Shown piece by piece: positions 1 to 64,000 of a DNA stretch of 64,000 nt. Under the pieces are notes generated by a model. That model was given only the letters and a program-made list of their open reading frames with translations, was not told the origin of the DNA and searched no databases. Within the stretch, counting starts at the first letter, position 1, and the number at the start of each line of letters is the position of its first letter. Source of the DNA: Planctomycetota bacterium (GTDB taxonomy: Bacteria; Planctomycetota; Phycisphaerae; Sedimentisphaerales; Anaerobacaceae); the NCBI GenBank assembly GCA_030605475.1, contig JAUWIG010000051.1, positions 1 through 64,000 on the forward strand, in the 5' to 3' direction. The position numbers and the translations under genes are program-made.

Positions 1-1
1 G

Positions 2-1693
2 ATGCTGCTGATGGACTATTGGCCGCTGGGGCGGTTGAAGCGGCGGGCCATTCTGGAAAAGTTGCCATTTTTTACGGTGGGGGCCATCTTTGCTGTCATA
101 ACATATGTTTCGCAAAGCCGCACCGCTGTCGCTGTGCTGCCGGGCGAGTATGACCCAAAGTCCATTCCGTTAATCCTCTGTCACAACATCATTTTCTACC
201 TCTACAAGATTGCCTGGCCGGTTAAGCTGTCATCTTTTTACGCTTCTTCCGAGTCGGCGGCATTGTCGAACCCAATGGTGCTGGTTGGTATCATCGGGAC
301 TTGCATATTGATTCCATTGTTGCTGATTTCACTGCGATGGACGCGGGCGGTGCTGACGGGTTGGCTGTTTTTCTTTGTGGCGATTTTCCCGACTATGGGC
401 GTGATAGGATTTACTATGGTGATTGCAGCGGATAAATATGTCTATCTGCCCTCGGTAGGACTATTGATGATATTAGCATCGCTCTTGAGCTGGTTCTGCA
501 GTGCCGGCAAGCTCACAGTAAGGCGAGTAGCGGTAGTAATGACCGTGCTGATATTAGCTGGTGCCGAGACAGTTGCCACACGGCGGTACCTGGCGCATTG
601 GGGCGATACGATGAGTCTTTTTAAATATATGTTGAGACTAACCCCTGATGCGGCACCGGTTCATAACAGCCTGGGCCTCGCACTTCAATCGCAGGGCAAG
701 CTTGATGAGGCAATCGGCCACTATCGTCAGGCACTGCAGGCGGACCCCGACTATGTCTACGCGCGCAGCAACCTGGCTAACGCCCTTCAATCACAGGGCA
801 GGCTTGACGAAGCCATCCACTGCTATCGCCAGGCACTGCAGGTCAGGCCTGATGATGCCGATGTGCACTGCAACCTCGGCAACGCGCTTAAGTCACAGGG
901 CAAACTTGACGAGGCAATTATGCACTATCGTCAGGCATTACGGCTCAAGCCCGATGATGCCGATGTGCACAACAACCTGGCTAATGCCCTTCAATCACAG
1001 GGTAAGCTTGACGAAGCGGTCAGCCACTATCGTCAGGCGCTGCAAATCAAGCCCGACTTTGCCAAAGCGTACTATAATCTGGGACTTGTGCTTGAATTAC
1101 AGGGCAAACTCAACGAGGCGATCGACCACTATCGTCAGGCACTGCAGGTCGAGCCTGACTACGCCAATGCATACAACAACCTGGGCAGCATTCTGGCAGA
1201 GCAGGGTGAATTCGACGAGGCCATCAGCCACTTCCGTCAGGCAGTGCGGTTCAAGCCCGACTTTGCCGAAGCGCATTACAACCTGGGCAATGTGCTGATA
1301 AAGACAGGTCAACTTGAATGGGCGCTCAAGCATTTTCGAGAAGCAGTTCGTCTGGAGCCCGAGTGGCCGATGTCCTTGAACGGTGCGGCGTGGATTCTGG
1401 CTACACACCCGAACCCAAATGTGCGCGATGCGGGTCAGGCGATTGCCCTTGCCGAACGCGCAGCTTCGTTAACCGAGTATCAAAACGCCTCTATCCTTAA
1501 CACGCTGGCTGCCAGCTATGCGTCGGCGGGTCAGTTTGACCAGGCCGTGATGACTGCGCGAGCAGCGCTGGGGTTGGCTTCTCGCGCACAAGATGATAAG
1601 CTTGCTAATCACATTCGCATGCAACTGGAACTTTACAGGCAGGAGAAACCTTACCGGGAACCTGTGCGGACCCAAGGCGCAATTCATCCATAA
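2..1693 (+). CDS. TMTC-like GT-C membrane protein with TPR array (5' end outside window)
   Basis: The reading frame is open to the left edge, so the true N-terminus lies upstream. The visible part begins with several hydrophobic membrane segments (about residues 20-190) containing the LLMDYWPLGR-type loop seen in TMTC/DUF1736-like proteins. A run of at least seven 34-residue TPR units with the core 'QGKLDEAIxHYRQAL' follows (about residues 217-450), then a C-terminal helical cap shared with the next gene. Known TMTC proteins are GT-C-fold mannosyltransferases acting on secreted or membrane proteins. Applying that role here is inference, because the catalytic N-terminus is missing. The downstream paralogue has the same architecture and shares nearly identical DNA in the TPR region, which points to recent duplication or gene conversion. 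Confidence 0.8.
   Translation: MLLMDYWPLGRLKRRAILEKLPFFTVGAIFAVITYVSQSRTAVAVLPGEYDPKSIPLILCHNIIFYLYKIAWPVKLSSFYASSESAALSNPMVLVGIIGTCILIPLLLISLRWTRAVLTGWLFFFVAIFPTMGVIGFTMVIAADKYVYLPSVGLLMILASLLSWFCSAGKLTVRRVAVVMTVLILAGAETVATRRYLAHWGDTMSLFKYMLRLTPDAAPVHNSLGLALQSQGKLDEAIGHYRQALQADPDYVYARSNLANALQSQGRLDEAIHCYRQALQVRPDDADVHCNLGNALKSQGKLDEAIMHYRQALRLKPDDADVHNNLANALQSQGKLDEAVSHYRQALQIKPDFAKAYYNLGLVLELQGKLNEAIDHYRQALQVEPDYANAYNNLGSILAEQGEFDEAISHFRQAVRFKPDFAEAHYNLGNVLIKTGQLEWALKHFREAVRLEPEWPMSLNGAAWILATHPNPNVRDAGQAIALAERAASLTEYQNASILNTLAASYASAGQFDQAVMTARAALGLASRAQDDKLANHIRMQLELYRQEKPYREPVRTQGAIHP
1157..1290 (+). repeat. TPR-coding repeat shared with 3574-3707
   Basis: This 134-bp stretch of the first TPR gene matches 3574-3707 of the second gene with only two differences by eye. 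It codes for one complete TPR plus flanking parts. The rest of the two arrays is clearly more divergent. Confidence 0.85.
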
Positions 1694-1959
1694 CGCTTAA
1701 CGGTTAAAATGGAGGTGAAGATTAGGAGCATCTCCGGTTGTAGTAATAGATAGCAAGACCATATCAGTTAAAAACATAAATCGTTTGTAGTTTATCGTGG
1801 TTCGGGTGCTCCCGCCCGAGCTCTTGTACCGAAATTTGTTTGGTGGTAACATATCCTTATGAGCAAAATGCCCTGTAAGCGGTGTAAGCTGTAGACATTC
1901 CGGCTATAACCGGTAGAATGATTTAGCAGCGTAGCGCAATGCTAAAAGGGCAATAATGG

Positions 1960-4284
1960 TTGAAGAAAGCGATTCAATTTTTTACAAAGTGCCGGGATAA
2001 ACGGATGGCACGAACAGAGAGACAAGCGGAACCATCTTCGCAAGTACCCAAAACAGTCCAGGCGCACCCGGCCTTGTGGCGGCGGGCAATCGGACCGGCG
2101 GTGTTGTTTGTCCTTGTTGTGGCGTTATATGCGCCATCGATGCGCAGCGGTTTCGTCTACGATGATAGCGTCTTGATTACAAACGAGCCTACACCTCGTT
2201 CGGTAGGCGATATTGTCCGGGTCTTTGCCGAGAGGCATTGGCCTGACCTTCCCTACTATCGACCGGTGGCCCGGTTAACAATGGTGGTCCAGAAGTTTCT
2301 CCATGGCGACAACCCCGGACCGTATCACCTGTTCAACGCTGTATTGATGGGCATGGCCGCTGTGCTGGCCTGCGTTCTTCTGCGATTGCCCATCTTCGCT
2401 GTCAGACCGCCGCTGGCGCTGCTTGGGGCAGCTCTGTTTGCAGTGCATCCGATAGCATCATCGTGTGTATACCCTATCTGTTCCGGGCGGGAGACGCTGA
2501 TGCCCGCGCTCTTTACCATCGCGGGCCTGTACGCCTTTCTGCGTGGCGGTGGGCGATGGTATGTCTTAGCGATACTGATGTTCACTATGTCGCTGCTTTG
2601 CAAGGAGCAGGCGGTGGTCGTGCTGGGGCTGTTTGTTCTGGCTGACGTAATTGGTTTTTCAGCCGATGCGCCGGGACGCAGCGTCAGCCGGTGGGTATGG
2701 CGTTATATCCCTATGTTAGTGATTCTGCTGGTCTACTTTCTTATTCGCTGGCTGCTGTTTGGCGGCGGGATGGAGCACCGCCTTGCAGTGTTGGGCAGTC
2801 CATCCGGCCCGCTGATGTCGTTGCTGTACGCTCTGCAGATGATGTTTGTCCCGTTTGTCGAGCTCGTTTACGAGCCACCATCGGAGATATGGATGTCCAC
2901 ATGGCGGCAATTGGTGTGGCTTGTCATCGTTGTTCTGCTGGCCGTTGCTGCCTACCGGCATTGGTCGGCTGTCTGCGTTGTGGTGTTCTTCTGGCTGGGG
3001 TGGATTTTCCTGGCCCTGGTGCCGACAGCCAACCTGCTGGTCCAGGAGGCACGTTTTGCAGAGCGGTATGGATTTCTGGCGTTTGCTGGTGTAATCGGGA
3101 TAGTGGGGAGGCTGGCCTCAGCGGCTTGGGACAGGCCGGCGAGCCGACGATGGATTACCGGTGTCGGGCTCTCATTTCTTGTCGCATGCGCCGTGATTAG
3201 CTTCCATCGCGGCACGTACTTTCAGAATAATTCGGCGTTTTTCAACCAATGGTTGCGCACGAACCCACAGTCAGCCCCAGCGCATTCGGGTGTTGCGAAG
3301 CTTTTTTGCGAGGAGGGCAAGCTTGATGAGGCAATCAGCCACTATCGTCAGGCAGTGCAGGCGGACCCCGACTATGTCTACGCGCGCAGCAACCTGGGCC
3401 TCGTGCTTCAAGCACAGGGCAAACTTGACGAGGCAATGCACCACTATCGCCAGGCACTGCAGGTCAGGCCTGATTATGCCGAAGCGCATTGTAACATAGG
3501 CAACGCTCTTCAACTACAGGGCAAGGTTGACGAAGCCATCCACCACTTTCGTCAGGCACTGCAGGCCAAGCCCGACTACGCCAATGCATACAACAACCTG
3601 GGCAGCATTCTGGCAGAGCAAGGTAAATTCGACGAGGCCATCAGCCACTTCCGTCAGGCAGTGCGGTTCAAGCCCGACTTTGCCGAAGCGCATTACAACC
3701 TGGGCAACACGCTTCACTCGCAGGGCAAGCTTGATGAGGCAATCGACTGCTATCGTCAGGCACTACAGATTAAGCCTGACTATGCCAGCGTACACAACAA
3801 CCTGGGCAGCGTGCTGTCAGCGCAGGGTAGATTCGACGAGGCAATCAGCCACTATCGTCAGGCACTGCATATCAAGCCCGATTTTGCCGAGGTGCACAAC
3901 AACCTGGGCATCGTGTTTGAATCACAGGGTAAGCTTGACGAGGCAATCAGCCACTATCGTCAGGCACTGCAGGTCAAGCCCGACTGGCCGTCGCCGTTGA
4001 ACGCAATGGCATGGATACTGGCTATGCATCCGGAGCCGGCGCTGCGCGATGTCAGTGGTGCGATTGCCCTTGCTGAGCAGGCAGCTGAGTTAACCAAATA
4101 TCAGGACGCCTTTACCCTTGAGACGTTGGCAACGGCCTACGCCTCGGCAGGCCAATTCGACCGGGCTGTGATGACCGCGCAAAGAGCATTGGAGTTGGCC
4201 TCTGCCGGCGGGGATGACGAGCTTGCCAATCGAATCCGCAAACAGCTGCAACTTTACAGGCAGGACAGACGGGTAAAACCGTAA
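1960..4284 (+). CDS. TMTC-like GT-C glycosyltransferase-type protein with TPR array
   Basis: This is a multi-pass membrane protein with a C-terminal TPR domain. The N-terminal half shows the motif order of the TMTC/DUF1736 group: a first membrane helix, an acidic pair in YDDSVL (about residues 67-72), YYRP (about 99-102), and HP followed by SGRE (about 163-178). In related GT-C enzymes the acidic pair helps bind the lipid-linked sugar donor. Residues about 420-700 form roughly eight TPRs, followed by a C-terminal cap like that of the upstream gene. I chose a TTG start because AAAAGGG lies 9 nt upstream; ATG at 2005 (residue 16) is the alternative. Likely role: glycosylation of exported proteins, with TPRs for substrate binding. 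That role is inferred from the family. Confidence 0.78.
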   Translation: MKKAIQFFTKCRDKRMARTERQAEPSSQVPKTVQAHPALWRRAIGPAVLFVLVVALYAPSMRSGFVYDDSVLITNEPTPRSVGDIVRVFAERHWPDLPYYRPVARLTMVVQKFLHGDNPGPYHLFNAVLMGMAAVLACVLLRLPIFAVRPPLALLGAALFAVHPIASSCVYPICSGRETLMPALFTIAGLYAFLRGGGRWYVLAILMFTMSLLCKEQAVVVLGLFVLADVIGFSADAPGRSVSRWVWRYIPMLVILLVYFLIRWLLFGGGMEHRLAVLGSPSGPLMSLLYALQMMFVPFVELVYEPPSEIWMSTWRQLVWLVIVVLLAVAAYRHWSAVCVVVFFWLGWIFLALVPTANLLVQEARFAERYGFLAFAGVIGIVGRLASAAWDRPASRRWITGVGLSFLVACAVISFHRGTYFQNNSAFFNQWLRTNPQSAPAHSGVAKLFCEEGKLDEAISHYRQAVQADPDYVYARSNLGLVLQAQGKLDEAMHHYRQALQVRPDYAEAHCNIGNALQLQGKVDEAIHHFRQALQAKPDYANAYNNLGSILAEQGKFDEAISHFRQAVRFKPDFAEAHYNLGNTLHSQGKLDEAIDCYRQALQIKPDYASVHNNLGSVLSAQGRFDEAISHYRQALHIKPDFAEVHNNLGIVFESQGKLDEAISHYRQALQVKPDWPSPLNAMAWILAMHPEPALRDVSGAIALAEQAAELTKYQDAFTLETLATAYASAGQFDRAVMTAQRALELASAGGDDELANRIRKQLQLYRQDRRVKP
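3574..3707 (+). repeat. TPR-coding repeat, second copy of 1157-1290
   Basis: This is the second copy of the 134-bp near-identical block. The local identity is much higher than between the surrounding TPR units of the two genes, as expected from gene conversion or unequal crossing-over. Confidence 0.85.
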
Positions 4285-4341
4285 CGCCTGGGCGGGCGCA
4301 AAGCGTCAGGGAAAGCCATTTTTAAGGGTTAATTTTTAAAT

Positions 4342-6921
4342 ATGAAGCAGCATCGTTTATCAAAAAGGGCAAAGCTCCTCCCGCATAGGAAATCTAAGCT
4401 CCCGGCCCGGGATTCGCGTTTTTCCAAGCTTAAGGTTGCAGTGGTCAAATGGATGCCGCCCACCCATCGACTTGGTCGGTGGTTGATAGCGTTATTGATG
4501 GTCGCTCTTTGTATGGGAATGAGCTTTTATAAGATTAACAGCGTAAAGAAACTGCCGTTCTTCGACCCCGATGATGGCGAGGGTTTCTATTGGACTGAAA
4601 ATGCTTTTCATTTTCGCCATGCTGAGATGATTGCTGATGGCAGGGCAATTCCACCGCTTGATAGGGGTATACAATACCCTGAAGGATTGGATACCGCTCG
4701 ATATATAACCCCTGTTATGGAACGGGTCGCGGGCGGTTTATATCATTTTTTTTTCCGGGGGATGCACCTGCATGTTTTTTTGATTTATTTCTCTTCTATC
4801 TTTTCCACGCTTTCAGTTTTGGCTGTATTTTTTGCCGGGAAGTTTTTGTGGCGTTCCAACTGGGCCGGGTTTATATCAGCCTGCTTTTACAGTTTTACTC
4901 CTGCAGGCTTCGGTCGGACTATAGGTGGAGGGTTTATAAGGGAGGATTTTGCCCTTCCATTCATTTTCTTTAGTTTTGCGTGCTTTATGTATTGTTTGCG
5001 AAGAGATAGTCCGCTTGTGGCCGTAATAGGGTCTTTGTTTTTAGCAGTTGCTCTTGCAGCGTGGCATGTAACCCAATTTTACGTATTTCTTTTTATAGCA
5101 GGATTTGTGATTATATTCTTCCTGCAGAAGCGTGAGAGTCTGCCGCGCATCAGTTTTACAATTTTTACCATTATAACAGCTGTTGCTGCTGCAGGGCTGC
5201 CTGTACTTCGTGTAAAGCAGTTTGCCTTTTCGCCTCAAATGATGGCCAGCTATGGCTTATTGGCGGCATTGTGGCTGCTGCCGCGCTGCGGTGTGCGAGG
5301 GCGGGCAAAGGAGATTTTCTGGGCAGGTTTGGTGATTTTGGCCTTCTTTATAGCTGGGCTGATGGTTCAAAAGTATTCGGGCAGCCATTCCCATGTCTAC
5401 AGTCTTATCCTGAGCAAGATTAAATATCTTGGGAAGCTTCCTCAGGACGCCACGAAGCTCTCATTTGAGACCAAGGTAATGTGGACATCTGCCTTTGTCA
5501 GCCCGACCTTGAAGGAAATTTTTATGTTCCTTTCCAGCACTCTTGTGCTTGGGGCTGTGGCGCTGTTGCGGTCAATCATCCGAATCCTGAAGCGCAGAGC
5601 TCAGCAGGGGGAGATTATGATGGTTTACTTCGCACTTTTCACCTTTCTCTTATTTCTTATGATACACAGGTTGAGTGTGTTTACCGTCTTTTTCTTTGCG
5701 CTTCCGATTGGTTCTCTCGTATTGGTGAAGGCTCGCATAATGAAGGTTTTTTCTTATCTTTGTATTGGGATATGTCTGATTTTTTTAATCTACCCGCTCA
5801 GCAGGTTGAAAGTGGTTCCTTTCCGTCCCCCACAGGGATATGTTAAAGATGTGATTCATTTCGTAAAAGCGAACACCACCAGGGACGAGGCGGTGCTCAC
5901 TTCTTTTCAGTTGGGGCCATCCATTGCGGCTTACGGGGAGCGTCCCACAATCCTGCACTCAAAGTTTGAGTCGAAGCTTATCCGGGACAAGGTTAAGGAT
6001 GTGTATACATCGCTGTATCGTAGCGAGGAGGATTTTTATCAGGTCTGTAGGCGATATGACGCGAAGCTGTTTGTGTATCAGTCTGATATGGTGCTTGGCA
6101 GTAATCCCGGCACCATCCGTTATAATGCCGGGGCGGTCCATCTCAAGAAGGATTCTGCTGCAGCTCTGTTCCACTTTGCGCCGGAGAGACTGAAGCACTT
6201 CCGTTTGGTTCATCAAAATTATATTTATCGCCTCTTTCGCGTGGGAGAGAAAGTGCCTGAAATGGCAGGAGACCTTCGATACGAACCTTTATACGACCTT
6301 AGTGTTTACTGCGCTGCGGAATCGCTCGGCGAAGATATCAGCGACTCGATAATTGCCTCCGGACTTAATAAGCTTCAAAAGCCGCAAACACATAAGATGT
6401 TGGGCGACCGGTTTTTTTCAAGAGGAGATTTTCGTACGGCCGCCTTGGAATACTGGCGGGCGCTGACTATTAATCCGAAGCATCAGGCCGCTGCTCAAGG
6501 TCTTGCGGAAGCGTTGTATCAATCACAGGATGTGAATGACCTGCCGGATGCAGTTATCTGGATAGCGGTTGGGCGCAACCAGTTAGCTGCGGCAAAATAC
6601 GGGCGAGCTGAAAAACTTTTCAGAGCGGCGCTCCAACTGGAGCCCCACTCGGCTGAGGCTTACCTGCGATTGGGAATAGCATTACTTATGCAGGATAGGT
6701 TCAAGGAGGCCCGGGATGCGCTGCACCGTGCTGCATCTTACGACCCGAAGTCTTACGAGGCATACGAAAATCTGGGCAAGGTGTATGTATCTCTCGGCGC
6801 CTACGATAAGGCAGTAAAGGTTGTACAGATGTCCTTGTCGTTAAATCCGAATCAGCCACATCTTATTGAAATTCTCAAAGAGCTTGAAGATTTGGCACGG
6901 GGGCAAAGTGGTGAAAAGTAG
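4342..6921 (+). CDS. STT3/AglB-like GT-C membrane protein with C-terminal TPRs
   Basis: After a basic cytoplasmic N-terminus (residues 1-45) comes a membrane helix and then a first luminal loop with FFDPDDGE (about 73-80) and FRHAEMIADG. These resemble the acidic motif and amphipathic helix of STT3-type oligosaccharyltransferases. A second acidic motif, GGGFIREDF, occurs near residue 195. About ten membrane segments follow, then a soluble domain (about 480-680) and two or three TPRs (about 690-850). I could not find a convincing WWDxG motif, so catalytic activity is uncertain. STT3 proteins transfer lipid-linked oligosaccharide to asparagine; here the family-level call is inferred from motif order. 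It lies 57 bp after a TMTC-like gene on the same strand, so co-transcription is plausible. Confidence 0.65.
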   Translation: MKQHRLSKRAKLLPHRKSKLPARDSRFSKLKVAVVKWMPPTHRLGRWLIALLMVALCMGMSFYKINSVKKLPFFDPDDGEGFYWTENAFHFRHAEMIADGRAIPPLDRGIQYPEGLDTARYITPVMERVAGGLYHFFFRGMHLHVFLIYFSSIFSTLSVLAVFFAGKFLWRSNWAGFISACFYSFTPAGFGRTIGGGFIREDFALPFIFFSFACFMYCLRRDSPLVAVIGSLFLAVALAAWHVTQFYVFLFIAGFVIIFFLQKRESLPRISFTIFTIITAVAAAGLPVLRVKQFAFSPQMMASYGLLAALWLLPRCGVRGRAKEIFWAGLVILAFFIAGLMVQKYSGSHSHVYSLILSKIKYLGKLPQDATKLSFETKVMWTSAFVSPTLKEIFMFLSSTLVLGAVALLRSIIRILKRRAQQGEIMMVYFALFTFLLFLMIHRLSVFTVFFFALPIGSLVLVKARIMKVFSYLCIGICLIFLIYPLSRLKVVPFRPPQGYVKDVIHFVKANTTRDEAVLTSFQLGPSIAAYGERPTILHSKFESKLIRDKVKDVYTSLYRSEEDFYQVCRRYDAKLFVYQSDMVLGSNPGTIRYNAGAVHLKKDSAAALFHFAPERLKHFRLVHQNYIYRLFRVGEKVPEMAGDLRYEPLYDLSVYCAAESLGEDISDSIIASGLNKLQKPQTHKMLGDRFFSRGDFRTAALEYWRALTINPKHQAAAQGLAEALYQSQDVNDLPDAVIWIAVGRNQLAAAKYGRAEKLFRAALQLEPHSAEAYLRLGIALLMQDRFKEARDALHRAASYDPKSYEAYENLGKVYVSLGAYDKAVKVVQMSLSLNPNQPHLIEILKELEDLARGQSGEK

Positions 6922-7045
6922 TTTTAAGTTTTTATTGTTGAACTCGCCTCTTAGAAGCAAATGTATCTATTTTGAGTAAACTAAAAACCAATCCGCCTGA
7001 AGACGGACAAAACTCAAAGCTGAAAATATCCGGAGGTTGGCAGGG

Positions 7046-7456
7046 TTATTGTGCGTTTTTTTGTTCGAGAAAGGCCTGCAGGATTTCTGCGGCAGCGATT
7101 GCGTCAAGGCGTTTTCTTTTCTTTCCTCTTGTAAGCTCAACAGAAGATAATTTCTCCTCGGCACCGAAACTGCTCAATCGCTCGTCCTGAAGGTGGATTG
7201 GAATGTCGAGGAGTTTCCTTAACTGCTCAGCGAATTGGAAGACAAGCTTGGTTTGAAAGCCCTGCGAGCCGTCCATATTCAGAGGCAGACCCAGTACAAT
7301 GGCTTCGGCATTTTCGGTTTTGACCACATTTAGTATCTTTTGTAGCAGTTCTTTTTGGCCTTCTATTACGGCAAGTGGTGAAGCGATGGTCTCGTTGCGG
7401 TCACAGATTGCCAAGCCGGTGTGTTTGGTGCCGTAATCTATTGCTAAGTATCTCAT
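7046..7456 (-). CDS. ruvX: Putative pre-16S rRNA nuclease / Holliday junction resolvase-like RuvX (YqgF)
   Basis: The 136-residue protein has the full RNase-H-like YqgF fold pattern: DYG at residues 7-9, GLPLNMDG at about 56-63, DER at about 91-93 and a C-terminal D-AIAAAEIL helix. These hold the acidic residues expected for metal binding. YqgF/RuvX matures the 5' end of 16S rRNA in several bacteria and was earlier proposed as a Holliday junction resolvase. Length is normal for the family. It is the last gene of a minus-strand group pgi-manC-ruvX, 72 bp after manC, with heptamer-like filler in the gap. Confidence 0.92.
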   Translation of the reverse strand: MRYLAIDYGTKHTGLAICDRNETIASPLAVIEGQKELLQKILNVVKTENAEAIVLGLPLNMDGSQGFQTKLVFQFAEQLRKLLDIPIHLQDERLSSFGAEEKLSSVELTRGKKRKRLDAIAAAEILQAFLEQKNAQ

Positions 7457-7528
7457 CGTTTAGTCATCGGTATTCGGTGGTTCGCTATTCACTAAATGCT
7501 GCTTTTTATTCACCGTTCACACAAGACA

Positions 7529-8617
7529 TTATAGAAATTTTTCGCCGGCGTGCTGCTCTATCAACTCGAGCAGCTCCTTTAGTCTCTGGGTCTGGTCGAT
7601 GTGACATATGAGGGTAGCATCGGGGGTATGGGCCACGACCATATTTTTCAGTCCAATGGCGGCGATTAGATGGTTTTTGTCTTCGGTAACTATGATACTA
7701 CTTTTACAGTCAAGAAGCTCGCTTGCGCCGGCGACAACGATGTTGTTGTCCTTGTCGGAACTGATAATATCAGCGAGGGCGGCGAGCGAGCCCATATCGA
7801 GCCAGCGGCAATCCAGCTTTATCGCGTAAACCTCGTCAGCCTTTTCCATAATGGCGTAGTCTATGCTGATTTTGGGCAATTTCGGGAACCATTCATCGAG
7901 TGTATGTTGCTGATTTGGGCTGTCCCAGTCGGCTTGAATTCTGTGCAAAGCTTCGGTAGCTTCGGGCAGGAACTTTGCTAAATTGGCTAAAATTGTTTTG
8001 GCCTTCCAGACAAACATACCGGAATTCCACAGGTATTGGCCGGAGTCAAGGTATTCTTTTGCGGTTTTTTCGTTTGGTTTTTCTTTGAATGCTTCCACAG
8101 AATATATTTCGTTTTCACAGTCGGGACATTTGCGGCCGGCGGCACATTTTACATAACCAAGCTGGGTGTCAGGGAAAGTCGGCTGGATGCCGAAAGTAAT
8201 CATATCGCCGGGATTGTTATTCACAAAGATAATCGCGTCTTTGAGCGCCTGCTGTAGCACCTCAGTCGGTTCTATTATCTGGTCGGCGGTGACAACAGCC
8301 ATTGTGGCTTCGCGGTCTACTCTGGTCAGAATGGTAGCAGCCAAGCCGACGGCACCGGCGGTATCGCGTACAGCCGGCTCGGCAATGACATTATTAAATG
8401 GCAATTCGGGGATGTTCTCGCGGACTACGTCGGCGTGGCCGGCGTTGGTGAGAATAATTATGTTTCTTGTATCGAATATGGTGGACAGGCGCTCAAAACA
8501 ACGACGAAGAAGTGTCTGGCCATCGAGCAGTTTCAGGACCTGTTTGGGGCGTTTTCTGCGGCTGAGAGGCCATAATCTTTTTCCGCTGCCGCCTGCCATT
8601 ATCACTGCATAATTCAT
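7529..8617 (-). CDS. manC: Mannose-1-phosphate guanylyltransferase
   Basis: This protein makes GDP-mannose from mannose-1-phosphate and GTP. The N-terminus carries the pyrophosphorylase signature GGSGKRLWPLSRRKRPKQ, followed by LLDGQTLL and later FKEKP and WNSGMF motifs. At about 362 residues it lacks the C-terminal phosphomannose-isomerase cupin domain, so it is the short monofunctional type. I start at the ATG at 8617, preceded by AGGGG 7 nt away; a TTG two codons upstream is the alternative. It lies 47 bp after pgi on the same strand, which fits a route from fructose-6-phosphate to GDP-mannose for surface glycans. No mannose-6-phosphate isomerase or phosphomannomutase is in the window. Confidence 0.93.
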   Translation of the reverse strand: MNYAVIMAGGSGKRLWPLSRRKRPKQVLKLLDGQTLLRRCFERLSTIFDTRNIIILTNAGHADVVRENIPELPFNNVIAEPAVRDTAGAVGLAATILTRVDREATMAVVTADQIIEPTEVLQQALKDAIIFVNNNPGDMITFGIQPTFPDTQLGYVKCAAGRKCPDCENEIYSVEAFKEKPNEKTAKEYLDSGQYLWNSGMFVWKAKTILANLAKFLPEATEALHRIQADWDSPNQQHTLDEWFPKLPKISIDYAIMEKADEVYAIKLDCRWLDMGSLAALADIISSDKDNNIVVAGASELLDCKSSIIVTEDKNHLIAAIGLKNMVVAHTPDATLICHIDQTQRLKELLELIEQHAGEKFL

Positions 8618-8664
8618 TGCCAAACCCCTTTCATCTGTTGAGGTACTGTAGAAACGTGAGTATA

Positions 8665-10125
8665 TCAGACCAGAAAGTCTGCGTCAACTTCAGCCGAAGG
8701 TCGAATTTGCTGCGCCAATTTTTCGTAGCCGGACCTGCCCATAAGGGCAAAGGTTGCTTCTTTGCCGAGCTCAACAGCAGGCTGGTCGTAAGTGTTTATG
8801 CCGAACAAAGCGCCCGCAAAAGAAGTTGTCACCTCATACAAATAAATGAACTGGCCGATGGTATAAGCGTTTACCTTATCGAAAACAACCGTAAGGCAGG
8901 GACGTTGGTCTTTCAAAAGGGCATACTCGGTGGCCTTCTTTTCGTTATTAAGCAGTGTGCTCAAATCGCCACCGGCAAGAAATCCAAGTTCGGGAGCACA
9001 ATCAGGGGCCGGACCTGTCTTGATATCTTTATCAAAATTATTGACCTGCAGAAAAGTGAACAACTTATCGTTAGGTCCTTCGCGATATAGCTGCACCTGG
9101 CTGTGCTGGTCGGTGGCACCGAGGGCCTTTATTGGTGTGGGGCCGATGTGAACTTCATTGCCGGTCAAATCTTTTGCTTTGCCGAGACTTTCAGCCCACA
9201 GTTGTCGGTACCAGTCAGCCAAACCTTGGAGCGCATAGCTATATGGCATCATTACGGAGATTTTTTTGCCGCGATTATAGAGGTGGTAGTTTATCGCCGC
9301 ATTGATTGCAGCAGGATTTTTGTAAAAATCTTCGCAGCTGACTCTGGCGTCCATATCACGAGCGCCCTTCAGGAGTGAATCGATATCAATTCCGCACATC
9401 GCCGCGCTGAACAGGCCGACGGCACTTAGGACGCTGAATCTGCCGCCGACGCCGTCGGGGATTTCGAGGCAGCTTAGGCCTGTATCAGTAGCAATCTTGC
9501 GAAGGGTGCCCTTCTCGCGGTCGGTGGTTGCAACTATCTGGTTTTGTAGGCCCGCAGGGCCGAGCTTGTCCAAAAGCAGTTGACGAACAATCATAAATTG
9601 ACTTGCGGTCTCCGCGGTTCGGCCGGACTTGCTGATGACATTGAAAATGGTCTTGTCAAGCTTGTCGCTGACCCAATCCAAAAATGAGCAAAACTGGGCA
9701 GGGTCGATATTATCGAGTACGAAGAGACGAGGGCCGGGACGTTGTGCCTCGTCCAAATTGTGCATATACGGATTTAGTGCGGTTTGCAATGCCATATTCC
9801 CCAGGGCCGAGCCACCGATGCCGAGCACAACAAGATTTTCACATCGGCCTTTTAACCGGCCGGCCAGCTCTTTAACCTGTTGAGCAATTTGCGTGTTAAA
9901 GGGCAAGTCTCTGTAGGCGGTTTTGCCGGCTTGTCTTTCTTTGTTTAACTGCTGGATTATCGGCGAGGTTCTTTCGGCAAGGGCTTTTAGTTGAGACGCA
10001 GTGACGCCGTGCTCGGGGCCTATAACTTCTGCAGTAACGTTTTTGTAGTAAAGTTTAATTTGTGATTCGGCCACTGCTATATTTCTCTCGCATTTGTTTG
10101 TTCCCGCCGGGATTATACCCGGCAT
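8665..10125 (-). CDS. pgi: Glucose-6-phosphate isomerase
   Basis: This enzyme interconverts glucose-6-phosphate and fructose-6-phosphate. It has the SIS-fold core: VVLGIGGSALGN (about 94-105), FNVISKSGRTAET, the PGI signature GGRFSVLSAVG (near residue 240), and GATDQHSQVQLYREGP near residue 355. At 486 residues it is somewhat shorter than the enterobacterial enzyme but typical of the shorter bacterial forms. The start ATG has GGAG about 10 nt upstream. It heads the minus-strand group with manC and ruvX, linking central carbon flow to sugar-nucleotide supply. Confidence 0.95.
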   Translation of the reverse strand: MPGIIPAGTNKCERNIAVAESQIKLYYKNVTAEVIGPEHGVTASQLKALAERTSPIIQQLNKERQAGKTAYRDLPFNTQIAQQVKELAGRLKGRCENLVVLGIGGSALGNMALQTALNPYMHNLDEAQRPGPRLFVLDNIDPAQFCSFLDWVSDKLDKTIFNVISKSGRTAETASQFMIVRQLLLDKLGPAGLQNQIVATTDREKGTLRKIATDTGLSCLEIPDGVGGRFSVLSAVGLFSAAMCGIDIDSLLKGARDMDARVSCEDFYKNPAAINAAINYHLYNRGKKISVMMPYSYALQGLADWYRQLWAESLGKAKDLTGNEVHIGPTPIKALGATDQHSQVQLYREGPNDKLFTFLQVNNFDKDIKTGPAPDCAPELGFLAGGDLSTLLNNEKKATEYALLKDQRPCLTVVFDKVNAYTIGQFIYLYEVTTSFAGALFGINTYDQPAVELGKEATFALMGRSGYEKLAQQIRPSAEVDADFLV

Positions 10126-10557
10126 TGATTGTCTGCTCCGCTCATCTTGCCTTAATTTTTCAACGCCGATTATCGCAGCGTTATCCAGATGTTACAAGAC
10201 TTTTTTTGTCTTCGCAAGGTTTTGGATTTTACTTCCTGTGAAACTAAATTAGTCATTGGTATTTCGCTTCACGATTCAATATTTGTTTTCCCTCTTCCTT
10301 CTACTCATTGCTATTTGCCATTTCTTTTCTGCGAGGCCTTCTTTCAATTTGTTGTATTTGTCCCAGGTTATCATCCAAACAGGGGCCAAATGCACCTAAG
10401 GACTGATAGAATATAAACTTTCACAACTGAAAATTAGCTTTCTCAATATTTTTTTTATCCTTGACAACTCCAAGGTCTTATAGTTAAATTGGGATAAAAA
10501 GGCAATTTAGAGAGGCCTTATATCAAAGAGATTTAGTTAAATGAGGGAGGGGGTAAA
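10126..10557. other. Divergent intergenic region pgi / response regulator
   Basis: This 432-bp gene-free region lies between two divergent units. It contains degenerate 7-nt-phased AT-rich sequence around 10245-10330 and, near its right end, a sigma70-like promoter for the response regulator. I see no ORF or stable RNA in it. Confidence 0.6.
10461..10489 (+). promoter_or_regulatory. Sigma70-like promoter for response regulator
   Basis: A perfect -35 box TTGACA (10461-10466) is followed after 17 nt by TTAAAT (10484-10489). The start codon at 10558 is 68 bp downstream, with a very strong GGAGGGGG ribosome binding site. Confidence 0.55.
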
Positions 10558-11124
10558 ATGAAAGATTTATTCACAACTGGTGAAGCCGCCAAGATTTGCA
10601 ACGTAAGCCAGCAGACAATCATTCGATGTTTTGATTCGGGTCGGCTGGAGGGATTTCGCGTTCCCGGCTCAAGATTTCGCAGAATTCCGTGCCAGAGCCT
10701 GCTCAAATTTATGAAGAGAAACAACATCCCTTTGGATAACATCGAATCTGGCAAAAGGAAGGTTCTTATCGTTGATGACGACGCTGAAATCGTCGAGCTT
10801 ATAGTCGATGTCCTTGTCCGTGATGGTAGATTCGAAATCAAAACAGCAGCCAGCGGTTATGACGCAGGGATACAGACCCAGCAGTTTCGGCCCGACCTGA
10901 TATTACTCGATTATATGCTGCCCGATGTCAACGGAAACGTCGTCTGCCAGACAATAAGGAAAAATCCTGAATTCGAAGACATCAAAATTGTTATTGTAAG
11001 TGGTGTCATAAAACAGGATGAAATCGACCTGCTGCTAAAATCCGGTGCCGAAGATTTCATAAAGAAACCGTTTAACATCGTTGAGCTTACTGACAAAATC
11101 GCCGACGTCTTGCAGATGAGCTAA
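10558..11124 (+). CDS. Response regulator with N-terminal excisionase/MerR-like HTH
   Basis: Residues 1-55 form a winged-helix excisionase-type DNA-binding domain (TTGEAAKICNVSQQTI, then GRLEGFRVPGSRFRRI). A linker leads to a complete receiver domain (67-186) with the acidic pocket D73-D75, phospho-acceptor D118 in LILLDYMLPD, and conserved K170 in FIKKPF. Most response regulators have the receiver first, so the order is reversed. The GGAGGGGG site just upstream of ATG fixes the start. A hybrid HDOD-histidine kinase gene follows 133 bp later on the same strand and is the obvious candidate partner. Targets are unknown. Confidence 0.85.
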   Translation: MKDLFTTGEAAKICNVSQQTIIRCFDSGRLEGFRVPGSRFRRIPCQSLLKFMKRNNIPLDNIESGKRKVLIVDDDAEIVELIVDVLVRDGRFEIKTAASGYDAGIQTQQFRPDLILLDYMLPDVNGNVVCQTIRKNPEFEDIKIVIVSGVIKQDEIDLLLKSGAEDFIKKPFNIVELTDKIADVLQMS

Positions 11125-11257
11125 AAAAATACAGCACAGCCGTTCAGGCTGTTTGGGGTCTCAGTGCTGAATAAAAAACATAGAGAATACTACCTGTGCG
11201 AATTACCCTATGCGTTATGCCAATGCGCATTGTTTTAAAAGATACAGGGATAACTGA

Positions 11258-13522
11258 ATGCCGGAAAAAACCGCTGATATAACAGTTGCACATCAGGTAG
11301 AACGTGTTGTTAGTCGGCTCGATTCGCTTTCTACCCTGCCTTGCGTTGCGACACGACTTTTTTCCAGGCTCCTGCAATCCCAACCCTCAGCCTTGACTGA
11401 TATTATTGAATCGGACCCAGCCCTTACCGCCAAAATTCTTTCGCTTATCGACCGGCAAGGTTTAAGCTTCACAGATGGAAGATTTTCGGTTCGTTGGGCA
11501 CTTGACAAACTGCCTGCGCAGCTTGTTCGTGATGCTCTTTTTTCTGTTAGGGTCCTTCAGGCCTTCGACCTCGCCCCCGACAGTGACAAACCACTACCCA
11601 AAAAACAACTCGCACAACACAGCCTTGCAGTTGCCTGCTGTGCCAGAAATATCGCTGAAATCGTATTGCCTCAGATGGATTCACAGTTGGCTTACCTGGC
11701 AGGTTTGCTGCACGATATCGGAAAACTTGCGCTCTATCAGGCAATGCCGAAAAGCTTTGCGCGTATTGTTGAAGAGGCAGAATCACAAAATGCCTGTATC
11801 TGCGTTATTGAGCAAAAACACCTCGGTCTTGACCACACAATCCTCGGCAGGCGCCTGGCCCAGAAGTGGCACCTGCCAAGCCAGATTACTCTGGCCATTT
11901 GGCTGCACCACAGTGACACCTCGCTAATTTCCCAAAATATGCCCGAAGCGAAAATTGCTCAAGTTGTGCGGTCGGCTGATTTGATTGCACGTCAATGCGA
12001 CATCGGCCAGTCAGGCAGTTATGATGTGCCCGATTCAGCAGAGCAGATTGCCCAATCACTTGCAATTGAACCTGAACAGCTGCAGCAAATCCGCCGGAAC
12101 CTCGGCGAGCAGGTCGGACAAAAATCTAAACTTCTGGGCCTGGATTCACCAAACGCTGCGGCAGCCTATTGTGATACCGTTCACACCACCGCCGCTCAAT
12201 TGGCGCGCGACAATACAAAGTTGTCTCTGGAGCATCGCCGGTTGCAAACCGATTCGAGCCATCTTGATTTTATAACAGATTTTCTGCTGAGTATAGATTC
12301 GGCCACCTCGCCAATTGACGTGGCGGAAAACTTCGCCATTCGCTGGCAAAGGTTTTACCAGACAGGCATAGTTTGTTTGTATTTAGCACCCCCTGCCGAT
12401 TCGCAAACACTCGAAGCGGTAGTTGTAGAAAACCTTTCGCAAAGCAGGATGGTTTGCTTAAACGTCCCTGTGGATTCGCCGCCGATACCAAAAACGATAG
12501 CAAACAGCTTTGCAATTCTTAATGCTCACGAGTATGTTGATTGGCTGTTTGAACAGTTAGACGTTGACTTTGACCTGAGCCAGACTAAACTGGTGCCTCT
12601 GCTTTCGGCCGGCAAAGCAATCGGTGCAGTTGTTTTTGAGCTTCGTTACCCAGGAGACATAGAGCTGTTCCGGGAAAAGTTCGAGGCCGCTACTTCTGTT
12701 GCCGGTGCTGTTTTAGATATGACTTTTTCTTCGGCGGACGGGCAGCGTTTTGCCGAGCAGTTCGCCCGGTTCATTACCAAACCAAGGGACACGCAGCCCG
12801 ACACCATCGTAAAAACTCGCCCGAAGGACACACAGCCCCAGATTACCACAGACAGTTCCCTCGACGCTTTGGCTGAGATGGCAGCCGGTGCGGCCCACGA
12901 ATTAAATAACCCTCTCTCGGTCATATCAGGCCGAGCACAGCTGCTCACCGAAGCCGAGACTGACCCGGAAAAGAAACGAATGTTAGAACAAATCAGAGAA
13001 AACACCGGTGAAATAGCCCAAATTGTCGATTGTCTGATGAGCTTTGCCAGACCGCAGCAGCCCAGGCCGGGCCAGACAAGTATCAAACAGATACTTGATG
13101 AAGCCACGCAGTTGGCCGCCCGAAAGCAAAATGTAGAACAGCTCGATGTCCAAATTGACATTGCTGACGGGGTCGAAAACGTTTTTGTGGATTCAGCTCA
13201 GGTTGTATCAGCAATCGCGAATGTCTTTTCCAATTCTGTTGAGTCCTACAGCGACCAGGCCGGGCCAGTGAAGGTTACCGCCGACATCGATAAGTCCGGC
13301 GGCTTTGTGAGATTGCAAATCGCTGACTTCGGCTGCGGAATGGACTGGCAAACCCTCCGAAAAGCGACTCAGCCGTTCTTTTCGGCCAAGCCAGCAGGTC
13401 GAAAACGAGGAATGGGCCTTGCCCATGCGCGGCAAATCGTCCAATTAAACAAAGGCAGCTTAGCCATTGCAAGTCAGCCCGGCAGCGGAACCACTGTGAC
13501 AATTCTCCTGCCCTGCAAATAA
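11258..13522 (+). CDS. HDOD-domain histidine kinase
   Basis: This cytoplasmic sensor kinase has an N-terminal HDOD domain (about 15-220) with H152-D153 in LLHDIGK, then a helical region, a degenerate GAF-like sensor (about 340-500), a short linker containing a near-duplicate 'RDTQP/KDTQP' unit, and a complete kinase core. The core has H547 in GAAHELNNPLSVISG, an N-box (NVFSNSVES), DFGCGMD and GMGLAHARQIV. I see no membrane segment. HDOD domains often occur in signalling proteins tied to motility, biofilm or stress. The response-regulator gene directly upstream is the likely partner, which is inference from adjacency. Confidence 0.85.
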   Translation: MPEKTADITVAHQVERVVSRLDSLSTLPCVATRLFSRLLQSQPSALTDIIESDPALTAKILSLIDRQGLSFTDGRFSVRWALDKLPAQLVRDALFSVRVLQAFDLAPDSDKPLPKKQLAQHSLAVACCARNIAEIVLPQMDSQLAYLAGLLHDIGKLALYQAMPKSFARIVEEAESQNACICVIEQKHLGLDHTILGRRLAQKWHLPSQITLAIWLHHSDTSLISQNMPEAKIAQVVRSADLIARQCDIGQSGSYDVPDSAEQIAQSLAIEPEQLQQIRRNLGEQVGQKSKLLGLDSPNAAAAYCDTVHTTAAQLARDNTKLSLEHRRLQTDSSHLDFITDFLLSIDSATSPIDVAENFAIRWQRFYQTGIVCLYLAPPADSQTLEAVVVENLSQSRMVCLNVPVDSPPIPKTIANSFAILNAHEYVDWLFEQLDVDFDLSQTKLVPLLSAGKAIGAVVFELRYPGDIELFREKFEAATSVAGAVLDMTFSSADGQRFAEQFARFITKPRDTQPDTIVKTRPKDTQPQITTDSSLDALAEMAAGAAHELNNPLSVISGRAQLLTEAETDPEKKRMLEQIRENTGEIAQIVDCLMSFARPQQPRPGQTSIKQILDEATQLAARKQNVEQLDVQIDIADGVENVFVDSAQVVSAIANVFSNSVESYSDQAGPVKVTADIDKSGGFVRLQIADFGCGMDWQTLRKATQPFFSAKPAGRKRGMGLAHARQIVQLNKGSLAIASQPGSGTTVTILLPCK

Positions 13523-13540
13523 CAAGTCCTAAAGCACGGT

Positions 13541-13579
13541 AAAAGGCAATATCCTGCTCCATTTTTCCTTGATTGGCAG
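13541..13579 (+). repeat. Promoter-linked repeat, copy A
   Basis: This 39-nt sequence, beginning AAAAGGCAATATCCTGCT and ending TTGATTGGCAG, recurs at 14630-14669. Its last part contains the -35 box of a promoter, so the shared block is an upstream regulatory element rather than coding DNA. Confidence 0.75.
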
Positions 13580-13597
13580 CTTGAAAAGTCCTATAAT
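13569..13597 (+). promoter_or_regulatory. Sigma70-like promoter upstream of 13664 gene
   Basis: TTGATT (13569-13574), 17-nt spacer, perfect TATAAT (13592-13597). It lies 66 bp before the start codon, which has an AAGGAGG ribosome binding site. Confidence 0.7.
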
Positions 13598-13663
13598 TAT
13601 AGCGGTGTCCTTACGTATCAGATGCGCTATAAATATCAATAATTTTTTTAAGGAGGTGGAAAG

Positions 13664-14479
13664 ATGGAAAAGAAGAGTCTAACTATTTGGACGTTCATAG
13701 TTGCGGCAATGTTGTTGGGTGTGGTGAATACTGCTGCAGGCAAAAAGCAAACCCAACAGGAACTTAAACAGGAACAATTAGAAGAGATAGAAAAATACAT
13801 TTCCCAACGGCGGCAGGAGATAGAAGATTTCTATGCAGGTAGATTTACTGAGCTCCAGCTGCGTGCAGAGGCGGATATTAGACGGCTTGAGGTGGCCGAT
13901 ACTGACAAGATGGTTCAGGTTGGGTTTGTTGCAAGGCCTAGGTTTGCTGCAAAGACCAAGTTTGCTGTATGGGCCGAGTTCGTTGAAGCGGTGTTGCAGA
14001 TTAACGGTTTTGAAAATGTACCATTTGGCCGTTTTGAAACTATACTGCAAATTAACGGTTTTGATGTACCATATGGCCGTTTTAAAACTACAGCTGGAAC
14101 ATCCCCTAAGCGGCTTGCCGTGGCGCAAAGCCGGATAGCCGAAAAAAGGAACGACATATTGGGACACTTAGCGTGGGAAGCCTTAGAGCTCGAAAGGCAA
14201 AAAAGATATGCTCTAACCGTCAGGCTGGTTGAGCTTGAAAAGCGACTGAAAGAGAACGTGCTTACAGGTGAACCTGAGGCAAGGCACGGAGTGGTAACCG
14301 GGATTGTGTACAGCGAGAAGAACCCATCGGCCATAATTGACGGCAAAATAATACGCGAAGGAGACACGATACATAGCGTGAGAGTTGTCAAAATACGCAA
14401 AGACAAAATTGAGTTTGAGAAGAACGGCAAGAAGTGGAAGCAAAAAGTACAAGAGACGTCAGAGGCGCTCCTGCAATAG
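13664..14479 (+). CDS. Exported coiled-coil protein with C-terminal GspC/PilP-like module
   Basis: An N-terminal signal peptide or anchor (about residues 5-27) is followed by a long Gln/Glu/Lys-rich helix (28-85). A short region is internally duplicated (two units reading roughly LQINGF-xx-VP-GRF, about 108-145). A second helix follows, then a C-terminal 65-residue module of the form RHGVVTGIVYS...AIIDGKIIREGD...VKIRKDKIEFEKNGKKW. That module closely matches the protein at 17928 and resembles the small beta domain of GspC/PilP assembly proteins. A secretion or pilus role is inference. The start is fixed by AAGGAGG just upstream of ATG and by a clear promoter. Confidence 0.75.
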   Translation: MEKKSLTIWTFIVAAMLLGVVNTAAGKKQTQQELKQEQLEEIEKYISQRRQEIEDFYAGRFTELQLRAEADIRRLEVADTDKMVQVGFVARPRFAAKTKFAVWAEFVEAVLQINGFENVPFGRFETILQINGFDVPYGRFKTTAGTSPKRLAVAQSRIAEKRNDILGHLAWEALELERQKRYALTVRLVELEKRLKENVLTGEPEARHGVVTGIVYSEKNPSAIIDGKIIREGDTIHSVRVVKIRKDKIEFEKNGKKWKQKVQETSEALLQ

Positions 14480-14629
14480 TTAATGCCCGCTATGCTCATG
14501 CTGCTCGGTCTGAGCGGCACGATGCTCCGTAAGAAAACGCGGATTACGCGGATAAAATAAAAAATCAAAGACCAAAATCAGTGAAGTCAGTGAGGCCCGT
14601 GGTTGAAGGCCTATACGCCAAACGCTATT

Positions 14630-14669
14630 AAAAGGCAATATCCTGCTTTATATTTTCATTGATTGGCAG
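14630..14669 (+). repeat. Promoter-linked repeat, copy B
   Basis: This copy matches 13541-13579 with a few changes and one extra base. It again ends in TTGATTGGCAG and is positioned identically relative to a -35/-10 pair. Confidence 0.75.
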
Positions 14670-14687
14670 ATTAAAGAAGAATACAAT
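14659..14687 (+). promoter_or_regulatory. Sigma70-like promoter within repeat copy B
   Basis: TTGATT (14659-14664), 17-nt spacer, TACAAT (14682-14687). Geometry is the same as the promoter at 13569. The first gene downstream is the CmcI-like gene at 14897. Confidence 0.6.
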
Positions 14688-14896
14688 CCCATCAAGTTAG
14701 ATTTGGGGAAATTTTAACACTAAACGCCGAGCTCACTTGTAATCGGGCCTAATACGAGGTATACTGCTGCGCTGAAATCACCGTGGTGTCTGAACCGTAT
14801 AAACTTTTCATTTTGCGTATTACGGATTTGTAGGTGCCGATGGCTAAATGCCATAAAAGAATATAAGCTTTGTCCGGAGCACAGGAGCTTAAAACT

Positions 14897-15556
14897 ATGA
14901 ATCTGAAAAAACTGTTGCCCCACAAATCACAGAAACGCATAGTGGATGATTTTCACAAGCTTTACTATCACCCCAGCGGGAGAACCTGGAGCAATACATA
15001 TTGGCTTGGTGTGCCTTGCCAGAAATGTCCGTTGGATTTATGGATTTACCAGGAGATTATCTTCGATGTGAGGCCGGATATAATGATTGAGTGCGGAACC
15101 GCTTCCGGTGGAAGTGCTTGCTTTTTGGCCTCGCTCTGCGATTTAGTAAATAACGGCAGGGTCATAACCATAGACATTGAAGACCAACCGGACAGACCAC
15201 AGCATGAGAGAATAACATATTTGTCTGGGTCGTCTGTATCAGAGGAAATTGTGCGGCAGGTTAAGCAGTTCATAAGCGACAGAGATAAAGTAGTTGTTCT
15301 ATTAGATTCGAACCATACCAAAGAACACGTTTTGCAGGAATTAAGGATTTACAGTAAGTTAGTAACTTTAGGCAGCTACATCATAGTGGAGGATACCAAT
15401 ATAAACGGCCATCCCGTTCACTTACGTTCTGGCCCCGGTCCCATGGAAGCAGTGGAGGCGTTTCTGGAAGAAAACGAGGGTTTCGCCATAGACAGTACCA
15501 AAGAGAAATTCTATCTGACATTCAATCCGAATGGTTATCTTAAAAGAATAAAGTGA
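14897..15556 (+). CDS. CmcI-like family protein (cephalosporin hydroxylase / methyltransferase-like)
   Basis: The sequence DDFHKLYY...TWSNTYWLGVPCQKCPLDLWIYQEII...PDIMIECGTASGG is characteristic of the CmcI family, which has a Rossmann methyltransferase fold. Members are often found in glycan or antibiotic clusters as hydroxylases or O-methyltransferases. Visible motifs include the SAM-loop-like ECGTASGGSA, an acidic ITIDIE strand end and a conserved VEDTNINGHP. The ATG at 14897 is preferred because AGGAG lies 9 nt upstream; a TTG nine codons earlier is possible. The substrate cannot be deduced from sequence. Confidence 0.78.
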   Translation: MNLKKLLPHKSQKRIVDDFHKLYYHPSGRTWSNTYWLGVPCQKCPLDLWIYQEIIFDVRPDIMIECGTASGGSACFLASLCDLVNNGRVITIDIEDQPDRPQHERITYLSGSSVSEEIVRQVKQFISDRDKVVVLLDSNHTKEHVLQELRIYSKLVTLGSYIIVEDTNINGHPVHLRSGPGPMEAVEAFLEENEGFAIDSTKEKFYLTFNPNGYLKRIK

Positions 15557-15588
15557 AGATTTAGCGCAAATAATTCATGAAAAAGCAG

Positions 15589-15605
15589 GAGCCCGGTTCG
15601 GGTTC
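15589..15605 (+). terminator. Possible hairpin terminator
   Basis: A 7-bp stem (GAGCCCG / CGGGTTC, one G-T pair) with a 3-nt loop lies 33 bp after the CmcI-like gene. It lacks a strong T-run, so this is tentative. Confidence 0.35.
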
Positions 15606-15635
15606 TGGTCTTCTGTGAGAAGCAGGGGTTGGATA

Positions 15636-16505
15636 ATGGCATCTGATAAGTTACGTATCTACAAAAAGCCGAAACTCAGCAGCCCTCGCGTTCTGCTGGG
15701 TTTTTCCGGCTGGATGGATGGCGGCGAAGTCTCGACGGGAACGATAAAGTGCCTTATTGAAAAACTTGGGGCACAAAGGTTTGCCGAGATTGGGCCGGAA
15801 GGTTTTTATATAAACAATTTCCCCGGCTCAATGGAAATAACGGCACTATTTAGGCCGCACACGAAGATAAAGAAGGGCTTGATTGTATCCTATGAGATGG
15901 TAACAAATGTGTTTTTCTACAATCAGAAGAGTAATCTTATACTGTTTCTGGGCAAAGAACCTAATCTGCGGTGGCGAGAATTTGCAGACTGTATCTTCTC
16001 GCTGTGTTCAGAATTTGGCGTCAAGATGATATATTTTATAGGCAGCGTTGCCGGACTTGTACCTCACACGCGGGAACCGAGAATCTTCTGCTCGGTTTCG
16101 GATGCAAAACTTAAAGAAACTTTCCAGCGGTATGGCGTAAAATTCACGGACTACGAAGGTCCCGCCAGTATCGTTACCTACCTGACGGTCAATTCCAGTG
16201 AACGGGATTTGAGTATGGCAAGCCTTGTGGCCACGATTCCTGCTTACGTACAGGGTAACAACCCTAAATGCATAGAAGCTGTGACGAGACGGCTGGCGAG
16301 CATCTTGGGGCTGCGAATAAAACTTGATGACCTACAGGATATTAGCGACGAGTTCGAAAAGAGATTAAGCGACGTTGTTCAGGAGCAGCCGGAATTGGCT
16401 AATACCATTTGCAAGCTGGAAGAAAACTACGACAACGAAGTTTTCGATAGTGAAATGGGTGATTTGAAAAAGTGGCTTGAGCGACAGGGTGTTAGATTAG
16501 ATTAA
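15636..16505 (+). CDS. PAC2-family protein
   Basis: The sequence RVLLGFSGWMDGGEVSTGTIKCLIEKL, with later IGSVAGLVPHTREP and VTYLTVNSSERDLSMASLVATIPAYVQG, matches the PAC2 (proteasome assembly chaperone 2) family. Bacteria with this fold are mostly uncharacterised; no enzymatic role is established. The C-terminal ~60 residues are acidic and helical. The ATG at 15636 has AGGGG 7 nt upstream, so I prefer it to the GTG seven codons earlier. Neighbours (CmcI-like, nitroreductase) do not indicate a pathway. Confidence 0.8.
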   Translation: MASDKLRIYKKPKLSSPRVLLGFSGWMDGGEVSTGTIKCLIEKLGAQRFAEIGPEGFYINNFPGSMEITALFRPHTKIKKGLIVSYEMVTNVFFYNQKSNLILFLGKEPNLRWREFADCIFSLCSEFGVKMIYFIGSVAGLVPHTREPRIFCSVSDAKLKETFQRYGVKFTDYEGPASIVTYLTVNSSERDLSMASLVATIPAYVQGNNPKCIEAVTRRLASILGLRIKLDDLQDISDEFEKRLSDVVQEQPELANTICKLEENYDNEVFDSEMGDLKKWLERQGVRLD

Positions 16506-16609
16506 GAACTACCCAGGCGGCCATAAAAAAGCTTGCCCTGCTGACAGAGGGTCGAAATGCAAAAGACAGCACTGCTGCAAAGATAGGCCGCCACGCTCTT
16601 GCTTCTCTG

Positions 16610-16656
16610 CTTGCCCCGTAGCATTGTCAGGAGCTGCCTTATGCTATGTGGCTTGG
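16610..16656 (+). repeat. Imperfect-palindrome repeat, copy 1
   Basis: This 47-bp sequence recurs at 17281-17327. It can fold with arms resembling GCC-C-CGTAGCAT and ATGCTATG-TGGC. Copies 1 and 2 differ in the arms, but the stem is preserved through G-T pairs. Confidence 0.7.
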
Positions 16657-16684
16657 TTGCGGCGGTGCTGAGAAGGAGATTTGA

Positions 16685-17254
16685 ATGATAAGAGATTTAG
16701 TAATAAAGAATAGGAGTTATCGGCGATTTTATCAGGAAATTGCCATAGAACCACAGACACTAAGAGAACTTGTTGACCTTGCAAGACTGTCTTCGTCAGC
16801 AGGCAATTTGCAGCCGCTGAAATATATCCTTTCCTGCGATTCTCAAAAGAATGACTTGATATTTCCATATCTTATCTGGGCCGGCTACCTAAAAGACTGG
16901 CCCGGGCCCTGTGAGGGGGAAAAACCATCCGCTTATATCATCATACTCGGGGACACGGAGATAAGTCAGTCCTTTGGCTGTGACCATGGAATAGCAGCTC
17001 AAAGCATTCTTCTGGGCGCGACGGAGAAAGGTTTAGGCGGCTGTATTATTGGTTCAATACAGAGACAGGGGCTCCGCAAAGCTTTGGATATACCGTCCCG
17101 TTATGAAATACTTCTTGTCCTGGCCATTGGCAGGCCTAAAGAGAAAGTAGTAATCGAAGCAACCGGGCCTGGTAGAGACATCAAGTACTGGCGTGACAGC
17201 GAAAATGTACACCACGTGCCGAAGCGACCGTTGGACGACATCATCGTTGGTTAG
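16685..17254 (+). CDS. Nitroreductase-family protein
   Basis: The protein begins RDLVIKNRSYRRFYQE, the typical FMN-contacting N-terminus of nitroreductases, followed by LARLSSSAGNLQPLKYI and GIAAQSILLGATEKGLGGCIIGS. It presumably binds FMN as a dimer and reduces small substrates with NAD(P)H. It is short (189 residues), close to the minimal nitroreductase size. GAAGGAG lies upstream of the ATG. The gene is bracketed by two copies of a 47-bp palindromic repeat, one before and one after. Confidence 0.85.
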   Translation: MIRDLVIKNRSYRRFYQEIAIEPQTLRELVDLARLSSSAGNLQPLKYILSCDSQKNDLIFPYLIWAGYLKDWPGPCEGEKPSAYIIILGDTEISQSFGCDHGIAAQSILLGATEKGLGGCIIGSIQRQGLRKALDIPSRYEILLVLAIGRPKEKVVIEATGPGRDIKYWRDSENVHHVPKRPLDDIIVG

Positions 17255-17280
17255 ATGTACATCGAGTCCCCGCCGCTCGG

Positions 17281-17327
17281 CTTGCCCCGTGGCATTGTCG
17301 GAGACTGCCTTATGCTACGTGGCTTGG
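17281..17327 (+). repeat. Imperfect-palindrome repeat, copy 2
   Basis: Second copy of the 47-bp element at 16610-16656, beginning CTTGCCCCGTGGCATTGTC, in the same orientation and 27 bp after the nitroreductase stop. Confidence 0.7.
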
Positions 17328-17409
17328 GTAGTTTGGCTATGAGGGAATTGTGCTGAAGTTGAGTTAGAAAACAGTGAATTAAGACGCGGCCAAATTACAG
17401 GAGGTTATT

Positions 17410-17697
17410 ATGTTCAAGGATAAAACGGTGGTCTGGGTTCTGGAATATCTCTTGGGCGGGACGCTGGTTCTTGTGCCGCTGGCGGTAGTGGGCCTTTGGC
17501 GGCCTGAGTGGATGGATGCTCGCATCTGGGCTGCACAGTTATTTGTCGTCTGCCTCGGTGTGGTCTTGATATCCTGCGCCAGCTCAATGAGACAGAGAAT
17601 GTTCCTGGCAAAACGCATAGACACGCTGGCCGAACAAATACGAGACCACTGTGCATCTTCACAGGAATCAGCAGCAACCGAAGACCGAAACGATTAG
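17410..17697 (+). CDS. Small two-helix membrane protein, unknown
   Basis: This 95-residue protein has two predicted membrane helices (about 9-30 and 40-57) and a basic then polar cytoplasmic tail. I do not recognise a family. It is likely real because a strong AGGAGG lies 7 nt before the ATG. The tail (residues 60-82) looks helical and could pair with a partner. Confidence 0.65.
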   Translation: MFKDKTVVWVLEYLLGGTLVLVPLAVVGLWRPEWMDARIWAAQLFVVCLGVVLISCASSMRQRMFLAKRIDTLAEQIRDHCASSQESAATEDRND

Positions 17698-17866
17698 TGG
17701 ACAAGGCTAAATCATCCCATTAACCACTTTGCGTCGGTGTGGAAATCACGATTTGAGATTGTGCGCGTGGCAGCCTTCTTCGCGAAAAAACTTTTCACGG
17801 TGGGCCGATAAAACGTTTGGCCGGAGGGCCGAAAGCTTGTGAATCACTTTTTAGACACCTTTTTGG

Positions 17867-17895
17867 TTGAATCGAAACGGTATTTTGGGTATAAT
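17867..17895 (+). promoter_or_regulatory. Sigma70-like promoter for 17928 gene
   Basis: TTGAAT (17867-17872), 17-nt spacer, perfect TATAAT (17890-17895), 33 bp before the start codon. This implies a very short leader. Confidence 0.7.
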
Positions 17896-17927
17896 GCAAT
17901 CAACAGTTCAGAAATTGGGGGACTATT

Positions 17928-18245
17928 ATGACAGCCAAAATAAGAATAAGCATGTTGGTCTGGCTTCTGGCTGCGACTACTATGGTCGTGGCGATGACGG
18001 ACTACCATCTTCCGACTATGACAAGGCATGGGGTGGTAACCGGGGTCCTTTACAGTGATAAGCCCGCCGCTGTAATTGACCGCGAAATCGTTCACGAAGG
18101 GAACATGATACGCGGCGTGAAGGTCGTTAAGATACACAGAGACAAGGTTGAATTCGAGAAGCACCGGAAGAAATGGACACAACTGGTGGACGAGCAGCCG
18201 AATTCCGCTTGGCCGAAAAGTTGGTTCGCGATAGGTGTGCACTAA
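17928..18245 (+). CDS. Small exported protein with GspC/PilP-like module
   Basis: A signal peptide (about residues 1-23) precedes a single module: TRHGVVTGVLYSDK-PAAVIDREIVHEGNMIRGVKVVKIHRDKVEFEKHRKKW. This is plainly homologous to the C-terminus of the 13664 protein, including the G-x-A-x-I-D, H/R-EG and FEK-x-x-KKW positions. It therefore looks like a free-standing copy of that module. In GspC/PilP such beta domains contact secretin or inner-membrane partners; the same role here is inference. GGGGGA lies before the ATG and a clean promoter is close by. Confidence 0.75.
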   Translation: MTAKIRISMLVWLLAATTMVVAMTDYHLPTMTRHGVVTGVLYSDKPAAVIDREIVHEGNMIRGVKVVKIHRDKVEFEKHRKKWTQLVDEQPNSAWPKSWFAIGVH

Positions 18246-18561
18246 CATTTACGACATCATCCTTTGTATTGTGTATTGCGTAAAAGACTAACGTACTCAA
18301 TCACTGTCATGCCAGCAAACTCCATGTTTTCGGCGGTAAGCAGATATGTAAACAACCTGCGAATAATAAGTCCGAAAATACAGACAGACCAATCCCGGCG
18401 CGCCGAGCCCCGCTCTGGTCGATGTAGGTTCTTGGGCTGGCCTCAACCATCACGAAACTGATAACCAATTATTTATAGGCCTACCGGTCGGAGACCCTTT
18501 TTATGTTTCTTTGCGCTTAAAGCCCTGGTTTTGTTAAGCCGAACTTAAAGGCGGAGTTTGG
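18246..18561. other. Gene-free interval
   Basis: In these 316 bp I see no supported ORF, RNA or strong promoter. Local G+C is higher around 18395-18430, without obvious structure. Confidence 0.4.
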
Positions 18562-19221
18562 GTGAATTTAATTTTTGAAAAACGAGGTCTCGTGGACCAT
18601 AAACAGCGACATAAAAGCTTGCGTCTGCTTATTAGCAAGGTCAACAAAGAGCGCAAGAAGCAGGCCAAGAAAATAGATATACTTTGCAATGACCTCATTG
18701 CGGCCCAGAGGGACTTCATCAAGAGACTGAATACAATCAGTTTCACAGCAAGTTTCTACGAGTCAATCATCGGGACAACCGATTTGAGCACCCTTTTCTA
18801 TACCGCCGGCAAGCTCATCAAGGACGAAATCCCTGATGCGAACATTGCCTTCTTTTTGCGTCAGGCAGAGAGCTTCGAATTGCACTTATTTGAGAGCGAT
18901 CAGCCAATCACTTTAGAGCAGCAGCGTCTTGAGAATTGTTTTACGCCCGAGCTGGTGGACAATATCTGCAAGTCGAACAAGATATGCACTCTCGAGGATA
19001 TGTTTGCGATGGGTCTGCAGGGCAACTTAACCAGGCTGAATAAAATCTCAGCCGTTACGGTTCCACTGGGCCAATTCGGCTCGTCATTGGGCTTTATATT
19101 GATTTACCGCTCATCGCAAAACAAATTAACCGCTGCCGAATTAAACCACATCTCCGCAATAGCCCCGGGATTATCCCAGGCGATACAATCCTGTCAGGTA
19201 CTTTCGAACTCTGCAGATTAA
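18562..19221 (+). CDS. Coiled-coil plus GAF-like domain protein
   Basis: Residues 1-55 are a lysine-rich helical or coiled-coil segment. Residues about 70-215 look like a GAF domain: an LSTLFYTAGKLIKDEIPDANIAFFL opening, a central strand set and a closing VTVPLGQFGSSLGFILIYRSSQNKLTAAELNHISAIAPGLSQAIQ. GAF domains bind small ligands or mediate dimerisation; no ligand residues are diagnostic here. The GTG start has GCGGAG upstream. The next gene, 268 bp away on the same strand, is the tubulin-family GTPase, so a functional link is possible but unproven. Confidence 0.65.
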   Translation: MNLIFEKRGLVDHKQRHKSLRLLISKVNKERKKQAKKIDILCNDLIAAQRDFIKRLNTISFTASFYESIIGTTDLSTLFYTAGKLIKDEIPDANIAFFLRQAESFELHLFESDQPITLEQQRLENCFTPELVDNICKSNKICTLEDMFAMGLQGNLTRLNKISAVTVPLGQFGSSLGFILIYRSSQNKLTAAELNHISAIAPGLSQAIQSCQVLSNSAD

Positions 19222-19489
19222 AGATTTTGCCGCGATGGGAATATAGGACTTAACTGGCCCACAAGGTGAAGAGCTGTTCAGCGTTGTACTCTGCAGCCTG
19301 CGGGGTATAGCTGAAAAATAGATTCTTTGTGATAAAAACCAAAAAAAGGCAAAAAAGAAGTTATATACCCCCATTAGTGGGTCGATAAAAAGCGATGTTG
19401 TTTCGATTGGGTTATGGCAAGTCTTTGACAACAAGAACTGAGAAAAGAATTTTAAAAAACAATTATTTGGGTATAAGGAGAAGTGAAAT

Positions 19490-20836
19490 ATGGCAAAAAC
19501 ATCAGTTAAAAATAGAAAAACGGCAACTAAAAAAAGGCCTGTCTCAAAAGTCAAGGCAACCAGAAAAACTGCTGCTTCGAAACGACGCACGGCAGCCAGG
19601 AAACGCGTGACACCGAAGGCCAAGGCAGCCAGAAAAACCACAAAGGGAGTCTCCCGAAGACGAAGCCCTGTAACGGCAAAAGGTGAATTTGATTTCAACG
19701 CCTGGCTACTGCCCACTTTAGCTCTGGAACAATACGAACCTAATGTTGAGCAAGAGACTGGTGTTGGTGACAAGATTAAGGGCTCTACCCGTTATGCATG
19801 GATTGGTGCCGGTCAGTGTGGTGGAAGGTTGGTTAAGTCTTTCTATGACTTAGGGTATAAGAAGGTATTGGCCGTGAATACAACTCACCATGATTTGGAT
19901 TTGCTTGATATCCCCCAGAATCAGAAATTCCTGATGAACATAGGCGAAAGGGGTGCCGGCAAGGATATGGAAAGAGGCAGAGGAGCTGTCCAGCAGTATC
20001 AGCAGGAAATTTTGCACCTTGTCAGGCAGACACTTGGCTCTCAAGTGGACCATATTATGATTGGCTTTGGGGCAGGTGGTGGTACCGGCAGCGGAAGTGT
20101 TGTTGGATTGATTGAAATTGCCAAAAGGTACGCGCGGTATATTGGACTGAAGAATCCAGATAAGAATGTGGGTGTAATTATGACTTTACCCACTGTAGGT
20201 GAAGCCAGTTCACCATTGGTAGCTGAAAATGCGTATGAAGTGGCTAACGAGTTAAGTCAAATGGCTTCGGCTGGAAAAATATCACCTCTCATCATTATAG
20301 ACAACGACAAGATCAACAAGATGTATCCGGGAATGACGGTAAGGTCATTCTGGCCCAACATAAACAATACCGTTGCAACTCTGTTTGATATATTCAACAG
20401 GCTCAGTGCCTTGAGCAGCCGCTATACTTCTTTTGACCCTGTAGATTATCACAGCATTATGGAGTCCGGCGGATGCGCGATAATGGGCCTGACTAAAGTG
20501 AATAAATTCAGCGACAGGTTTGCAATATCTGGGGCAGTGAAAAAGAACCTTGAGAAGACATTACTTGCCGGCGGGTTCGATTTATCTACCGCCAAACTGG
20601 CTGGGTGCATAGTTGTCGGCGGGAGAAAATTAATGGCCAACATCAAAGGTTTGCAGGACAACATCGACTATGCATTTGATGTTTTGTCGGAGGTAACCGG
20701 CAAGGCCTCTATCCATCGGGGCATATATGAAGACAACAGAGAGTCCTTAAGGGTGTACACGATTATCGGAGGCTTGGATGGTCCTACTGCTCGGCTGGAA
20801 GAACTTAAAAGCCACAGGGCTGTTAGCGTCCGTTAA
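19490..20836 (+). CDS. Tubulin/FtsZ-superfamily (CetZ-like) GTPase with histone-H1-like N-terminal tail
   Basis: Residues 1-58 hold 25 Lys/Arg and no acidic residue, with AKK/ARKT/TPKAKAA-type repeats like histone H1 or bacterial Hc1-type tails. From about residue 100 a tubulin-superfamily GTPase follows: T1 GAGQCGG (106-112), VNTTHHDLDLLDIP, a G-rich T3 region (GERGAGKDMERG), T4 GGGTGSG (196-202), DND (271-273) and a T7-like loop FDPVD (D316, D319) before GGCAIMGL. The key nucleotide-binding and hydrolysis motifs are thus present. The GQCGG and IIIDND features look more like CetZ or tubulin than canonical FtsZ. AAGGAG precedes the ATG. The tail predicts DNA or polyanion binding. The cellular role is unknown. 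Confidence 0.85.
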   Translation: MAKTSVKNRKTATKKRPVSKVKATRKTAASKRRTAARKRVTPKAKAARKTTKGVSRRRSPVTAKGEFDFNAWLLPTLALEQYEPNVEQETGVGDKIKGSTRYAWIGAGQCGGRLVKSFYDLGYKKVLAVNTTHHDLDLLDIPQNQKFLMNIGERGAGKDMERGRGAVQQYQQEILHLVRQTLGSQVDHIMIGFGAGGGTGSGSVVGLIEIAKRYARYIGLKNPDKNVGVIMTLPTVGEASSPLVAENAYEVANELSQMASAGKISPLIIIDNDKINKMYPGMTVRSFWPNINNTVATLFDIFNRLSALSSRYTSFDPVDYHSIMESGGCAIMGLTKVNKFSDRFAISGAVKKNLEKTLLAGGFDLSTAKLAGCIVVGGRKLMANIKGLQDNIDYAFDVLSEVTGKASIHRGIYEDNRESLRVYTIIGGLDGPTARLEELKSHRAVSVR

Positions 20837-20959
20837 TTAAGCGGCTGCCGTTTTGGGAATAAATGGTTTTTGTGTCGTTCGCCGGGTGTGCTGCTAACTT
20901 TCTTTGTGGGGTGGGGTGCAGCATTCCCGGCGAAATTCGTTTAACAAAACCGGCAGTAG

Positions 20960-20979
20960 GGGCGATTTGCGAATCGCCC
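20960..20979 (+). terminator. Hairpin terminator candidate after tubulin-family gene
   Basis: An 8-bp perfect stem (GGGCGATT / AATCGCCC) with a 4-nt loop is followed by TTAATTTGTT. It lies between two convergent genes and could also be a dispersed palindromic repeat. Confidence 0.55.
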
Positions 20980-21026
20980 TTAATTTGTTCCGGCCCACAA
21001 ACCCACCGCTTTAGCAGGCATTGCTC

Positions 21027-21872
21027 TCAGTCAAAATCTATTACTGTCCCGGCGCTGCATTCGAAACATCTATCAGGCAAAGCCTCCCAAAATTTTGCTA
21101 CAGCTTTGGTGCCCGTGCAGTGAGCAGGGCCGATTCTGCGCACATCGTACCGACGAAAGGCCTCAATAGTCCTCTCTATCCTCTCATCAGAGGCATTGTA
21201 TAGATGCATGCCTCCAAACACAGCGTAAATCTGTTTTCCCCCCGACAGTTTCGCAACATAATCCAGCGTATTAACGATGCCGGAATGACAGCAGCCGAGA
21301 ATTACAACCACACCCTTCGAAGACTCGAAAAAAATCGACTGGTCATCGAACAATAAATCAGCTCTGCTGCCATCAGCATCCAAAAAGAAAGGCCCGCCGA
21401 CATCTTCAAAGTCAGTGTTCCTTGGCACCCTGCCCGTGGCTGTGAAAACGCCGCAAATCTCGGTGGGTCCTTCGGTCCAGATAATATCACGAATGTTTCT
21501 CCGGCCACGAATATATTCCACAGCCGGGACGGGCATACCAATTTCTCTGCTCTGCTGGCCCTTTTGACAACTGAACTTCGGCTCCGGTGCCGCCGGATGC
21601 ATATAGAGGTCAACTTGCCTAACCTCATCAAGCACCGTTGCCAACCCGCCGGTATGGTCATAATGGCCATGACTTAGTACGATTGTCTCAACCGCTCTCA
21701 AATCAATTCCCATCTGGCGGGCATTTTTTAGCAATAAATCACTTTGGCCGGTGTCGAAAAGTATCTTGTCCTCGGTGCTCTCGATGAAGTACGCCAGACC
21801 GTGTTCACCGACAAGCTCTCCTCGGCATGCGGTGTTTTCCACCAGTGTAGTAATTTTGACTTTTCTGCCCAT
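21027..21872 (-). CDS. MBL-fold metallo-hydrolase (COG1237/MptA-like)
   Basis: The metal-binding motif SHGHYDHTGG (about 68-77) sits after LFDTGQS, and later GCCHSGIVNT and GPAHCTG supply further His ligands. This arrangement matches the group annotated as dihydropterin ribofuranosylaminobenzene 5'-phosphate synthase-like hydrolases. The substrate here is unknown and the pterin role should not be assumed. AGGAG lies 9 nt before the ATG. It follows batE by 30 bp on the same strand, so it is probably the last gene of the Bat operon. Confidence 0.8.
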   Translation of the reverse strand: MGRKVKITTLVENTACRGELVGEHGLAYFIESTEDKILFDTGQSDLLLKNARQMGIDLRAVETIVLSHGHYDHTGGLATVLDEVRQVDLYMHPAAPEPKFSCQKGQQSREIGMPVPAVEYIRGRRNIRDIIWTEGPTEICGVFTATGRVPRNTDFEDVGGPFFLDADGSRADLLFDDQSIFFESSKGVVVILGCCHSGIVNTLDYVAKLSGGKQIYAVFGGMHLYNASDERIERTIEAFRRYDVRRIGPAHCTGTKAVAKFWEALPDRCFECSAGTVIDFD

Positions 21873-21902
21873 ATTCTGTTGCTCCTGTAATTTGTAGTAA
21901 TG

Positions 21903-22721
21903 TTAAATCAAGTCCGCACTAATCTCAGGTATCCAGCCGTCACTGTTGTCGGAAAGTTTTATATGGAGCCATCCGGGCCGGTGTTCGAGCAAATCAAACT
22001 CTGTCCCCATATGTAGCGGGTCCTTGAAACTGGCTGGATAATTTTGACCGTCACCCTGGCGGGCAATAATCTCTTGAGCTGTAATAACGCCACAAACCCT
22101 GCTGGCTCGGGTCCTGGCTTCTAAAACAGTCGAGACAAGAAAGCAGACCATCAAAATGCCGCAAATTACCGCTGTTACCGTTCCTGGAGCGGCTCGGCCG
22201 AACCATATCATTACAGTCAGACTGACACAAACAATCGCGAAACAAAGACACGTAAGTATAAATTTAGTCTTAATGGAGAAGTCATAATGCCAGAAAAACA
22301 AAGTCTGTAAAACGCGTTTTTCAGTTTTGACTTTAACTTTGTCTATTCTCCTGCTGTGTGCAAAAGACAGATTCTTTTGAATGTTTGTGTCGGCACTATC
22401 AAGTTTTTCAGCCCGACGATAATTTAGAATTGCTCTGCCGAGGTCGCCTTTGAGAAAATAAGCGTTGGCGAGGTTGTAATAAAGCCCGGCATTTCTGATT
22501 TGGCCTTCATTTATTATTTTTTCGAAGCTTAGTATCGCTTTTTCGTAAAGCTTTTCCGCCCGGTCGGCGTCAGCGGTTAGCGAATTAGCCTGTCTGAACG
22601 CCTCATTTGCCTGGCTGAAAAGTGAGTATATCTGCTCTTTCGGCAGTTTAGCTTCTGCCGGAGCTGTAAGTCCAAGCAAGAGCAAACCAGCTAATACTAC
22701 AGAGAAGTTTCTGATGGTCAT
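21903..22721 (-). CDS. batE: BatE-like TPR/SH3 membrane protein
   Basis: After a signal peptide (1-24), TPR units occupy about 30-125 (AGLYYNLANAYFLKGDLGRAILNYRRAEKLD). Two membrane helices follow (about 150-200) and a C-terminal SH3-like domain (about 210-270, ending WLHIKLSDNSDGWIPE). This is the standard BatE layout. The start codon overlaps the batD stop (ATGA), so the genes are translationally coupled. Bat proteins form membrane complexes linked to oxygen or stress tolerance; the exact function of BatE is not established. Confidence 0.85.
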   Translation of the reverse strand: MTIRNFSVVLAGLLLLGLTAPAEAKLPKEQIYSLFSQANEAFRQANSLTADADRAEKLYEKAILSFEKIINEGQIRNAGLYYNLANAYFLKGDLGRAILNYRRAEKLDSADTNIQKNLSFAHSRRIDKVKVKTEKRVLQTLFFWHYDFSIKTKFILTCLCFAIVCVSLTVMIWFGRAAPGTVTAVICGILMVCFLVSTVLEARTRASRVCGVITAQEIIARQGDGQNYPASFKDPLHMGTEFDLLEHRPGWLHIKLSDNSDGWIPEISADLI

Positions 22722-24547
22722 TTTTTAGACTTTTTTTCAATAGTGCGGACTAATTTTATAACTTCTTTGACTTTTGCCGGGTCAATGTTCACCTCCGCCG
22801 CTGCGTAACGTCCCGCTTCGCATCCAGCTATTGTTTCTTTGTATTTGTCTGCTGTTTGTGTATCCTGTGTAACATCGACAATTATTTCGTGACAGTCATC
22901 AGCGGTAAGCGACCCTGCTGTTCTGTCAAAGCGCTCGCCGATGTACTGCCTCATTATTGATACAAGTAATTCGTTCTGCTGCTGTGGCCCGGCAGAGGTA
23001 ATCTTCTTTAGCTGTCTGACTGCTTTGCCGCACGCCTGCCGTCTGCGCTTCAGTGCTGTTTTTTCAGGACTCGTGTATGCAAAGAGCTTAATCAATGAGC
23101 TCAATACAAGTGCGGCTAAAGGCACTGCCCAGAGCACCGCATAGCCCGGACTGACCACAGCGGCCAGCGGTGAGAAACCCATATTTTTCAAAGCGTCAAG
23201 ACCTTTGTAGTTGGCAGAAAGCCCTTTCTTTATGGCCTCAACTTCTTTATTCACCGGCGCAAAGTCCCTGCCTTCCAAATCTGCATTGGTCAATATTTTC
23301 GTCGGCGCTACATCGAGTTTTATCGGCTCGGTCTTGGCTACCACGTATCTGCCCTTGTCCGGGTCAAAAAATGCCAGTGGAATCGATGGTATTGCCGCGA
23401 CCTTGTTGTTATTGGCTCGTATCGTTTGCGTAAAGACTTTGGAGCCGTTTTCGATAGTTGGCGATGCTTTTTGCGATGGGACCTTAAAGTTGGCCGCCAG
23501 TTCCGGGACCTGTTCAAGTGCCGGCCATTGGACCGGCTTTAAGTACTTGCCGCCGCCGATTTTGATAGTAAGGGTAATTGGGTCGCCAACGTTGACCTTT
23601 GTCGGGGTGGCAAAAGCCGAAATCGTGTACCGCCCGACCAGACCGTAAAACTGATGGGGCTTGTCTTCTTTAGGTAGAGGCAATACCGTAAGTGCCAGCG
23701 GTATCGAACTTACCATAAAGCGCTTGTATTTTTTTCGTGAGCCGAAAAAATCGTCGAAGAAGCGGTCACGTGATCGCACTCGCCCGACAGCAACGTCAGC
23801 AGAAACAGTTGTTGACTCGATTTGTATTTGGCCAGAGTATTTCGGAATCAGTACCTTGCTGAAGGAAAGCAAAATAGAGTCTTTGCCCTTATGGACCACG
23901 CGATACTGACTGACAAAAACGGACATACCCGTTCTCAAACGGTATTCTTTTACTTGCCGGTTTGAAACGTCGGGGTCTTCAACATAAAAAGCGTCACTGT
24001 TGAAAGCTGGGATATTAAACTGAAAGTCACCAATGTCAGTGGAGATGTAAAATTTTGTCGTCATTATAATCGGCTGACCAACGTAACACCGCTGCTGTGA
24101 CAGTGTAACCTCAAGGTCTAGATTATCGGTAGTACCCGGCTTTAGAATATTTACTTCCACCGGATTGGTCCGGTAGGTCCTTCCACTAATGGTTACCCCC
24201 ACTTGTGGGAGCTGTATTCGTTCTGCCTGGTCCGCGGTCAGCGAATAGCTCATTATATACCGCTTAATAATCTTTTGAGTTGTCCGGCCGTTTATAATAC
24301 TTATCGAAGTTTGTGAGATGTCCCTGTTGCCGGTACTTTGCGGATTGTATTTTGCCAACGGTGTCAAATCGACCTGGCCCGGCTTATTTTCTCCGTCAAT
24401 AATTATCTGGTAAGTGAAATTTTCACCGACATAGATGTCCCTTTTAGAGTCAACCTGAGCAAAGACTCGTATCTGACCGGCGGCTTTGCCCGACATAATC
24501 ACTGCCGGGGCAAAGACAATGAACATATATTTTAGAAAGACTTTCAT
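22718..24547 (-). CDS. batD: BatD-like membrane protein
   Basis: A signal peptide (MKVFLKYMFIVFAPAVIMSG) opens a large extracytoplasmic region of repeated Ig-like beta domains (about 30-440: VDSKRDIYVGENFTYQI, VTLSQQRCYVGQPI, KVNVGDPITLTIKIGGG). A membrane helix lies near residue 485 and a cytoplasmic tail follows. I place the start at 24547, one base after batC ends; a frame open further upstream would overlap batC heavily and carries an atypical basic sequence. BatD works with the vWA proteins BatA/BatB. Length is about 609 residues, usual for the family. Confidence 0.88.
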   Translation of the reverse strand: MKVFLKYMFIVFAPAVIMSGKAAGQIRVFAQVDSKRDIYVGENFTYQIIIDGENKPGQVDLTPLAKYNPQSTGNRDISQTSISIINGRTTQKIIKRYIMSYSLTADQAERIQLPQVGVTISGRTYRTNPVEVNILKPGTTDNLDLEVTLSQQRCYVGQPIIMTTKFYISTDIGDFQFNIPAFNSDAFYVEDPDVSNRQVKEYRLRTGMSVFVSQYRVVHKGKDSILLSFSKVLIPKYSGQIQIESTTVSADVAVGRVRSRDRFFDDFFGSRKKYKRFMVSSIPLALTVLPLPKEDKPHQFYGLVGRYTISAFATPTKVNVGDPITLTIKIGGGKYLKPVQWPALEQVPELAANFKVPSQKASPTIENGSKVFTQTIRANNNKVAAIPSIPLAFFDPDKGRYVVAKTEPIKLDVAPTKILTNADLEGRDFAPVNKEVEAIKKGLSANYKGLDALKNMGFSPLAAVVSPGYAVLWAVPLAALVLSSLIKLFAYTSPEKTALKRRRQACGKAVRQLKKITSAGPQQQNELLVSIMRQYIGERFDRTAGSLTADDCHEIIVDVTQDTQTADKYKETIAGCEAGRYAAAEVNIDPAKVKEVIKLVRTIEKKSKK

Positions 24548-24548
24548 A

Positions 24549-25316
24549 CTACCAATTCTTTTCGACCTTTTGGTAACCGGCTCTTCGCAACATTTGCCTT
24601 TCTTTGCGCTGGCGTTGTTCTTCATCGAGGATTTCCTGTGCAGTAGCATCCGGAGCGACGGTTTTTTGCTCCGGATGTTGTTCCTGCGATTGATTTGGGT
24701 CTTGTGGCTGATTCGGGTCCTGCTGTGAACCCTTTTGCTGTTCCTGGTCGCCACTTTGGGGTTGCGATTGCTGCTGCTGTTGTTGATTCTGCTGGTCTTG
24801 CTGCTGCTGTTTCTGTTTGTTGAGCTGGTCGATTATGTCTTTTATAATCAGCCGGGCAACTTCGATATTCCTTGCGGCTTTTTCATTCTCCGGTTCAGTA
24901 TCTAATGTTTGTCGCCAGCAATCAATACTGGTTTTCAAATCTTCAAGGGCCTTTTGCAGGTCGGAGTCTCTTTGCTTTAAGCCCTGTTGGAAATAAGAGT
25001 TGCCGAGGTTATACTTGGCTTTGGCAACCAATTTCATATCTCTGCTCTCGGCGGCGACTTCTCTGTACAGGTCTAACGCTTTGGCAAGGTCATCCAATCG
25101 GTAGTAGCTGTTTGCTTTATTGAATTTTGGCTCTACCGCTTCCGACTTTTCAATAAGGGCCTGGTCGTATTTTTTGATTGCCTCGTTATATTCGCCCTGA
25201 TTATAAAGTTTGTTTCCCTGCCGTACCGAAGTCTGGGCGGGTTCCGCCTGAGTTGTCTCGCACCAAAGATTGGCGCTGGACAAAACCAATAGTAGCAGCA
25301 CAATGCACTTTGTCAT
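24549..25316 (-). CDS. batC: BatC-like TPR protein
   Basis: A signal peptide (MTKCIVLLLLVLSSANLWCE) leads into TPR units (about 35-140), then a strikingly Gln-rich low-complexity stretch (about 165-225), and ends with ILDEEQRQRKERQMLRR-x-GY-x-KVEKNW, the conserved BatC tail. The ATG at 25316 has AAGGA 6 nt upstream; the frame is open 19 codons further up through a dispersed palindromic repeat, which I judge non-coding. It sits between batB and batD. Confidence 0.85.
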   Translation of the reverse strand: MTKCIVLLLLVLSSANLWCETTQAEPAQTSVRQGNKLYNQGEYNEAIKKYDQALIEKSEAVEPKFNKANSYYRLDDLAKALDLYREVAAESRDMKLVAKAKYNLGNSYFQQGLKQRDSDLQKALEDLKTSIDCWRQTLDTEPENEKAARNIEVARLIIKDIIDQLNKQKQQQQDQQNQQQQQQSQPQSGDQEQQKGSQQDPNQPQDPNQSQEQHPEQKTVAPDATAQEILDEEQRQRKERQMLRRAGYQKVEKNW

Positions 25317-25322
25317 TCCGGG

Positions 25323-25341
25323 TCCTTTGCTTCGCTCAGGA
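25323..25341. repeat. Dispersed palindrome at batB stop
   Basis: An imperfect palindrome of the TCCT...GCTTCGCTCAGGA type overlaps the last codons and stop of batB. A related half (AAGTCCTTCGG) follows. It resembles short dispersed palindromes found in many bacterial genomes. Confidence 0.5.
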
Positions 25342-26367
25342 CAAGTCCTTCGGGTTTGCTTTTTTACGTTCACTTATCAGAACCTCACAAACAATCAATA
25401 CTAAGCCTGAAGCCAGAAATATCTGGAATTTTTCATCATATTTGGTCATCGTTACTGATTCAAGCTCGCGTTTTTCGGCCGATGCGATAAGTTTCTCGTA
25501 GATTTCTCCCAGGTCCAGGGTTGTCCCCGGCTCGACCGACAAATACTTTCCGCCGTTGGTTGCATAGACAACTTTTCGCAGCGTATCACCATCAAGTTTT
25601 GACCAAACCTCCTGACCTTCGTACTTTAAGAAGGTTATCTCGCCATTTGGGCCTGTAATTGGGATTCGCGAGCCTTCATTTTCATTGCCCAGCCCGATTG
25701 CGATTATCCTTATACCTTCTGCTGCCGCCTTTTCAGCCGCTTCGACAGGAAAGCTGTCGTGGTCTTCGCCGTCGGTAATCAATATTATGTCTTTATATTC
25801 TCGGCTTTGCCTGTCGAAAACATCTTCGGTCGACTTTCGGACAGCATCGCCTATCATTGTGCCGCCTCTGCTGGTGCTCTCGGTGGATACATCAGCCAGC
25901 GCCATTCGCACAAAGGCATAATCCTGTGTCAACGGACACTTTATCGTACTGTTGCCTGCAAAAGTTACGATTGCGATTCTATCACCTTTGAGCGTCTCCA
26001 GCAGGTCGGTGATTGCTATTCTCGACCGCTCGAGTCTGCTTGGCTTGATGTCTTCGGCCAGCATCGAGCGGGAAGTGTCCAGCAATATAACGATGTCTCT
26101 GCCCTTGCGTTTTATCCGCTGGGGCTGAGGGTTCCATTTGGGTTCGGTCAGTGCTATTACAATGCTTACAAAAGCGGCAATTAACAAAAACGCCTTGAAT
26201 ATCTGCTTTTTCGGACTAACGGAGATATTAATTTTTTTGAGCATCTTGTTGCTGGCCAATGTCCTAAGCGCCCCAGCCTTGCGCCAAAAGCACCACAGAT
26301 AGGCTGGTATCAAGACCACCGGCACGGCAAACAAAAACCACAATGCTCTGTCGTTTCCCAAATTCAT
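25336..26367 (-). CDS. batB: BatB-like vWA membrane protein
   Basis: Two N-terminal helices (about 8-28, 58-76) are followed by a von Willebrand A domain with a complete MIDAS: DTSRS (about 95-99), a Thr in STSRGGTMIGDA, and ILITDGEDHD. A C-terminal helix (about 313-333) re-enters the membrane. BatA and BatB are thought to form a membrane complex with other Bat proteins. The stop codon falls inside a small palindrome, 19 bp before batC. Confidence 0.9.
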   Translation of the reverse strand: MNLGNDRALWFLFAVPVVLIPAYLWCFWRKAGALRTLASNKMLKKINISVSPKKQIFKAFLLIAAFVSIVIALTEPKWNPQPQRIKRKGRDIVILLDTSRSMLAEDIKPSRLERSRIAITDLLETLKGDRIAIVTFAGNSTIKCPLTQDYAFVRMALADVSTESTSRGGTMIGDAVRKSTEDVFDRQSREYKDIILITDGEDHDSFPVEAAEKAAAEGIRIIAIGLGNENEGSRIPITGPNGEITFLKYEGQEVWSKLDGDTLRKVVYATNGGKYLSVEPGTTLDLGEIYEKLIASAEKRELESVTMTKYDEKFQIFLASGLVLIVCEVLISERKKANPKDLS

Positions 26368-26409
26368 AGTTTTAATTTCGAATTTTTAATTTTGGATTTT
26401 GAATTACGG
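26368..26409. repeat. 7-nt-phased array between batA and batB
   Basis: Six degenerate heptamers (AGTTTTA, ATTTCGA, ATTTTTA, ATTTTGG, ATTTTGA, ATTACGG) fill the whole gap and run into the batA stop codon. Confidence 0.7.
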
Positions 26410-27498
26410 TATTTTACGAAATACTATACTGCTTGCTAACATTTCCAGAGCCAATACCAATAGTGCCGCTAACGCCCAGGGCCCAAAACGCTCGGCATAC
26501 TGGGTATATTGAATGGACTTAACTTTGGTCTTTTCGAGACTATCGATTTTTTCGACAATCTTTCGAAGCGCCTTTGCGTCACCTGCCCGGCCGTAAAAGG
26601 CGCCGGTTTTTTCTGCGATTTTTTTGAGCAGGCCTTCATCAAGGTCCTGATGTGTGGGTACCTTAAAGGCCCCCATCATAGTTTGAATGGTTGTATAGCC
26701 TCGAGCCGAGCCGATTCCGATTGTATATATTTTTATACCCCATTTCTTAGCCAGCTGCGCCGCTTCCAAGGGGTCGTATCGGCCTATATTGTTACGACCG
26801 TCGGTGAGCAGAATAAGCACTTTGCTCTTTATCTTAAAACTACTTTGCTCGGTATCATCTGATTTTTTTTCGCCGGTCAGCCCTAACTGTATTTTTCTTT
26901 GCTGAATTTCTTCTTCAGCTTTTTTCAACCGTGCGGCAGCGAGGGCAATCGCATCGCCTATGGCTGTGCCGTCTTCGCTGCGCAGCCTGACAATCTCGGT
27001 TTTTTTCAAGAATTCAAGCAGGACATTGTGACTATGCACCAGGGGGCATATGGTATCTGCGTATCGGGCAAAAGTAACCAAACCTATAAGGTCGCTGCTT
27101 CTGCCGCCCAGTTCCTCCTTATCACCGCTAATAAAGTCGTCAAGAACTTTCTTGACGACCTCCAAACGGTTAAGCTTCTGGCCGTAATAATCCATTTCCG
27201 TTTGCATACTGCCGGAGCGGTCAACAACAACCTCTATGGCTACCCCTTCGGTGGAGATTTCCGAGAGCACCGTTCCCTTTCTTGGACGGGCAAGCGCCGC
27301 TATCAAAAGCCCCAAACAGACTAATCTTGCCACCGTTAGCAACGGCCTGAACCGCAGTCGCCACGACACGGGACAGTTTCTCATATCCGCCAAGCTCGAA
27401 AATTTTACTGCCGCGGTGCGCCTCTTGCGCAGCGCAAGATACGCCAGAACAGGCAGAGCAAAAAGTAATAACAGTGCCCAGGGTGAATACAACTGCAT
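26404..27498 (-). CDS. batA: BatA-like vWA membrane protein
   Basis: It begins with SPWALLLLFALPVLAYLALRKRR (membrane helix) and a second helix near residue 60. The vWA domain has DRSGSM (about 92-97), SEDGTAIGDAIALA and LILLTDGRNN, so the MIDAS is intact. An insertion rich in Lys/Glu (about 195-225) lies before the last strand group. A final helix (about 340-358) anchors the C-terminus. Its ATG directly follows the upstream stop codon (TAA-ATG). Confidence 0.9.
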   Translation of the reverse strand: MQLYSPWALLLLFALPVLAYLALRKRRTAAVKFSSLADMRNCPVSWRLRFRPLLTVARLVCLGLLIAALARPRKGTVLSEISTEGVAIEVVVDRSGSMQTEMDYYGQKLNRLEVVKKVLDDFISGDKEELGGRSSDLIGLVTFARYADTICPLVHSHNVLLEFLKKTEIVRLRSEDGTAIGDAIALAAARLKKAEEEIQQRKIQLGLTGEKKSDDTEQSSFKIKSKVLILLTDGRNNIGRYDPLEAAQLAKKWGIKIYTIGIGSARGYTTIQTMMGAFKVPTHQDLDEGLLKKIAEKTGAFYGRAGDAKALRKIVEKIDSLEKTKVKSIQYTQYAERFGPWALAALLVLALEMLASSIVFRKIP

Positions 27499-28572
27499 TT
27501 ATGCACTCCCAATCTCGATAGCTTCCCGCGTCTCGACGGTGTCTGTTACATCAATCTTTCGTTCGTCAGATTTGGTTTTATCTATAAAATTTTTAACCAA
27601 ATCGAATGTTCGCTGAATTTGCTCCGTCGTCGGACTGTGTTTTGCGAACTTCACCAGGTCACAATGTTTTAAAAATTCTCCCAGGCTCTTCTTGTCAGAA
27701 GCGGAAAGTACGTCTGTGAACCGAAGCTCAATCAGGAATTCTTCGGTGGTCCTTTCCGGCGCTCTCAAATCGAAGCGATGCTCGATATAGTGTCTAAGAA
27801 TATTACTGATACGTTCATAAAATTCTTTGATTCTGCCGGCTTTTACCAAATCGTCTTTGACCAGGACCCGCAAACGAGCATAAGCAATTTCGTGGGCGGG
27901 TTTGAAGATTCTGACGAGCTCCTCTATCCGTTTTCGCCGTAAATAGAACCAGCCGAGAACAGCAGCGATAATACCGGCCGCACTTAGTGTCCAAATCCGC
28001 CGGTAAGAAGCCTCTTTAGGCATCTCAACAACATCTTCAATGTTAGCTATCTGCAACTTCGAACGCTGCTCACCCAGCAGGGAAGCAACCTCAATATCAA
28101 TCGGCTCGGTTGTAAGCTCGTATTTTTTCTCCTCGACATCGTTGGCATCGTGGAATTCAAATGTAAAAGCCGGTATCTGATAATTGCCGGACAAGAAAGG
28201 CTCAAGGCGATATTGGTACCTGCTGACCACATTGTTTTTCTCGTCGAGCTTATCTCCTGGATTGTCCCAGTCGACAATGCCGAAATTTTCAAGCACTTTT
28301 CCAACGCTCGGCATCTGTACTTCATAGCCCGGCTCGATTGTCGCTTCAAATTCCAGCAGCACAGTCTCGGCAATGGTCATTTTGCCCTTGTCGAGGCGTA
28401 CGTGAACAGTCAACGGCCCACGCTCATAAACTTTATCAATTTCAAATTCCATTTTTTGCCCCTTGGCTTGTTCGGTTTTTTCACAACCTGTACAGGCCAA
28501 CAAAAGTACACAAGTCAAAAGTGCATAAGTCAGAATTGAATTTTTAATTTTGAACAGCGCTCTTGTGCTCAT
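27499..28572 (-). CDS. BatD-like lipoprotein of the Bat operon
   Basis: A lipoprotein signal ends in LLACTGC (Cys about 27 or 30). The extracytoplasmic part (about 45-165) is a BatD-like beta domain (DKGKMTIAETVLLEFEATIEPG). After a membrane helix (about 193-213), a cytoplasmic helical domain (about 225-340) resembles the tail of BatD. It probably fills the slot often occupied by DUF4381-type genes between DUF58 and batA. Its start overlaps the parvulin stop by 4 bp. Confidence 0.75.
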   Translation of the reverse strand: MSTRALFKIKNSILTYALLTCVLLLACTGCEKTEQAKGQKMEFEIDKVYERGPLTVHVRLDKGKMTIAETVLLEFEATIEPGYEVQMPSVGKVLENFGIVDWDNPGDKLDEKNNVVSRYQYRLEPFLSGNYQIPAFTFEFHDANDVEEKKYELTTEPIDIEVASLLGEQRSKLQIANIEDVVEMPKEASYRRIWTLSAAGIIAAVLGWFYLRRKRIEELVRIFKPAHEIAYARLRVLVKDDLVKAGRIKEFYERISNILRHYIEHRFDLRAPERTTEEFLIELRFTDVLSASDKKSLGEFLKHCDLVKFAKHSPTTEQIQRTFDLVKNFIDKTKSDERKIDVTDTVETREAIEIGSA

Positions 28573-29939
28573 TTTTCGCTCTGGTTTGTATCCGTCAGCG
28601 CAGATGTGTGGATGATGACATTGTATTTATCCATCATTTGTTTTATATACTCCTGCTGGACATCCTGTCGTTTTTGGCTTGTAAGCATTAACATTACCTG
28701 CTGTCTGACCTCATCGAAACTCTTCTGCCGTTTAGCTTGTTTCGTTTCAACTTTAACGATTTCCCAGCCTTTTTCGGTTTTGACCGGTGTATCCAGCACA
28801 GCTGGGGCGTCGGCAGCGAAGATTTTTTCGTTGAGTTCTTCAGATTCACCAATGACCTGGATGTAAGAACCCCGGGTAACATCCACATCAATTTTGCCGC
28901 CGTTTTCTTTGGTGCTTTCGTCTTTGGAAAACTGCTTTGCCATTTCGCCGAAATCCTCGCCGCCCTTGATACGGCCTATCAGGTTGCTTGCCTGTTGTTC
29001 GTCATCGAGGAGGATATGGCTTATCTTTGCTCTGGCAGGTTCGACATATTGGTCTTTGTTCGCCGTGTAATAGGTTTGAAGGTCGGTTTCGGTAACGTGG
29101 ATTTTGTCCGCAAGCTGGTGGTTCATCAAATGTTGACTCAAAACGCCGCGAGTCAGCTCGTCAAGAAGTTTCCTGACTTCGGAATCTTCAGTCAATCGCT
29201 CCTCCAAGGCCTGGCGATACAAAATCTCCTGGGCCAGCCAGGTGTACAAATATTGCTGCCTGGTTTGCGGGTTTCTGTACTGTTCGAGCATCTTCTTTTT
29301 TTGTTCGCCGAATTGCTCAGCAGTCATAAACGCCGCCATTGGGCTAAGCTGGTTGTCAATACCATTTTCAATTATTGCATCGAGGTCGGCTTCGGTTATC
29401 TTTTCAGCGCCTATTTCAGCAACTATTTTGCCGCCTGCCTGCGCAGAGTGGTTGAAGCTCGTTCGGTCCATCAATTCATACCGCAATGCCGAAAACTTTC
29501 CGAGTCTCTCGAAGCAATCCTTAATATGTGTGTTAATCTGCGGGGCCAGTTCATCAAGTTTGGCAACGGTTTCACTGCGGTAGTAATATTCGACCGCCTC
29601 GGCGTAAGCACCGGCCTTTTCCAGCAATGTCCCTATCTGGAACATTGCCCTGGCACGCTCCGGTTGGGTTAATTGGCCGATGGAGAGGTAATCCTGCCAG
29701 ACTTTTGCAGCACGATGATACAAATTCCGCTGGGCAAGCTTGGTGGCCAGCTGCTTGGTCTGCTCAGCGGAAAGCCCCGGAGCTGTCACGTCAGGCCCAG
29801 TATCCTTGCCGGACAGTTGTAAAACCAGATTGGCCAGTGCCAGAACCGCCAGAATTAAAAGCAATACAATCGATACCCTTGTTGGAACAGGCTTTTTTTG
29901 TTTTTTCTCAGGGAGTGAAAAATCCAACTTCTCTTCCAT
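28569..29939 (-). CDS. Membrane-anchored parvulin-type peptidyl-prolyl isomerase
   Basis: An N-terminal membrane helix (about 20-43) is followed by a TPR-like helical region (about 60-135), a SurA/PpiC N-domain (about 165-290, with IGAEKITEADLDAIIE), and a parvulin domain (about 295-400: RAKISHILLDDEQQA...FGEMAKQFSKDEST...GGKIDVDVTRG). It should fold exported proteins in the periplasm. The ATG at 29939 has AGGAG 9 nt upstream and is preferred over one 15 codons earlier. A foldase between DUF58 and bat genes is unusual for this operon. Confidence 0.82.
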   Translation of the reverse strand: MEEKLDFSLPEKKQKKPVPTRVSIVLLLILAVLALANLVLQLSGKDTGPDVTAPGLSAEQTKQLATKLAQRNLYHRAAKVWQDYLSIGQLTQPERARAMFQIGTLLEKAGAYAEAVEYYYRSETVAKLDELAPQINTHIKDCFERLGKFSALRYELMDRTSFNHSAQAGGKIVAEIGAEKITEADLDAIIENGIDNQLSPMAAFMTAEQFGEQKKKMLEQYRNPQTRQQYLYTWLAQEILYRQALEERLTEDSEVRKLLDELTRGVLSQHLMNHQLADKIHVTETDLQTYYTANKDQYVEPARAKISHILLDDEQQASNLIGRIKGGEDFGEMAKQFSKDESTKENGGKIDVDVTRGSYIQVIGESEELNEKIFAADAPAVLDTPVKTEKGWEIVKVETKQAKRQKSFDEVRQQVMLMLTSQKRQDVQQEYIKQMMDKYNVIIHTSALTDTNQSEK

Positions 29940-29954
29940 AAATTGCTGCTCCTT

Positions 29955-30017
29955 TTTAGTTTCGAGTATTGAGTTTTGAGTCAACTAAAAACTAAAAATT
30001 TAAAACTTAAAACTAAA
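29955..30017. repeat. 7-nt-phased array between DUF58 gene and parvulin gene
   Basis: Nine consecutive heptamers can be read, including TTGAGTT, TTGAGTC, AACTAAA (three times), AATTTAA and AACTTAA. The array supplies the DUF58 stop codon. Confidence 0.8.
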
Positions 30018-30888
30018 ATCGCCGATGCCGCATACGGAAGAACTCGATTAAATCCTGTATATACGGTTTATCGGTGCTTATGCTGATGCAGTCAACATTA
30101 ATTGAGCGCAGCATATCTTTTAGGTCATCGAATCTCCGGGAGCTTTCGCCGCTGTATTGATTCCTGAATCTTCTGCTGGATGTATCGACAAGAACCATTT
30201 CGCCGGTTTCGGCGTCTTGAAATTCAATCAGCCCTGCAGCCGGAAGCGCAATTTCAGCACGGTCGCGAACCGAGACGGCAATAACATCGTGGCGTTTATT
30301 AAGCAGGCTGAGAGGTTTCTTGAAATCGGTTTCTATAAAATCGGATACCAGGAACACCGTGGCTCTCTTGCGTGCCACCTTGGCGAGATAGTCCATAGCC
30401 GCCGTGATATTTGTTTTTCGCTGCGGCATCTTGAAATACAGCAGTTCACGAATCAGCCGCAATACGTGCTTGCTTCCCTTTTTGGGAGGAATATACAATT
30501 CTATCTGGTCGGTAAAAATCAGCAGGCCTACCTTGTCGTTGTTTTTCGCTGCCGCAAAGGCCAGAACCGCACAGAACTCGGCCGCAAGCTCATTCTTCAT
30601 CTTGTTTATCGTTCCGAAGTCGCCGGAAGCGCTAAGGTCGACCGCGAATATTATGGTCAGCTCGCGCTCTTCGACAAATCGCTTTATATACGGCCTGCCG
30701 GTACGAGCGGTAACATTCCAGTCAATAGTGCGGACGTCATCGCCGGGCGTATACTCGCGAACCTCGTCAAATTGCATGCCTCTGCCTTTGAAAACGCTTT
30801 CGTACTGACCGGCGAAGCTGGCGTCCACCGCACGGGACGTGTAGATTTGAACCTGTCTGATTTTTTTTATTAACTCTTCGGGTATCAT
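30013..30888 (-). CDS. DUF58 protein of the MoxR operon
   Basis: The sequence SRAVDASFAGQYESVFKGRGMQFDEVREYTPGDDVRTIDWNVTARTGRPYIKRFVEERELTI is the DUF58 signature block. It is followed by a vWA-like domain (FAVDLSASGDF). DUF58 proteins are cytoplasmic partners of MoxR ATPases. Length (291) is typical. It follows moxR by 68 bp, a gap made largely of 7-nt-phased sequence. Confidence 0.92.
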   Translation of the reverse strand: MIPEELIKKIRQVQIYTSRAVDASFAGQYESVFKGRGMQFDEVREYTPGDDVRTIDWNVTARTGRPYIKRFVEERELTIIFAVDLSASGDFGTINKMKNELAAEFCAVLAFAAAKNNDKVGLLIFTDQIELYIPPKKGSKHVLRLIRELLYFKMPQRKTNITAAMDYLAKVARKRATVFLVSDFIETDFKKPLSLLNKRHDVIAVSVRDRAEIALPAAGLIEFQDAETGEMVLVDTSSRRFRNQYSGESSRRFDDLKDMLRSINVDCISISTDKPYIQDLIEFFRMRHRRF

Positions 30889-30894
30889 CGCGTT

Positions 30895-30950
30895 TTCGTG
30901 GTTCGTGACTCGTGATTCGGTTCACGGTTTACTATTCACTGGTTACGAGT
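30895..30950. repeat. 7-nt-phased array between moxR and DUF58 gene
   Basis: Eight heptamers in series: TTCGTGG, TTCGTGA, CTCGTGA, TTCGGTT, CACGGTT, TACTATT, CACTGGT, TACGAGT. Confidence 0.75.
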
Positions 30951-30956
30951 TTTTCC

Positions 30957-31946
30957 CTATGGTACTTCGATGTTGTCAAAAATTGCCTTTATAATGTCCT
31001 CGCTGGTTTTGTCTTCAGCCTCAGCTTCATAGCTGACAATCACCCTATGCCGCAGAACGTCGGCGCCGATGCTCTTGACATCCTGCGGGGTGACATATCC
31101 CCTTTGCTGGATAAATGCGTGTGCCTTTGCAGCTATCGCAAGATGAATTGTTGCCCGTGGTGAGGCCCCGTAGTTTATGAAGTTCCCCAGTTCTATTCCA
31201 TACTTGTTCGGTTCTCTGGTGGCACAAACTACGTCAACGATGTAATCTTTAATCTTTTCGTCAATGTATATCTCGTCAACCACCGACCTGACCTCTGCAA
31301 TGCTTGCGGGATTGATGACCGCCTTTATATCAAACTTTATGTCTGTTACAGCCATTCTATCGAGAATCTGGCGTTCCTCTTTTTTGTTTGGATAGTCAAT
31401 CTTAAGTTTCAACATAAACCTGTCCAGTTGCGCCTCGGGCAGAGGATAGGTTCCCTCCTGCTCAATGGGGTTTTGCGTAGCAAGTACGAGGAAAGGACTG
31501 GGCACCGGAAAAGTTTCCTCACCGATTGAGACCTGTCTTTCCTGCATAGCCTCCAGTAAGGCGCTTTGTACTTTTGCCGGGGCCCTGTTGATTTCGTCTG
31601 CCAGTATGATATTGGCAAAAATCGGCCCTTTGCGGGTGTAAAACTGGCCGTCGGATTGGCGATATATCTGAGTACCTATCAAATCGGCCGGCAGCAGGTC
31701 GGGTGTAAACTGTATTCGCCGAAAATCCGCATCGATTGCCCGCGATAGAGTTGTTACAGCCATAGTCTTGGCAAGGCCGGGCACTCCCTCCAGCAGTATG
31801 TGCCCATTGGCCAACAGCCCAACCAGCATACGCTCGAGCATATAACGCTGGCCGACAATCACTTTGCTCATCTCCGTAAAAAGTGCCCGCACAAATTCAC
31901 TCTTTTCCTGAACTAAATTTCCAATCTGTTTTACGTCCACTGCCAT
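30957..31946 (-). CDS. moxR: MoxR-family AAA+ ATPase
   Basis: Walker A GVPGLAKT, Walker B IILADEINRAPAKVQSALLEAMQERQVSIG, sensor 1 LATQNPIEQEGTYPLPEAQLDRF and the C-terminal lid ASPRATIHLAIAAKAHA are all present. MoxR ATPases act as chaperone-like remodelling factors on vWA proteins. I start at 31946, where AAGGAG lies 8 nt upstream; 14 extra codons upstream are open. It heads the roughly 11-kb minus-strand operon running to the MBL-fold gene. Confidence 0.93.
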   Translation of the reverse strand: MAVDVKQIGNLVQEKSEFVRALFTEMSKVIVGQRYMLERMLVGLLANGHILLEGVPGLAKTMAVTTLSRAIDADFRRIQFTPDLLPADLIGTQIYRQSDGQFYTRKGPIFANIILADEINRAPAKVQSALLEAMQERQVSIGEETFPVPSPFLVLATQNPIEQEGTYPLPEAQLDRFMLKLKIDYPNKKEERQILDRMAVTDIKFDIKAVINPASIAEVRSVVDEIYIDEKIKDYIVDVVCATREPNKYGIELGNFINYGASPRATIHLAIAAKAHAFIQQRGYVTPQDVKSIGADVLRHRVIVSYEAEAEDKTSEDIIKAIFDNIEVP

Positions 31947-32150
31947 AGGAACTTCTCCTTCAAAATTGCAAATAGATAAATTCCTCAATTTGCGCCCATT
32001 AAGGCATATAAGTTCTTAATCCGCGAGAAATATGCAATTATTTTTTACGTTTTATGCCCGTGAAAAGTTCATATTATGCAAAAAAATCGACAAAATTCAA
32101 GTCTTCTGTCAATTTATTATTATTTAGAAAGAATATTAGCGGATAATTAA

Positions 32151-32171
32151 TAGCGTATAGCATATACGCTA
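32151..32171. promoter_or_regulatory. Palindrome, possible operator
   Basis: Perfect 9-bp arms TAGCGTATA and TATACGCTA around a 3-nt centre lie about 30 bp upstream of the sixA -35 box. The sequence also fits the local 7-nt periodicity, so it may be a chance product of the repeat. Confidence 0.4.
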
Positions 32172-32202
32172 AATGCTGAACGCTGCCAGTGTGCATAAGC
32201 AA

Positions 32203-32230
32203 TTGTTAAACTAAAGGGTTGTGCTATAAT
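32203..32230 (+). promoter_or_regulatory. Sigma70-like promoter for sixA
   Basis: TTGTTA (32203-32208), 16-nt spacer, perfect TATAAT (32225-32230), 39 bp before the sixA start codon. Confidence 0.6.
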
Positions 32231-32269
32231 AATCCTACATACATAAATCTTGCTAAAGGGAGGTTAAAG

Positions 32270-32734
32270 ATGAAACTATACCTTGTCCAGCACGCAAAAG
32301 CAGCTTCAAAGCAGACAGACCAGCAGAGGCCACTCACTGAAGAAGGACGCACAGATATACGGAAAGTCGCCGCATTCATTCAGCCGTTGAAGCTGTTTGT
32401 CGATTATTTATGGCACAGTGAAAAGAGGCGCGCTGTGCAGACCGCTGAGCTTTTGGCCGAAGTTGTCAAGATAAACAAGGCGCAAACTGTCCGCGATGGC
32501 CTTGGGCCGAATGACGACGTTACCGTGTTAAGAGACGAGCTTGCCTCTGCACAGCAGAATGTTATGATTGTCGGGCATCTGCCTTTCTTGAGCAAATTGG
32601 CATCGCTGTTTTTAACCGGCTCAGAATCAGCCAATGTGGTGGCTTTCAAGCAAAGCGGTATCGTATGCCTGAGGCGCTGCGAGGACAATCAATGGCAAAT
32701 CGACTGGATGGTAACACCAGAGCTTCTTGTCTAA
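32270..32734 (+). CDS. sixA: Phosphohistidine phosphatase SixA
   Basis: A compact histidine-phosphatase-fold protein: KLYLVQHAKA at the N-terminus carries the catalytic His (with Q-H in place of the usual R-H), RPLTEEGR follows, then SEKRRAVQTAELLA and a second catalytic His in MIVGHLPFL. SixA removes phosphate from phosphohistidine in phosphorelay or PTS-related proteins. The start at 32270 has GGGAGG 6 nt upstream. The Arg-to-Gln change in the RHG/RHA motif is seen in some SixA homologues, so I still expect activity. Confidence 0.85.
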   Translation: MKLYLVQHAKAASKQTDQQRPLTEEGRTDIRKVAAFIQPLKLFVDYLWHSEKRRAVQTAELLAEVVKINKAQTVRDGLGPNDDVTVLRDELASAQQNVMIVGHLPFLSKLASLFLTGSESANVVAFKQSGIVCLRRCEDNQWQIDWMVTPELLV

Positions 32735-32776
32735 TATCTTATCCCGAACGGAGTGTTTTAGAAGCAAGACTATATT

Positions 32777-33547
32777 ATGACATCTTTGCCAGCCAATATA
32801 GGCTCTTTTAGTAAATCCGTTCAGCAGTTGTGGGCACGTATGAATCCCTGCACACTTTGCCCGCGCAAGTGCAAAGTCTACCGCAGCAAGGGGCAAATTG
32901 GCTTTTGCGGTGTCGCTGATATGCCGGTGGTTAGTTCCGTAGGGCCTCATTTCGGCGAGGAAACAGTACTTGTCGGCGCCGGCGGGTCGGGCACTATATT
33001 TTTTGCCGGCTGCAATTTGGGCTGTATCTTTTGTCAGAATTTCGATATCAGCCATCACTGCCACGGGCGCCAACTGACGATTGAGCAGCTGGCTCAATCT
33101 ATGCTCCAACTACGAGATTATGGCTGCAGCAACATCAATCTGGTTACCCCCACGCATTTAGTCCCGGTTATTATGGCAGCTATTGAATCGGCCCAAAAGG
33201 GCGGCCTGAACCTGCCGATAGTTTACAATACCGGCGGCTACGATTCCGTTGAAACGCTCAAGCTGCTTGACGGCTTCATAGATATTTATATGCCCGATAT
33301 GAAGTATTCGGATTCCGGGGTCGCACAGCAGTTTTCCAGCGCAGCCGACTACCCGCAGGTAAATCGCGCGGGCGTAAAAGAGATGCACCGACAGGTGGGC
33401 GACCTTCAACTGAAAGAAGGCGCGGCTACACGCGGCCTGTTGGTCAGGCACCTGGTCCTGCCGAACAAACTGGCCGGTAGCTTTGAGATTATTGACTTTT
33501 TAGCAGAGCAAATTAGCCCAAAAACAGTAATTAACGTAATGGACTAG
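32777..33547 (+). CDS. PflX/COG1313-like radical SAM protein, truncated by an amber codon
   Basis: The radical SAM cluster motif CxxxCxxC appears as FFAGCNLGCIFCQNF (C79, C83, C86), with an N-terminal CTLCPRKC Cys motif (C25, C28, C32). The remainder follows pyruvate-formate-lyase-activating-like Fe-S proteins of COG1313. The frame ends at TAG (33545-33547) right after INVMD. The same frame continues for 40 more codons as YRPCYKA...RRPT...EIESVRRYAIEKGLN, the C-terminus expected for this family, where a Gln (CAG) normally sits at the TAG position. One C-to-T change therefore explains it. The shortened protein may be non-functional. Confidence 0.8.
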   Translation: MTSLPANIGSFSKSVQQLWARMNPCTLCPRKCKVYRSKGQIGFCGVADMPVVSSVGPHFGEETVLVGAGGSGTIFFAGCNLGCIFCQNFDISHHCHGRQLTIEQLAQSMLQLRDYGCSNINLVTPTHLVPVIMAAIESAQKGGLNLPIVYNTGGYDSVETLKLLDGFIDIYMPDMKYSDSGVAQQFSSAADYPQVNRAGVKEMHRQVGDLQLKEGAATRGLLVRHLVLPNKLAGSFEIIDFLAEQISPKTVINVMD

Positions 33548-33670
33548 TATCGTCCCTGCTACAAAGCTTCTTTGCATACACAGATAAACCGAAGGCCCAC
33601 CCTACGAGAAATTGAATCCGTGCGTCGGTACGCAATCGAAAAGGGACTGAACGTGGAGATAGCAGATTAG
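33548..33670 (+). pseudogene. Cut-off C-terminal tail of the radical SAM gene
   Basis: In frame with the upstream gene after the amber codon. The 40-codon tail ends at TAG 33668-33670 and has protein-like sequence matching the family end (YRPCYKA, then RRYAIEKGL). It has no start codon or ribosome site of its own. Confidence 0.75.
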
Positions 33671-33894
33671 GAAAAGAGGCCTGGAAGTGAATATCGGATT
33701 TCAATTAGTTTCAGATTGATAAAGACTAAAGGCTGAGTGCTGTAGGCCATCTACTCTCCGCTGTTATTAGTCAATCGAACTGACCCTTGCCCTTTTTCTG
33801 CCCCAGAGGTGAAGGCCTTTTATTAACCGGCTTGCCGAGTATAATGGTCGTAGTTTAGAGAGGTAGAGTTTTTCAAAACATAATAGTTACAATT
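33671..33894. other. Gene-free interval
   Basis: With the readthrough tail this makes 347 bp without an intact gene. I see no strong promoter or structure. Confidence 0.4.
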
Positions 33895-34848
33895 ATGAGA
33901 GCGTTAATATATGGTGGTGGCTCAGTCGGACTGGGCGTTGCAAGCTGCTTGCTAAAATCCAAAGCACAGGTTGATATTATCGCCAGAGAAGATACGGTCT
34001 TGCCTTTGCGTAAAGACGGCCTGGTAAGAACAGGAATTTTAGGTGATTATTACACAGACCCAGCAACATTTGATTGTTACCTGTCTTTAGATGAAATTCA
34101 AAAAAAAGTGTACGATTATATACTCGTATGCACCAAATCCTTTGATTCTTTCGAGGCGGCAAAAGACCTTTCCAAGTATAATTCCTTATTTGATAAGGAA
34201 ACAAAAATCATACTCTTTCAGAACGGATGGGGTAATGCAGAAGTGTTTTTATCTTTTTTTAGCACCGAGCGGATTTACAATGCACGTGTCATTACAGGAT
34301 TCCGCAGAGTTAAGAATAATGAGGTCCTGATAACTGTTCATGCGGATTCGATTCATATCGGGAGTTTATTCGGCGGCGATTTATCAGGCATTGAAAATTT
34401 ATGTGAATCCATAAGGAAAGGTGACATACCTTGTGAGAAAACCGACGAGATAGAAAAAGATATTTGGGCGAAAATGCTGTATAACTGTGCTCTAAATCCT
34501 CTCGGCGCTATTCTTGATGTGCCATACGGAGTATTGGCGGAGCGTGAATTTACCCGAATAATAATGAAGGGTATTGTGGAGGAAATATTTAACGTTATGA
34601 AACCGGCCGGTTATAAAACTCATTGGCGGCAGCCGAGTGATTTTCTCGAAGTATTTTATAAGAAGCTTGTGCCTGATACAGCCGAACACAAATCCTCAAC
34701 CTTGCAGGACATCCTTGCGAAAAAGAAGACCGAAGTCGATGCCTTAAATGGGGCTGTGATTAAATTAGCTAAAGAATATGGAGCAGAGGTTCCATATAAT
34801 TCAGTCGTCTATAATATGGTAAAATTTATTGAAGCCGGGAGCTCTTAA
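33895..34848 (+). CDS. Ketopantoate reductase-like (PanE/ApbA) dehydrogenase
   Basis: The N-terminal Rossmann motif is YGGGSVGLGVASCLL, followed by IIAREDTV and VCTKSFDSFEA, then FQNGWGNAE, the PanE-type 'QNG' loop. The C-terminal helical domain includes DIWAKMLYNCALNPLGAIL, with the conserved Lys and Asn of the active site, and later SSTLQDILAKKKTEVDALNGAV. PanE reduces ketopantoate with NADPH for pantothenate synthesis, but many paralogues act on other 2-keto acids. No other pantothenate gene is nearby, so I leave the symbol blank. Confidence 0.85.
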   Translation: MRALIYGGGSVGLGVASCLLKSKAQVDIIAREDTVLPLRKDGLVRTGILGDYYTDPATFDCYLSLDEIQKKVYDYILVCTKSFDSFEAAKDLSKYNSLFDKETKIILFQNGWGNAEVFLSFFSTERIYNARVITGFRRVKNNEVLITVHADSIHIGSLFGGDLSGIENLCESIRKGDIPCEKTDEIEKDIWAKMLYNCALNPLGAILDVPYGVLAEREFTRIIMKGIVEEIFNVMKPAGYKTHWRQPSDFLEVFYKKLVPDTAEHKSSTLQDILAKKKTEVDALNGAVIKLAKEYGAEVPYNSVVYNMVKFIEAGSS

Positions 34849-34883
34849 TATTTGGACGATATAAATGGCAGGAGCATAATTTT

Positions 34884-35117
34884 GTGATGGATTTGGGCCC
34901 ACAACAACTCGGTAAGTGGTTAATCCTGATAGGGATTATTATAGCAATCACCGGGGGCGTGGTAATGACACTTGGCCAAATTGGTTTCTTCAAATTACCC
35001 GGCGATTTGGAGTTCGGCTCCAAAAATTGGCGGATTTATATACCTATTGCAAGCTGTATAATAATCTCAGTTATATTGACAGTTATCTTATGGCTGATAA
35101 ATTATTTTCGCCGTTGA
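34884..35117 (+). CDS. DUF2905 small membrane protein
   Basis: This 77-residue two-helix protein (about 10-32, 50-73) carries the family hallmark KLPGDLEF between the helices. Function is unknown. GGAG lies 9 nt before the GTG start; an ATG one codon later is possible. It follows the PanE-like gene by 35 bp. Confidence 0.8.
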   Translation: MMDLGPQQLGKWLILIGIIIAITGGVVMTLGQIGFFKLPGDLEFGSKNWRIYIPIASCIIISVILTVILWLINYFRR

Positions 35118-35190
35118 TTTTAATCCTATAAGGTTGCTCCTACGGATGTAATCACTCACCGATAGTTAACTGTCCGCTCCTATTTTTCCA

Positions 35191-36081
35191 TTATTCAATC
35201 TCTTTCAGTATCCTCTTACACTGCGCTACGTGGCTTCTGCCGGTTAAGAATCTTTTGCCTCGTGCGGTGCGGATGAATGCGTATTTTATGAGCTCATATA
35301 CGATATACAATCTCTGGCGGATTTGAGCTTTTGAATCGGCAGGACGTGGTTTTCCGTATCCTTTGAAAAATTCCGGGCTGCTGTATCCGTACGTATCGAG
35401 CACTGCAAATTCAAGCTCCGGGTCGCCGTACAGCCCCCTGTCAAAGTCAAGTATCGCAGTTATCCTGCCGTCTGCCGTGAGAATGTTCTGGGTCCATAAA
35501 TCAAGATGAAGAAGTGATGGGTAAACGTCAGCAATCGTCTCCCGGTGCTGCCGGTATATCGATAGGAAATGGTCGTATTCATCATTGTCAATGACGCTAC
35601 AGGAAAGACAGTCTCTAAAAATGAGCTCAAAATAGGTGTGAAAAATATCAGGCCAGCTTTTTCCGGTCGGGGCGGCACGGTCGGGGTATCCGCATTCATC
35701 ACCTTTGATTGCGTGAAGCTGTTTTACGAATCTGCCCAGCTCTTCTTCATCAAAAAATCCTGAATTGCCCTGGAGATATTCCATTATGAGGTAGTCTCTA
35801 TCGATAATATCACGCGAGAAATTGTGATGGACGATTTCCGGTACGGGAAGGTCGGTGTGTTCTCTTACCAGCTCGTGGATATTGACTTCAGATTTCATCA
35901 TGTCAATTTCGTAGAACAGCTTTGGCACACTGTCCGGCGGTGCGATTCTCAGTACGAATTTACCTTTGTCTGAATCAATATAGTATGAATCGTTATAGTG
36001 ACCGGCTCCGATGTGGCTGACACTACATCGGCCCAAATCGGCTTTTCGCAGTATCCTGTCTATCTTGTGATTATTTAACAT
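35191..36081 (-). CDS. Aminoglycoside-phosphotransferase-fold kinase
   Basis: The catalytic loop LLHLDLWTQNIL and metal-binding ILDFDRGLYGDPELEFA identify an APH/choline-kinase-type small-molecule kinase. The N-lobe has GAGHYNDSYYI and FVLRIAP (the nucleotide Lys appears replaced by Arg), and IMEYLQG marks the hinge. The substrate is unknown; a resistance role is not implied. It is transcribed convergently with the DUF2905 gene and divergently from the Gfo/Idh gene. Confidence 0.82.
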   Translation of the reverse strand: MLNNHKIDRILRKADLGRCSVSHIGAGHYNDSYYIDSDKGKFVLRIAPPDSVPKLFYEIDMMKSEVNIHELVREHTDLPVPEIVHHNFSRDIIDRDYLIMEYLQGNSGFFDEEELGRFVKQLHAIKGDECGYPDRAAPTGKSWPDIFHTYFELIFRDCLSCSVIDNDEYDHFLSIYRQHRETIADVYPSLLHLDLWTQNILTADGRITAILDFDRGLYGDPELEFAVLDTYGYSSPEFFKGYGKPRPADSKAQIRQRLYIVYELIKYAFIRTARGKRFLTGRSHVAQCKRILKEIE

Positions 36082-36268
36082 TATCCGGAATTTCCCATAG
36101 AAACTATGAACTAAATTCAGTGACCAATTGAATCTATCGGCTGGTCACCGTTAGTTTATCGCGTGGTGGAGTGTAAGGCAATGTTTCGACTTATTTTAAT
36201 TGATAAACAAAACAAAAAATCATACAATTCTGTGCGCAACGAATTATTGATTTTAAGGGATAGTAACA

Positions 36269-37300
36269 ATGGCCAACAAAAAAATCCGCTTTGCTCTCGT
36301 TGGCGCAGGTAACGTGGCGACCAAGTACGTTGATGCTTTCAAAAATATTGAAACAGGGACTCTTGACGGCGTTATAACCAGGACGGCTGCCAGAGCGCAA
36401 GCTTTCGCAGAAACTCACGGTATAGCTCACTGGGCTACGGATATGGAGGCGCTGTTTGGTCGGACCGACGTTGATGCGGTTGTTGTAGCAACTCCGAGCG
36501 GGCTGCACTCGCAAGGGGCAATCGAAGCGGCACAATTCGGCAAACACGTACTTTGTGAAAAGCCGCTGGATATAACGCTCGAGAAGATTGACGCTATGAT
36601 TGATGCATGTCAAAACGCGGGGGTTCAGCTTAGCTGCAGCTTTCAGTTTCGTACGTTTGAGCACAATAGGATTGCTCACCAGACGATTCAGTCGGGCAAG
36701 CTTGGAAAAATTTACATCGCTAATGCTTTTTTGAAAAATTTCCGAGCCCAGGAATACTACAACAGCGGTGCCTGGCGGGGGACATGGGCTCTCGATGGAG
36801 GAGGCCCGTTTATGCAGCAGGGTGCGCACACTATAGATTTGATGGTCTGGATGATGGGGCCTGCCCGGCGGGTTTTTGCCTTGACAAACACCGTGGCTCA
36901 TAAAATAGAGGTGGAAGATATGGGCCACGCCGTAGTGCGATACGAAAATGGAGCGCAAGGCCTGTTGGAAGCTTCCACCGTTGTCAAGCCGGGATACTCA
37001 AACAAGATAGAGATTCATGGCGAAAAGGGCAGTATTATACTTAGTGAAGAAGGTATAGTTGATTGGCAAGTGGAAGGCGTTGAAAAACCCGGGTTGGAAA
37101 GTACTTCCCATTTGAGCGGCTCGTCCGACCCGATGGCTATTAGCAGCCTCGGGCATGAAATGATAATAACCGATTTCATACAGGCTATAAGAGAGAGGCG
37201 TCCGCCATTAGTTCCTGCCGACAGTGCGAGGGCTTCTGTCGAATTAATCCTGGCAATCTATGAATCAGCCAGGACAGGTAAGACCGTGGAAATAAGATGA
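36269..37300 (+). CDS. Gfo/Idh/MocA-family oxidoreductase
   Basis: The N-terminal Rossmann fold begins RFALVGAGNVATKYVDAF. The conserved CEKPLD (Lys in the active site) lies near residue 100. The C-terminal beta sheet domain includes GGGPFMQQGAHTIDLMVWMMG, with the usual His of the active site. Such enzymes oxidise or reduce sugars and inositols with NAD(P). AGGGA lies 8 nt before the ATG. The specific sugar cannot be told. Confidence 0.9.
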   Translation: MANKKIRFALVGAGNVATKYVDAFKNIETGTLDGVITRTAARAQAFAETHGIAHWATDMEALFGRTDVDAVVVATPSGLHSQGAIEAAQFGKHVLCEKPLDITLEKIDAMIDACQNAGVQLSCSFQFRTFEHNRIAHQTIQSGKLGKIYIANAFLKNFRAQEYYNSGAWRGTWALDGGGPFMQQGAHTIDLMVWMMGPARRVFALTNTVAHKIEVEDMGHAVVRYENGAQGLLEASTVVKPGYSNKIEIHGEKGSIILSEEGIVDWQVEGVEKPGLESTSHLSGSSDPMAISSLGHEMIITDFIQAIRERRPPLVPADSARASVELILAIYESARTGKTVEIR

Positions 37301-37441
37301 TGTGGCATATAACGCTGAGGTCGCAGACAGTTTAAATTTCCCTTTGTGTCTCTGCTCCTATGTGCCTTTATGATTTCAATAATCGATTAATAATTGTGCG
37401 CCCTTTTTTCCTCCGACTCAAAACTCGACACCCAGAATTTC

Positions 37442-37807
37442 TTATGCTTCTACTATCTGCTCGTCCTCTTTCCGCCATGCAGGCTCTACTATAGATAGAA
37501 ATTTCAAATCGGAATTTCCCGTATTTTCAATATATTGTGTTGAATGCGGGGGAATGTAAACAGCGCACTGAGAATTAACCTTGAAAGATTGGTCATCTAT
37601 GTGCATCAAACCAGCACCTTGCATTATGTAATATACTTCAGAAGTTTTGAGTTTATGTGGTTTGGTTTTTTGGCCGGACTTAACTTTCACGTGAGCTAAG
37701 CTGTAACGGATTTGTAAATCTGCTTTTTCAGGATGCAAAAGCTCACGTAAAATCGAGCCATCGCCGGCTATGAGTTCCTGGCAATGCTCTAAATGTTTTA
37801 CGAACAT
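37442..37807 (-). CDS. Cupin-domain protein
   Basis: A single small beta-barrel with KTKPHKLKTSEVYYIMQGAGLMHIDD and PPHSTQYIENTG. Typical metal-binding positions are partly preserved (H...E...H). It begins 3 bp after the nucleoside transporter gene ends on the same strand, so the two are co-transcribed. It may act on, or sense, the transported compound. Confidence 0.82.
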   Translation of the reverse strand: MFVKHLEHCQELIAGDGSILRELLHPEKADLQIRYSLAHVKVKSGQKTKPHKLKTSEVYYIMQGAGLMHIDDQSFKVNSQCAVYIPPHSTQYIENTGNSDLKFLSIVEPAWRKEDEQIVEA

Positions 37808-37810
37808 AAT

Positions 37811-39121
37811 TCAACCTCCCAACAGAATTGACCCTTTTGTAAAGAATGTTCCGGCAACACAGGCAGTTAAAAGACAGGCTAACGTTGCCGCTATCAGTGC
37901 GCGAAGTGCGACCCCTGCTATATTACCGGTTTTTTCAGGAGCCAGCGCAGAAATGCCTCCGACAAAAATGGCCATTGACGCAAGATGAGCAAATCCGCAT
38001 AAGGCGTAGGCGGTAATCACTTTTGAACGTGGGTGCTGCAATAAATTTTCCTCTAAAGCAGTTGCCAAGTCCCTGTAAGCCACAACTTCAGTAACAATCA
38101 TACGCTCACCGATAATTTTAGAAATTGTCCCTGCATCGGAGGCAGGAACACCCAGGATTAATGTGAAAGGGTAAAAGATGTAACCTAAAATTGCTTTTAA
38201 AGACCACTCACCTTCAAGGCCGAAAAGCAAGTTTATCTTTGCACCTAAAGCGGATAAAAACAGGTCAACCAGGGCAACCAGACCTAAAACCGCTATGAGC
38301 AGCGCCACAATCCCAACAATCATCTTAACTCCGGCAGTAGCTCCGTTAATAATCGCCTCAAAAAAACTTTTCTCCTTTTCATAAGAGGGGCGAATATGTA
38401 TGCCCAGCGTTTCCGGAGTCTGGCTTTCGGGCAAAATTATTTTCGACATAACAAGCGCTGCCGGAGCAGAGAGCAAAGATGCCGAAACCAAATGGCCTGC
38501 GATTGTAGGAAACTGAGCTTTTAAGCTAAAGACGTAAAGGGCCAAAACATTGGAAGCAACCGTAGCCATCCCCACAGTTAAGATAGTGCAAATTTCAGAA
38601 CGGGTCATTCCGTTCAGGTACGGCTTAACAGTGAGAGTGGCCTCAACGCCTACAAAGATGTTGCTGGCAGCGACTAAGGATTCTGCACCGGATATTTTCA
38701 TTAACTTCGTAAATACATAAGCAAAGGCCCTGATAATCAAAGGCATTATATTGAAAAAGTACAAAATCGCGATGAGAGCCGAGAAGAAAATGATGGTAGG
38801 AAAGGCCTGAAAAGCCAGAATAAACCCGAGTGACTTCTCTCCTGCTTCACTTGTCTGACCCGGGGCAAGCGCCAGTGGCCCGAACACAAACTTTGCCCCG
38901 GCAGAGGAAGAATCCAAAACTTTTATTACCACATCATTCAAGAACAAAAATAATTTTGAGCCGGCGGGGACAACGAATATAAACAAAGCAATTAATATCT
39001 GAAGAGTAATGCCCCAGATGATAACTTTCCAGTTCATATTTTTCCTGTCACGAGACAGAATCCAGGCAAAGCCAAGTAAAATAAATATGCCTGAGAAGCT
39101 GACAAGATTATAGATATCCAC
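37811..39121 (-). CDS. Concentrative nucleoside transporter (CNT/NupC family)
   Basis: Around ten membrane segments with the CNT signature region GAESLVAASNIFVGVEATLTVKPYL and GMTRSEICTILTVGMATVASNVLALY. The N-terminal block FAWILSRDRKNMNWKVIIWGITLQ is also typical. It imports nucleosides with Na+ or H+. The start is GTG at 39121, preceded by GAGG. It is the first gene of a two-gene unit with the cupin. Confidence 0.9.
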   Translation of the reverse strand: MDIYNLVSFSGIFILLGFAWILSRDRKNMNWKVIIWGITLQILIALFIFVVPAGSKLFLFLNDVVIKVLDSSSAGAKFVFGPLALAPGQTSEAGEKSLGFILAFQAFPTIIFFSALIAILYFFNIMPLIIRAFAYVFTKLMKISGAESLVAASNIFVGVEATLTVKPYLNGMTRSEICTILTVGMATVASNVLALYVFSLKAQFPTIAGHLVSASLLSAPAALVMSKIILPESQTPETLGIHIRPSYEKEKSFFEAIINGATAGVKMIVGIVALLIAVLGLVALVDLFLSALGAKINLLFGLEGEWSLKAILGYIFYPFTLILGVPASDAGTISKIIGERMIVTEVVAYRDLATALEENLLQHPRSKVITAYALCGFAHLASMAIFVGGISALAPEKTGNIAGVALRALIAATLACLLTACVAGTFFTKGSILLGG

Positions 39122-39273
39122 ATTTACCTCGCAAAGTAAAGACAGTACATATTTTAACTTTGTCTATTTACAATAACCAAAGCTGTAATTTCCGTCAAAA
39201 GAAATTAGTCGGTAGTTTATTCTTAGTAGTTCGTAAATCAGGATTTGTCTCTCGATTCACTATTCACTACTTT

Positions 39274-40029
39274 TTAGAATCGCTCTTTCAATTGTCTTGC
39301 ATTACGAACAGCATTGGCGTGAATATCGTTATTGAAATAAACATAGACACTCCGAGCTTCTCTGCTGTTCTCTTTTACCCACTGTGCCCAGTTTTGTAAT
39401 GCAGATTTGGAATAGTTTCCCTCATATTTTCCTGTTGGGCCGTGAAAACGAATGTAGATTATATCAGCCGTGATTACGCGAGGCGATATAACGCCGGGCA
39501 TATCGTGAATGCAGAAACCAACACCAAATTGACCAAGCAGTTCGAAGGTGTCCTGCGAAAACCAGCTTTTGTGTCTGAATTCAAAAACAGAGGGCACATC
39601 TTTGGGTAGAAGTTTGATAAAAGCTTTGAGGCGGTCAAGGTCTTTGTGAAAATTCGGCGGCAATTGATATAAAATTGGGCCCAGGTTCTCTTTTAATATA
39701 TACACTCTTTCAAAAAACCGCTCGAGTGACTCAGCTGGGTCTTTTAGTCTTTTAATATGAGTGATATAGCGATTGGCCTTTATCGTATAGAGAAAATTCT
39801 TCGGGGCTTGCTTGTGCCAGAGCTCGAAAGTTTGCTGTTTTGGCAGTTGGTAAAAAGTGTTGTTAATTTCAACGGTGTCGAAATCCTTCGCATAGTACTC
39901 AAACCATTTGCTTTTTGGCAGTTGGTCGGGATAAAACAGCCCTGCCCAGTGATTGTAATACCATCCTGAGGTGCCTATACGAATGTCACATTTAGCTTTG
40001 AGCTTTGAATTTTTAAGTTCCAGAATCAC
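39274..40029 (-). CDS. DUF72 protein
   Basis: The sequence IRIGTSGWYYNHWAGLFYPDQLPKSKWFEYYAKDFDTVEINNTFYQLP is the DUF72 (YecE-like) hallmark. A TIM-barrel fold is expected, with FEFRHKSWF and YIRFHGPTGKY later in the chain. Function is unknown. The first dozen codons consist of 7-nt-phased repeat sequence, so the true folded domain starts near CDIRIG. Its ATG overlaps the stop of the 1335-residue fusion gene (ATGA), making it the last gene of the AmmeMemo operon. Confidence 0.85.
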   Translation of the reverse strand: MILELKNSKLKAKCDIRIGTSGWYYNHWAGLFYPDQLPKSKWFEYYAKDFDTVEINNTFYQLPKQQTFELWHKQAPKNFLYTIKANRYITHIKRLKDPAESLERFFERVYILKENLGPILYQLPPNFHKDLDRLKAFIKLLPKDVPSVFEFRHKSWFSQDTFELLGQFGVGFCIHDMPGVISPRVITADIIYIRFHGPTGKYEGNYSKSALQNWAQWVKENSREARSVYVYFNNDIHANAVRNARQLKERF

Positions 40030-43000
40030 TCAACCTTTTTATAGAATTCGGCTTCTTGGTTGGAAAGTTTTTTCTGCTCAATCAAAGTCCGGATACGCTG
40101 CAAATCGACATCTCGCGGCTGGCCGCCGGATGACACTGAAACGGCAGGCCGGCCAAGGCCGGCAGGTATGACCTGCAAGAACCTGCTTACCGAAATCGTT
40201 GATACGAGTACCGCTACTATCAGTACGCCCACTACAAAATATCGGCCCGGCGCTAATCCGGCTGTTGTGGGACGGCTAATCTTTTTCGGGGCTATTTTGG
40301 GCTCATAACGACACTTGTCACAGTATAGGCAATCCATTTGGTCTTTCACGCTAAGGCCAAACTCACATCTGCCGAATCTTTTTGCCGGAACATACCGCTT
40401 TAGTATCACCACATTGTTAAGCAGCGACAGGAAAGCCCCTACCGGGCACAAATACCGGCACCAGAAGCGAGCATAAAAAATCGAGCCAACCAGAGCTACT
40501 ACCACTATCAACAGCATCGGCGATTGCCAATTGACGATTGCTGATTGAAAATTGAAAGCTGAAATGAGCGGGTCCGCTACAAGAGTTGTTCGATTCCTCG
40601 AAGTAAAGAACACAATTATCAAAACAAAAAGGACGACATATTTGACAAATCTTGCCTTTCGCCTTTTTTCGAGAGGTATCGATTGTTTGAATCTGCCGGG
40701 GACAATGTAGCTGAGCAGTTCCTGCGCAGCGCCGAATGGGCAAATGTAGCCGCAATAAATGTTGCCGAAGATTATTACCGAAAACGGTATTCCTACAACT
40801 AATAAAAACGCTCCTGTCAATCCCATAGCGGGGGTGTGCAAAGACAGTACTGTCGCTATTTGTTCGATGGAGTACTGGCTGTTCAAGATAATGCCGCCGG
40901 CTACAAGATTAAATACAAGCACGGCCAATCTGCTCCAAAATCCGCCGCGATAGATTACAATCAAGGTAAATACAAAAGCACTTACCAGATATATCCCGTG
41001 GGTGTCCGGCAGATAGCCGGCTCGACGGGTCGTTTCCTCAATATCAGGTTGCAGAGCCTGGCCGAGAATTTGTGTGGCGAACCTGCTGCTTGATGATTGC
41101 AGTACCGAAAGGATGGCCTTAGAGCTTACTGTGGCACCGGTTACCGCCTGAACATCGGCAAACGGCCGAGGGCCGAAAAGCTGATGACCATTGAGAAGCC
41201 CACGCCATGACTTCAGAAGCTTGAGGTATGCAGGCGTTTCGTTCGACCGTATTATATGGAAGTTAATCAATTTGCCGGTAGTGTCCACGTAAACTGCCAG
41301 GTTCATCTTCCCACCAAAACCGCGAACCTCTGGTGCCAGCTCTTCAGAGCTGAAAATATAGCCGGTTAGTTTCTGGGTTCCCAAACGAGATAAGGGGCGT
41401 TTGGGGTCCCTCTCTTCAATTGCGTCATCCGGTGCTGCATCAACGGGCTTGTAAACCTTAAAGTAGTTGATTTTTTGGACACTGTCTGGAACGACCGTTG
41501 ATTCCTGCTCAATGTGTGACTCGCCGGCCAGCGCCTGGGCCGCATACTGCGGAAGTGAGGGTCTCAGACGCCTGCCGGCGCTGGCAAGCAGGTTCGAGCA
41601 CAATATAATGGATATTCCAATACCAAATAGGATGTAGCCAAGTCTGCGTAACCAAAAAACGGCCGTGTCTAAAGAAAAAAGGTTTTTCGGCTTGTATATT
41701 CTCAGTACGGCAGGGGGCACATTGGCCAGAATAAGCAGAATAAATACAAACAGTGTTACCCTGGTTCCGAGCACAGGAACAAGTGCGAGGCCCGTCAGTA
41801 ATCCTCCCACTGAGGCACCGATGTGGTCGGCGGTTTCAAGTTTACTGCCGGCCTGGCCGGTCTCAAAAGCAGAATCTGCTAATTGCCTCGCCGCCAGCGG
41901 AAAATAGCTGCCGGTGCATAGACCACACAAAATAAATGCAGCCGCAAAAATCAGGTGTGTCCATTGCTCAGCCGGCCAAAATGCAACTGCAGCGAGGATT
42001 AGAGTGTGCACAAGTATTACCGTGAATAATAATATTTCCAATCGAACTTTCCTTTTACCTACCAGCAAATGTCTGATTAAAATTGCACCGGTGGTTAAGC
42101 CGACCATAAACACAGATGAGATAACTCCGATGTGCAGGTACAGTGAGCCAAATTTGGTTTGATACAGGTACATCAGGACAATTACCACCCCGATTCCTAT
42201 CCAGCCGGCTGAGAAAACCAGAAATGTACTATCAAAGCTGGATGGATTACCCTGCTGAGAAGTTTTTAGAATATAGAAAACTCGCAAGACCATAAGAACC
42301 AGAACAGGGACAAGAAAAGCCAGTGGGCCGGCCAGGGCCAGGTGTTTAACAAGTTTTGTGCTCGGTGCTCCCGACTGTTTTGCTGCGAGCAATAAACTGT
42401 ATAAATGTGTCAGAGGTCTGGAATCATGATTAATCAAGAGCTTCTCAGGCAAATCCGCACCCGAATAGTTCTCAAGAGCGGCAGCGGCACGGTCCGGCAA
42501 ATATACGGAAAGCAAAGCGTCCGGAGCGAGAACGTCCGCCCCACTTTCTATCGTCGCAAAACGGTCTCGCAAAGTTCCGGGGTCACCGGTAAGATTTTTG
42601 GAATCAGATGCGATAAACCACGTGTCCTCGCCAGGTGTTAGAACAAGTTGCGAGAAAACCTTCTCAAGTGTTAGTTTCGTGGAGGCGCCAAGATTGATTA
42701 GCTCGGTGCCCATAATGTTTTCCCCACCTGCTATACGGACTCCTAACACGCCGTTGGGCCTCAGGGACTCCTTGACCTGGTGATAGAATTCAAGCGTGTA
42801 GTACCGGTTCAGAACTGAGCTGGTCGCATCGGGTAGATTAAGGATTACTAAGTCATAATATCGTTTCTTTCGGCCCAGCAGTGGGCGAACATCGCCGGCC
42901 GGTTGGTGAAATCGCTCATCGCTGATTTTAAGCTCTGGGGGTATAAATCTGTTGACCTCCTGCATATATTCGTTGTCGCAGTGTGCCCAGGTTATGTGCT

Positions 43001-44033
43001 CAATCTGTGGCAGGCGCAGGAATTCGCGGCAGAGCCCCAGCCCTGAGCCAATGACCAGGACGTTCTTGGTATCAGGATTTTGGCACAGACCGATAGCTGC
43101 TATTCGACCAGCGGTGCTTTCATCGGGCAGTGCTTCGCAAACGCTGCCCTCGCGAATAGCTATCCATTGGCCCTGATAGATTCCATAGAGATACTCAGCC
43201 TGAGCCGTTTGGAATGAGCCAACCAGCGCCTCCTTGGGGAGCAGCTTGGTCCACTTTACAACTCGCACATAACGCATTAAGGTTTTATCAACCCCAATGC
43301 CCAGGCAAAACAGGACACAAAGTGGAACCAAAAGCACAAGTTGCGCCTTAATTTTGGCGGACTTTTTCAATACGGGGTCGCTGGATTGTCTTGCTTTGGC
43401 CAGTTGGGCTAAAAATACCGATGAAGAGAGAATAAGAGCAAGGATGAAGAAGACCCTCGCCAGGCTTACACCAAGCCCCAGAAGAACAGTCACCCCCAGC
43501 CCGCCGACAAAACTTCCCGCTGCTTCAATTATGTACACATGCGAAACAGGAAGTTCCTGCTCCCGCTGAACACCGTTAGAAATCTTTCCTTTTGTAGGAT
43601 GTTCAGCCTCTATAGAATTTCTAACGGGGTGAACCCATCGGCAGAGAATGGGAAACAACATTCCCGTGATGATACTGACCGGAGCATTAACCACTATCGA
43701 TAAGAGCAGAATAGTTCGTATGGGCAATAGTGCGTAGGATTCGATACCTGCCAGCTCGCGTGCCTGAATAATCAATATCAGTTGAATGGCAAAGGCCGGC
43801 AGATAATCCAAAAGCAGAATTTCTACGTTGTCGAGTAATTTTTCGGCAAAGGTCCTGGCCCTATAAACAAGCAGTGCCCCTAAACCAATCCACAAAAGCC
43901 ACGAGCCGAAGAAGATTCCGACGCTTATATCGTTGCCTTCAAAGGTGGTGATAAACTCACGAAAAAGCAGACTCTGGGCGGCGATGGTGAACAGGCCATA
44001 ACTGAATATCAGCAAGCGGCGAGTAAATCTCAT
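40026..44033 (-). CDS. Spermidine-synthase-like / FMN-binding / 4Fe-4S (NosR-type) membrane fusion
   Basis: Three modules in 1335 residues. (1) 1-800: membrane helices around a Rossmann methyltransferase-fold domain, with a SAM-loop-like VLVIGSGLGL (325-334) and YYDLVILNLPDAT (392-404), as in multi-pass spermidine-synthase-like proteins. (2) About 860-985: an FMN-binding domain with a D-x4-TGAT flavinylation motif, D960 to T968. (3) About 1010-1290: NosR/NapH-like helices with CGYIC-P (C1094, C1098), CRYLC-P (C1192, C1196) and a ferredoxin-like Cys cluster (C1223, C1235, C1238, C1241). An in-frame inverted-repeat insert and a 7-nt array lie inside it. It overlaps both neighbours by 4 bp. True polyamine synthesis is doubtful. 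Confidence 0.8.
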   Translation of the reverse strand: MRFTRRLLIFSYGLFTIAAQSLLFREFITTFEGNDISVGIFFGSWLLWIGLGALLVYRARTFAEKLLDNVEILLLDYLPAFAIQLILIIQARELAGIESYALLPIRTILLLSIVVNAPVSIITGMLFPILCRWVHPVRNSIEAEHPTKGKISNGVQREQELPVSHVYIIEAAGSFVGGLGVTVLLGLGVSLARVFFILALILSSSVFLAQLAKARQSSDPVLKKSAKIKAQLVLLVPLCVLFCLGIGVDKTLMRYVRVVKWTKLLPKEALVGSFQTAQAEYLYGIYQGQWIAIREGSVCEALPDESTAGRIAAIGLCQNPDTKNVLVIGSGLGLCREFLRLPQIEHITWAHCDNEYMQEVNRFIPPELKISDERFHQPAGDVRPLLGRKKRYYDLVILNLPDATSSVLNRYYTLEFYHQVKESLRPNGVLGVRIAGGENIMGTELINLGASTKLTLEKVFSQLVLTPGEDTWFIASDSKNLTGDPGTLRDRFATIESGADVLAPDALLSVYLPDRAAAALENYSGADLPEKLLINHDSRPLTHLYSLLLAAKQSGAPSTKLVKHLALAGPLAFLVPVLVLMVLRVFYILKTSQQGNPSSFDSTFLVFSAGWIGIGVVIVLMYLYQTKFGSLYLHIGVISSVFMVGLTTGAILIRHLLVGKRKVRLEILLFTVILVHTLILAAVAFWPAEQWTHLIFAAAFILCGLCTGSYFPLAARQLADSAFETGQAGSKLETADHIGASVGGLLTGLALVPVLGTRVTLFVFILLILANVPPAVLRIYKPKNLFSLDTAVFWLRRLGYILFGIGISIILCSNLLASAGRRLRPSLPQYAAQALAGESHIEQESTVVPDSVQKINYFKVYKPVDAAPDDAIEERDPKRPLSRLGTQKLTGYIFSSEELAPEVRGFGGKMNLAVYVDTTGKLINFHIIRSNETPAYLKLLKSWRGLLNGHQLFGPRPFADVQAVTGATVSSKAILSVLQSSSSRFATQILGQALQPDIEETTRRAGYLPDTHGIYLVSAFVFTLIVIYRGGFWSRLAVLVFNLVAGGIILNSQYSIEQIATVLSLHTPAMGLTGAFLLVVGIPFSVIIFGNIYCGYICPFGAAQELLSYIVPGRFKQSIPLEKRRKARFVKYVVLFVLIIVFFTSRNRTTLVADPLISAFNFQSAIVNWQSPMLLIVVVALVGSIFYARFWCRYLCPVGAFLSLLNNVVILKRYVPAKRFGRCEFGLSVKDQMDCLYCDKCRYEPKIAPKKISRPTTAGLAPGRYFVVGVLIVAVLVSTISVSRFLQVIPAGLGRPAVSVSSGGQPRDVDLQRIRTLIEQKKLSNQEAEFYKKVE
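40521..40562. repeat. In-frame 7-nt-phased array within the fusion gene
   Basis: Six heptamers (CGATTGC, CAATTGA, CGATTGC, TGATTGA, AAATTGA, AAGCTGA) encode residues about 1157-1171, a loop between the membrane segments of the Fe-S module. Confidence 0.7.
43573..43627. repeat. In-frame inverted-repeat element in the fusion gene
   Basis: Perfect 11-bp inverted repeats (CCGTTAGAAAT at 43573-43583, ATTTCTAACGG at 43617-43627) flank 33 bp. The element encodes part of a polar stretch, about residues 136-154, interrupting a membrane region. Confidence 0.75.
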
Positions 44034-45703
44034 CTTTCCTCACCAAAAACAACAGCCTGGAAAACCAGGAAGCTCGCACCTTCCTTCCAGGCATCAGCAG
44101 GTAATCCCGCTTTCAGAGACAATTGTGTGAGCATTTGATTAACGTCCCAGCCTTGTCCTGGTGCGACCTGAGGCAGGTACACAGCCGACCGACCGTCTTT
44201 ATTCAACACCACACCGTCTATGCCGATTCTGATATCATCCGGCGAGGCAACAGGTTCAGGCGCTGTCAGCGCGGATATCTCGATTGCAATGTCGTTGCAT
44301 TCAGCTTTTGTTACCGGAGGAAAACGCCTATCATTAACGCCGGCATTAATGGCGTTGGTAATGACCGACTTGTACAAAGGCTGCCGCGGGAAAATATCAC
44401 CTATACAGCCTCTAAGCCGAGGGGTTTCCGGGGCCCCCAAACGCACTTTATAGCGTTTGGGAACGCTCGTAAGTGTTACAAACGCTGCACGCGGAGATTT
44501 TACTCTATCGCTGATTGTAACATCCAACTCAGATGGCTGCGGAACCCTTCCCTTCTCGAGATAATAAACCAACGACCTGCGAGCCAACTTCAATAATTCC
44601 TTCTTATCAGACTTGCTTAATACCGTACTCTGTCTTTCTTTTTTCGCCTTTGCTTTCTCTGGCCAGCTTCCGGAAAAAGCCGCCGAAAGATAACTTACCG
44701 AATTGGTGAAATCGCCCGTAAGTTCACCGGAAGTTGTATATTTTATCAGCTCTGCCTTGACCGGCTTGTCCAACATTGAGAGCAATATCGCAATCGGAAC
44801 ATAACCGCATATCGTTGCGCCGGTCCTGCGCTTATATTCCAGAAAGCCCTTACTGTCTAAGTTGCCTATATATTCATACGCCCCCATATCAAGCTCTTCT
44901 ATTTGCTCAGGTATGTTTTTCCTGAAGGGCATATACCCGTAGTTCGGGCCATAATGCACAAAATCCGAACTTGCAATTACGAGGGTTTGGTCATCTACTA
45001 AACTTCTCAAAATGGTGCCGGCTTTGTTGATTGCCTCTAATGAGCAAGTACCGGCCACAATCGGTACAAGCTCGAAATCTCCTTGGCTGTGTTGCAGCAG
45101 CGGTATTTCTATTTGAACGCTGTGTTCATATTTGTGTGCCTGCTGCATGTTCTGGAACACCGAATATTCCAAAAGCTTGTCTATAAATTCTACATCCAAT
45201 GGTATCTGTCCCAGAGGTGTTTCGTAATGTGTTACTCTCGGCACACTCAGCATTTCTTCCATATGGACATAATGAGTTGGGCCGATAATAACGACTCGTT
45301 TATATTTTTTATTGGTGGTTTTGAGTCCTGAAGCCGCCGTTTGGCCGGAGAACTGGTACCCTGCATGCGGCAGAATCAGGGCAATAACGTCGTCTATCGA
45401 TTTGGACTCAGCTTTTTGGAAAAAGCCCGCGATTTGTTTGTTTAATGTTTCTGCATTGGCAGGGTACCATCTGCCGGGAAGTGACGAACGCAGAGTAACT
45501 TTGGCCGGTTCTTGCTTTTCGGGCGCAGCTATTTCTTTGGTTTCTATTTTGTCCTCTTTTTGCAAAATGGGATGCTCTTTAATTGGAACAGAAGGCTTCG
45601 GGGTAGGTGCCGGCCAGAAAAGTATGGCAAAAATACCTAACAATAGAATCACCAGACCTAAGAGGAACTTTATTCTGGATATTTCCTTGGACTGCTTGTT
45701 CAT
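44030..45703 (-). CDS. AmmeMemoRadiSam protein B-A fusion (MEMO1-AMMECR1), membrane-anchored
   Basis: A membrane helix (about 12-30) and a Pro/Lys/Glu-rich linker precede a MEMO domain (about 75-340) with LPHAGYQFSGQTAA, IGPTHYVH, EHSVQIEIPLLQH and ASSDFVHYG, which carry its His and Asp positions. An AMMECR1 domain follows (about 365-550) with PRLRGCIGDIFP and NDRRFPPV. MEMO and AMMECR1 are usually separate genes beside a radical SAM gene; here they are fused and likely face outward. The start at 45703 has GGAG 9 nt upstream; an earlier ATG would overlap the Tat peptide gene. Molecular function of this family is unsettled. Confidence 0.9.
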   Translation of the reverse strand: MNKQSKEISRIKFLLGLVILLLGIFAILFWPAPTPKPSVPIKEHPILQKEDKIETKEIAAPEKQEPAKVTLRSSLPGRWYPANAETLNKQIAGFFQKAESKSIDDVIALILPHAGYQFSGQTAASGLKTTNKKYKRVVIIGPTHYVHMEEMLSVPRVTHYETPLGQIPLDVEFIDKLLEYSVFQNMQQAHKYEHSVQIEIPLLQHSQGDFELVPIVAGTCSLEAINKAGTILRSLVDDQTLVIASSDFVHYGPNYGYMPFRKNIPEQIEELDMGAYEYIGNLDSKGFLEYKRRTGATICGYVPIAILLSMLDKPVKAELIKYTTSGELTGDFTNSVSYLSAAFSGSWPEKAKAKKERQSTVLSKSDKKELLKLARRSLVYYLEKGRVPQPSELDVTISDRVKSPRAAFVTLTSVPKRYKVRLGAPETPRLRGCIGDIFPRQPLYKSVITNAINAGVNDRRFPPVTKAECNDIAIEISALTAPEPVASPDDIRIGIDGVVLNKDGRSAVYLPQVAPGQGWDVNQMLTQLSLKAGLPADAWKEGASFLVFQAVVFGEER

Positions 45704-45705
45704 AA

Positions 45706-45888
45706 TCAACCACTCCATTTACTTTGTTTACTAATGTCTCCTACGGGCTTTAGAGAGCCGGGATACTTCTTAAGGCCAATAGCCCGAATGAATTTGCGTG
45801 GTGTAGCTTTCCTGCCCAGCCACAGGCCGCCGGCGGCAATTGCTGCCCCCGTGTTTATTAATTTTTGAATAAATTTTCTACGCGTCAT
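45706..45888 (-). CDS. Small Tat-signal protein of the AmmeMemo operon
   Basis: This 60-residue protein opens with MTRRKFIQKLINTGAA, a twin-arginine motif and hydrophobic stretch, followed by about 35 basic residues ending KKYPGSLKPVGD...SKWSG. It contains no Cys. The ATG overlaps the radical SAM stop codon (ATGA), and its stop lies 2 bp before the MEMO-AMMECR1 start, so it is translated within the operon. It could be an anchor, an assembly factor or a peptide substrate; nothing in the sequence decides this. Confidence 0.75.
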   Translation of the reverse strand: MTRRKFIQKLINTGAAIAAGGLWLGRKATPRKFIRAIGLKKYPGSLKPVGDISKQSKWSG

Positions 45889-46868
45889 TTCCAAACCCCA
45901 TATATTTCTCTGCCGCAGTCCGGACAACGACCATCTTTGAGCCGGTTTTGCAGAATAGTATAGCCGCTTCGTTCGATAAGAAGACCTTTGCAGCCCGGGC
46001 AATATGTGTTCTGGCCGGTCTTGCTTCGGATATTCCCAATATAAACATAGTCCAGCCCGCAGCTAATCGCAATTTCACGGGCCATATCCAGTGTCTTTAG
46101 CGAAGTTGGCGGCAGATTCCGCATCTTGTATCGTGGGAAGAATCGCGAAAAATGCAGCGGCGTCTCGCTGCCAAGATTGGCTTTGACCCAGCGACTGAGC
46201 TTGCGTATCTGCTCAGGCTTATCGTTCAGCGTCGGAATAATCAAATTCGTAACTTCAAGCAGTATACCACTTTCCTTGGCCAGAACCAGAGCTTGCTGTA
46301 CAGGCTTTAATGTTCCCGAGCAGACCCGTATGTAGAAATCATCCGAAATCCCCTTCAAATCTATGTTCGCTGCGTCCACGTATTTGAGCAGTTGTTTCCA
46401 GGGCTCTTCATTTATGTATCCAGCGGTAACAAGAACGCTGCGTAAACCAGCTTCCCTTGCCAGCTTCGCGGTATCGTAGGTGTACTCATAAAAAATAATC
46501 GGGTCGGTATAGGTATACGCCAGCGAAAGGCAGCGATAGTATCGGGCTAATTCTACGAGCCTTTCAGGCGGGCATAATACCGCCCGGCTGTCCTCCGGAT
46601 TGGCTTGTGATATTTCCCAGTTCTGGCAGTTCCTGCAGTGAAGATTGCAGCCGACAGTTGCAACAGAAAGAATTTTACTGCTCGGCAGAAAGTGGAAAAG
46701 AGGTTTTTTTTCAACTGGGTCAATATGGATTGAGCAGGGGAACCCGTAAACTACGGTTCGCAGCACACCGTCGATGTTGATTCTCACTCGACACTCGCCG
46801 CTTTGCCCGGGTTCAATCATGCATCTTTTTGGACACAGTTCACATTGAATGGTCAATCTAAGCCTCAC
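45885..46868 (-). CDS. amrS: AmmeMemoRadiSam system radical SAM enzyme
   Basis: The cluster motif VGCNLHCRNCQNW gives C74, C78 and C81. N-terminal CELCPKRC (C9, C12, C16) plus C26, and C-terminal CPGC and CPDC pairs, suggest further metal sites. Pyruvate-formate-lyase-activase-like barrel motifs (YTYTDPIIFYEYTYD, VTAGYINEEPW, ANIDLKG) complete the family pattern. The reaction it catalyses is not known. The GTG start at 46868 has poor spacing from AGGA; a TTG at residue 5 is possible. It is the first gene of the five-gene overlapping operon. Confidence 0.9.
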   Translation of the reverse strand: MRLRLTIQCELCPKRCMIEPGQSGECRVRINIDGVLRTVVYGFPCSIHIDPVEKKPLFHFLPSSKILSVATVGCNLHCRNCQNWEISQANPEDSRAVLCPPERLVELARYYRCLSLAYTYTDPIIFYEYTYDTAKLAREAGLRSVLVTAGYINEEPWKQLLKYVDAANIDLKGISDDFYIRVCSGTLKPVQQALVLAKESGILLEVTNLIIPTLNDKPEQIRKLSRWVKANLGSETPLHFSRFFPRYKMRNLPPTSLKTLDMAREIAISCGLDYVYIGNIRSKTGQNTYCPGCKGLLIERSGYTILQNRLKDGRCPDCGREIYGVWK

Positions 46869-46923
46869 TTCCTACAGTGTGTTTTGTAAGAGGTAGATTA
46901 AAGGCCATTGTTTCTTACGCTGT

Positions 46924-46952
46924 ATATTAGGCTATGTTTATAATTATAACAA
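46924..46952 (-). promoter_or_regulatory. Sigma70-like promoter for the AmmeMemo operon
   Basis: On the minus strand: TTGTTA (46952-46947), 17-nt spacer, TAATAT (46929-46924), 55 bp before the start codon. Confidence 0.5.
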
Positions 46953-47068
46953 ATACATTATAATATCGGGGTATCTCTACAAGGCTTTTTACTTATAAGG
47001 GTCGAAATAATTACGCCTTGCGTTTAATTTTCTTGCAATAATAAATTTTTTCTGCTAAATTTGAGCCC

Positions 47069-47077
47069 TGATATAAT
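47069..47077 (+). promoter_or_regulatory. Extended -10 promoter of tRNA-Phe
   Basis: TGA-TATAAT (perfect -10 at 47072-47077 with an upstream TG) lies 17 bp before the mature tRNA 5' end. No good -35 box is visible, as is common for extended -10 promoters. Confidence 0.6.
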
Positions 47078-47094
47078 TAGGCTCAATGCCTTAT

Positions 47095-47167
<73 letters not shown>

Positions 47168-47327
47168 TTATAACTATCTGGTTGTCAATCATTCACGCTT
47201 GCTGGCGTTAGAGGTTAGATAAGAGACATATCTAAGCGAAAGTAAATACTAAAAACACGCTGGTAAATAAAACAGACAGCAAGAGCAAGACGATATGGAG
47301 CTGTTCATTTAGAGAAAGGATGTTGTA

Positions 47328-48347
47328 ATGATTAGAAGATTGATTTTATGGGGACTGGTGGCCTCCTTGATAACTGCATCTTCCTGTGTCGAAGAGCGAA
47401 AGGCTGAAATGAAACCCACCACTGACAAAGACAAAGCGAAGGTGACAACGCGCAGGCTCGGACCGAGGGTGACGTTTGTGCAGGGCGATAACAAAATTGA
47501 TGTGATGATTGGCGAAAAACATTTTACGAGTTATCTTTATGGATACAAATTAGCCAAGCCAGTCCTGTTTCCGGTGCGTACACTTTCAGGTATTATGGTG
47601 AATCGCGGCTATCCGCTTGTGGAAATAGAAGGCGAAAGCAAAAAATATCCCCATCATACGGGTCTTTTCTTTGCTTACCGCTATGTTAACGACGATGACT
47701 TTTGGCTCGACCCTGCTTCGCCGGCACATATCAAACACATAAAGGTAACGGAGATGGCCGGTGGGGTCGGCAAGGGAAGTCTTTCGACCGTTATACATTG
47801 GATAGGTAAGAGTGGCAGGGTACTGCTGAAGGAAAAGAGAAAGATGGTCTTTTGCGCCGATGAAAATGAATATGCTATTGATTTTAGCATCGGCCTTACC
47901 GCGCAGGATAAAAAGGTGACATTTAGTGACAGCAAGGAAGGTATGTTTGCGATACAAGTTGCTGATTGGTTGAGGGAAGACGGTGGCAGCGGCAGGTACT
48001 TCAACTCCAATGGCGACGAGATGGAGAAAGATGTGTGGGGCAAACGTGCGCGATGGGTCTGCCTGCAGGGCAAAAAAGACGGCAAGACGATTGGCATTGC
48101 TATTCTTAACCATCCGGCGAGCGTGAACTATCCTACCTATTGGCACACGCGTGGTCACGGCTTGTTTTCGGCCAATCCGTTAGGGCAGTACGTTTTTGAA
48201 AAGAGTCGACATCCGGACAGCGCCCAGCCGTTTCAGCTTACACTCGAACCGGGTGGAGTGGCGCATTTCAGGTTTCGCGTGATTATTTACGAAGGGGCCA
48301 GGACGAAGGGGCAATTGGAACAGCAGTTTGAGAAATTCGTGCGATAG
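47328..48347 (+). CDS. DUF6807 (PmoA-like) lipoprotein
   Basis: A signal peptide ending ITASSC (Cys about 20) suggests a lipoprotein. The rest carries DUF6807 features: PVLFPVRTLSG, KKYPHHTGLFFAYRYVNDDDFW, and GIAILNHPASVNYPTYWHTRGHGLFSANPLGQ. The family is common in planctomycete and Bacteroidota genomes near sugar oxidoreductases; function is unknown. AAGGA lies 7 nt before the ATG. It converges on a Gfo/Idh/MocA gene across a shared terminator. Confidence 0.85.
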   Translation: MIRRLILWGLVASLITASSCVEERKAEMKPTTDKDKAKVTTRRLGPRVTFVQGDNKIDVMIGEKHFTSYLYGYKLAKPVLFPVRTLSGIMVNRGYPLVEIEGESKKYPHHTGLFFAYRYVNDDDFWLDPASPAHIKHIKVTEMAGGVGKGSLSTVIHWIGKSGRVLLKEKRKMVFCADENEYAIDFSIGLTAQDKKVTFSDSKEGMFAIQVADWLREDGGSGRYFNSNGDEMEKDVWGKRARWVCLQGKKDGKTIGIAILNHPASVNYPTYWHTRGHGLFSANPLGQYVFEKSRHPDSAQPFQLTLEPGGVAHFRFRVIIYEGARTKGQLEQQFEKFVR

Positions 48348-48385
48348 TCACTGGCGGCAGATAGTAATGGCACAGCAATAGTAAT

Positions 48386-48426
48386 GCCTGCGAAAACAGG
48401 AACTGAAGCTACCTGTTTTCGCAGGC
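48386..48426. terminator. Bidirectional rho-independent terminator
   Basis: A perfect 15-bp stem (GCCTGCGAAAACAGG / CCTGTTTTCGCAGGC) with an 11-nt loop lies between two convergent genes. T-rich sequence follows on the plus strand. Confidence 0.9.
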
Positions 48427-48479
48427 TGTTTTATAACTACTTTTTTTCCTACCGTCTGCTGACCTTGCCGGCAGCACGC

Positions 48480-49859
48480 TTACACCTGCTCGGGAATGTA
48501 AAAGGGCTTGCGGTACGTCGGCTTGAGCAGCTTGTTAGCATCATCGCTGTTGAGGAACCTCTCGGTCTTGCCGTCAAAGAGCAGTTGCTTGTTGCCCACA
48601 CGATAGGCGACGTTGGCCAGGTGCCCGAGGGTGTCGCTGTAGTGGCCCTGCTCGACGTCACCATTTGACATCTTGCGAGAACGGATGCAGTCGATGAAGT
48701 TGGCTTCGTGCAGATCGCTGGGGTAGCGCCCGTGTTCTTGAGCAATGACCTCAGCTTTCGTTGTTTCGCCCTTGCCTTTTCTTTCGAACACCTGCCAGCC
48801 TCCGCCCATCCGGCCGACGTACATTATCCCTTTGGTGCCGTAGACTTCGACGCGTGTGGCGTTTCTTAGCCAATCTGGGAACTTGTCGCCGAATCGTATA
48901 TCAGGGGCCGATTTACAGAAGTACGGTGTGTAGTCCGTAAGGTCCATAGTCATAACAAAATCACCGTAGTCGTAAGTGATGGCCTGCAAGTCGGGGGTAT
49001 CACGCTTGTCATCGTAAGCGAGGCGACCGCCGGCGCAGTAAACAGATTTGGGGTGTGGCGGGTCGCCGATGACCAGACGTGCGAAATCAAGCTGGTGGCT
49101 GGCGCTGTGACCTATCTCGCCGGTACCGTATGTCCAGCACTTGGCCCAGCGTTTGTGTATATACTTGTTGTATGGTCGCTTGGGCGCCGGGCCGAGCCAG
49201 AGGTTCCAATTTAGTTCGGGCGGGACAGGGCTGTCGGGCGGTACTTTCCACCCGCCGGCTCCATGCAGCAAGTTGTACACCTTCACAAGTATGACCTTGC
49301 CCAGTTTGCCGCTCTTGATGTACTCGCGAGCTGTGTACCCATACGGAGCACTGCGGTTTTGCGTGCCGCACTGAATGATGCGCTTGTACTTCCTCGCCGC
49401 CTCGACCATCTTGCGGCCTTCCCATATCGCCAATGAGATGTCCTTTTCGACGAAGACATCCTTACCGGCCTGGCAGGCCCAAATGGTTGCCAACGCGTGC
49501 CAGTGTTCGGGCGTGGCAATAACTACGCCATCCACGTCCTTGTCGTCAAACACTTCGCGCATATCGACCACGCGTTTGGGGGCATAGCCCTGAATTTGCT
49601 CCAGTTCTTGGATGACGCCGGCACCACGGCGGCTGTCGACCTCGCAGACGTACTTGGTCTCGACGTTTTTGTTGTTTTTGGTCATCCTGGTAATCACTTT
49701 ATGGCCTTGCCTGCCAGCACCTATCAGAGCCAGCACCACTTTGTTGTTGGCGCCAACCACACCGCCTGAGGCCATCGAAAGCGTTGTCATACCTAAGGAC
49801 ATGCCCGTTGCACCACGAATCGATTCGGCCAGAAAACGCCGCCTATTTATGCGTTCCAT
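48480..49859 (-). CDS. Tat-secreted Gfo/Idh/MocA-family oxidoreductase
   Basis: The N-terminus MERINRRRFLAESIRGATGMSLG is a Tat signal. A Rossmann domain follows (VLALIGAGRQGHKVITRM), then IATPEHWHALATIWACQAGKDVFVEKDIS with the conserved EK, and the glycosidase-like oxidoreductase C-domain with GTGEIGHSASHQLDFARLVIG. Exported members bind NAD tightly and are abundant in planctomycetes. AAGGAG lies 8 nt before the ATG. A sugar substrate is likely but unknown. Confidence 0.9.
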   Translation of the reverse strand: MERINRRRFLAESIRGATGMSLGMTTLSMASGGVVGANNKVVLALIGAGRQGHKVITRMTKNNKNVETKYVCEVDSRRGAGVIQELEQIQGYAPKRVVDMREVFDDKDVDGVVIATPEHWHALATIWACQAGKDVFVEKDISLAIWEGRKMVEAARKYKRIIQCGTQNRSAPYGYTAREYIKSGKLGKVILVKVYNLLHGAGGWKVPPDSPVPPELNWNLWLGPAPKRPYNKYIHKRWAKCWTYGTGEIGHSASHQLDFARLVIGDPPHPKSVYCAGGRLAYDDKRDTPDLQAITYDYGDFVMTMDLTDYTPYFCKSAPDIRFGDKFPDWLRNATRVEVYGTKGIMYVGRMGGGWQVFERKGKGETTKAEVIAQEHGRYPSDLHEANFIDCIRSRKMSNGDVEQGHYSDTLGHLANVAYRVGNKQLLFDGKTERFLNSDDANKLLKPTYRKPFYIPEQV

Positions 49860-50372
49860 TGTTTCAACTCCTTTCCTCTTAAAAGTATAGACTTCTACAA
49901 AATACGCAATTGTTTATAAAATAACGCCTTATGGCATTATTCTGCTTGACTTTTCCTCGATGTGCTGCATTACTAATTGCGGTACGCAAAGTTATGACAA
50001 ATCAGCACGGGCTTTGAGCCGTGCGAATCTTGAACACAAACAACGAAGTCAAATCGCTGTCTTAAGTAGTAAACTAATGCCTCTTTTAAGGAAACCTATC
50101 GACTAAAAAGCTAAACAACCAATGTACAGGCTATGATGATAAAATGCAAGCCCAAAATTGCTTTTTTGTTTTTTTCGTGCTCGCCACATTGTCTCAGCGG
50201 CAATTGTAACGTGAAACGGCTTAAGTAGTTACGCTTATTAGCGTAGATTATGGCCGAGAAGTCTGAAAAGTCGTCATTTTCTGGAGTTTCCTGACGTTGG
50301 AGTTAAAAACTGTGCGTCTTACCCTTGGTGTTATGCACCGCTCCAATCTTTTCGACTTTTGCCTTTTGGTTT

Positions 50373-50421
50373 CTGACTCCTGACTTTTTACTTTTTAATT
50401 TTGGACTTTGGATTTTTAGTT
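50373..50421. repeat. 7-nt-phased array in the gene-free region
   Basis: Seven heptamers: TCTGACT, CCTGACT, TTTTACT, TTTTAAT, TTTGGAC, TTTGGAT, TTTTAGT. Confidence 0.65.
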
Positions 50422-50657
50422 GATTTTTCCCCTGTGTCTGCCCCAAAAGCTTATACGTCAGTCTGCCGACCTAAGAATTTATCTCAAAAGTCGTGCCACC
50501 GTGTAGGGCAGGGCTTTGCCTGACGCGGAATCTCCATTTTTCGGCTAAATTCAGGGAATCCATCAGCTTCTCACCAGGTTTTGAGATAGTTTCTAAAGGG
50601 TTTTTTCGGGCACGAGTATGGTACGTTTATATCCAAATTGCGGGTTTTTTCGCAAGG

Positions 50658-50677
50658 TGTGACATACTGTTGTCACA
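50658..50677. promoter_or_regulatory. Inverted repeat, possible operator
   Basis: Perfect TGTGACA (50658-50664) and TGTCACA (50671-50677) with a 6-nt centre. This is a symmetric half-site arrangement typical of dimeric regulators, including CRP/FNR-type sites, but no gene starts nearby. Confidence 0.35.
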
Positions 50678-50765
50678 TCGCCGATAAAAATGTGGCTAAA
50701 TCCTTTAGAGTAATTGATATTTCCCTTAAGGCATGGAGGAAAATACTCGGTAACAGTCATAAAAA

Positions 50766-50805
50766 CCCAGCCGGGCTAACTCCTTTGGGGTGGAGCACGG
50801 CTGGG
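50766..50805. terminator. Large hairpin, possible terminator
   Basis: Outer arms CCCAGCCG and CGGCTGGG plus an inner CTCC/GGAG helix. It is preceded by an A-run and followed by CTTATTTC. It could end transcription in either direction or be part of an undetected RNA. Confidence 0.45.
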
Positions 50806-50898
50806 CTTATTTCAGGGCATTTTTATCCGCCTACGGCGGAACTCAAAAGTACTATTTGCCTGTGCTACTCTGCGAAGTAGCTCGCTACGTAGCACGAG

Positions 50899-50936
50899 TC
50901 ATTCGATACGTTTTCTATAAAGCCGGATTTGCAAAA
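50899..50936 (-). pseudogene. Displaced copy of the yhaM 3' end
   Basis: Read on the minus strand it encodes LQIRLYRKRIE followed by TGA, against LETRLYRKRIE-stop in yhaM. Against 52658-52695 it matches 31 of 38 positions. In the nine terminal codons, including the stop, the three differences are all synonymous (TAC/TAT, AAG/AAA, ATT/ATC). An in-frame stop lies shortly upstream of this fragment, so only the tail is present. Confidence 0.75.
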
Positions 50937-51050
50937 CGTTTATATTGCTCGTTTAAGTTTCTCTATCACAACTTTCCTTTGATTTGAGAGCATGTTCGGG
51001 GTATTATACTACTTATATTATTATGTGGGTTTTACAACGAGGGTGTCGGA

Positions 51051-52586
51051 ATGCGATTTGATCGGAATTTTGTCATTAGCTATTGTGCGATTGCGATCGG
51101 GATGCTCCTCGGTGGAATGTCTGTTGCCTCCTCAGAGCAGTACGGATTTCTGTCGACTCCCTTGATAGTCGTCGGTAGTTTGGGGGTGATTGTTCCACTG
51201 AGTGTCGTTGTGGTCCGACTGTTCACAAATGTTAAGATTTTCACAACTGAGGATAAATCAGCCGCGTTTGTCCAAAAGCTACTTGCCGAAGTCTGCGAGC
51301 ATGGGGGTAAGATATTTTCTACGTATCTGCTCGAGAAATCTGGTGATGAGGATTTCGTTCTTAAATATCTTAAGAACACAAAAGCGCGCGTAGATTATCG
51401 GCGACTTTTTATGATAGACGATCCCAAGAAAGAAAAAAAATGGATTGGAAATTTCCTTGCCCAGAAAAGCGATAAATTGTTCGTTTACCTTCACGTGATA
51501 CGCCGTCCTAGTCCACTGTTTGCTCACTTTGCTCAATTGGTTTTGCCCCGAATAAATCTTTTCATGGTCGAATATGGCGAGCTGATAAAGCACCGCCTCG
51601 TGCTTATCTCACTACTGCCGAGACTCTGTACCAAAGAAGGGAATGTGATCGGTATCGCAATTGCAATTAAGAGGCATGATGTTTACGAACGGCTCTACGA
51701 CTATGTGGAGATACTTCTGAGCCGTTCCGGCCCACGGGTTGCAGAGATCCGGTCGTTGGATGCCTATATAGACTGGATTCCACGTCCGGCATTGCGGACT
51801 CTGACAGAGCAAGCTATAAATGTGACTGAAGAAATGGCAGAGCAGGAATTGGAGATCGTTCATGTTGGAGTGTTTGGGAGCGTGGGTAGGGTATGCCGAA
51901 AAGTAGTTATAGATAAGTATTCAGACGAATTTGAGAATGATCTCGATTTGGTCATTGTAATTGATGGCGAAGAAAGCCTCGAGAAGGTAAAAAATACAAT
52001 TCGGTTACGTTTGGAAGCATTGGGTGAGAACGTAAAAGTAGAATGGTCGAATGAATCACCTCAATTTTACTATTTCCGTGAAGGTTATGAGATTGATGTG
52101 CAAATTCATGTAAAGGGCGATACATATTATCGTAGAAATCCTTTGTTAGGATACAGCATATTTGATAATTACTATGTTTTATATTCTCAAAATAACTGGC
52201 CAATCAGTGATTATTTAGACATTCCTAGTGAGGTTGTTCGTTATTCTGAGCGCAGAAAATTTTTCTTGGAGGATCGGCTCGGCCTGAATGCTTTCCTCAG
52301 AGAATGTAGCTCCGGGGACGTTCGAATTGACCCAAGAAGAGTAATCTCGATTAATATCCGTAATTTAGTGTGGTGTTTAACAGGAAGATGGCCGGTATCT
52401 TTCCGACGGGCGATCCAATTTTCAAAAGGCTACCTTGACGAGAGTGTGTGCGGAAAAATAGAAGCAATATCTAAGGCTAGCGATAGTGATATTAAGAAAG
52501 CACAGAAGGATTTCATGCACGAGTGTGTAGAAATACTGAAGACAATTCGGTATATAGTCAAATTTGGTAATTTGGAGACTACATAA
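51051..52586 (+). CDS. Membrane-anchored Pol-beta-type nucleotidyltransferase, unknown role
   Basis: Two N-terminal membrane helices (about 5-25, 35-57) are followed by a mixed alpha/beta region (about 65-225) that vaguely resembles non-catalytic PLD-like regulatory domains. A nucleotidyltransferase core follows: FGSVG (275-279), the metal pair D297/D299 in NDLDLVIV, and a third acid D349 in YEIDVQIHV. A helical C-terminus (about 380-511) contains no recognised motif. The catalytic triad is thus intact. Families with this core include tRNA-modifying, antibiotic-modifying, toxin and signalling enzymes; which applies is unclear. GAGGG precedes the ATG. The gene lies alone between two copies of the yhaM 3' end. 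Confidence 0.7.
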   Translation: MRFDRNFVISYCAIAIGMLLGGMSVASSEQYGFLSTPLIVVGSLGVIVPLSVVVVRLFTNVKIFTTEDKSAAFVQKLLAEVCEHGGKIFSTYLLEKSGDEDFVLKYLKNTKARVDYRRLFMIDDPKKEKKWIGNFLAQKSDKLFVYLHVIRRPSPLFAHFAQLVLPRINLFMVEYGELIKHRLVLISLLPRLCTKEGNVIGIAIAIKRHDVYERLYDYVEILLSRSGPRVAEIRSLDAYIDWIPRPALRTLTEQAINVTEEMAEQELEIVHVGVFGSVGRVCRKVVIDKYSDEFENDLDLVIVIDGEESLEKVKNTIRLRLEALGENVKVEWSNESPQFYYFREGYEIDVQIHVKGDTYYRRNPLLGYSIFDNYYVLYSQNNWPISDYLDIPSEVVRYSERRKFFLEDRLGLNAFLRECSSGDVRIDPRRVISINIRNLVWCLTGRWPVSFRRAIQFSKGYLDESVCGKIEAISKASDSDIKKAQKDFMHECVEILKTIRYIVKFGNLETT

Positions 52587-52657
52587 ACATAGGCTTTTAC
52601 TCTGAAATATGATTTAGTCAAGACCAGAATAATGATCTATGTCAAATACTCTCCTTC

Positions 52658-52695
52658 TCATTCAATACGCTTTCTGTAAAGCCGCGTTTCCAAAG
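52658..52695. repeat. att-like direct repeat at yhaM 3' end
   Basis: Partner of 50899-50936 in the same orientation, about 1.76 kb apart. Together they bracket the nucleotidyltransferase gene. Confidence 0.6.
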
Positions 52696-53620
52696 GTTTT
52701 TGCCAGCTTGTCCAATTTGAATCACTCGTTTCGTTATCAATCGCTGCTGTTACCTGGTTTATCTTGGCGTCCAGATCGTCAATATAATAGACCATAAATG
52801 CCTCGGCCGTTGCCGGCAGCTTCGGCGAGCCGAATTCGTATTGGCCGTGGTGCGACAGAATAATATGCCCAAGGGCGTCTAAAATCGGCTTATCAATTGG
52901 TGTCCCCCTCGCCGCCAGCGCATCAGCCTTTTTATTTATCATAAGCAGACTTTGAGTGATGTGCCCGAGCAGTTGCCCCGAATCGGTATAGGAAAAAGCC
53001 ATATCGTACGATAGCTCTTCGGTTTTGCCGATATCGTGAAGAAAAATCCCCGCCAAAACCAGGTCAGTCTGCACTTGCTTGTACAACGGCAATATAGCAA
53101 CAGCTACTCGCAGCATGTTATATGTATGCTCCAGCAGCCCGCCGAGATAATTATGATGCAGTTTCACTCCGCCCGGAGCGTTGCAGAATTTCTCCATCAA
53201 CTCGGCATCGGCCAGAAACTGGCCCACCAGCGCCGTTAACTGCGAATTTTTTATCCCTCCTACAATCCTTTTTACCTCCTTGAACATCTGCTTTGTATCC
53301 TTGTCCGTTCGCGCCAGAAAATCCTCAAGGCAGACTTTACCTGCATCAACAACGCTGACGTTATTTATAATGATTTGCAGGTTGTTTGCATAAAGCTCAC
53401 TTCTTCCCTGTATATGAACAAAGCCGGGTTTCGGCAGCGATTGGTAAACCGCTTCGGTTGCCTGCCACATTCGCCCGTTCAATTGCCCGCTGCGGTCCGA
53501 GAGGAACATTGCTATATACAAATCCCCTCGCGTCGTGCTTCTCAGAATCGGGTCTTTGACCATATAAATATCGTCGATTGTCTCGCCCGGCTCGATTTCA
53601 TTGGTGAATTTATGTGCCAT
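52658..53620 (-). CDS. yhaM: YhaM-like 3'-5' exoribonuclease (OB + HD domains)
   Basis: An OB-fold domain (about 10-95: GDLYIAMFLSDRSGQLNGRMW) is followed by an HD-type phosphohydrolase domain with H154/H155 (KLHHNYLGGLLEHTYNM), H165, and H195-D196 in FLHDIGKT, then ILSHHGQYEFGSP. This is the YhaM architecture; homologues degrade RNA or ssDNA from the 3' end using metal ions. GGAG lies 6 nt before the ATG. The last 9-12 codons are duplicated at 50899-50936 beyond the nucleotidyltransferase gene. Confidence 0.9.
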   Translation of the reverse strand: MAHKFTNEIEPGETIDDIYMVKDPILRSTTRGDLYIAMFLSDRSGQLNGRMWQATEAVYQSLPKPGFVHIQGRSELYANNLQIIINNVSVVDAGKVCLEDFLARTDKDTKQMFKEVKRIVGGIKNSQLTALVGQFLADAELMEKFCNAPGGVKLHHNYLGGLLEHTYNMLRVAVAILPLYKQVQTDLVLAGIFLHDIGKTEELSYDMAFSYTDSGQLLGHITQSLLMINKKADALAARGTPIDKPILDALGHIILSHHGQYEFGSPKLPATAEAFMVYYIDDLDAKINQVTAAIDNETSDSNWTSWQKPLETRLYRKRIE

Positions 53621-53650
53621 AGCTTACTCCGTTAACTGATGGTTGATAAC

Positions 53651-53692
53651 CAATAAGCAATTATCAATCATCAATTATCAATTATCAATAAA
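53651..53692. repeat. Heptamer array, CAATTAT type
   Basis: Six units: CAATAAG, CAATTAT, CAATCAT, CAATTAT, CAATTAT, CAATAAA. It lies between yhaM and proS. Confidence 0.9.
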
Positions 53693-53771
53693 AAACTCAG
53701 GGCTTCACTTCACAGGATACGAAATATAAGCTTGCAACCCCAACTATTTTGGGCTATAAACTGAAAAACTA

Positions 53772-53827
53772 AATCACGAAATACGACATACTAAATACGA
53801 GATACGAGATACGAGATATGAGATATA
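53772..53827. repeat. Heptamer array overlapping the proS start codon
   Basis: Eight units ending AAATACG, AGATACG, AGATACG, AGATATG, AGATATA. The proS ATG is the end of the seventh unit. No Shine-Dalgarno sequence separates array and start. Confidence 0.9.
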
Positions 53828-55569
53828 GCCGGATGCTGATACCAACGGTTAAGGAAGTGCCCGCTGACGCTGAGATTACCAGCCATCGATTGATGATTCG
53901 TGCGGGCCTGATGAGAAAGCTCGCCAGCGGAACCTATACTTATCTGCCTTTGGGCTGGCGTGCCTTACAAAAGGTCATAGATATCGTCCGTGAGGAGATG
54001 AACAAAGCCGGCGCACAGGAAATTCTTATGCCCGCCGTCCAGCCTATAGGGCTCTGGCAGAAGACCGGCCGAGATGTCGATTATGGCCAGACAATGGCAA
54101 AGTTCACCGACCGCCACGGCCGCGAAAACGTCCTCGCGCCCACCGCCGAAGAGGTCGTTACAAGCGTCGCAGCTGGTGAGATAAGCTCCTATAAGCAGCT
54201 CCCGATGAATATCTACCAGATTAGCTTCAAATTCCGCGACGAGTTCCGCCCGAGGTTCGGCGTATTGCGCAGCCGAGAATTCATTATGAAAGATTCGTAC
54301 AGCTTCCACGCCGACGACGAAAGTCTCGACGAAACTTACAAAATAATGTACGACACATACTGCAGAATTTTCAAACGCTGCGGCCTCGATTATGTCATCG
54401 TCGAGGCCGAGTCCGGTGAGATGGGCGGCTCCGGCTCGCACCAGTTCACCGTCCCCTGCGAATCCGGCGAAGATATAATCATTTATACCAGGGATGGTTC
54501 CTACGCAGCAAATCTCGAAAAGGCCGCCGTTGACCCGCTGCCAAAAGAAAAACCCGACCCTAAAACCCCGTCAATGCAGGATGTCCACACCCCCAATATC
54601 GGCAGCATCGAAGCAGTCTGTGCCTTCCTCAAAACCCAGCCGAAGGATATGATTAAAACGCTAATCTATACCGCCGGTGACGAAGTGGTTGCGGCGATAG
54701 TCCGAGGCGACCATGACTTGAACCAGGAAAAACTCACACAGGCTCTTGGCGGCAAACACGCTGAGCTTGCCGACGAAGCCGCGATAGAAAAAGTTACCGG
54801 CGCCAAAGTGGGTTTTGCCGGGCCGATGGGCCTTGCGGAAAAAGTTGATTTAATGGTTATCGACCACGCCATCGCGGCTATGGCAGTCGGCGTTACCGGC
54901 GCCAACAAAACCGACTACCACACAAAGAACGTTGTCCCCGGCAGAGACTTTCCGCTCGAAGGCGAAAACGTTACCGTTGCAGACATCCGAAATGCCGTTG
55001 AAGGCGACACACGCGGCGGCAAAAAGCTGATGTTTAGAAAGGGTATCGAAGTAGGCCAGGTCTTCAAGCTCGGAACAAAATACAGCGAAAAACTCGGCGC
55101 AAAATTCCTTGATGAAAACGGCACGGAAAAAACCTGTACGATGGGTTGTTATGGCATTGGTATTAACCGCATCCTTGCCTCTGCTATTGAACTCGGCAAC
55201 GATGATAACGGAATTATTTGGCCGATTAGTATCGCACCGTTTGAGGTTTTAGTTACTTCCGTCAACCAGGACGACAAAAAGGTCGCTCAGGTCGCCGAAA
55301 AAATCTACCAGCAGTTACTCGATTCCGGCATTGACGTATTGCTGGATGACAGGGACCTGCGAGGCGGAGTGAAATTCAAAGATGCCGACCTTATTGGAAT
55401 CCCGGTAAGAGTTACCGTCGGCAAAAAAGCTGTGGCCGGCGGCAATGTCGAAATAAAGCTGCGCGCCGAATCACAAAGCAAAAAAGTCCCAATCGAAAAA
55501 GCAACGGATAAGACTATTGAACTGGTAAATTCACTAAAGAAACAACTGGAATTAAAATGTGGAAGCTAA
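53818..55569 (+). CDS. proS: Prolyl-tRNA synthetase, bacterial type
   Basis: Class II synthetase with the usual N-terminus (RMLIPTVKEVPADAEITSHRLMIRAGLMRKLASGTYTYLPLGWRALQKV), motif 2 FRDEFRPRFGVLRSREFIMKDSYSFH, motif 3 CYGIGINRILASAIE and a C-terminal anticodon-binding domain. An INS editing domain (about 235-400) sits between motifs 2 and 3, as in E. coli-type ProRS, so mischarged Ala-tRNA is probably hydrolysed. At 583 residues, length is normal. The start codon arises inside a 7-nt array without a ribosome binding site, which may mean weak or leaderless-type initiation. The stop overlaps the next gene by 13 bp. Confidence 0.96.
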   Translation: MRYSRMLIPTVKEVPADAEITSHRLMIRAGLMRKLASGTYTYLPLGWRALQKVIDIVREEMNKAGAQEILMPAVQPIGLWQKTGRDVDYGQTMAKFTDRHGRENVLAPTAEEVVTSVAAGEISSYKQLPMNIYQISFKFRDEFRPRFGVLRSREFIMKDSYSFHADDESLDETYKIMYDTYCRIFKRCGLDYVIVEAESGEMGGSGSHQFTVPCESGEDIIIYTRDGSYAANLEKAAVDPLPKEKPDPKTPSMQDVHTPNIGSIEAVCAFLKTQPKDMIKTLIYTAGDEVVAAIVRGDHDLNQEKLTQALGGKHAELADEAAIEKVTGAKVGFAGPMGLAEKVDLMVIDHAIAAMAVGVTGANKTDYHTKNVVPGRDFPLEGENVTVADIRNAVEGDTRGGKKLMFRKGIEVGQVFKLGTKYSEKLGAKFLDENGTEKTCTMGCYGIGINRILASAIELGNDDNGIIWPISIAPFEVLVTSVNQDDKKVAQVAEKIYQQLLDSGIDVLLDDRDLRGGVKFKDADLIGIPVRVTVGKKAVAGGNVEIKLRAESQSKKVPIEKATDKTIELVNSLKKQLELKCGS

Positions 55570-56099
55570 AAAAACCCAAGCTGGTCAAGCTGATAATCGG
55601 AATTTTGGCAGCCGACCAGCAATGTCTCAGCGCCGCGATGGAGGCAATAGTAGCCGGTTTTGGCAGGACCGATTTTGTAAGCGATATCTGGCCGTTTGAC
55701 AAAACCGATTATTATAAGGACCAGACCGGCGAAAACATCTTGAGACAGTTCGCAAGCATAGAGAAATTAATCGACCCGGGTGAGCTGGCAAAAATAAAAC
55801 ACAAAGCAAACAGGCTCGAACAAAAATTGGCGGCAAAGTTAGACCTCGACTTGTATAGGCCGGTAAATTTGGACCCAGGCCTGATTGAGCCCTCGAAGCT
55901 GGTCTTGGCCACAACAAAAAACTATTCCCATCGTATATATATCGGCAAAAAAATGTACGCTGAGGTAACATTGATTTTCGATAAAGGCCATTGGCGACCT
56001 TTGGAATATACTTATCCTGATTACAGACAAAAGTGTTACCACGATTTTTTCGATAAGGTTAGAACCCGATTACTGGAGCAGTTAAAATCGAAACATTGA
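55557..56099 (+). CDS. DUF4416 protein
   Basis: Features include KPKLVKLIIGILAADQQCLSAAMEAIVAGFG, DKTDYYKDQTGENILRQFASIEKLIDPGELA and NLDPGLIEPSKLVLATTKNYSHRIYIGKKMYAEVTLIF, which match the DUF4416 family. No function is known. It overlaps proS by 13 bp and the next gene by 4 bp, so the three are translationally coupled. Confidence 0.85.
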   Translation: MWKLKKPKLVKLIIGILAADQQCLSAAMEAIVAGFGRTDFVSDIWPFDKTDYYKDQTGENILRQFASIEKLIDPGELAKIKHKANRLEQKLAAKLDLDLYRPVNLDPGLIEPSKLVLATTKNYSHRIYIGKKMYAEVTLIFDKGHWRPLEYTYPDYRQKCYHDFFDKVRTRLLEQLKSKH

Positions 56100-57175
56100 C
56101 CGTATTAGCAATAATTTTGTTGGCCGGTTCATTTGTGCTGTCGGTCATCTTAACGGCCGTAATAAGGAAACTGGCCACTCGCGTCGGCTTCGTCGCGCAC
56201 CCTGCCCCGGATAGATTTGCCCAAACAGTCGTCCCTCTTGGCGGCGGTGTCGCAATCTTTACTACACTGGCAGTTTTCATCCTTGCCGCTGTAGCGGTAG
56301 TAAAATTTCTCGTCGCCCCCGGCTGCCTTGATTGGCTTGGTGAATCCGTTACCAAACACAGCCCCGGCTTTTTAAGTAAAATAGGCCGGCTTATGATTGT
56401 ATTGCTCTGTGCCTTCGTTTTGTTTGTGCTCGGCCTGGCAGATGACAAAAAGCACCTCGGCCCATTTTTCAAACTTGCCGTTCAGTTCGCAGTTGCAATA
56501 ATCGCCGCCGCTTTTGCGGAAATCAGAGTCGAGTTTTTTATTGAAAACAAAATAATCACCACTGTCCTTTCAGCCGGTTGGATGGTCCTGATTATCAATG
56601 CGATTAACTTTCTTGACAATATGGATGGCGCTTCTGCCGGCATTGCCGTCATAGCCACTTGCATTTTGTTCACCGCAGCGGCTTTAAGTGGCCAGGTCTT
56701 TATAGGTGGCCTGGCACTTGTTTTTATAGGGACATTGTTGGGGTTTTTGGTATTCAATTTCCCTCCCGCAAAAATCTTTATGGGTGACGCCGGCTCGCTG
56801 GTCATAGGCTTCTTTCTGGCACTCTTAACCCTGCGCACCACCTATTATCACGAAGCACAAAGCGGCCGATGGTACGCGGTTTTTCTGCCGCTGCTTTGTA
56901 TGGCCGTCCCCCTCTATGATTTTATCAGCGTAACTCTCCTGCGGCTCAGCCAGGGCAAAAGCCCCTTTGTCGGCGACACCCAGCACTTCTCACATCGATT
57001 AAAAAAGCACGGATTGACCGATACCCAGACGGTGCTGACATTATATTTGGCTACGCTTGTCACCGGCCTCGGCGCGACTTTTCTCTACCAGGTCAATCTG
57101 GCCGGTGCAATTCTAATCTTTGCTCAAACTTTTATGATATTGGCTATTATCGCTATTCTGGAAACCACCGTTTAG
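56096..57175 (+). CDS. WecA/TagO-like polyprenyl-phosphate GlcNAc-1-phosphate transferase
   Basis: A polytopic membrane enzyme with about ten helices and the family motifs: LGLADDKKHLGP (Asp pair), NAINFLDNMDG, NFPPAKIFMGDAGS and DTQHFSHRLKKHG, the His motif near the C-terminus. It transfers a sugar-1-phosphate from a UDP-sugar to undecaprenyl phosphate, starting lipid-linked glycan synthesis. The TTG start overlaps the DUF4416 stop. It is followed by a Wzy/WaaL-like gene, which fits surface-polymer assembly. The exact sugar is not determined. Confidence 0.88.
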   Translation: MTVLAIILLAGSFVLSVILTAVIRKLATRVGFVAHPAPDRFAQTVVPLGGGVAIFTTLAVFILAAVAVVKFLVAPGCLDWLGESVTKHSPGFLSKIGRLMIVLLCAFVLFVLGLADDKKHLGPFFKLAVQFAVAIIAAAFAEIRVEFFIENKIITTVLSAGWMVLIINAINFLDNMDGASAGIAVIATCILFTAAALSGQVFIGGLALVFIGTLLGFLVFNFPPAKIFMGDAGSLVIGFFLALLTLRTTYYHEAQSGRWYAVFLPLLCMAVPLYDFISVTLLRLSQGKSPFVGDTQHFSHRLKKHGLTDTQTVLTLYLATLVTGLGATFLYQVNLAGAILIFAQTFMILAIIAILETTV

Positions 57176-57225
57176 AATTTTGAATTTACAGTTTTGAATT
57201 AGTATTATTCGTGAAGATTCGTGGT

Positions 57226-57260
57226 TAATACGCAATACGCAATACGCAATACGCAATACG
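57226..57260. repeat. Heptamer array, CAATACG type
   Basis: Five near-perfect units (TAATACG then CAATACG four times) just upstream of the O-antigen-ligase-like gene. Confidence 0.92.
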
Positions 57261-57283
57261 AGAAAAGCAAGGGACTGGTAATC

Positions 57284-59566
57284 TTGGAATATATCTTGCT
57301 TGCTCTTTGCCTTTGCGTAATCGCACTTCGAACTACATTTACCGAAGGCCCAACTCCACAATCAACCGGTCAGCCAATCAACCTCAGCGACAATGTGTAC
57401 AGCTTATCGGTATCGGCTGTATTGATATTCTCGCTGCTTGCCTGGTTTGTATGGAGCTTTTGCAGCAGGAAGTTTTACTACCGCTTCACCGCGATAGAGA
57501 TTGGCCTGTGTTTTTTTGCGATTGCTGCTATTGTTGCCGGCTTTGCCGCCCCGAACAAGCGGGCTGCAATCACTCAGGCCGTTTGCTTTATTGCACCACC
57601 GCTCTGTGCTATTCTTTTGGTACAGATATTGGACTCAAAATCAAAGATAAACCTGGTACTTGTTGTCATCACCGCTTTGGGTGTGGTCTCAGCATATCAG
57701 TGTGCTGAGCAATTTTTTGTCAGCAACCAGGTGACAATCGACCAATACGAACAGGCTCCCCACACCATACTCGAACCGCTTGGCATACAGCCCGGCACAT
57801 TTGTGCATTGGCTTTTTGAGCATCGACTTTATTCGAGAGGGGTGCGGGGCTTTTTCACAACCCGTAATTCCGCCGGCTCCTTTGCGCTGTTGGCCTCTTT
57901 TATCGCTCTTGCTTTGTTTATCGAGAGATTTAGGAACCGCAAGTCTGATGAATTCGGGACTCGTCGGCTTGTCGCTGCCGGCTTCGCGCTCGCGGCCGTT
58001 ATCTTCGGACTTGTTGTTACACGCAGCAAAGGTGCAATTGCCGCATCACTCATTGCCGCGGCAATGCTTACTGTGTTCCTTTGCTTTGGCAGCTGGCTAA
58101 AAGCACACAAAAAAGCTATATTGATTGCTTGCTTATTATTTTTCATCGCCGCCGGCTCTGTAGTTGTTTTATATGGATTAACTCACGACCAACTTCCGGG
58201 CGGTGGTCCAATGCTGGTCAGATGGCAGTATTGGCACGCATCAGCCCGGATGTACGCCGACCATCCGTTTACTGGCGTTGGCCCCGGCAACTTCGTTCAT
58301 TTTTATTCCCATTACAAACCATCGCAAGCCTTGGAAACCGTTGCAGACCCGCATAATTTCCTGCTCAGCGTCCTGGCTCAATATGGCCCACTTGGCCTCG
58401 TCGCATTTTTAGCTATGGTTTTTGTGCCGTTATGGAGGGTAGTTTCCACAGGTGCTGTAAATTCTTCACCAAAAGCTCATCCGCCTGAGTCGGAATTTAA
58501 AAAATCCGCGGTAGCTTTCATGATTGTCATATCAGTCGCTCTGCTGCTCATCAGACCAATAATTATGCCCCTAACATCTGCCAATACTCTTGGGGTGATG
58601 ATTTACGTAATATTCATATTGTACGTAATGCCGGTGATTGTATTTGTTATTGGTTTTTTGCTTTTAACAACGGCGTCATACGCGACACGCAATACGCAAT
58701 ACCCAATACGCACTACGAATATCACCGCTGCTGCTCTTTTTTGTGCTGCTTTAGGCCTCTTAATTCATAATTTGATAGACTTTGCCATTTTTGAGCCGGG
58801 TGTATTTACCGCTTTTTGGGCGATAATAGCTTGTCTTATTGCGATAGATTTCCACCAAAAGTCTCGACCGCAGTCCCGTAAGGGATGGCCAAGTCCGTTT
58901 GTTCTAAAATCTGCTCCTTCTATAAAGATGATAATAGCGGCAGGGGGGCTGGTAATAATTTGGGCCTATTTTAATTATGTGTGGTGGCCGGTGAAGAAAA
59001 GTACCACCGAAATCCAGCAGGCCCAGCAGGCCGCGTCTAATGGCCAATTCCAGCTCGCCTCTAATCTCTTCGCCGCTGCTGCTGAAAATGACCGTTTAAG
59101 TCCTGCCGCATTGTTCCTTAATGGCCGACTATATCTGCGGCAATTTCATACCTCTGAGTCGAAGCAGATGGACTTGCTGCTGCAGGCAGAAAAGTGCCTG
59201 CTTGGTGCAATAGAGCGCAATAGAGCTGATTTTAAAAACTTTGAGAAGCTAACCGATGTTTACAGCAATCTCGCGAGGTTAACGCCGCAGAAAAAAAATG
59301 ATTGGCTTGAAAAAGCTTATAGCAGTGCAAACGAGGCTGTCAAACGTTATCCCGGTTGTGGCCGACTGCGATTTGAATTGGCCGAAATCGCTGAGCGGTT
59401 GGGTGAAATTGACCTCGCCGTCGAAAATTATGAAAAGGCGGTCGAAATCGAAGACAGCTATCGTGTCCAGTTTCGGCTGATGTACCCTGGGTGGAAAATT
59501 TTTAGCCGGCTTGGCGAGCAAAAATACCAATCCGCAAAACAGAGAATAAAGCATCTTCGCCCGTGA
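57284..59566 (+). CDS. O-antigen ligase/polymerase-like (Wzy/WaaL) membrane protein with TPRs
   Basis: About twelve membrane segments with the Wzy_C-type periplasmic loop GVRGFFTTRNSAGSFALLA and later RWQYWHASARMYADHPFTGVGPGNF...VADPHNFLLSVLAQYGPLGL, including the conserved His/Asn region. After the last helix (about residue 565 of this version) a TPR-like domain extends to the end. Such proteins polymerise or attach lipid-linked glycans outside the membrane. I prefer the TTG at 57284, preceded by AGGGA 9 nt away; the frame is open to GTG 57221, but that part is made of CAATACG heptamers. Confidence 0.85.
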   Translation: MEYILLALCLCVIALRTTFTEGPTPQSTGQPINLSDNVYSLSVSAVLIFSLLAWFVWSFCSRKFYYRFTAIEIGLCFFAIAAIVAGFAAPNKRAAITQAVCFIAPPLCAILLVQILDSKSKINLVLVVITALGVVSAYQCAEQFFVSNQVTIDQYEQAPHTILEPLGIQPGTFVHWLFEHRLYSRGVRGFFTTRNSAGSFALLASFIALALFIERFRNRKSDEFGTRRLVAAGFALAAVIFGLVVTRSKGAIAASLIAAAMLTVFLCFGSWLKAHKKAILIACLLFFIAAGSVVVLYGLTHDQLPGGGPMLVRWQYWHASARMYADHPFTGVGPGNFVHFYSHYKPSQALETVADPHNFLLSVLAQYGPLGLVAFLAMVFVPLWRVVSTGAVNSSPKAHPPESEFKKSAVAFMIVISVALLLIRPIIMPLTSANTLGVMIYVIFILYVMPVIVFVIGFLLLTTASYATRNTQYPIRTTNITAAALFCAALGLLIHNLIDFAIFEPGVFTAFWAIIACLIAIDFHQKSRPQSRKGWPSPFVLKSAPSIKMIIAAGGLVIIWAYFNYVWWPVKKSTTEIQQAQQAASNGQFQLASNLFAAAAENDRLSPAALFLNGRLYLRQFHTSESKQMDLLLQAEKCLLGAIERNRADFKNFEKLTDVYSNLARLTPQKKNDWLEKAYSSANEAVKRYPGCGRLRFELAEIAERLGEIDLAVENYEKAVEIEDSYRVQFRLMYPGWKIFSRLGEQKYQSAKQRIKHLRP
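58676..58717. repeat. In-frame heptamer array in the ligase gene
   Basis: Six units (TCATACG, CGACACG, CAATACG, CAATACC, CAATACG, CACTACG) encode a polar YATRNTQYPIRT stretch between two membrane helices. Confidence 0.88.
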
Positions 59567-59583
59567 CCCGTTGCCTCCTCATT

Positions 59584-59618
59584 CGAGTCACGAACCACGA
59601 GTCACGATATACGAGCCA
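59584..59618. repeat. Heptamer array at the yebC 3' end
   Basis: Five units (CGAGTCA, CGAACCA, CGAGTCA, CGATATA, CGAGCCA). The yebC stop codon falls inside. Confidence 0.8.
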
Positions 59619-60351
59619 TTACCTCATCAGGTATGTCAAAGTTCGCGTATGTATTTTGCACGTCATCGTGGTCTTCAAACTCTTCCATCAGAGAAATTAT
59701 TTTCTTCGCAGTCCTTTCATCGTTGACCGCGATGGTACTTTGAGGCACCATTGATATCTCAGCTACCTGGGTAGGTATCTCTTTTTCTTTCAGCACCTCT
59801 TTTAGTTTCTCGTAAGCGCTCGGCTCACAGGTTATTTCGTAAACATCGGTCATGGTTTGCATGTCATCTGCTCTTGCATTCATAGCAATTTCCAAAAGCT
59901 CTTCTTCCCCCACCTCATCGCTATTGACCGTGATAAGCCCCTTCTTGCTAAACATCCAGTTGACGCATCCGCTTGTCCCTAACGAGCCGCTGTGTCTTTC
60001 GAACAGTCTTTTAATTTCCGGAGTGGTTCGGTTGCGGTTGTCCGTCAGTGCCTCAACCATTATAGCCACTCCACCCGGCGCATAGCCCTCGTAGAGCACT
60101 TCTTCGAAATTGGCGGCCCCAAGTTCACCGGTTCCTCTTTTGATTGCCTTTTCGATTGTATCTTTCGGCATATTTGCAGACTTGGCCTTGTCGATTGCAT
60201 ATCGCAGAGACAGATTCGCTGCAGGGTCCCCTCCGCCGGCCTTGGAGGCGACTATTATCATTCGAGCCAATTTGCTCCATATCTTGCCACGCCTGGCATC
60301 GTTGATTGCCTTCTTGTATTTTATTCCAGCCCAGTGTGAATGACCTGACAT
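59602..60351 (-). CDS. yebC: YebC/PmpR-TACO1 family protein
   Basis: The N-terminus SGHSHWAGIKYKKAINDARRGKIWSKLARMI is the YebC hallmark, followed by RYAIDKAKSANMPKDTIEKAIKRGTGE and VLYEGYAPGGVAIMVEALTDNRNRT. Members act in transcription regulation or relieve ribosome stalling at polyproline sequences. The ATG at 60351 has AGGAG 5 nt upstream; eight more codons upstream are open. About 249 residues is standard. Confidence 0.95.
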   Translation of the reverse strand: MSGHSHWAGIKYKKAINDARRGKIWSKLARMIIVASKAGGGDPAANLSLRYAIDKAKSANMPKDTIEKAIKRGTGELGAANFEEVLYEGYAPGGVAIMVEALTDNRNRTTPEIKRLFERHSGSLGTSGCVNWMFSKKGLITVNSDEVGEEELLEIAMNARADDMQTMTDVYEITCEPSAYEKLKEVLKEKEIPTQVAEISMVPQSTIAVNDERTAKKIISLMEEFEDHDDVQNTYANFDIPDEVMARIS

Positions 60352-60519
60352 ATCTGCTCCTGAAAAAACAACCAAATACTTACGACTAAATGCTAAGTAA
60401 TTATACCTTATTTTTTCTTCAACAAGTAATCATTTTTTCATTGTTTCTGATATGCCGTTCTGAGCGCAGCAAAGAATCTATTTTTTAATTTTTAATTGAA
60501 TCCCCCTTTGCTATTGGTA

Positions 60520-60554
60520 CTTCGCTCTTCTTATTTCGCACTTCGTACTTCGTA
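60520..60554. repeat. Heptamer array at the 2H-phosphoesterase 3' end
   Basis: Five units (CTTCGCT, CTTCTTA, TTTCGCA, CTTCGTA, CTTCGTA) code for the last residues and stop of the minus-strand gene. Confidence 0.8.
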
Positions 60555-61142
60555 TGAGGCGAGAATCTTCCTGCATGTGCAATGATTTCCTAAGTGACAC
60601 AGAGCAAGTTTTGAAACGGCGAATTCTATTGGAAACGGCCCGTTTACTATTTCACCGTATCCGATTGTTATATGAGGCGAAAAATTCGCGAAACTTGATT
60701 TTTCCCGATAGTTCTTAATCCAAAGCAAAGTGGACTCCGCGATTTCCTCACCGCCACATATCATATCACTGGTTACATCATAGCTTAAATATCCTGTTAG
60801 CTTGTCCGTAACCTTTTCATGAAGCGATTGAAGTTCGTCTGTTTTTTCCACCGCAAGAACCAATACTTTTTCACCGGCTGAATTTGCGCTGGTTGCAATG
60901 CCGAGAACTCTCAAGTTCCCCACTGAGCTTTCTTTTGTGATTCCTTCTAAAACTTTCTCAATATCAGCAATGTCTCTTTCAGCGACACACCCCATAGCTA
61001 AGGAAATATGCGGCAGGCAGTTCTCTTTATTCAGGACTATTTTCTTACTGAATTTTTCCACCAGTTCGGCGTTTACTTTAATTACCCTGTCCATCATCGC
61101 TTCGGATGGCAATAGCGCAACATCAACTGCTTTTCTGCTCAT
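60531..61142 (-). CDS. 2H phosphoesterase-superfamily protein
   Basis: Two H-x-[ST] motifs, LPHISLAMG (about 44-52) and SPHITIGYG (about 161-169), define the 2H active site of 2'-5' RNA ligase/cyclic phosphodiesterase-like enzymes. Spacing and length (203) fit. The substrate could be an RNA 2',3'-cyclic phosphate or a small nucleotide; no evidence favours one. GAGG precedes the ATG at about 10 nt. The last codons come from a 7-nt array. Confidence 0.82.
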   Translation of the reverse strand: MSRKAVDVALLPSEAMMDRVIKVNAELVEKFSKKIVLNKENCLPHISLAMGCVAERDIADIEKVLEGITKESSVGNLRVLGIATSANSAGEKVLVLAVEKTDELQSLHEKVTDKLTGYLSYDVTSDMICGGEEIAESTLLWIKNYREKSSFANFSPHITIGYGEIVNGPFPIEFAVSKLALCHLGNHCTCRKILASYEVRSAK

Positions 61143-61231
61143 ATTGTGTCATCCTCGCACAGGATTCTCATTCCCGCGAAGGCGGGGACCCGGTCTTCTT
61201 CGACCCGAAACTAAACACTCAAGACTAAAAA

Positions 61232-61519
61232 CTAATTTTCCTTCTCCGGCTTCGCTTTCCTAACAACGAAGAAATAGACTATCGCCCCTAAAAAATAAAA
61301 CCAGAGCGAAGCCACAATTGCCGCCGCCCATATTAGCTTGTCATACTTGCCGTTTTTCGTTAAGGGATTGGCAAATTTATCTGTCGGCCGTTTCAAACAA
61401 TCGATGAGCATAACAAGCGAAAAAATTACTCCTGCGATTGCTAATAACACCGCCAGTACTCCTAAACCACCGCAAACCGGCCCCAGTGGCCACCACGGTA
61501 ATCTACACACTGTCGCCAT
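61232..61519 (-). CDS. Small PLDc_N-like membrane protein
   Basis: Two membrane helices (about 15-40 and 63-88) flank a loop with DCLKRPTDKFANP. The second helix reads YDKLIWAAAIVASLWFYFLGAIVYFFVVRKAKPE, similar to the N-terminal membrane module of cardiolipin-synthase-like proteins (PLDc_N). There is no catalytic domain. GGAGG 8 nt before the ATG fixes the start. Function unknown. Confidence 0.75.
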   Translation of the reverse strand: MATVCRLPWWPLGPVCGGLGVLAVLLAIAGVIFSLVMLIDCLKRPTDKFANPLTKNGKYDKLIWAAAIVASLWFYFLGAIVYFFVVRKAKPEKEN

Positions 61520-61882
61520 AATAAATACCTCCAAAAAAATTCATAATATCCACCTACACAATACTCAAAACCGAAACTCCCGTCAAAGTAAAAAGTCCCG
61601 CTCCGCCGGGTTCCTCCGGCGATATACGAAATACTGATACTGTTCATTATCTGCGAAGTCTGCGGCTGCAAATCTGCTCGGTCTTCGCCGATTGGACATA
61701 AAAGATTTTTCCACATGCGAATAAGATTATTCTGGCGTGCCGAACTATAAAGGTAGTATAATAGATTATTGGTAACTGGTTATCATAGCGATGCTTATTG
61801 GAAATAATGAGCTTACATTCGTTTTTCATGCGGTGCCCCAGAGGCTGTCTGGTTGGCAGGTTTGCTCGGAGCTGTCATATAA

Positions 61883-63256
61883 ATGGGTAAGGAATTGAAG
61901 AAAAAAAAACCACTTCCATGGTGGCGTCGTATATTGCTGGGATTGATACTGATAGCGATGGGGCTGCTTACCGCGTTGATGCTTGCAAGCTACGTGGTGG
62001 GCAGGCAATTAGGCGCTGAGGTTATCAATATCAGCGAGGCAGGAGAGCCGCTTACCTTTTCTGATTTGGAGGCCGGCCTCGGCCAAAGCACCGCCGGTGA
62101 GGATGCAGCTCGATACTATTTTGAGGCGCTGATGAGCATAAAGCCGTGGGATGTGGGAGACCTGGCGCGTGTGAATACTTTCTATCGAAGAAATATCCTC
62201 TTTCTGCCGGCAAACCAGTTCCCTGACAAGCTGCGTGAGAGAATCACTCAGAATCTGGTCGATTCTCGGCCGGTGCTGGAAAAGTTCGACAAAGGCGCAG
62301 CTTTACCTTTATCTCATTTTGACATCGGTATTGAGCAGGGAATACAAGTGTGCGCAACCAATTTACGCCGCGTGCGGACAGCCGCCTTTTTATTATCTCT
62401 GCGAACGTTGAACTTGGCCCTGCAAGGTGAAGATGAGAACGCCGCCGACTCGGCGATAATCATGTTGAAAATGATACGCATATTTGATACCCGTCCCATT
62501 ATGGTCTTGCATGCGGCCAAGGTAGCGCTTGTGGGTCTGGTGTGTGAAGATATTCGCTTATTGTTGGAACGTGGTCGCCTGTCGGAGAAATCGTTGGCCA
62601 AGCTCCAGAAGGCCCTCTTGGAAGCAATCCCAGCGAATACTCTGGAAAGAATGTTTTTTGGTGAACGGGTCTACCAGCTGGAAATCGGAAGGAATTTGAT
62701 ACCTGAGGATATTACTTCACGATTGCTGCAGGATAAAGTCCCGGATTTGCCGGAACGGGTATTGATGCCGGGCACATTCCGGAAGAGGCTGCGGATACGA
62801 CAAAGGTCAACCTGGTATCTTCGCAATATGGCTTGGTTAATAACTGCTGCACGCCGCCCTTGGCCGGAGCCGTTGGATGTGATAGTTGATAATGCGCCCG
62901 CGTCGGCGGGAAAACCCAGCAAGCTGGTGTCAAGCGCAGTTCCATTTGTTCGCTTGACAGGGGAAGTCCTTGCTTTTATGCGATGTACCGTCCTGGCCAT
63001 CGCAATCGAACGCTACCGATTCTCCAACGGTGAATTGCCCTCTTCTTTAGATGATATCTGCCCAGGTTATATCGACTCAGTTCTCTTGGACCCATATACA
63101 GGTAAGAAGCTGCTGTACAGCCGCGATGAAGAAACTTATGTAGTGTACAGTGCGGGCATTGATCGTCAGGACGACAGCGGTTCCATAATGCCCGAGGCTG
63201 GTGAGAAAGGTTCGCGAGACCGTGGTCTCCGTATCCACTTTCGCAAACCCGAATAG
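61883..63256 (+). CDS. Membrane-anchored protein with pseudopilin-like C-terminal domain
   Basis: A single N-terminal membrane helix (about 16-38) precedes a large helical domain (about 60-340) I do not recognise. The C-terminal ~90 residues (AIAIERYRFSNGELPSSLDDICPGYIDSVLLDPYTGKKLLYSRDEETYVVYSAGIDRQDDSG) closely resemble the globular domain of type II secretion pseudopilins, including the LP-SLDDI and DP-TGK-L-Y elements. Planctomycetes often carry such GspG-like tails on membrane proteins. Role unknown. GGAG lies 11 nt upstream of the ATG. Confidence 0.65.
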   Translation: MGKELKKKKPLPWWRRILLGLILIAMGLLTALMLASYVVGRQLGAEVINISEAGEPLTFSDLEAGLGQSTAGEDAARYYFEALMSIKPWDVGDLARVNTFYRRNILFLPANQFPDKLRERITQNLVDSRPVLEKFDKGAALPLSHFDIGIEQGIQVCATNLRRVRTAAFLLSLRTLNLALQGEDENAADSAIIMLKMIRIFDTRPIMVLHAAKVALVGLVCEDIRLLLERGRLSEKSLAKLQKALLEAIPANTLERMFFGERVYQLEIGRNLIPEDITSRLLQDKVPDLPERVLMPGTFRKRLRIRQRSTWYLRNMAWLITAARRPWPEPLDVIVDNAPASAGKPSKLVSSAVPFVRLTGEVLAFMRCTVLAIAIERYRFSNGELPSSLDDICPGYIDSVLLDPYTGKKLLYSRDEETYVVYSAGIDRQDDSGSIMPEAGEKGSRDRGLRIHFRKPE

Positions 63257-63380
63257 GTGGTGAGCCACCTCTGGCACGCCCTCTTGCGGCAAAACAGATG
63301 TCCGAAATGAAAGTTACCGCCGCAGGTCGGTTTATGGCCTGACCTTCGAAAAGGGATGTCTTGTCTCCATCCGCCGCCGG

Positions 63381-64000
63381 TTAGCCTCTTTTTATTAAAA
63401 GTGCTGCACCAAAGCCAAGCAGCAGAAGCACGGCCGGTTCGCGGATTAGAGCAAGACCACGCTTCCAGCCATCCGAAATGGCGGCAAAGTTGTTACCTAC
63501 GGGCACATCGCATTGCTCGTAGATATTGTTGTTCCACACCAGGGTTGAGCCATTGGACCTGAGAGCAAGGCTGTGCTCCCCGCCGGCCGCAACGGCAATA
63601 AAGTCGTTACCTGCAGGCACCTTGCACTGGTCGTATTTGTTCCAGCCCCACGCTGCCAGCGAACCGTCAGACTTAAGAGCAAGATTGTGGAACCAGCCCC
63701 ACGCAATGGCGGCAAAGTTGTTACCTGCAGATATGTTACGCTGGTCGTATTGGTTCCAGCCCCACGTTACGGTCGAACCATCGGACTTAAGAGCAAGACT
63801 GTGGTACCAGCCACCCGCAATGGCAACAAAGTTGTTGCCTACAGGCACATTGCACTGGCCATAGGTATTATTGCCCCACGCTGCCACAGAACCGTCGGAC
63901 TTAAGAGCAAGACTGTGGTACCCGCCACCCGCAACGGCAACAAAGTTGTTACTTGCGGGCACGCTGCACTGGCCATAGGTATTATTGCCCCACGCTACCA
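63381..64000 (-). CDS. RCC1-like repeat protein with PEP-CTERM sorting signal (5' end outside window)
   Basis: At least five repeats of about 42 residues, each with [GN]NNF-AIA-GW-HSLALKSDGS--AWG-N-Y-Q, resemble RCC1-type beta-propeller blades. The C-terminus REPAVLLLLGFGAALLIKRG is a PEP-CTERM-like tripartite signal, so the protein should be exported and processed by an exosortase. The frame is open beyond the window end; the N-terminal part and signal peptide lie outside. The repeats are also similar at DNA level, with a period near 126 bp. Confidence 0.85.
   Translation of the reverse strand, partial: VAWGNNTYGQCSVPASNNFVAVAGGGYHSLALKSDGSVAAWGNNTYGQCNVPVGNNFVAIAGGWYHSLALKSDGSTVTWGWNQYDQRNISAGNNFAAIAWGWFHNLALKSDGSLAAWGWNKYDQCKVPAGNDFIAVAAGGEHSLALRSNGSTLVWNNNIYEQCDVPVGNNFAAISDGWKRGLALIREPAVLLLLGFGAALLIKRG

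Follow-up and report, generated by a model that had tools for sequence, protein, structure and literature searches.

Planctomycetes divide in unusual ways and have no canonical FtsZ. CetZ, a further protein with the tubulin fold, is a family of archaeal cell-shape proteins which are not known to carry a basic tail of the kind described here. DNA is not the only partner of basic tails: polyphosphate, RNA and membranes are bound as well. TubZ reaches DNA through TubR by way of its C-terminal tail, which is basic in some plasmids, and the C-tail of pBtoxis TubZ binds the TubR-DNA complex (PMC5322520, PMC7762940). The disordered tails of TubZ also modulate its assembly (PMC5322520), and TubY has a lysine tail with affinity for DNA as well as membranes (PMC7762940). 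FtsZl1, described by Makarova and Koonin, has a coiled coil, lacks a recognisable T6-H7 and occurs in Planctomycetes (PMC2875224). AlgP and PhaF have histone-H1-like tails for which DNA binding is known or presumed, and AlgP-type repeats do bind DNA in vitro (PMC9239181).

An earlier note on the window (the whole 64,000-nucleotide stretch of planctomycete DNA that was analysed) had described a "Tubulin/CetZ-like" GTPase with an H1-like basic tail, and knew of no standard bacterial tubulin-family protein with such a tail. Taken as a general claim this was too strong, since long basic C-terminal tails occur in some TubZ proteins (PMC5322520, PMC7762940). In those parts of the literature on Planctomycetes with TubZ, FtsZ or tubulin that were available, no account of the family to which the window protein belongs was found.

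The gene and its tubulin core

The features of the locus, all on the + strand, are as follows.
18562..19221, +, GAF-like coiled-coil protein 5' of the tubulin gene, a possible regulator kept in close relatives only
19475..19480, +, Shine-Dalgarno-like AAGGAG, 9 nt 5' of the ATG (sequence and alignment of three upstream regions)
19490..20836, +, tubulin-superfamily GTPase with N-terminal basic tail, 448 aa (ORF; orthologues 72-84% identical)
19490..19681, +, H1-like basic tail, residues 1-64
19682..20833, +, tubulin fold core, residues 65-448 (AlphaFold2; TubZ Z 38.5)
19805..19825, +, T1 loop GAGQCGG, residues 106-112 (sequence, alignment)
20069..20095, +, T4 signature GAGGGTGSG, the GTP phosphate loop, residues 194-202 (sequence, alignment)
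20300..20308, +, DND of the T6 region, residues 271-273 (sequence, alignment)
20435..20446, +, T7-type D-x-x-D, D316/D319, invariant in 32/32 aligned copies
20714..20734, +, HRGIYED family signature near the C-terminus, common to the phage relatives

The 448-residue ORF starts at an ATG, and in the alignment of three upstream regions the AGGAGA ahead of this start was kept in two relatives. T1, T4, DND and D316/D319 were all present in sequence and alignment, in agreement with the earlier note. The Pfam Tubulin model PF00091 matched the protein with 46.5 bits (cut-off 33) which, with the motifs and the fold, bears out its place in the tubulin superfamily, its GTPase motifs being intact. AlphaFold2, with 32 family members as input, recovered a tubulin fold for the core (pLDDT 86.7, pTM 0.86). 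The nearest solved structure was TubZ (Z 38.5, TM 0.76, 2.4 Å over 336 residues), followed by CetZ (Z 35.4) and then FtsZ (Z 31–32), with a range of 29–38 across TubZ, CetZ and FtsZ structures, and TubZ was also the best match in a profile search of PDB sequences (1.5e-15). Given that TubZ came first in both, we regard the protein as TubZ-like instead of CetZ-like, so that the second half of the label "Tubulin/CetZ-like" is the less fitting one.

In further profile searches the protein reached 48 bits against a cut-off of 295 for the FtsZ equivalog TIGR00065, and fell just under the cut-off for FtsZl1 (Tubulin_2, PF13809; 26 vs 27 bits). TubZ-like_C (PF22453) gave 21.7 bits against a cut-off of 26, which one phage relative did pass (31.8 bits). 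The C-terminus, ...EELKSHRAVSVR, is without a peptide of the FtsZ D-I-P-x-F-L-R-R type. Purifying selection on the core is strong (dN 0.08 vs dS 0.98 between the window copy and that of L002). From the motifs and the modelled fold we infer GTPase activity and polymerisation, and the protein is probably filament-forming.

The basic tail and the fused paralogues

Residues 1–58 hold 25 Lys/Arg and no Asp/Glu, as the earlier note had counted. That note had allowed for a wrong start, with homologues consistently lacking the tail; instead, of the 28 measured copies that are full-length or nearly so, 22 carry it, most tailed copies sharing a MAK/MTAK/MAAK-type start. A wrong-start artefact was ruled out, the tails being in frame and common to orthologues. 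In the tailed orthologues, all from one planctomycete order, the tail comprises 46–227 N-terminal residues with a net charge of +17 to +87, and the core stays near neutral across copies (about −9 to +7). Tails are mostly Ala/Thr-rich beside Lys/Arg, and this composition is constant while the repeat style varies, for example KRTTAKRHATPKAKA repeats vs KKAAKKTAKK. The tail DNA of L006 consists of tandem repeats of 54 and 66 bases; the tail of the window protein is not built as such an array. The neighborhood survey covered 421 ORFs of at least 150 aa, of which 16 had such a terminus, 16/16 belonging to the tubulin family, and a search of the window's own genome, weak because of low complexity, found no other protein with this tail.

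Some paralogues and one close orthologue are without the tail, and it is missing or short in L011 and in the leading gene of each of the tandem pairs L014, L015 and L057. Tail-less and short-tailed copies occur as tandem pairs, the second member of which carries a fused AAA lid of NtrC type. AAA_lid_14 was matched in the second gene of such pairs in three copies (1e-15 to 1e-17), and Fis HTH_8 reached its cut-off in one class C copy (L015, 6e-5). The paralogues are listed here, class C from domain matches and class D from alignment.
L015:6708-8285, +, tubulin core with NtrC-type lid and Fis HTH (class C)
L057:7726-9519, −, tubulin core with NtrC-type lid (class C)
L016:8878-10578, +, tubulin core with NtrC-type lid (class C)
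L074 and L076-L079, class D paralogues with the T7 D-x-x-D kept

The three lid fusions have no AAA motor, and their T4 Thr is changed to Ala. The predicted structure of a class C copy has helices in the lid/HTH region, at low to modest confidence, and an RtcR-type defence model matched the HTH-fused paralogue over the common lid/HTH part only. Class D copies have lost the T1/T4 residues and kept the T7 pair, purifying selection still acts on them, and they mostly adjoin hisA, Mg-chelatase and D-Tyr-tRNA deacylase genes. In a tubulin filament a class D protein could complete its neighbor's active site without GTP binding, and so act as a cap. In L011 the second tubulin copy is interrupted by an assembly gap.

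We propose, at about even confidence, that the protein forms a TubZ-like filament which attaches itself to DNA by its H1-like tail and organizes or moves that DNA. Monomers would bind GTP via T1, T4 and T6 and stack head to tail, D316/D319 of one subunit completing the active site of the next, and the resulting filament may be dynamic (treadmilling). The flexible N-terminal tails would coat it as low-specificity DNA-binding arms, and by analogy with AlgP, PhaF and the basic TubZ C-tails they probably tie the filament to DNA; with such arms it would need no adaptor of the TubR kind to attach to nucleoid DNA. The target could alternatively be invading DNA of phages or plasmids. In some genomes the NtrC-type lid or Fis HTH of the tandem second subunit could give site-specific attachment, and this HTH-fused partner is the best independent hint of DNA as the target. 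Against self-tethering stand the lack of a TubR-like neighbor and of iterons 5' of the gene, the sporadic presence of the gene (see below) and the copies with a missing or short tail. If true, this would amount to a one-protein plasmid segregation motor: a tubulin that polymerises and brings its own DNA-binding-like tail.

The partner of the tail could instead be a polyanion other than DNA (polyphosphate granules, RNA or ribosomes), the filament then spacing granules or ribonucleoprotein. Tail composition alone cannot separate DNA from polyphosphate, and H1-tailed AlgP is required for even spacing of polyphosphate granules in Pseudomonas (PMC9239181). However, AlgP-type tails bind DNA too, the HTH-fused paralogue favors DNA, and the neighborhoods show no consistent link to polyphosphate or translation genes, so we consider this unlikely.

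Phage relatives, distribution and gene neighborhood

As judged from sequence identity, the closest relatives outside the window's own order are tubulins of uncultured marine bacterial viruses. Scanning IMG/VR with the family alignment gave 167 relatives, the best 80 of which are 50–53% identical to the window protein, and a second scan, its alignment led by phage sequences, gave 211, for which the identities refer to the phage query and not to the window protein. The family alignment was required, since the window protein by itself matched nothing in a scan of the viral contigs; INPHARED had no close copy in any phage record, the best being phage G gp138 (25%). Representative contigs were genuine phages, and those examined in detail were T4-like. 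Genes for the terminase large subunit and a T4-type portal lie close 3' of the tubulin gene in one phage group, SbcCD lies 5' of the tubulin gene, and ribonucleotide reductase was found in another group. The terminase of one tubulin phage is 44.6% identical to those of Flavobacterium phages and 43% to that of a Microcystis phage. No phage copy examined has a Lys/Arg-rich tail, their N-termini being absent or at most 37 residues long and mostly acidic.

One tubulin phage (L156:9089-9757, −) encodes a secreted protein with a PEP-CTERM-like end, PTPG...RRRR, relatives of which, mostly full-length, occur in 10/397 genomes of the window's class. This gives a weak hint, from class genomes only and with no outside control, that the host of this phage may be a relative of the window bacterium.

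In a tree with TubZ as outgroup the phages formed one clade (100/100). For planctomycete monophyly there was no decision either way (AU p 0.39), and the tree therefore sets no direction of transfer between phage and host. On present sequences, the family is common to one Planctomycetota order and uncultured T4-like phages. That this undescribed family has become, in the bacterium, a self-tethering DNA cytoskeleton, in which tail or HTH replaces TubR and nucleotide-dead paralogues cap, is a tentative reading that we would sooner doubt than assert.

A captured phage tubulin could also serve defence or superinfection, by co-assembling with, capping or sequestering phage filaments, or by coating incoming DNA. 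The phage identities (50–53% among the matches listed, with more relatives from the second scan), the sporadic presence with tandem paralogues, and copies that lack T1/T4 and keep T7, as expected of filament caps, are consistent with this. The neighbors, however, are housekeeping genes and not defence islands, the core is highly conserved, the host of the tubulin phages is merely hinted at, and PADLOC assigned the window protein to no known defence family; we therefore hold a defence role improbable, at the level of the polyanion reading.

Orthologues 72–84% identical to the protein were found in MAGs named as Phycisphaerae or Planctomycetota, one of which bears the label Sedimentisphaerales. 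The gene was present in 20/397 genomes of the class, all of the window's own order, in 1–3 copies each, and at least 20 genomes of the window's own family are without it. In its own genome the window protein is the sole tubulin-family protein, with no separate ftsZ, and none of 392 sampled genomes of the phylum passed the FtsZ model cut-off; both agree with the earlier note's view that Planctomycetes generally lack canonical ftsZ. The genome encodes a normal ParB, so basic chromosome partition is probably independent of the tubulin protein. A role in division is unlikely, as sister genomes lack the gene, and replacement of FtsZ was likewise judged unlikely, the gene being sporadic and failing the FtsZ model. 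Sporadic presence, the FtsZ-model negatives and the normal ParB together point to an accessory cytoskeleton, not a division machine.

MAGs of other Planctomycetota families yielded two FtsZ-like proteins with FtsZ_C and a C-terminal peptide of D-V/I-P-T-F-L-R-R type (L093:801-1964, +; L094:541-1677, −), which run counter to the view of an FtsZ-less phylum and may be contamination. In another planctomycete family an FHA domain and a coiled-coil-like stretch are joined to a divergent tubulin core that lacks GGGTGSG and has the GIYED end motif (L100:2418-4079 and L101:2585-4345, both +).

The GAF-like gene at 18562, which had been suggested as a partner, has a dN/dS of ~0.15–0.17 and was retained only in two close relatives (L002 and L011), which does not favor a conserved partner. 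Genes of similar length 5' of the tubulin at other loci are ribulose-phosphate epimerases. Neighborhoods of the copies vary (gap-pgk-rpe, signal peptidase/HAD/CYTH, hisA/Mg-chelatase), and no conserved operon was found apart from the tandem paralogues. Directly 3' of the GAF-like gene L002 has a short array of 7-base GA-rich repeats (L002:7651-7748) that is absent from the window.

A cytoskeletal or division filament with its tail on anionic membrane would suit a phylum that has a tubulin family and lacks canonical FtsZ, and in TubY a lysine tail does bind membranes besides DNA (PMC7762940). Division is nonetheless independent of the gene in the at least 20 same-family genomes that lack it, the FtsZ C-terminal peptide is absent, the FtsZ equivalog score is low (48 vs 295 bits), and no linked division genes were seen in the neighborhood survey, making this reading very doubtful. 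Equally hard to credit is a tail that acts on the filament alone (bundling, solubility or length control), without any nucleic acid as partner: disordered TubZ tails do modulate assembly (PMC5322520), but the very long tails and the HTH fusion would be left unexplained and the core, being near neutral, offers no strongly acidic partner for bundling.

Comparison with known systems

The phage relatives, the HTH-fused paralogues and the degenerate paralogues go beyond the earlier note. Through its relatives in uncultured phages, at about 50% identity, the family links the cytoskeletons of viruses and bacteria, and it offers direct testable pairs: tail and no tail, phage and host, active and nucleotide-dead copies. 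The uncultured T4-like marine phage tubulins, known from IMG/VR and not from isolates, share 50–53% identity across the whole core among the matches listed, together with HRGIYED, but unlike the window protein they have no basic tail.

TubZ of Bacillus plasmids and phage c-st, which serves type III partition, is alike in fold (Z 33–38) and in T1/T4/T7 layout; its identity to the window protein is only ~20–25%, and the window gene is chromosomal. Type III partition has TubR and tubC, whereas at this locus the gene 5' of the tubulin is the GAF-like one, there is no TubR-like neighbor, and no direct repeats or tubC-like iterons were found in 19222-19489 or in the window. CetZ has the tubulin fold in common (Z 32–35), with lower similarity than TubZ. 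FtsZ shares T1, T4 and the T7 D-x-x-D, but differs in that the window protein scores far under its model cut-off, has no FtsA/ZipA-binding C-terminal peptide and is encoded by a sporadic gene. FtsZl1/Tubulin_2 belongs to the same superfamily, from which the window protein is set apart by its clear T7 and a PF13809 score just under the cut-off. TubZ tails are C-terminal, whereas the basic tail of the window protein is N-terminal and H1-like. In being repetitive, Lys/Ala-rich and disordered, the tails of AlgP and PhaF resemble that of the window family, but they are not joined to a polymerising GTPase, whereas the window tail is carried on a tubulin core.
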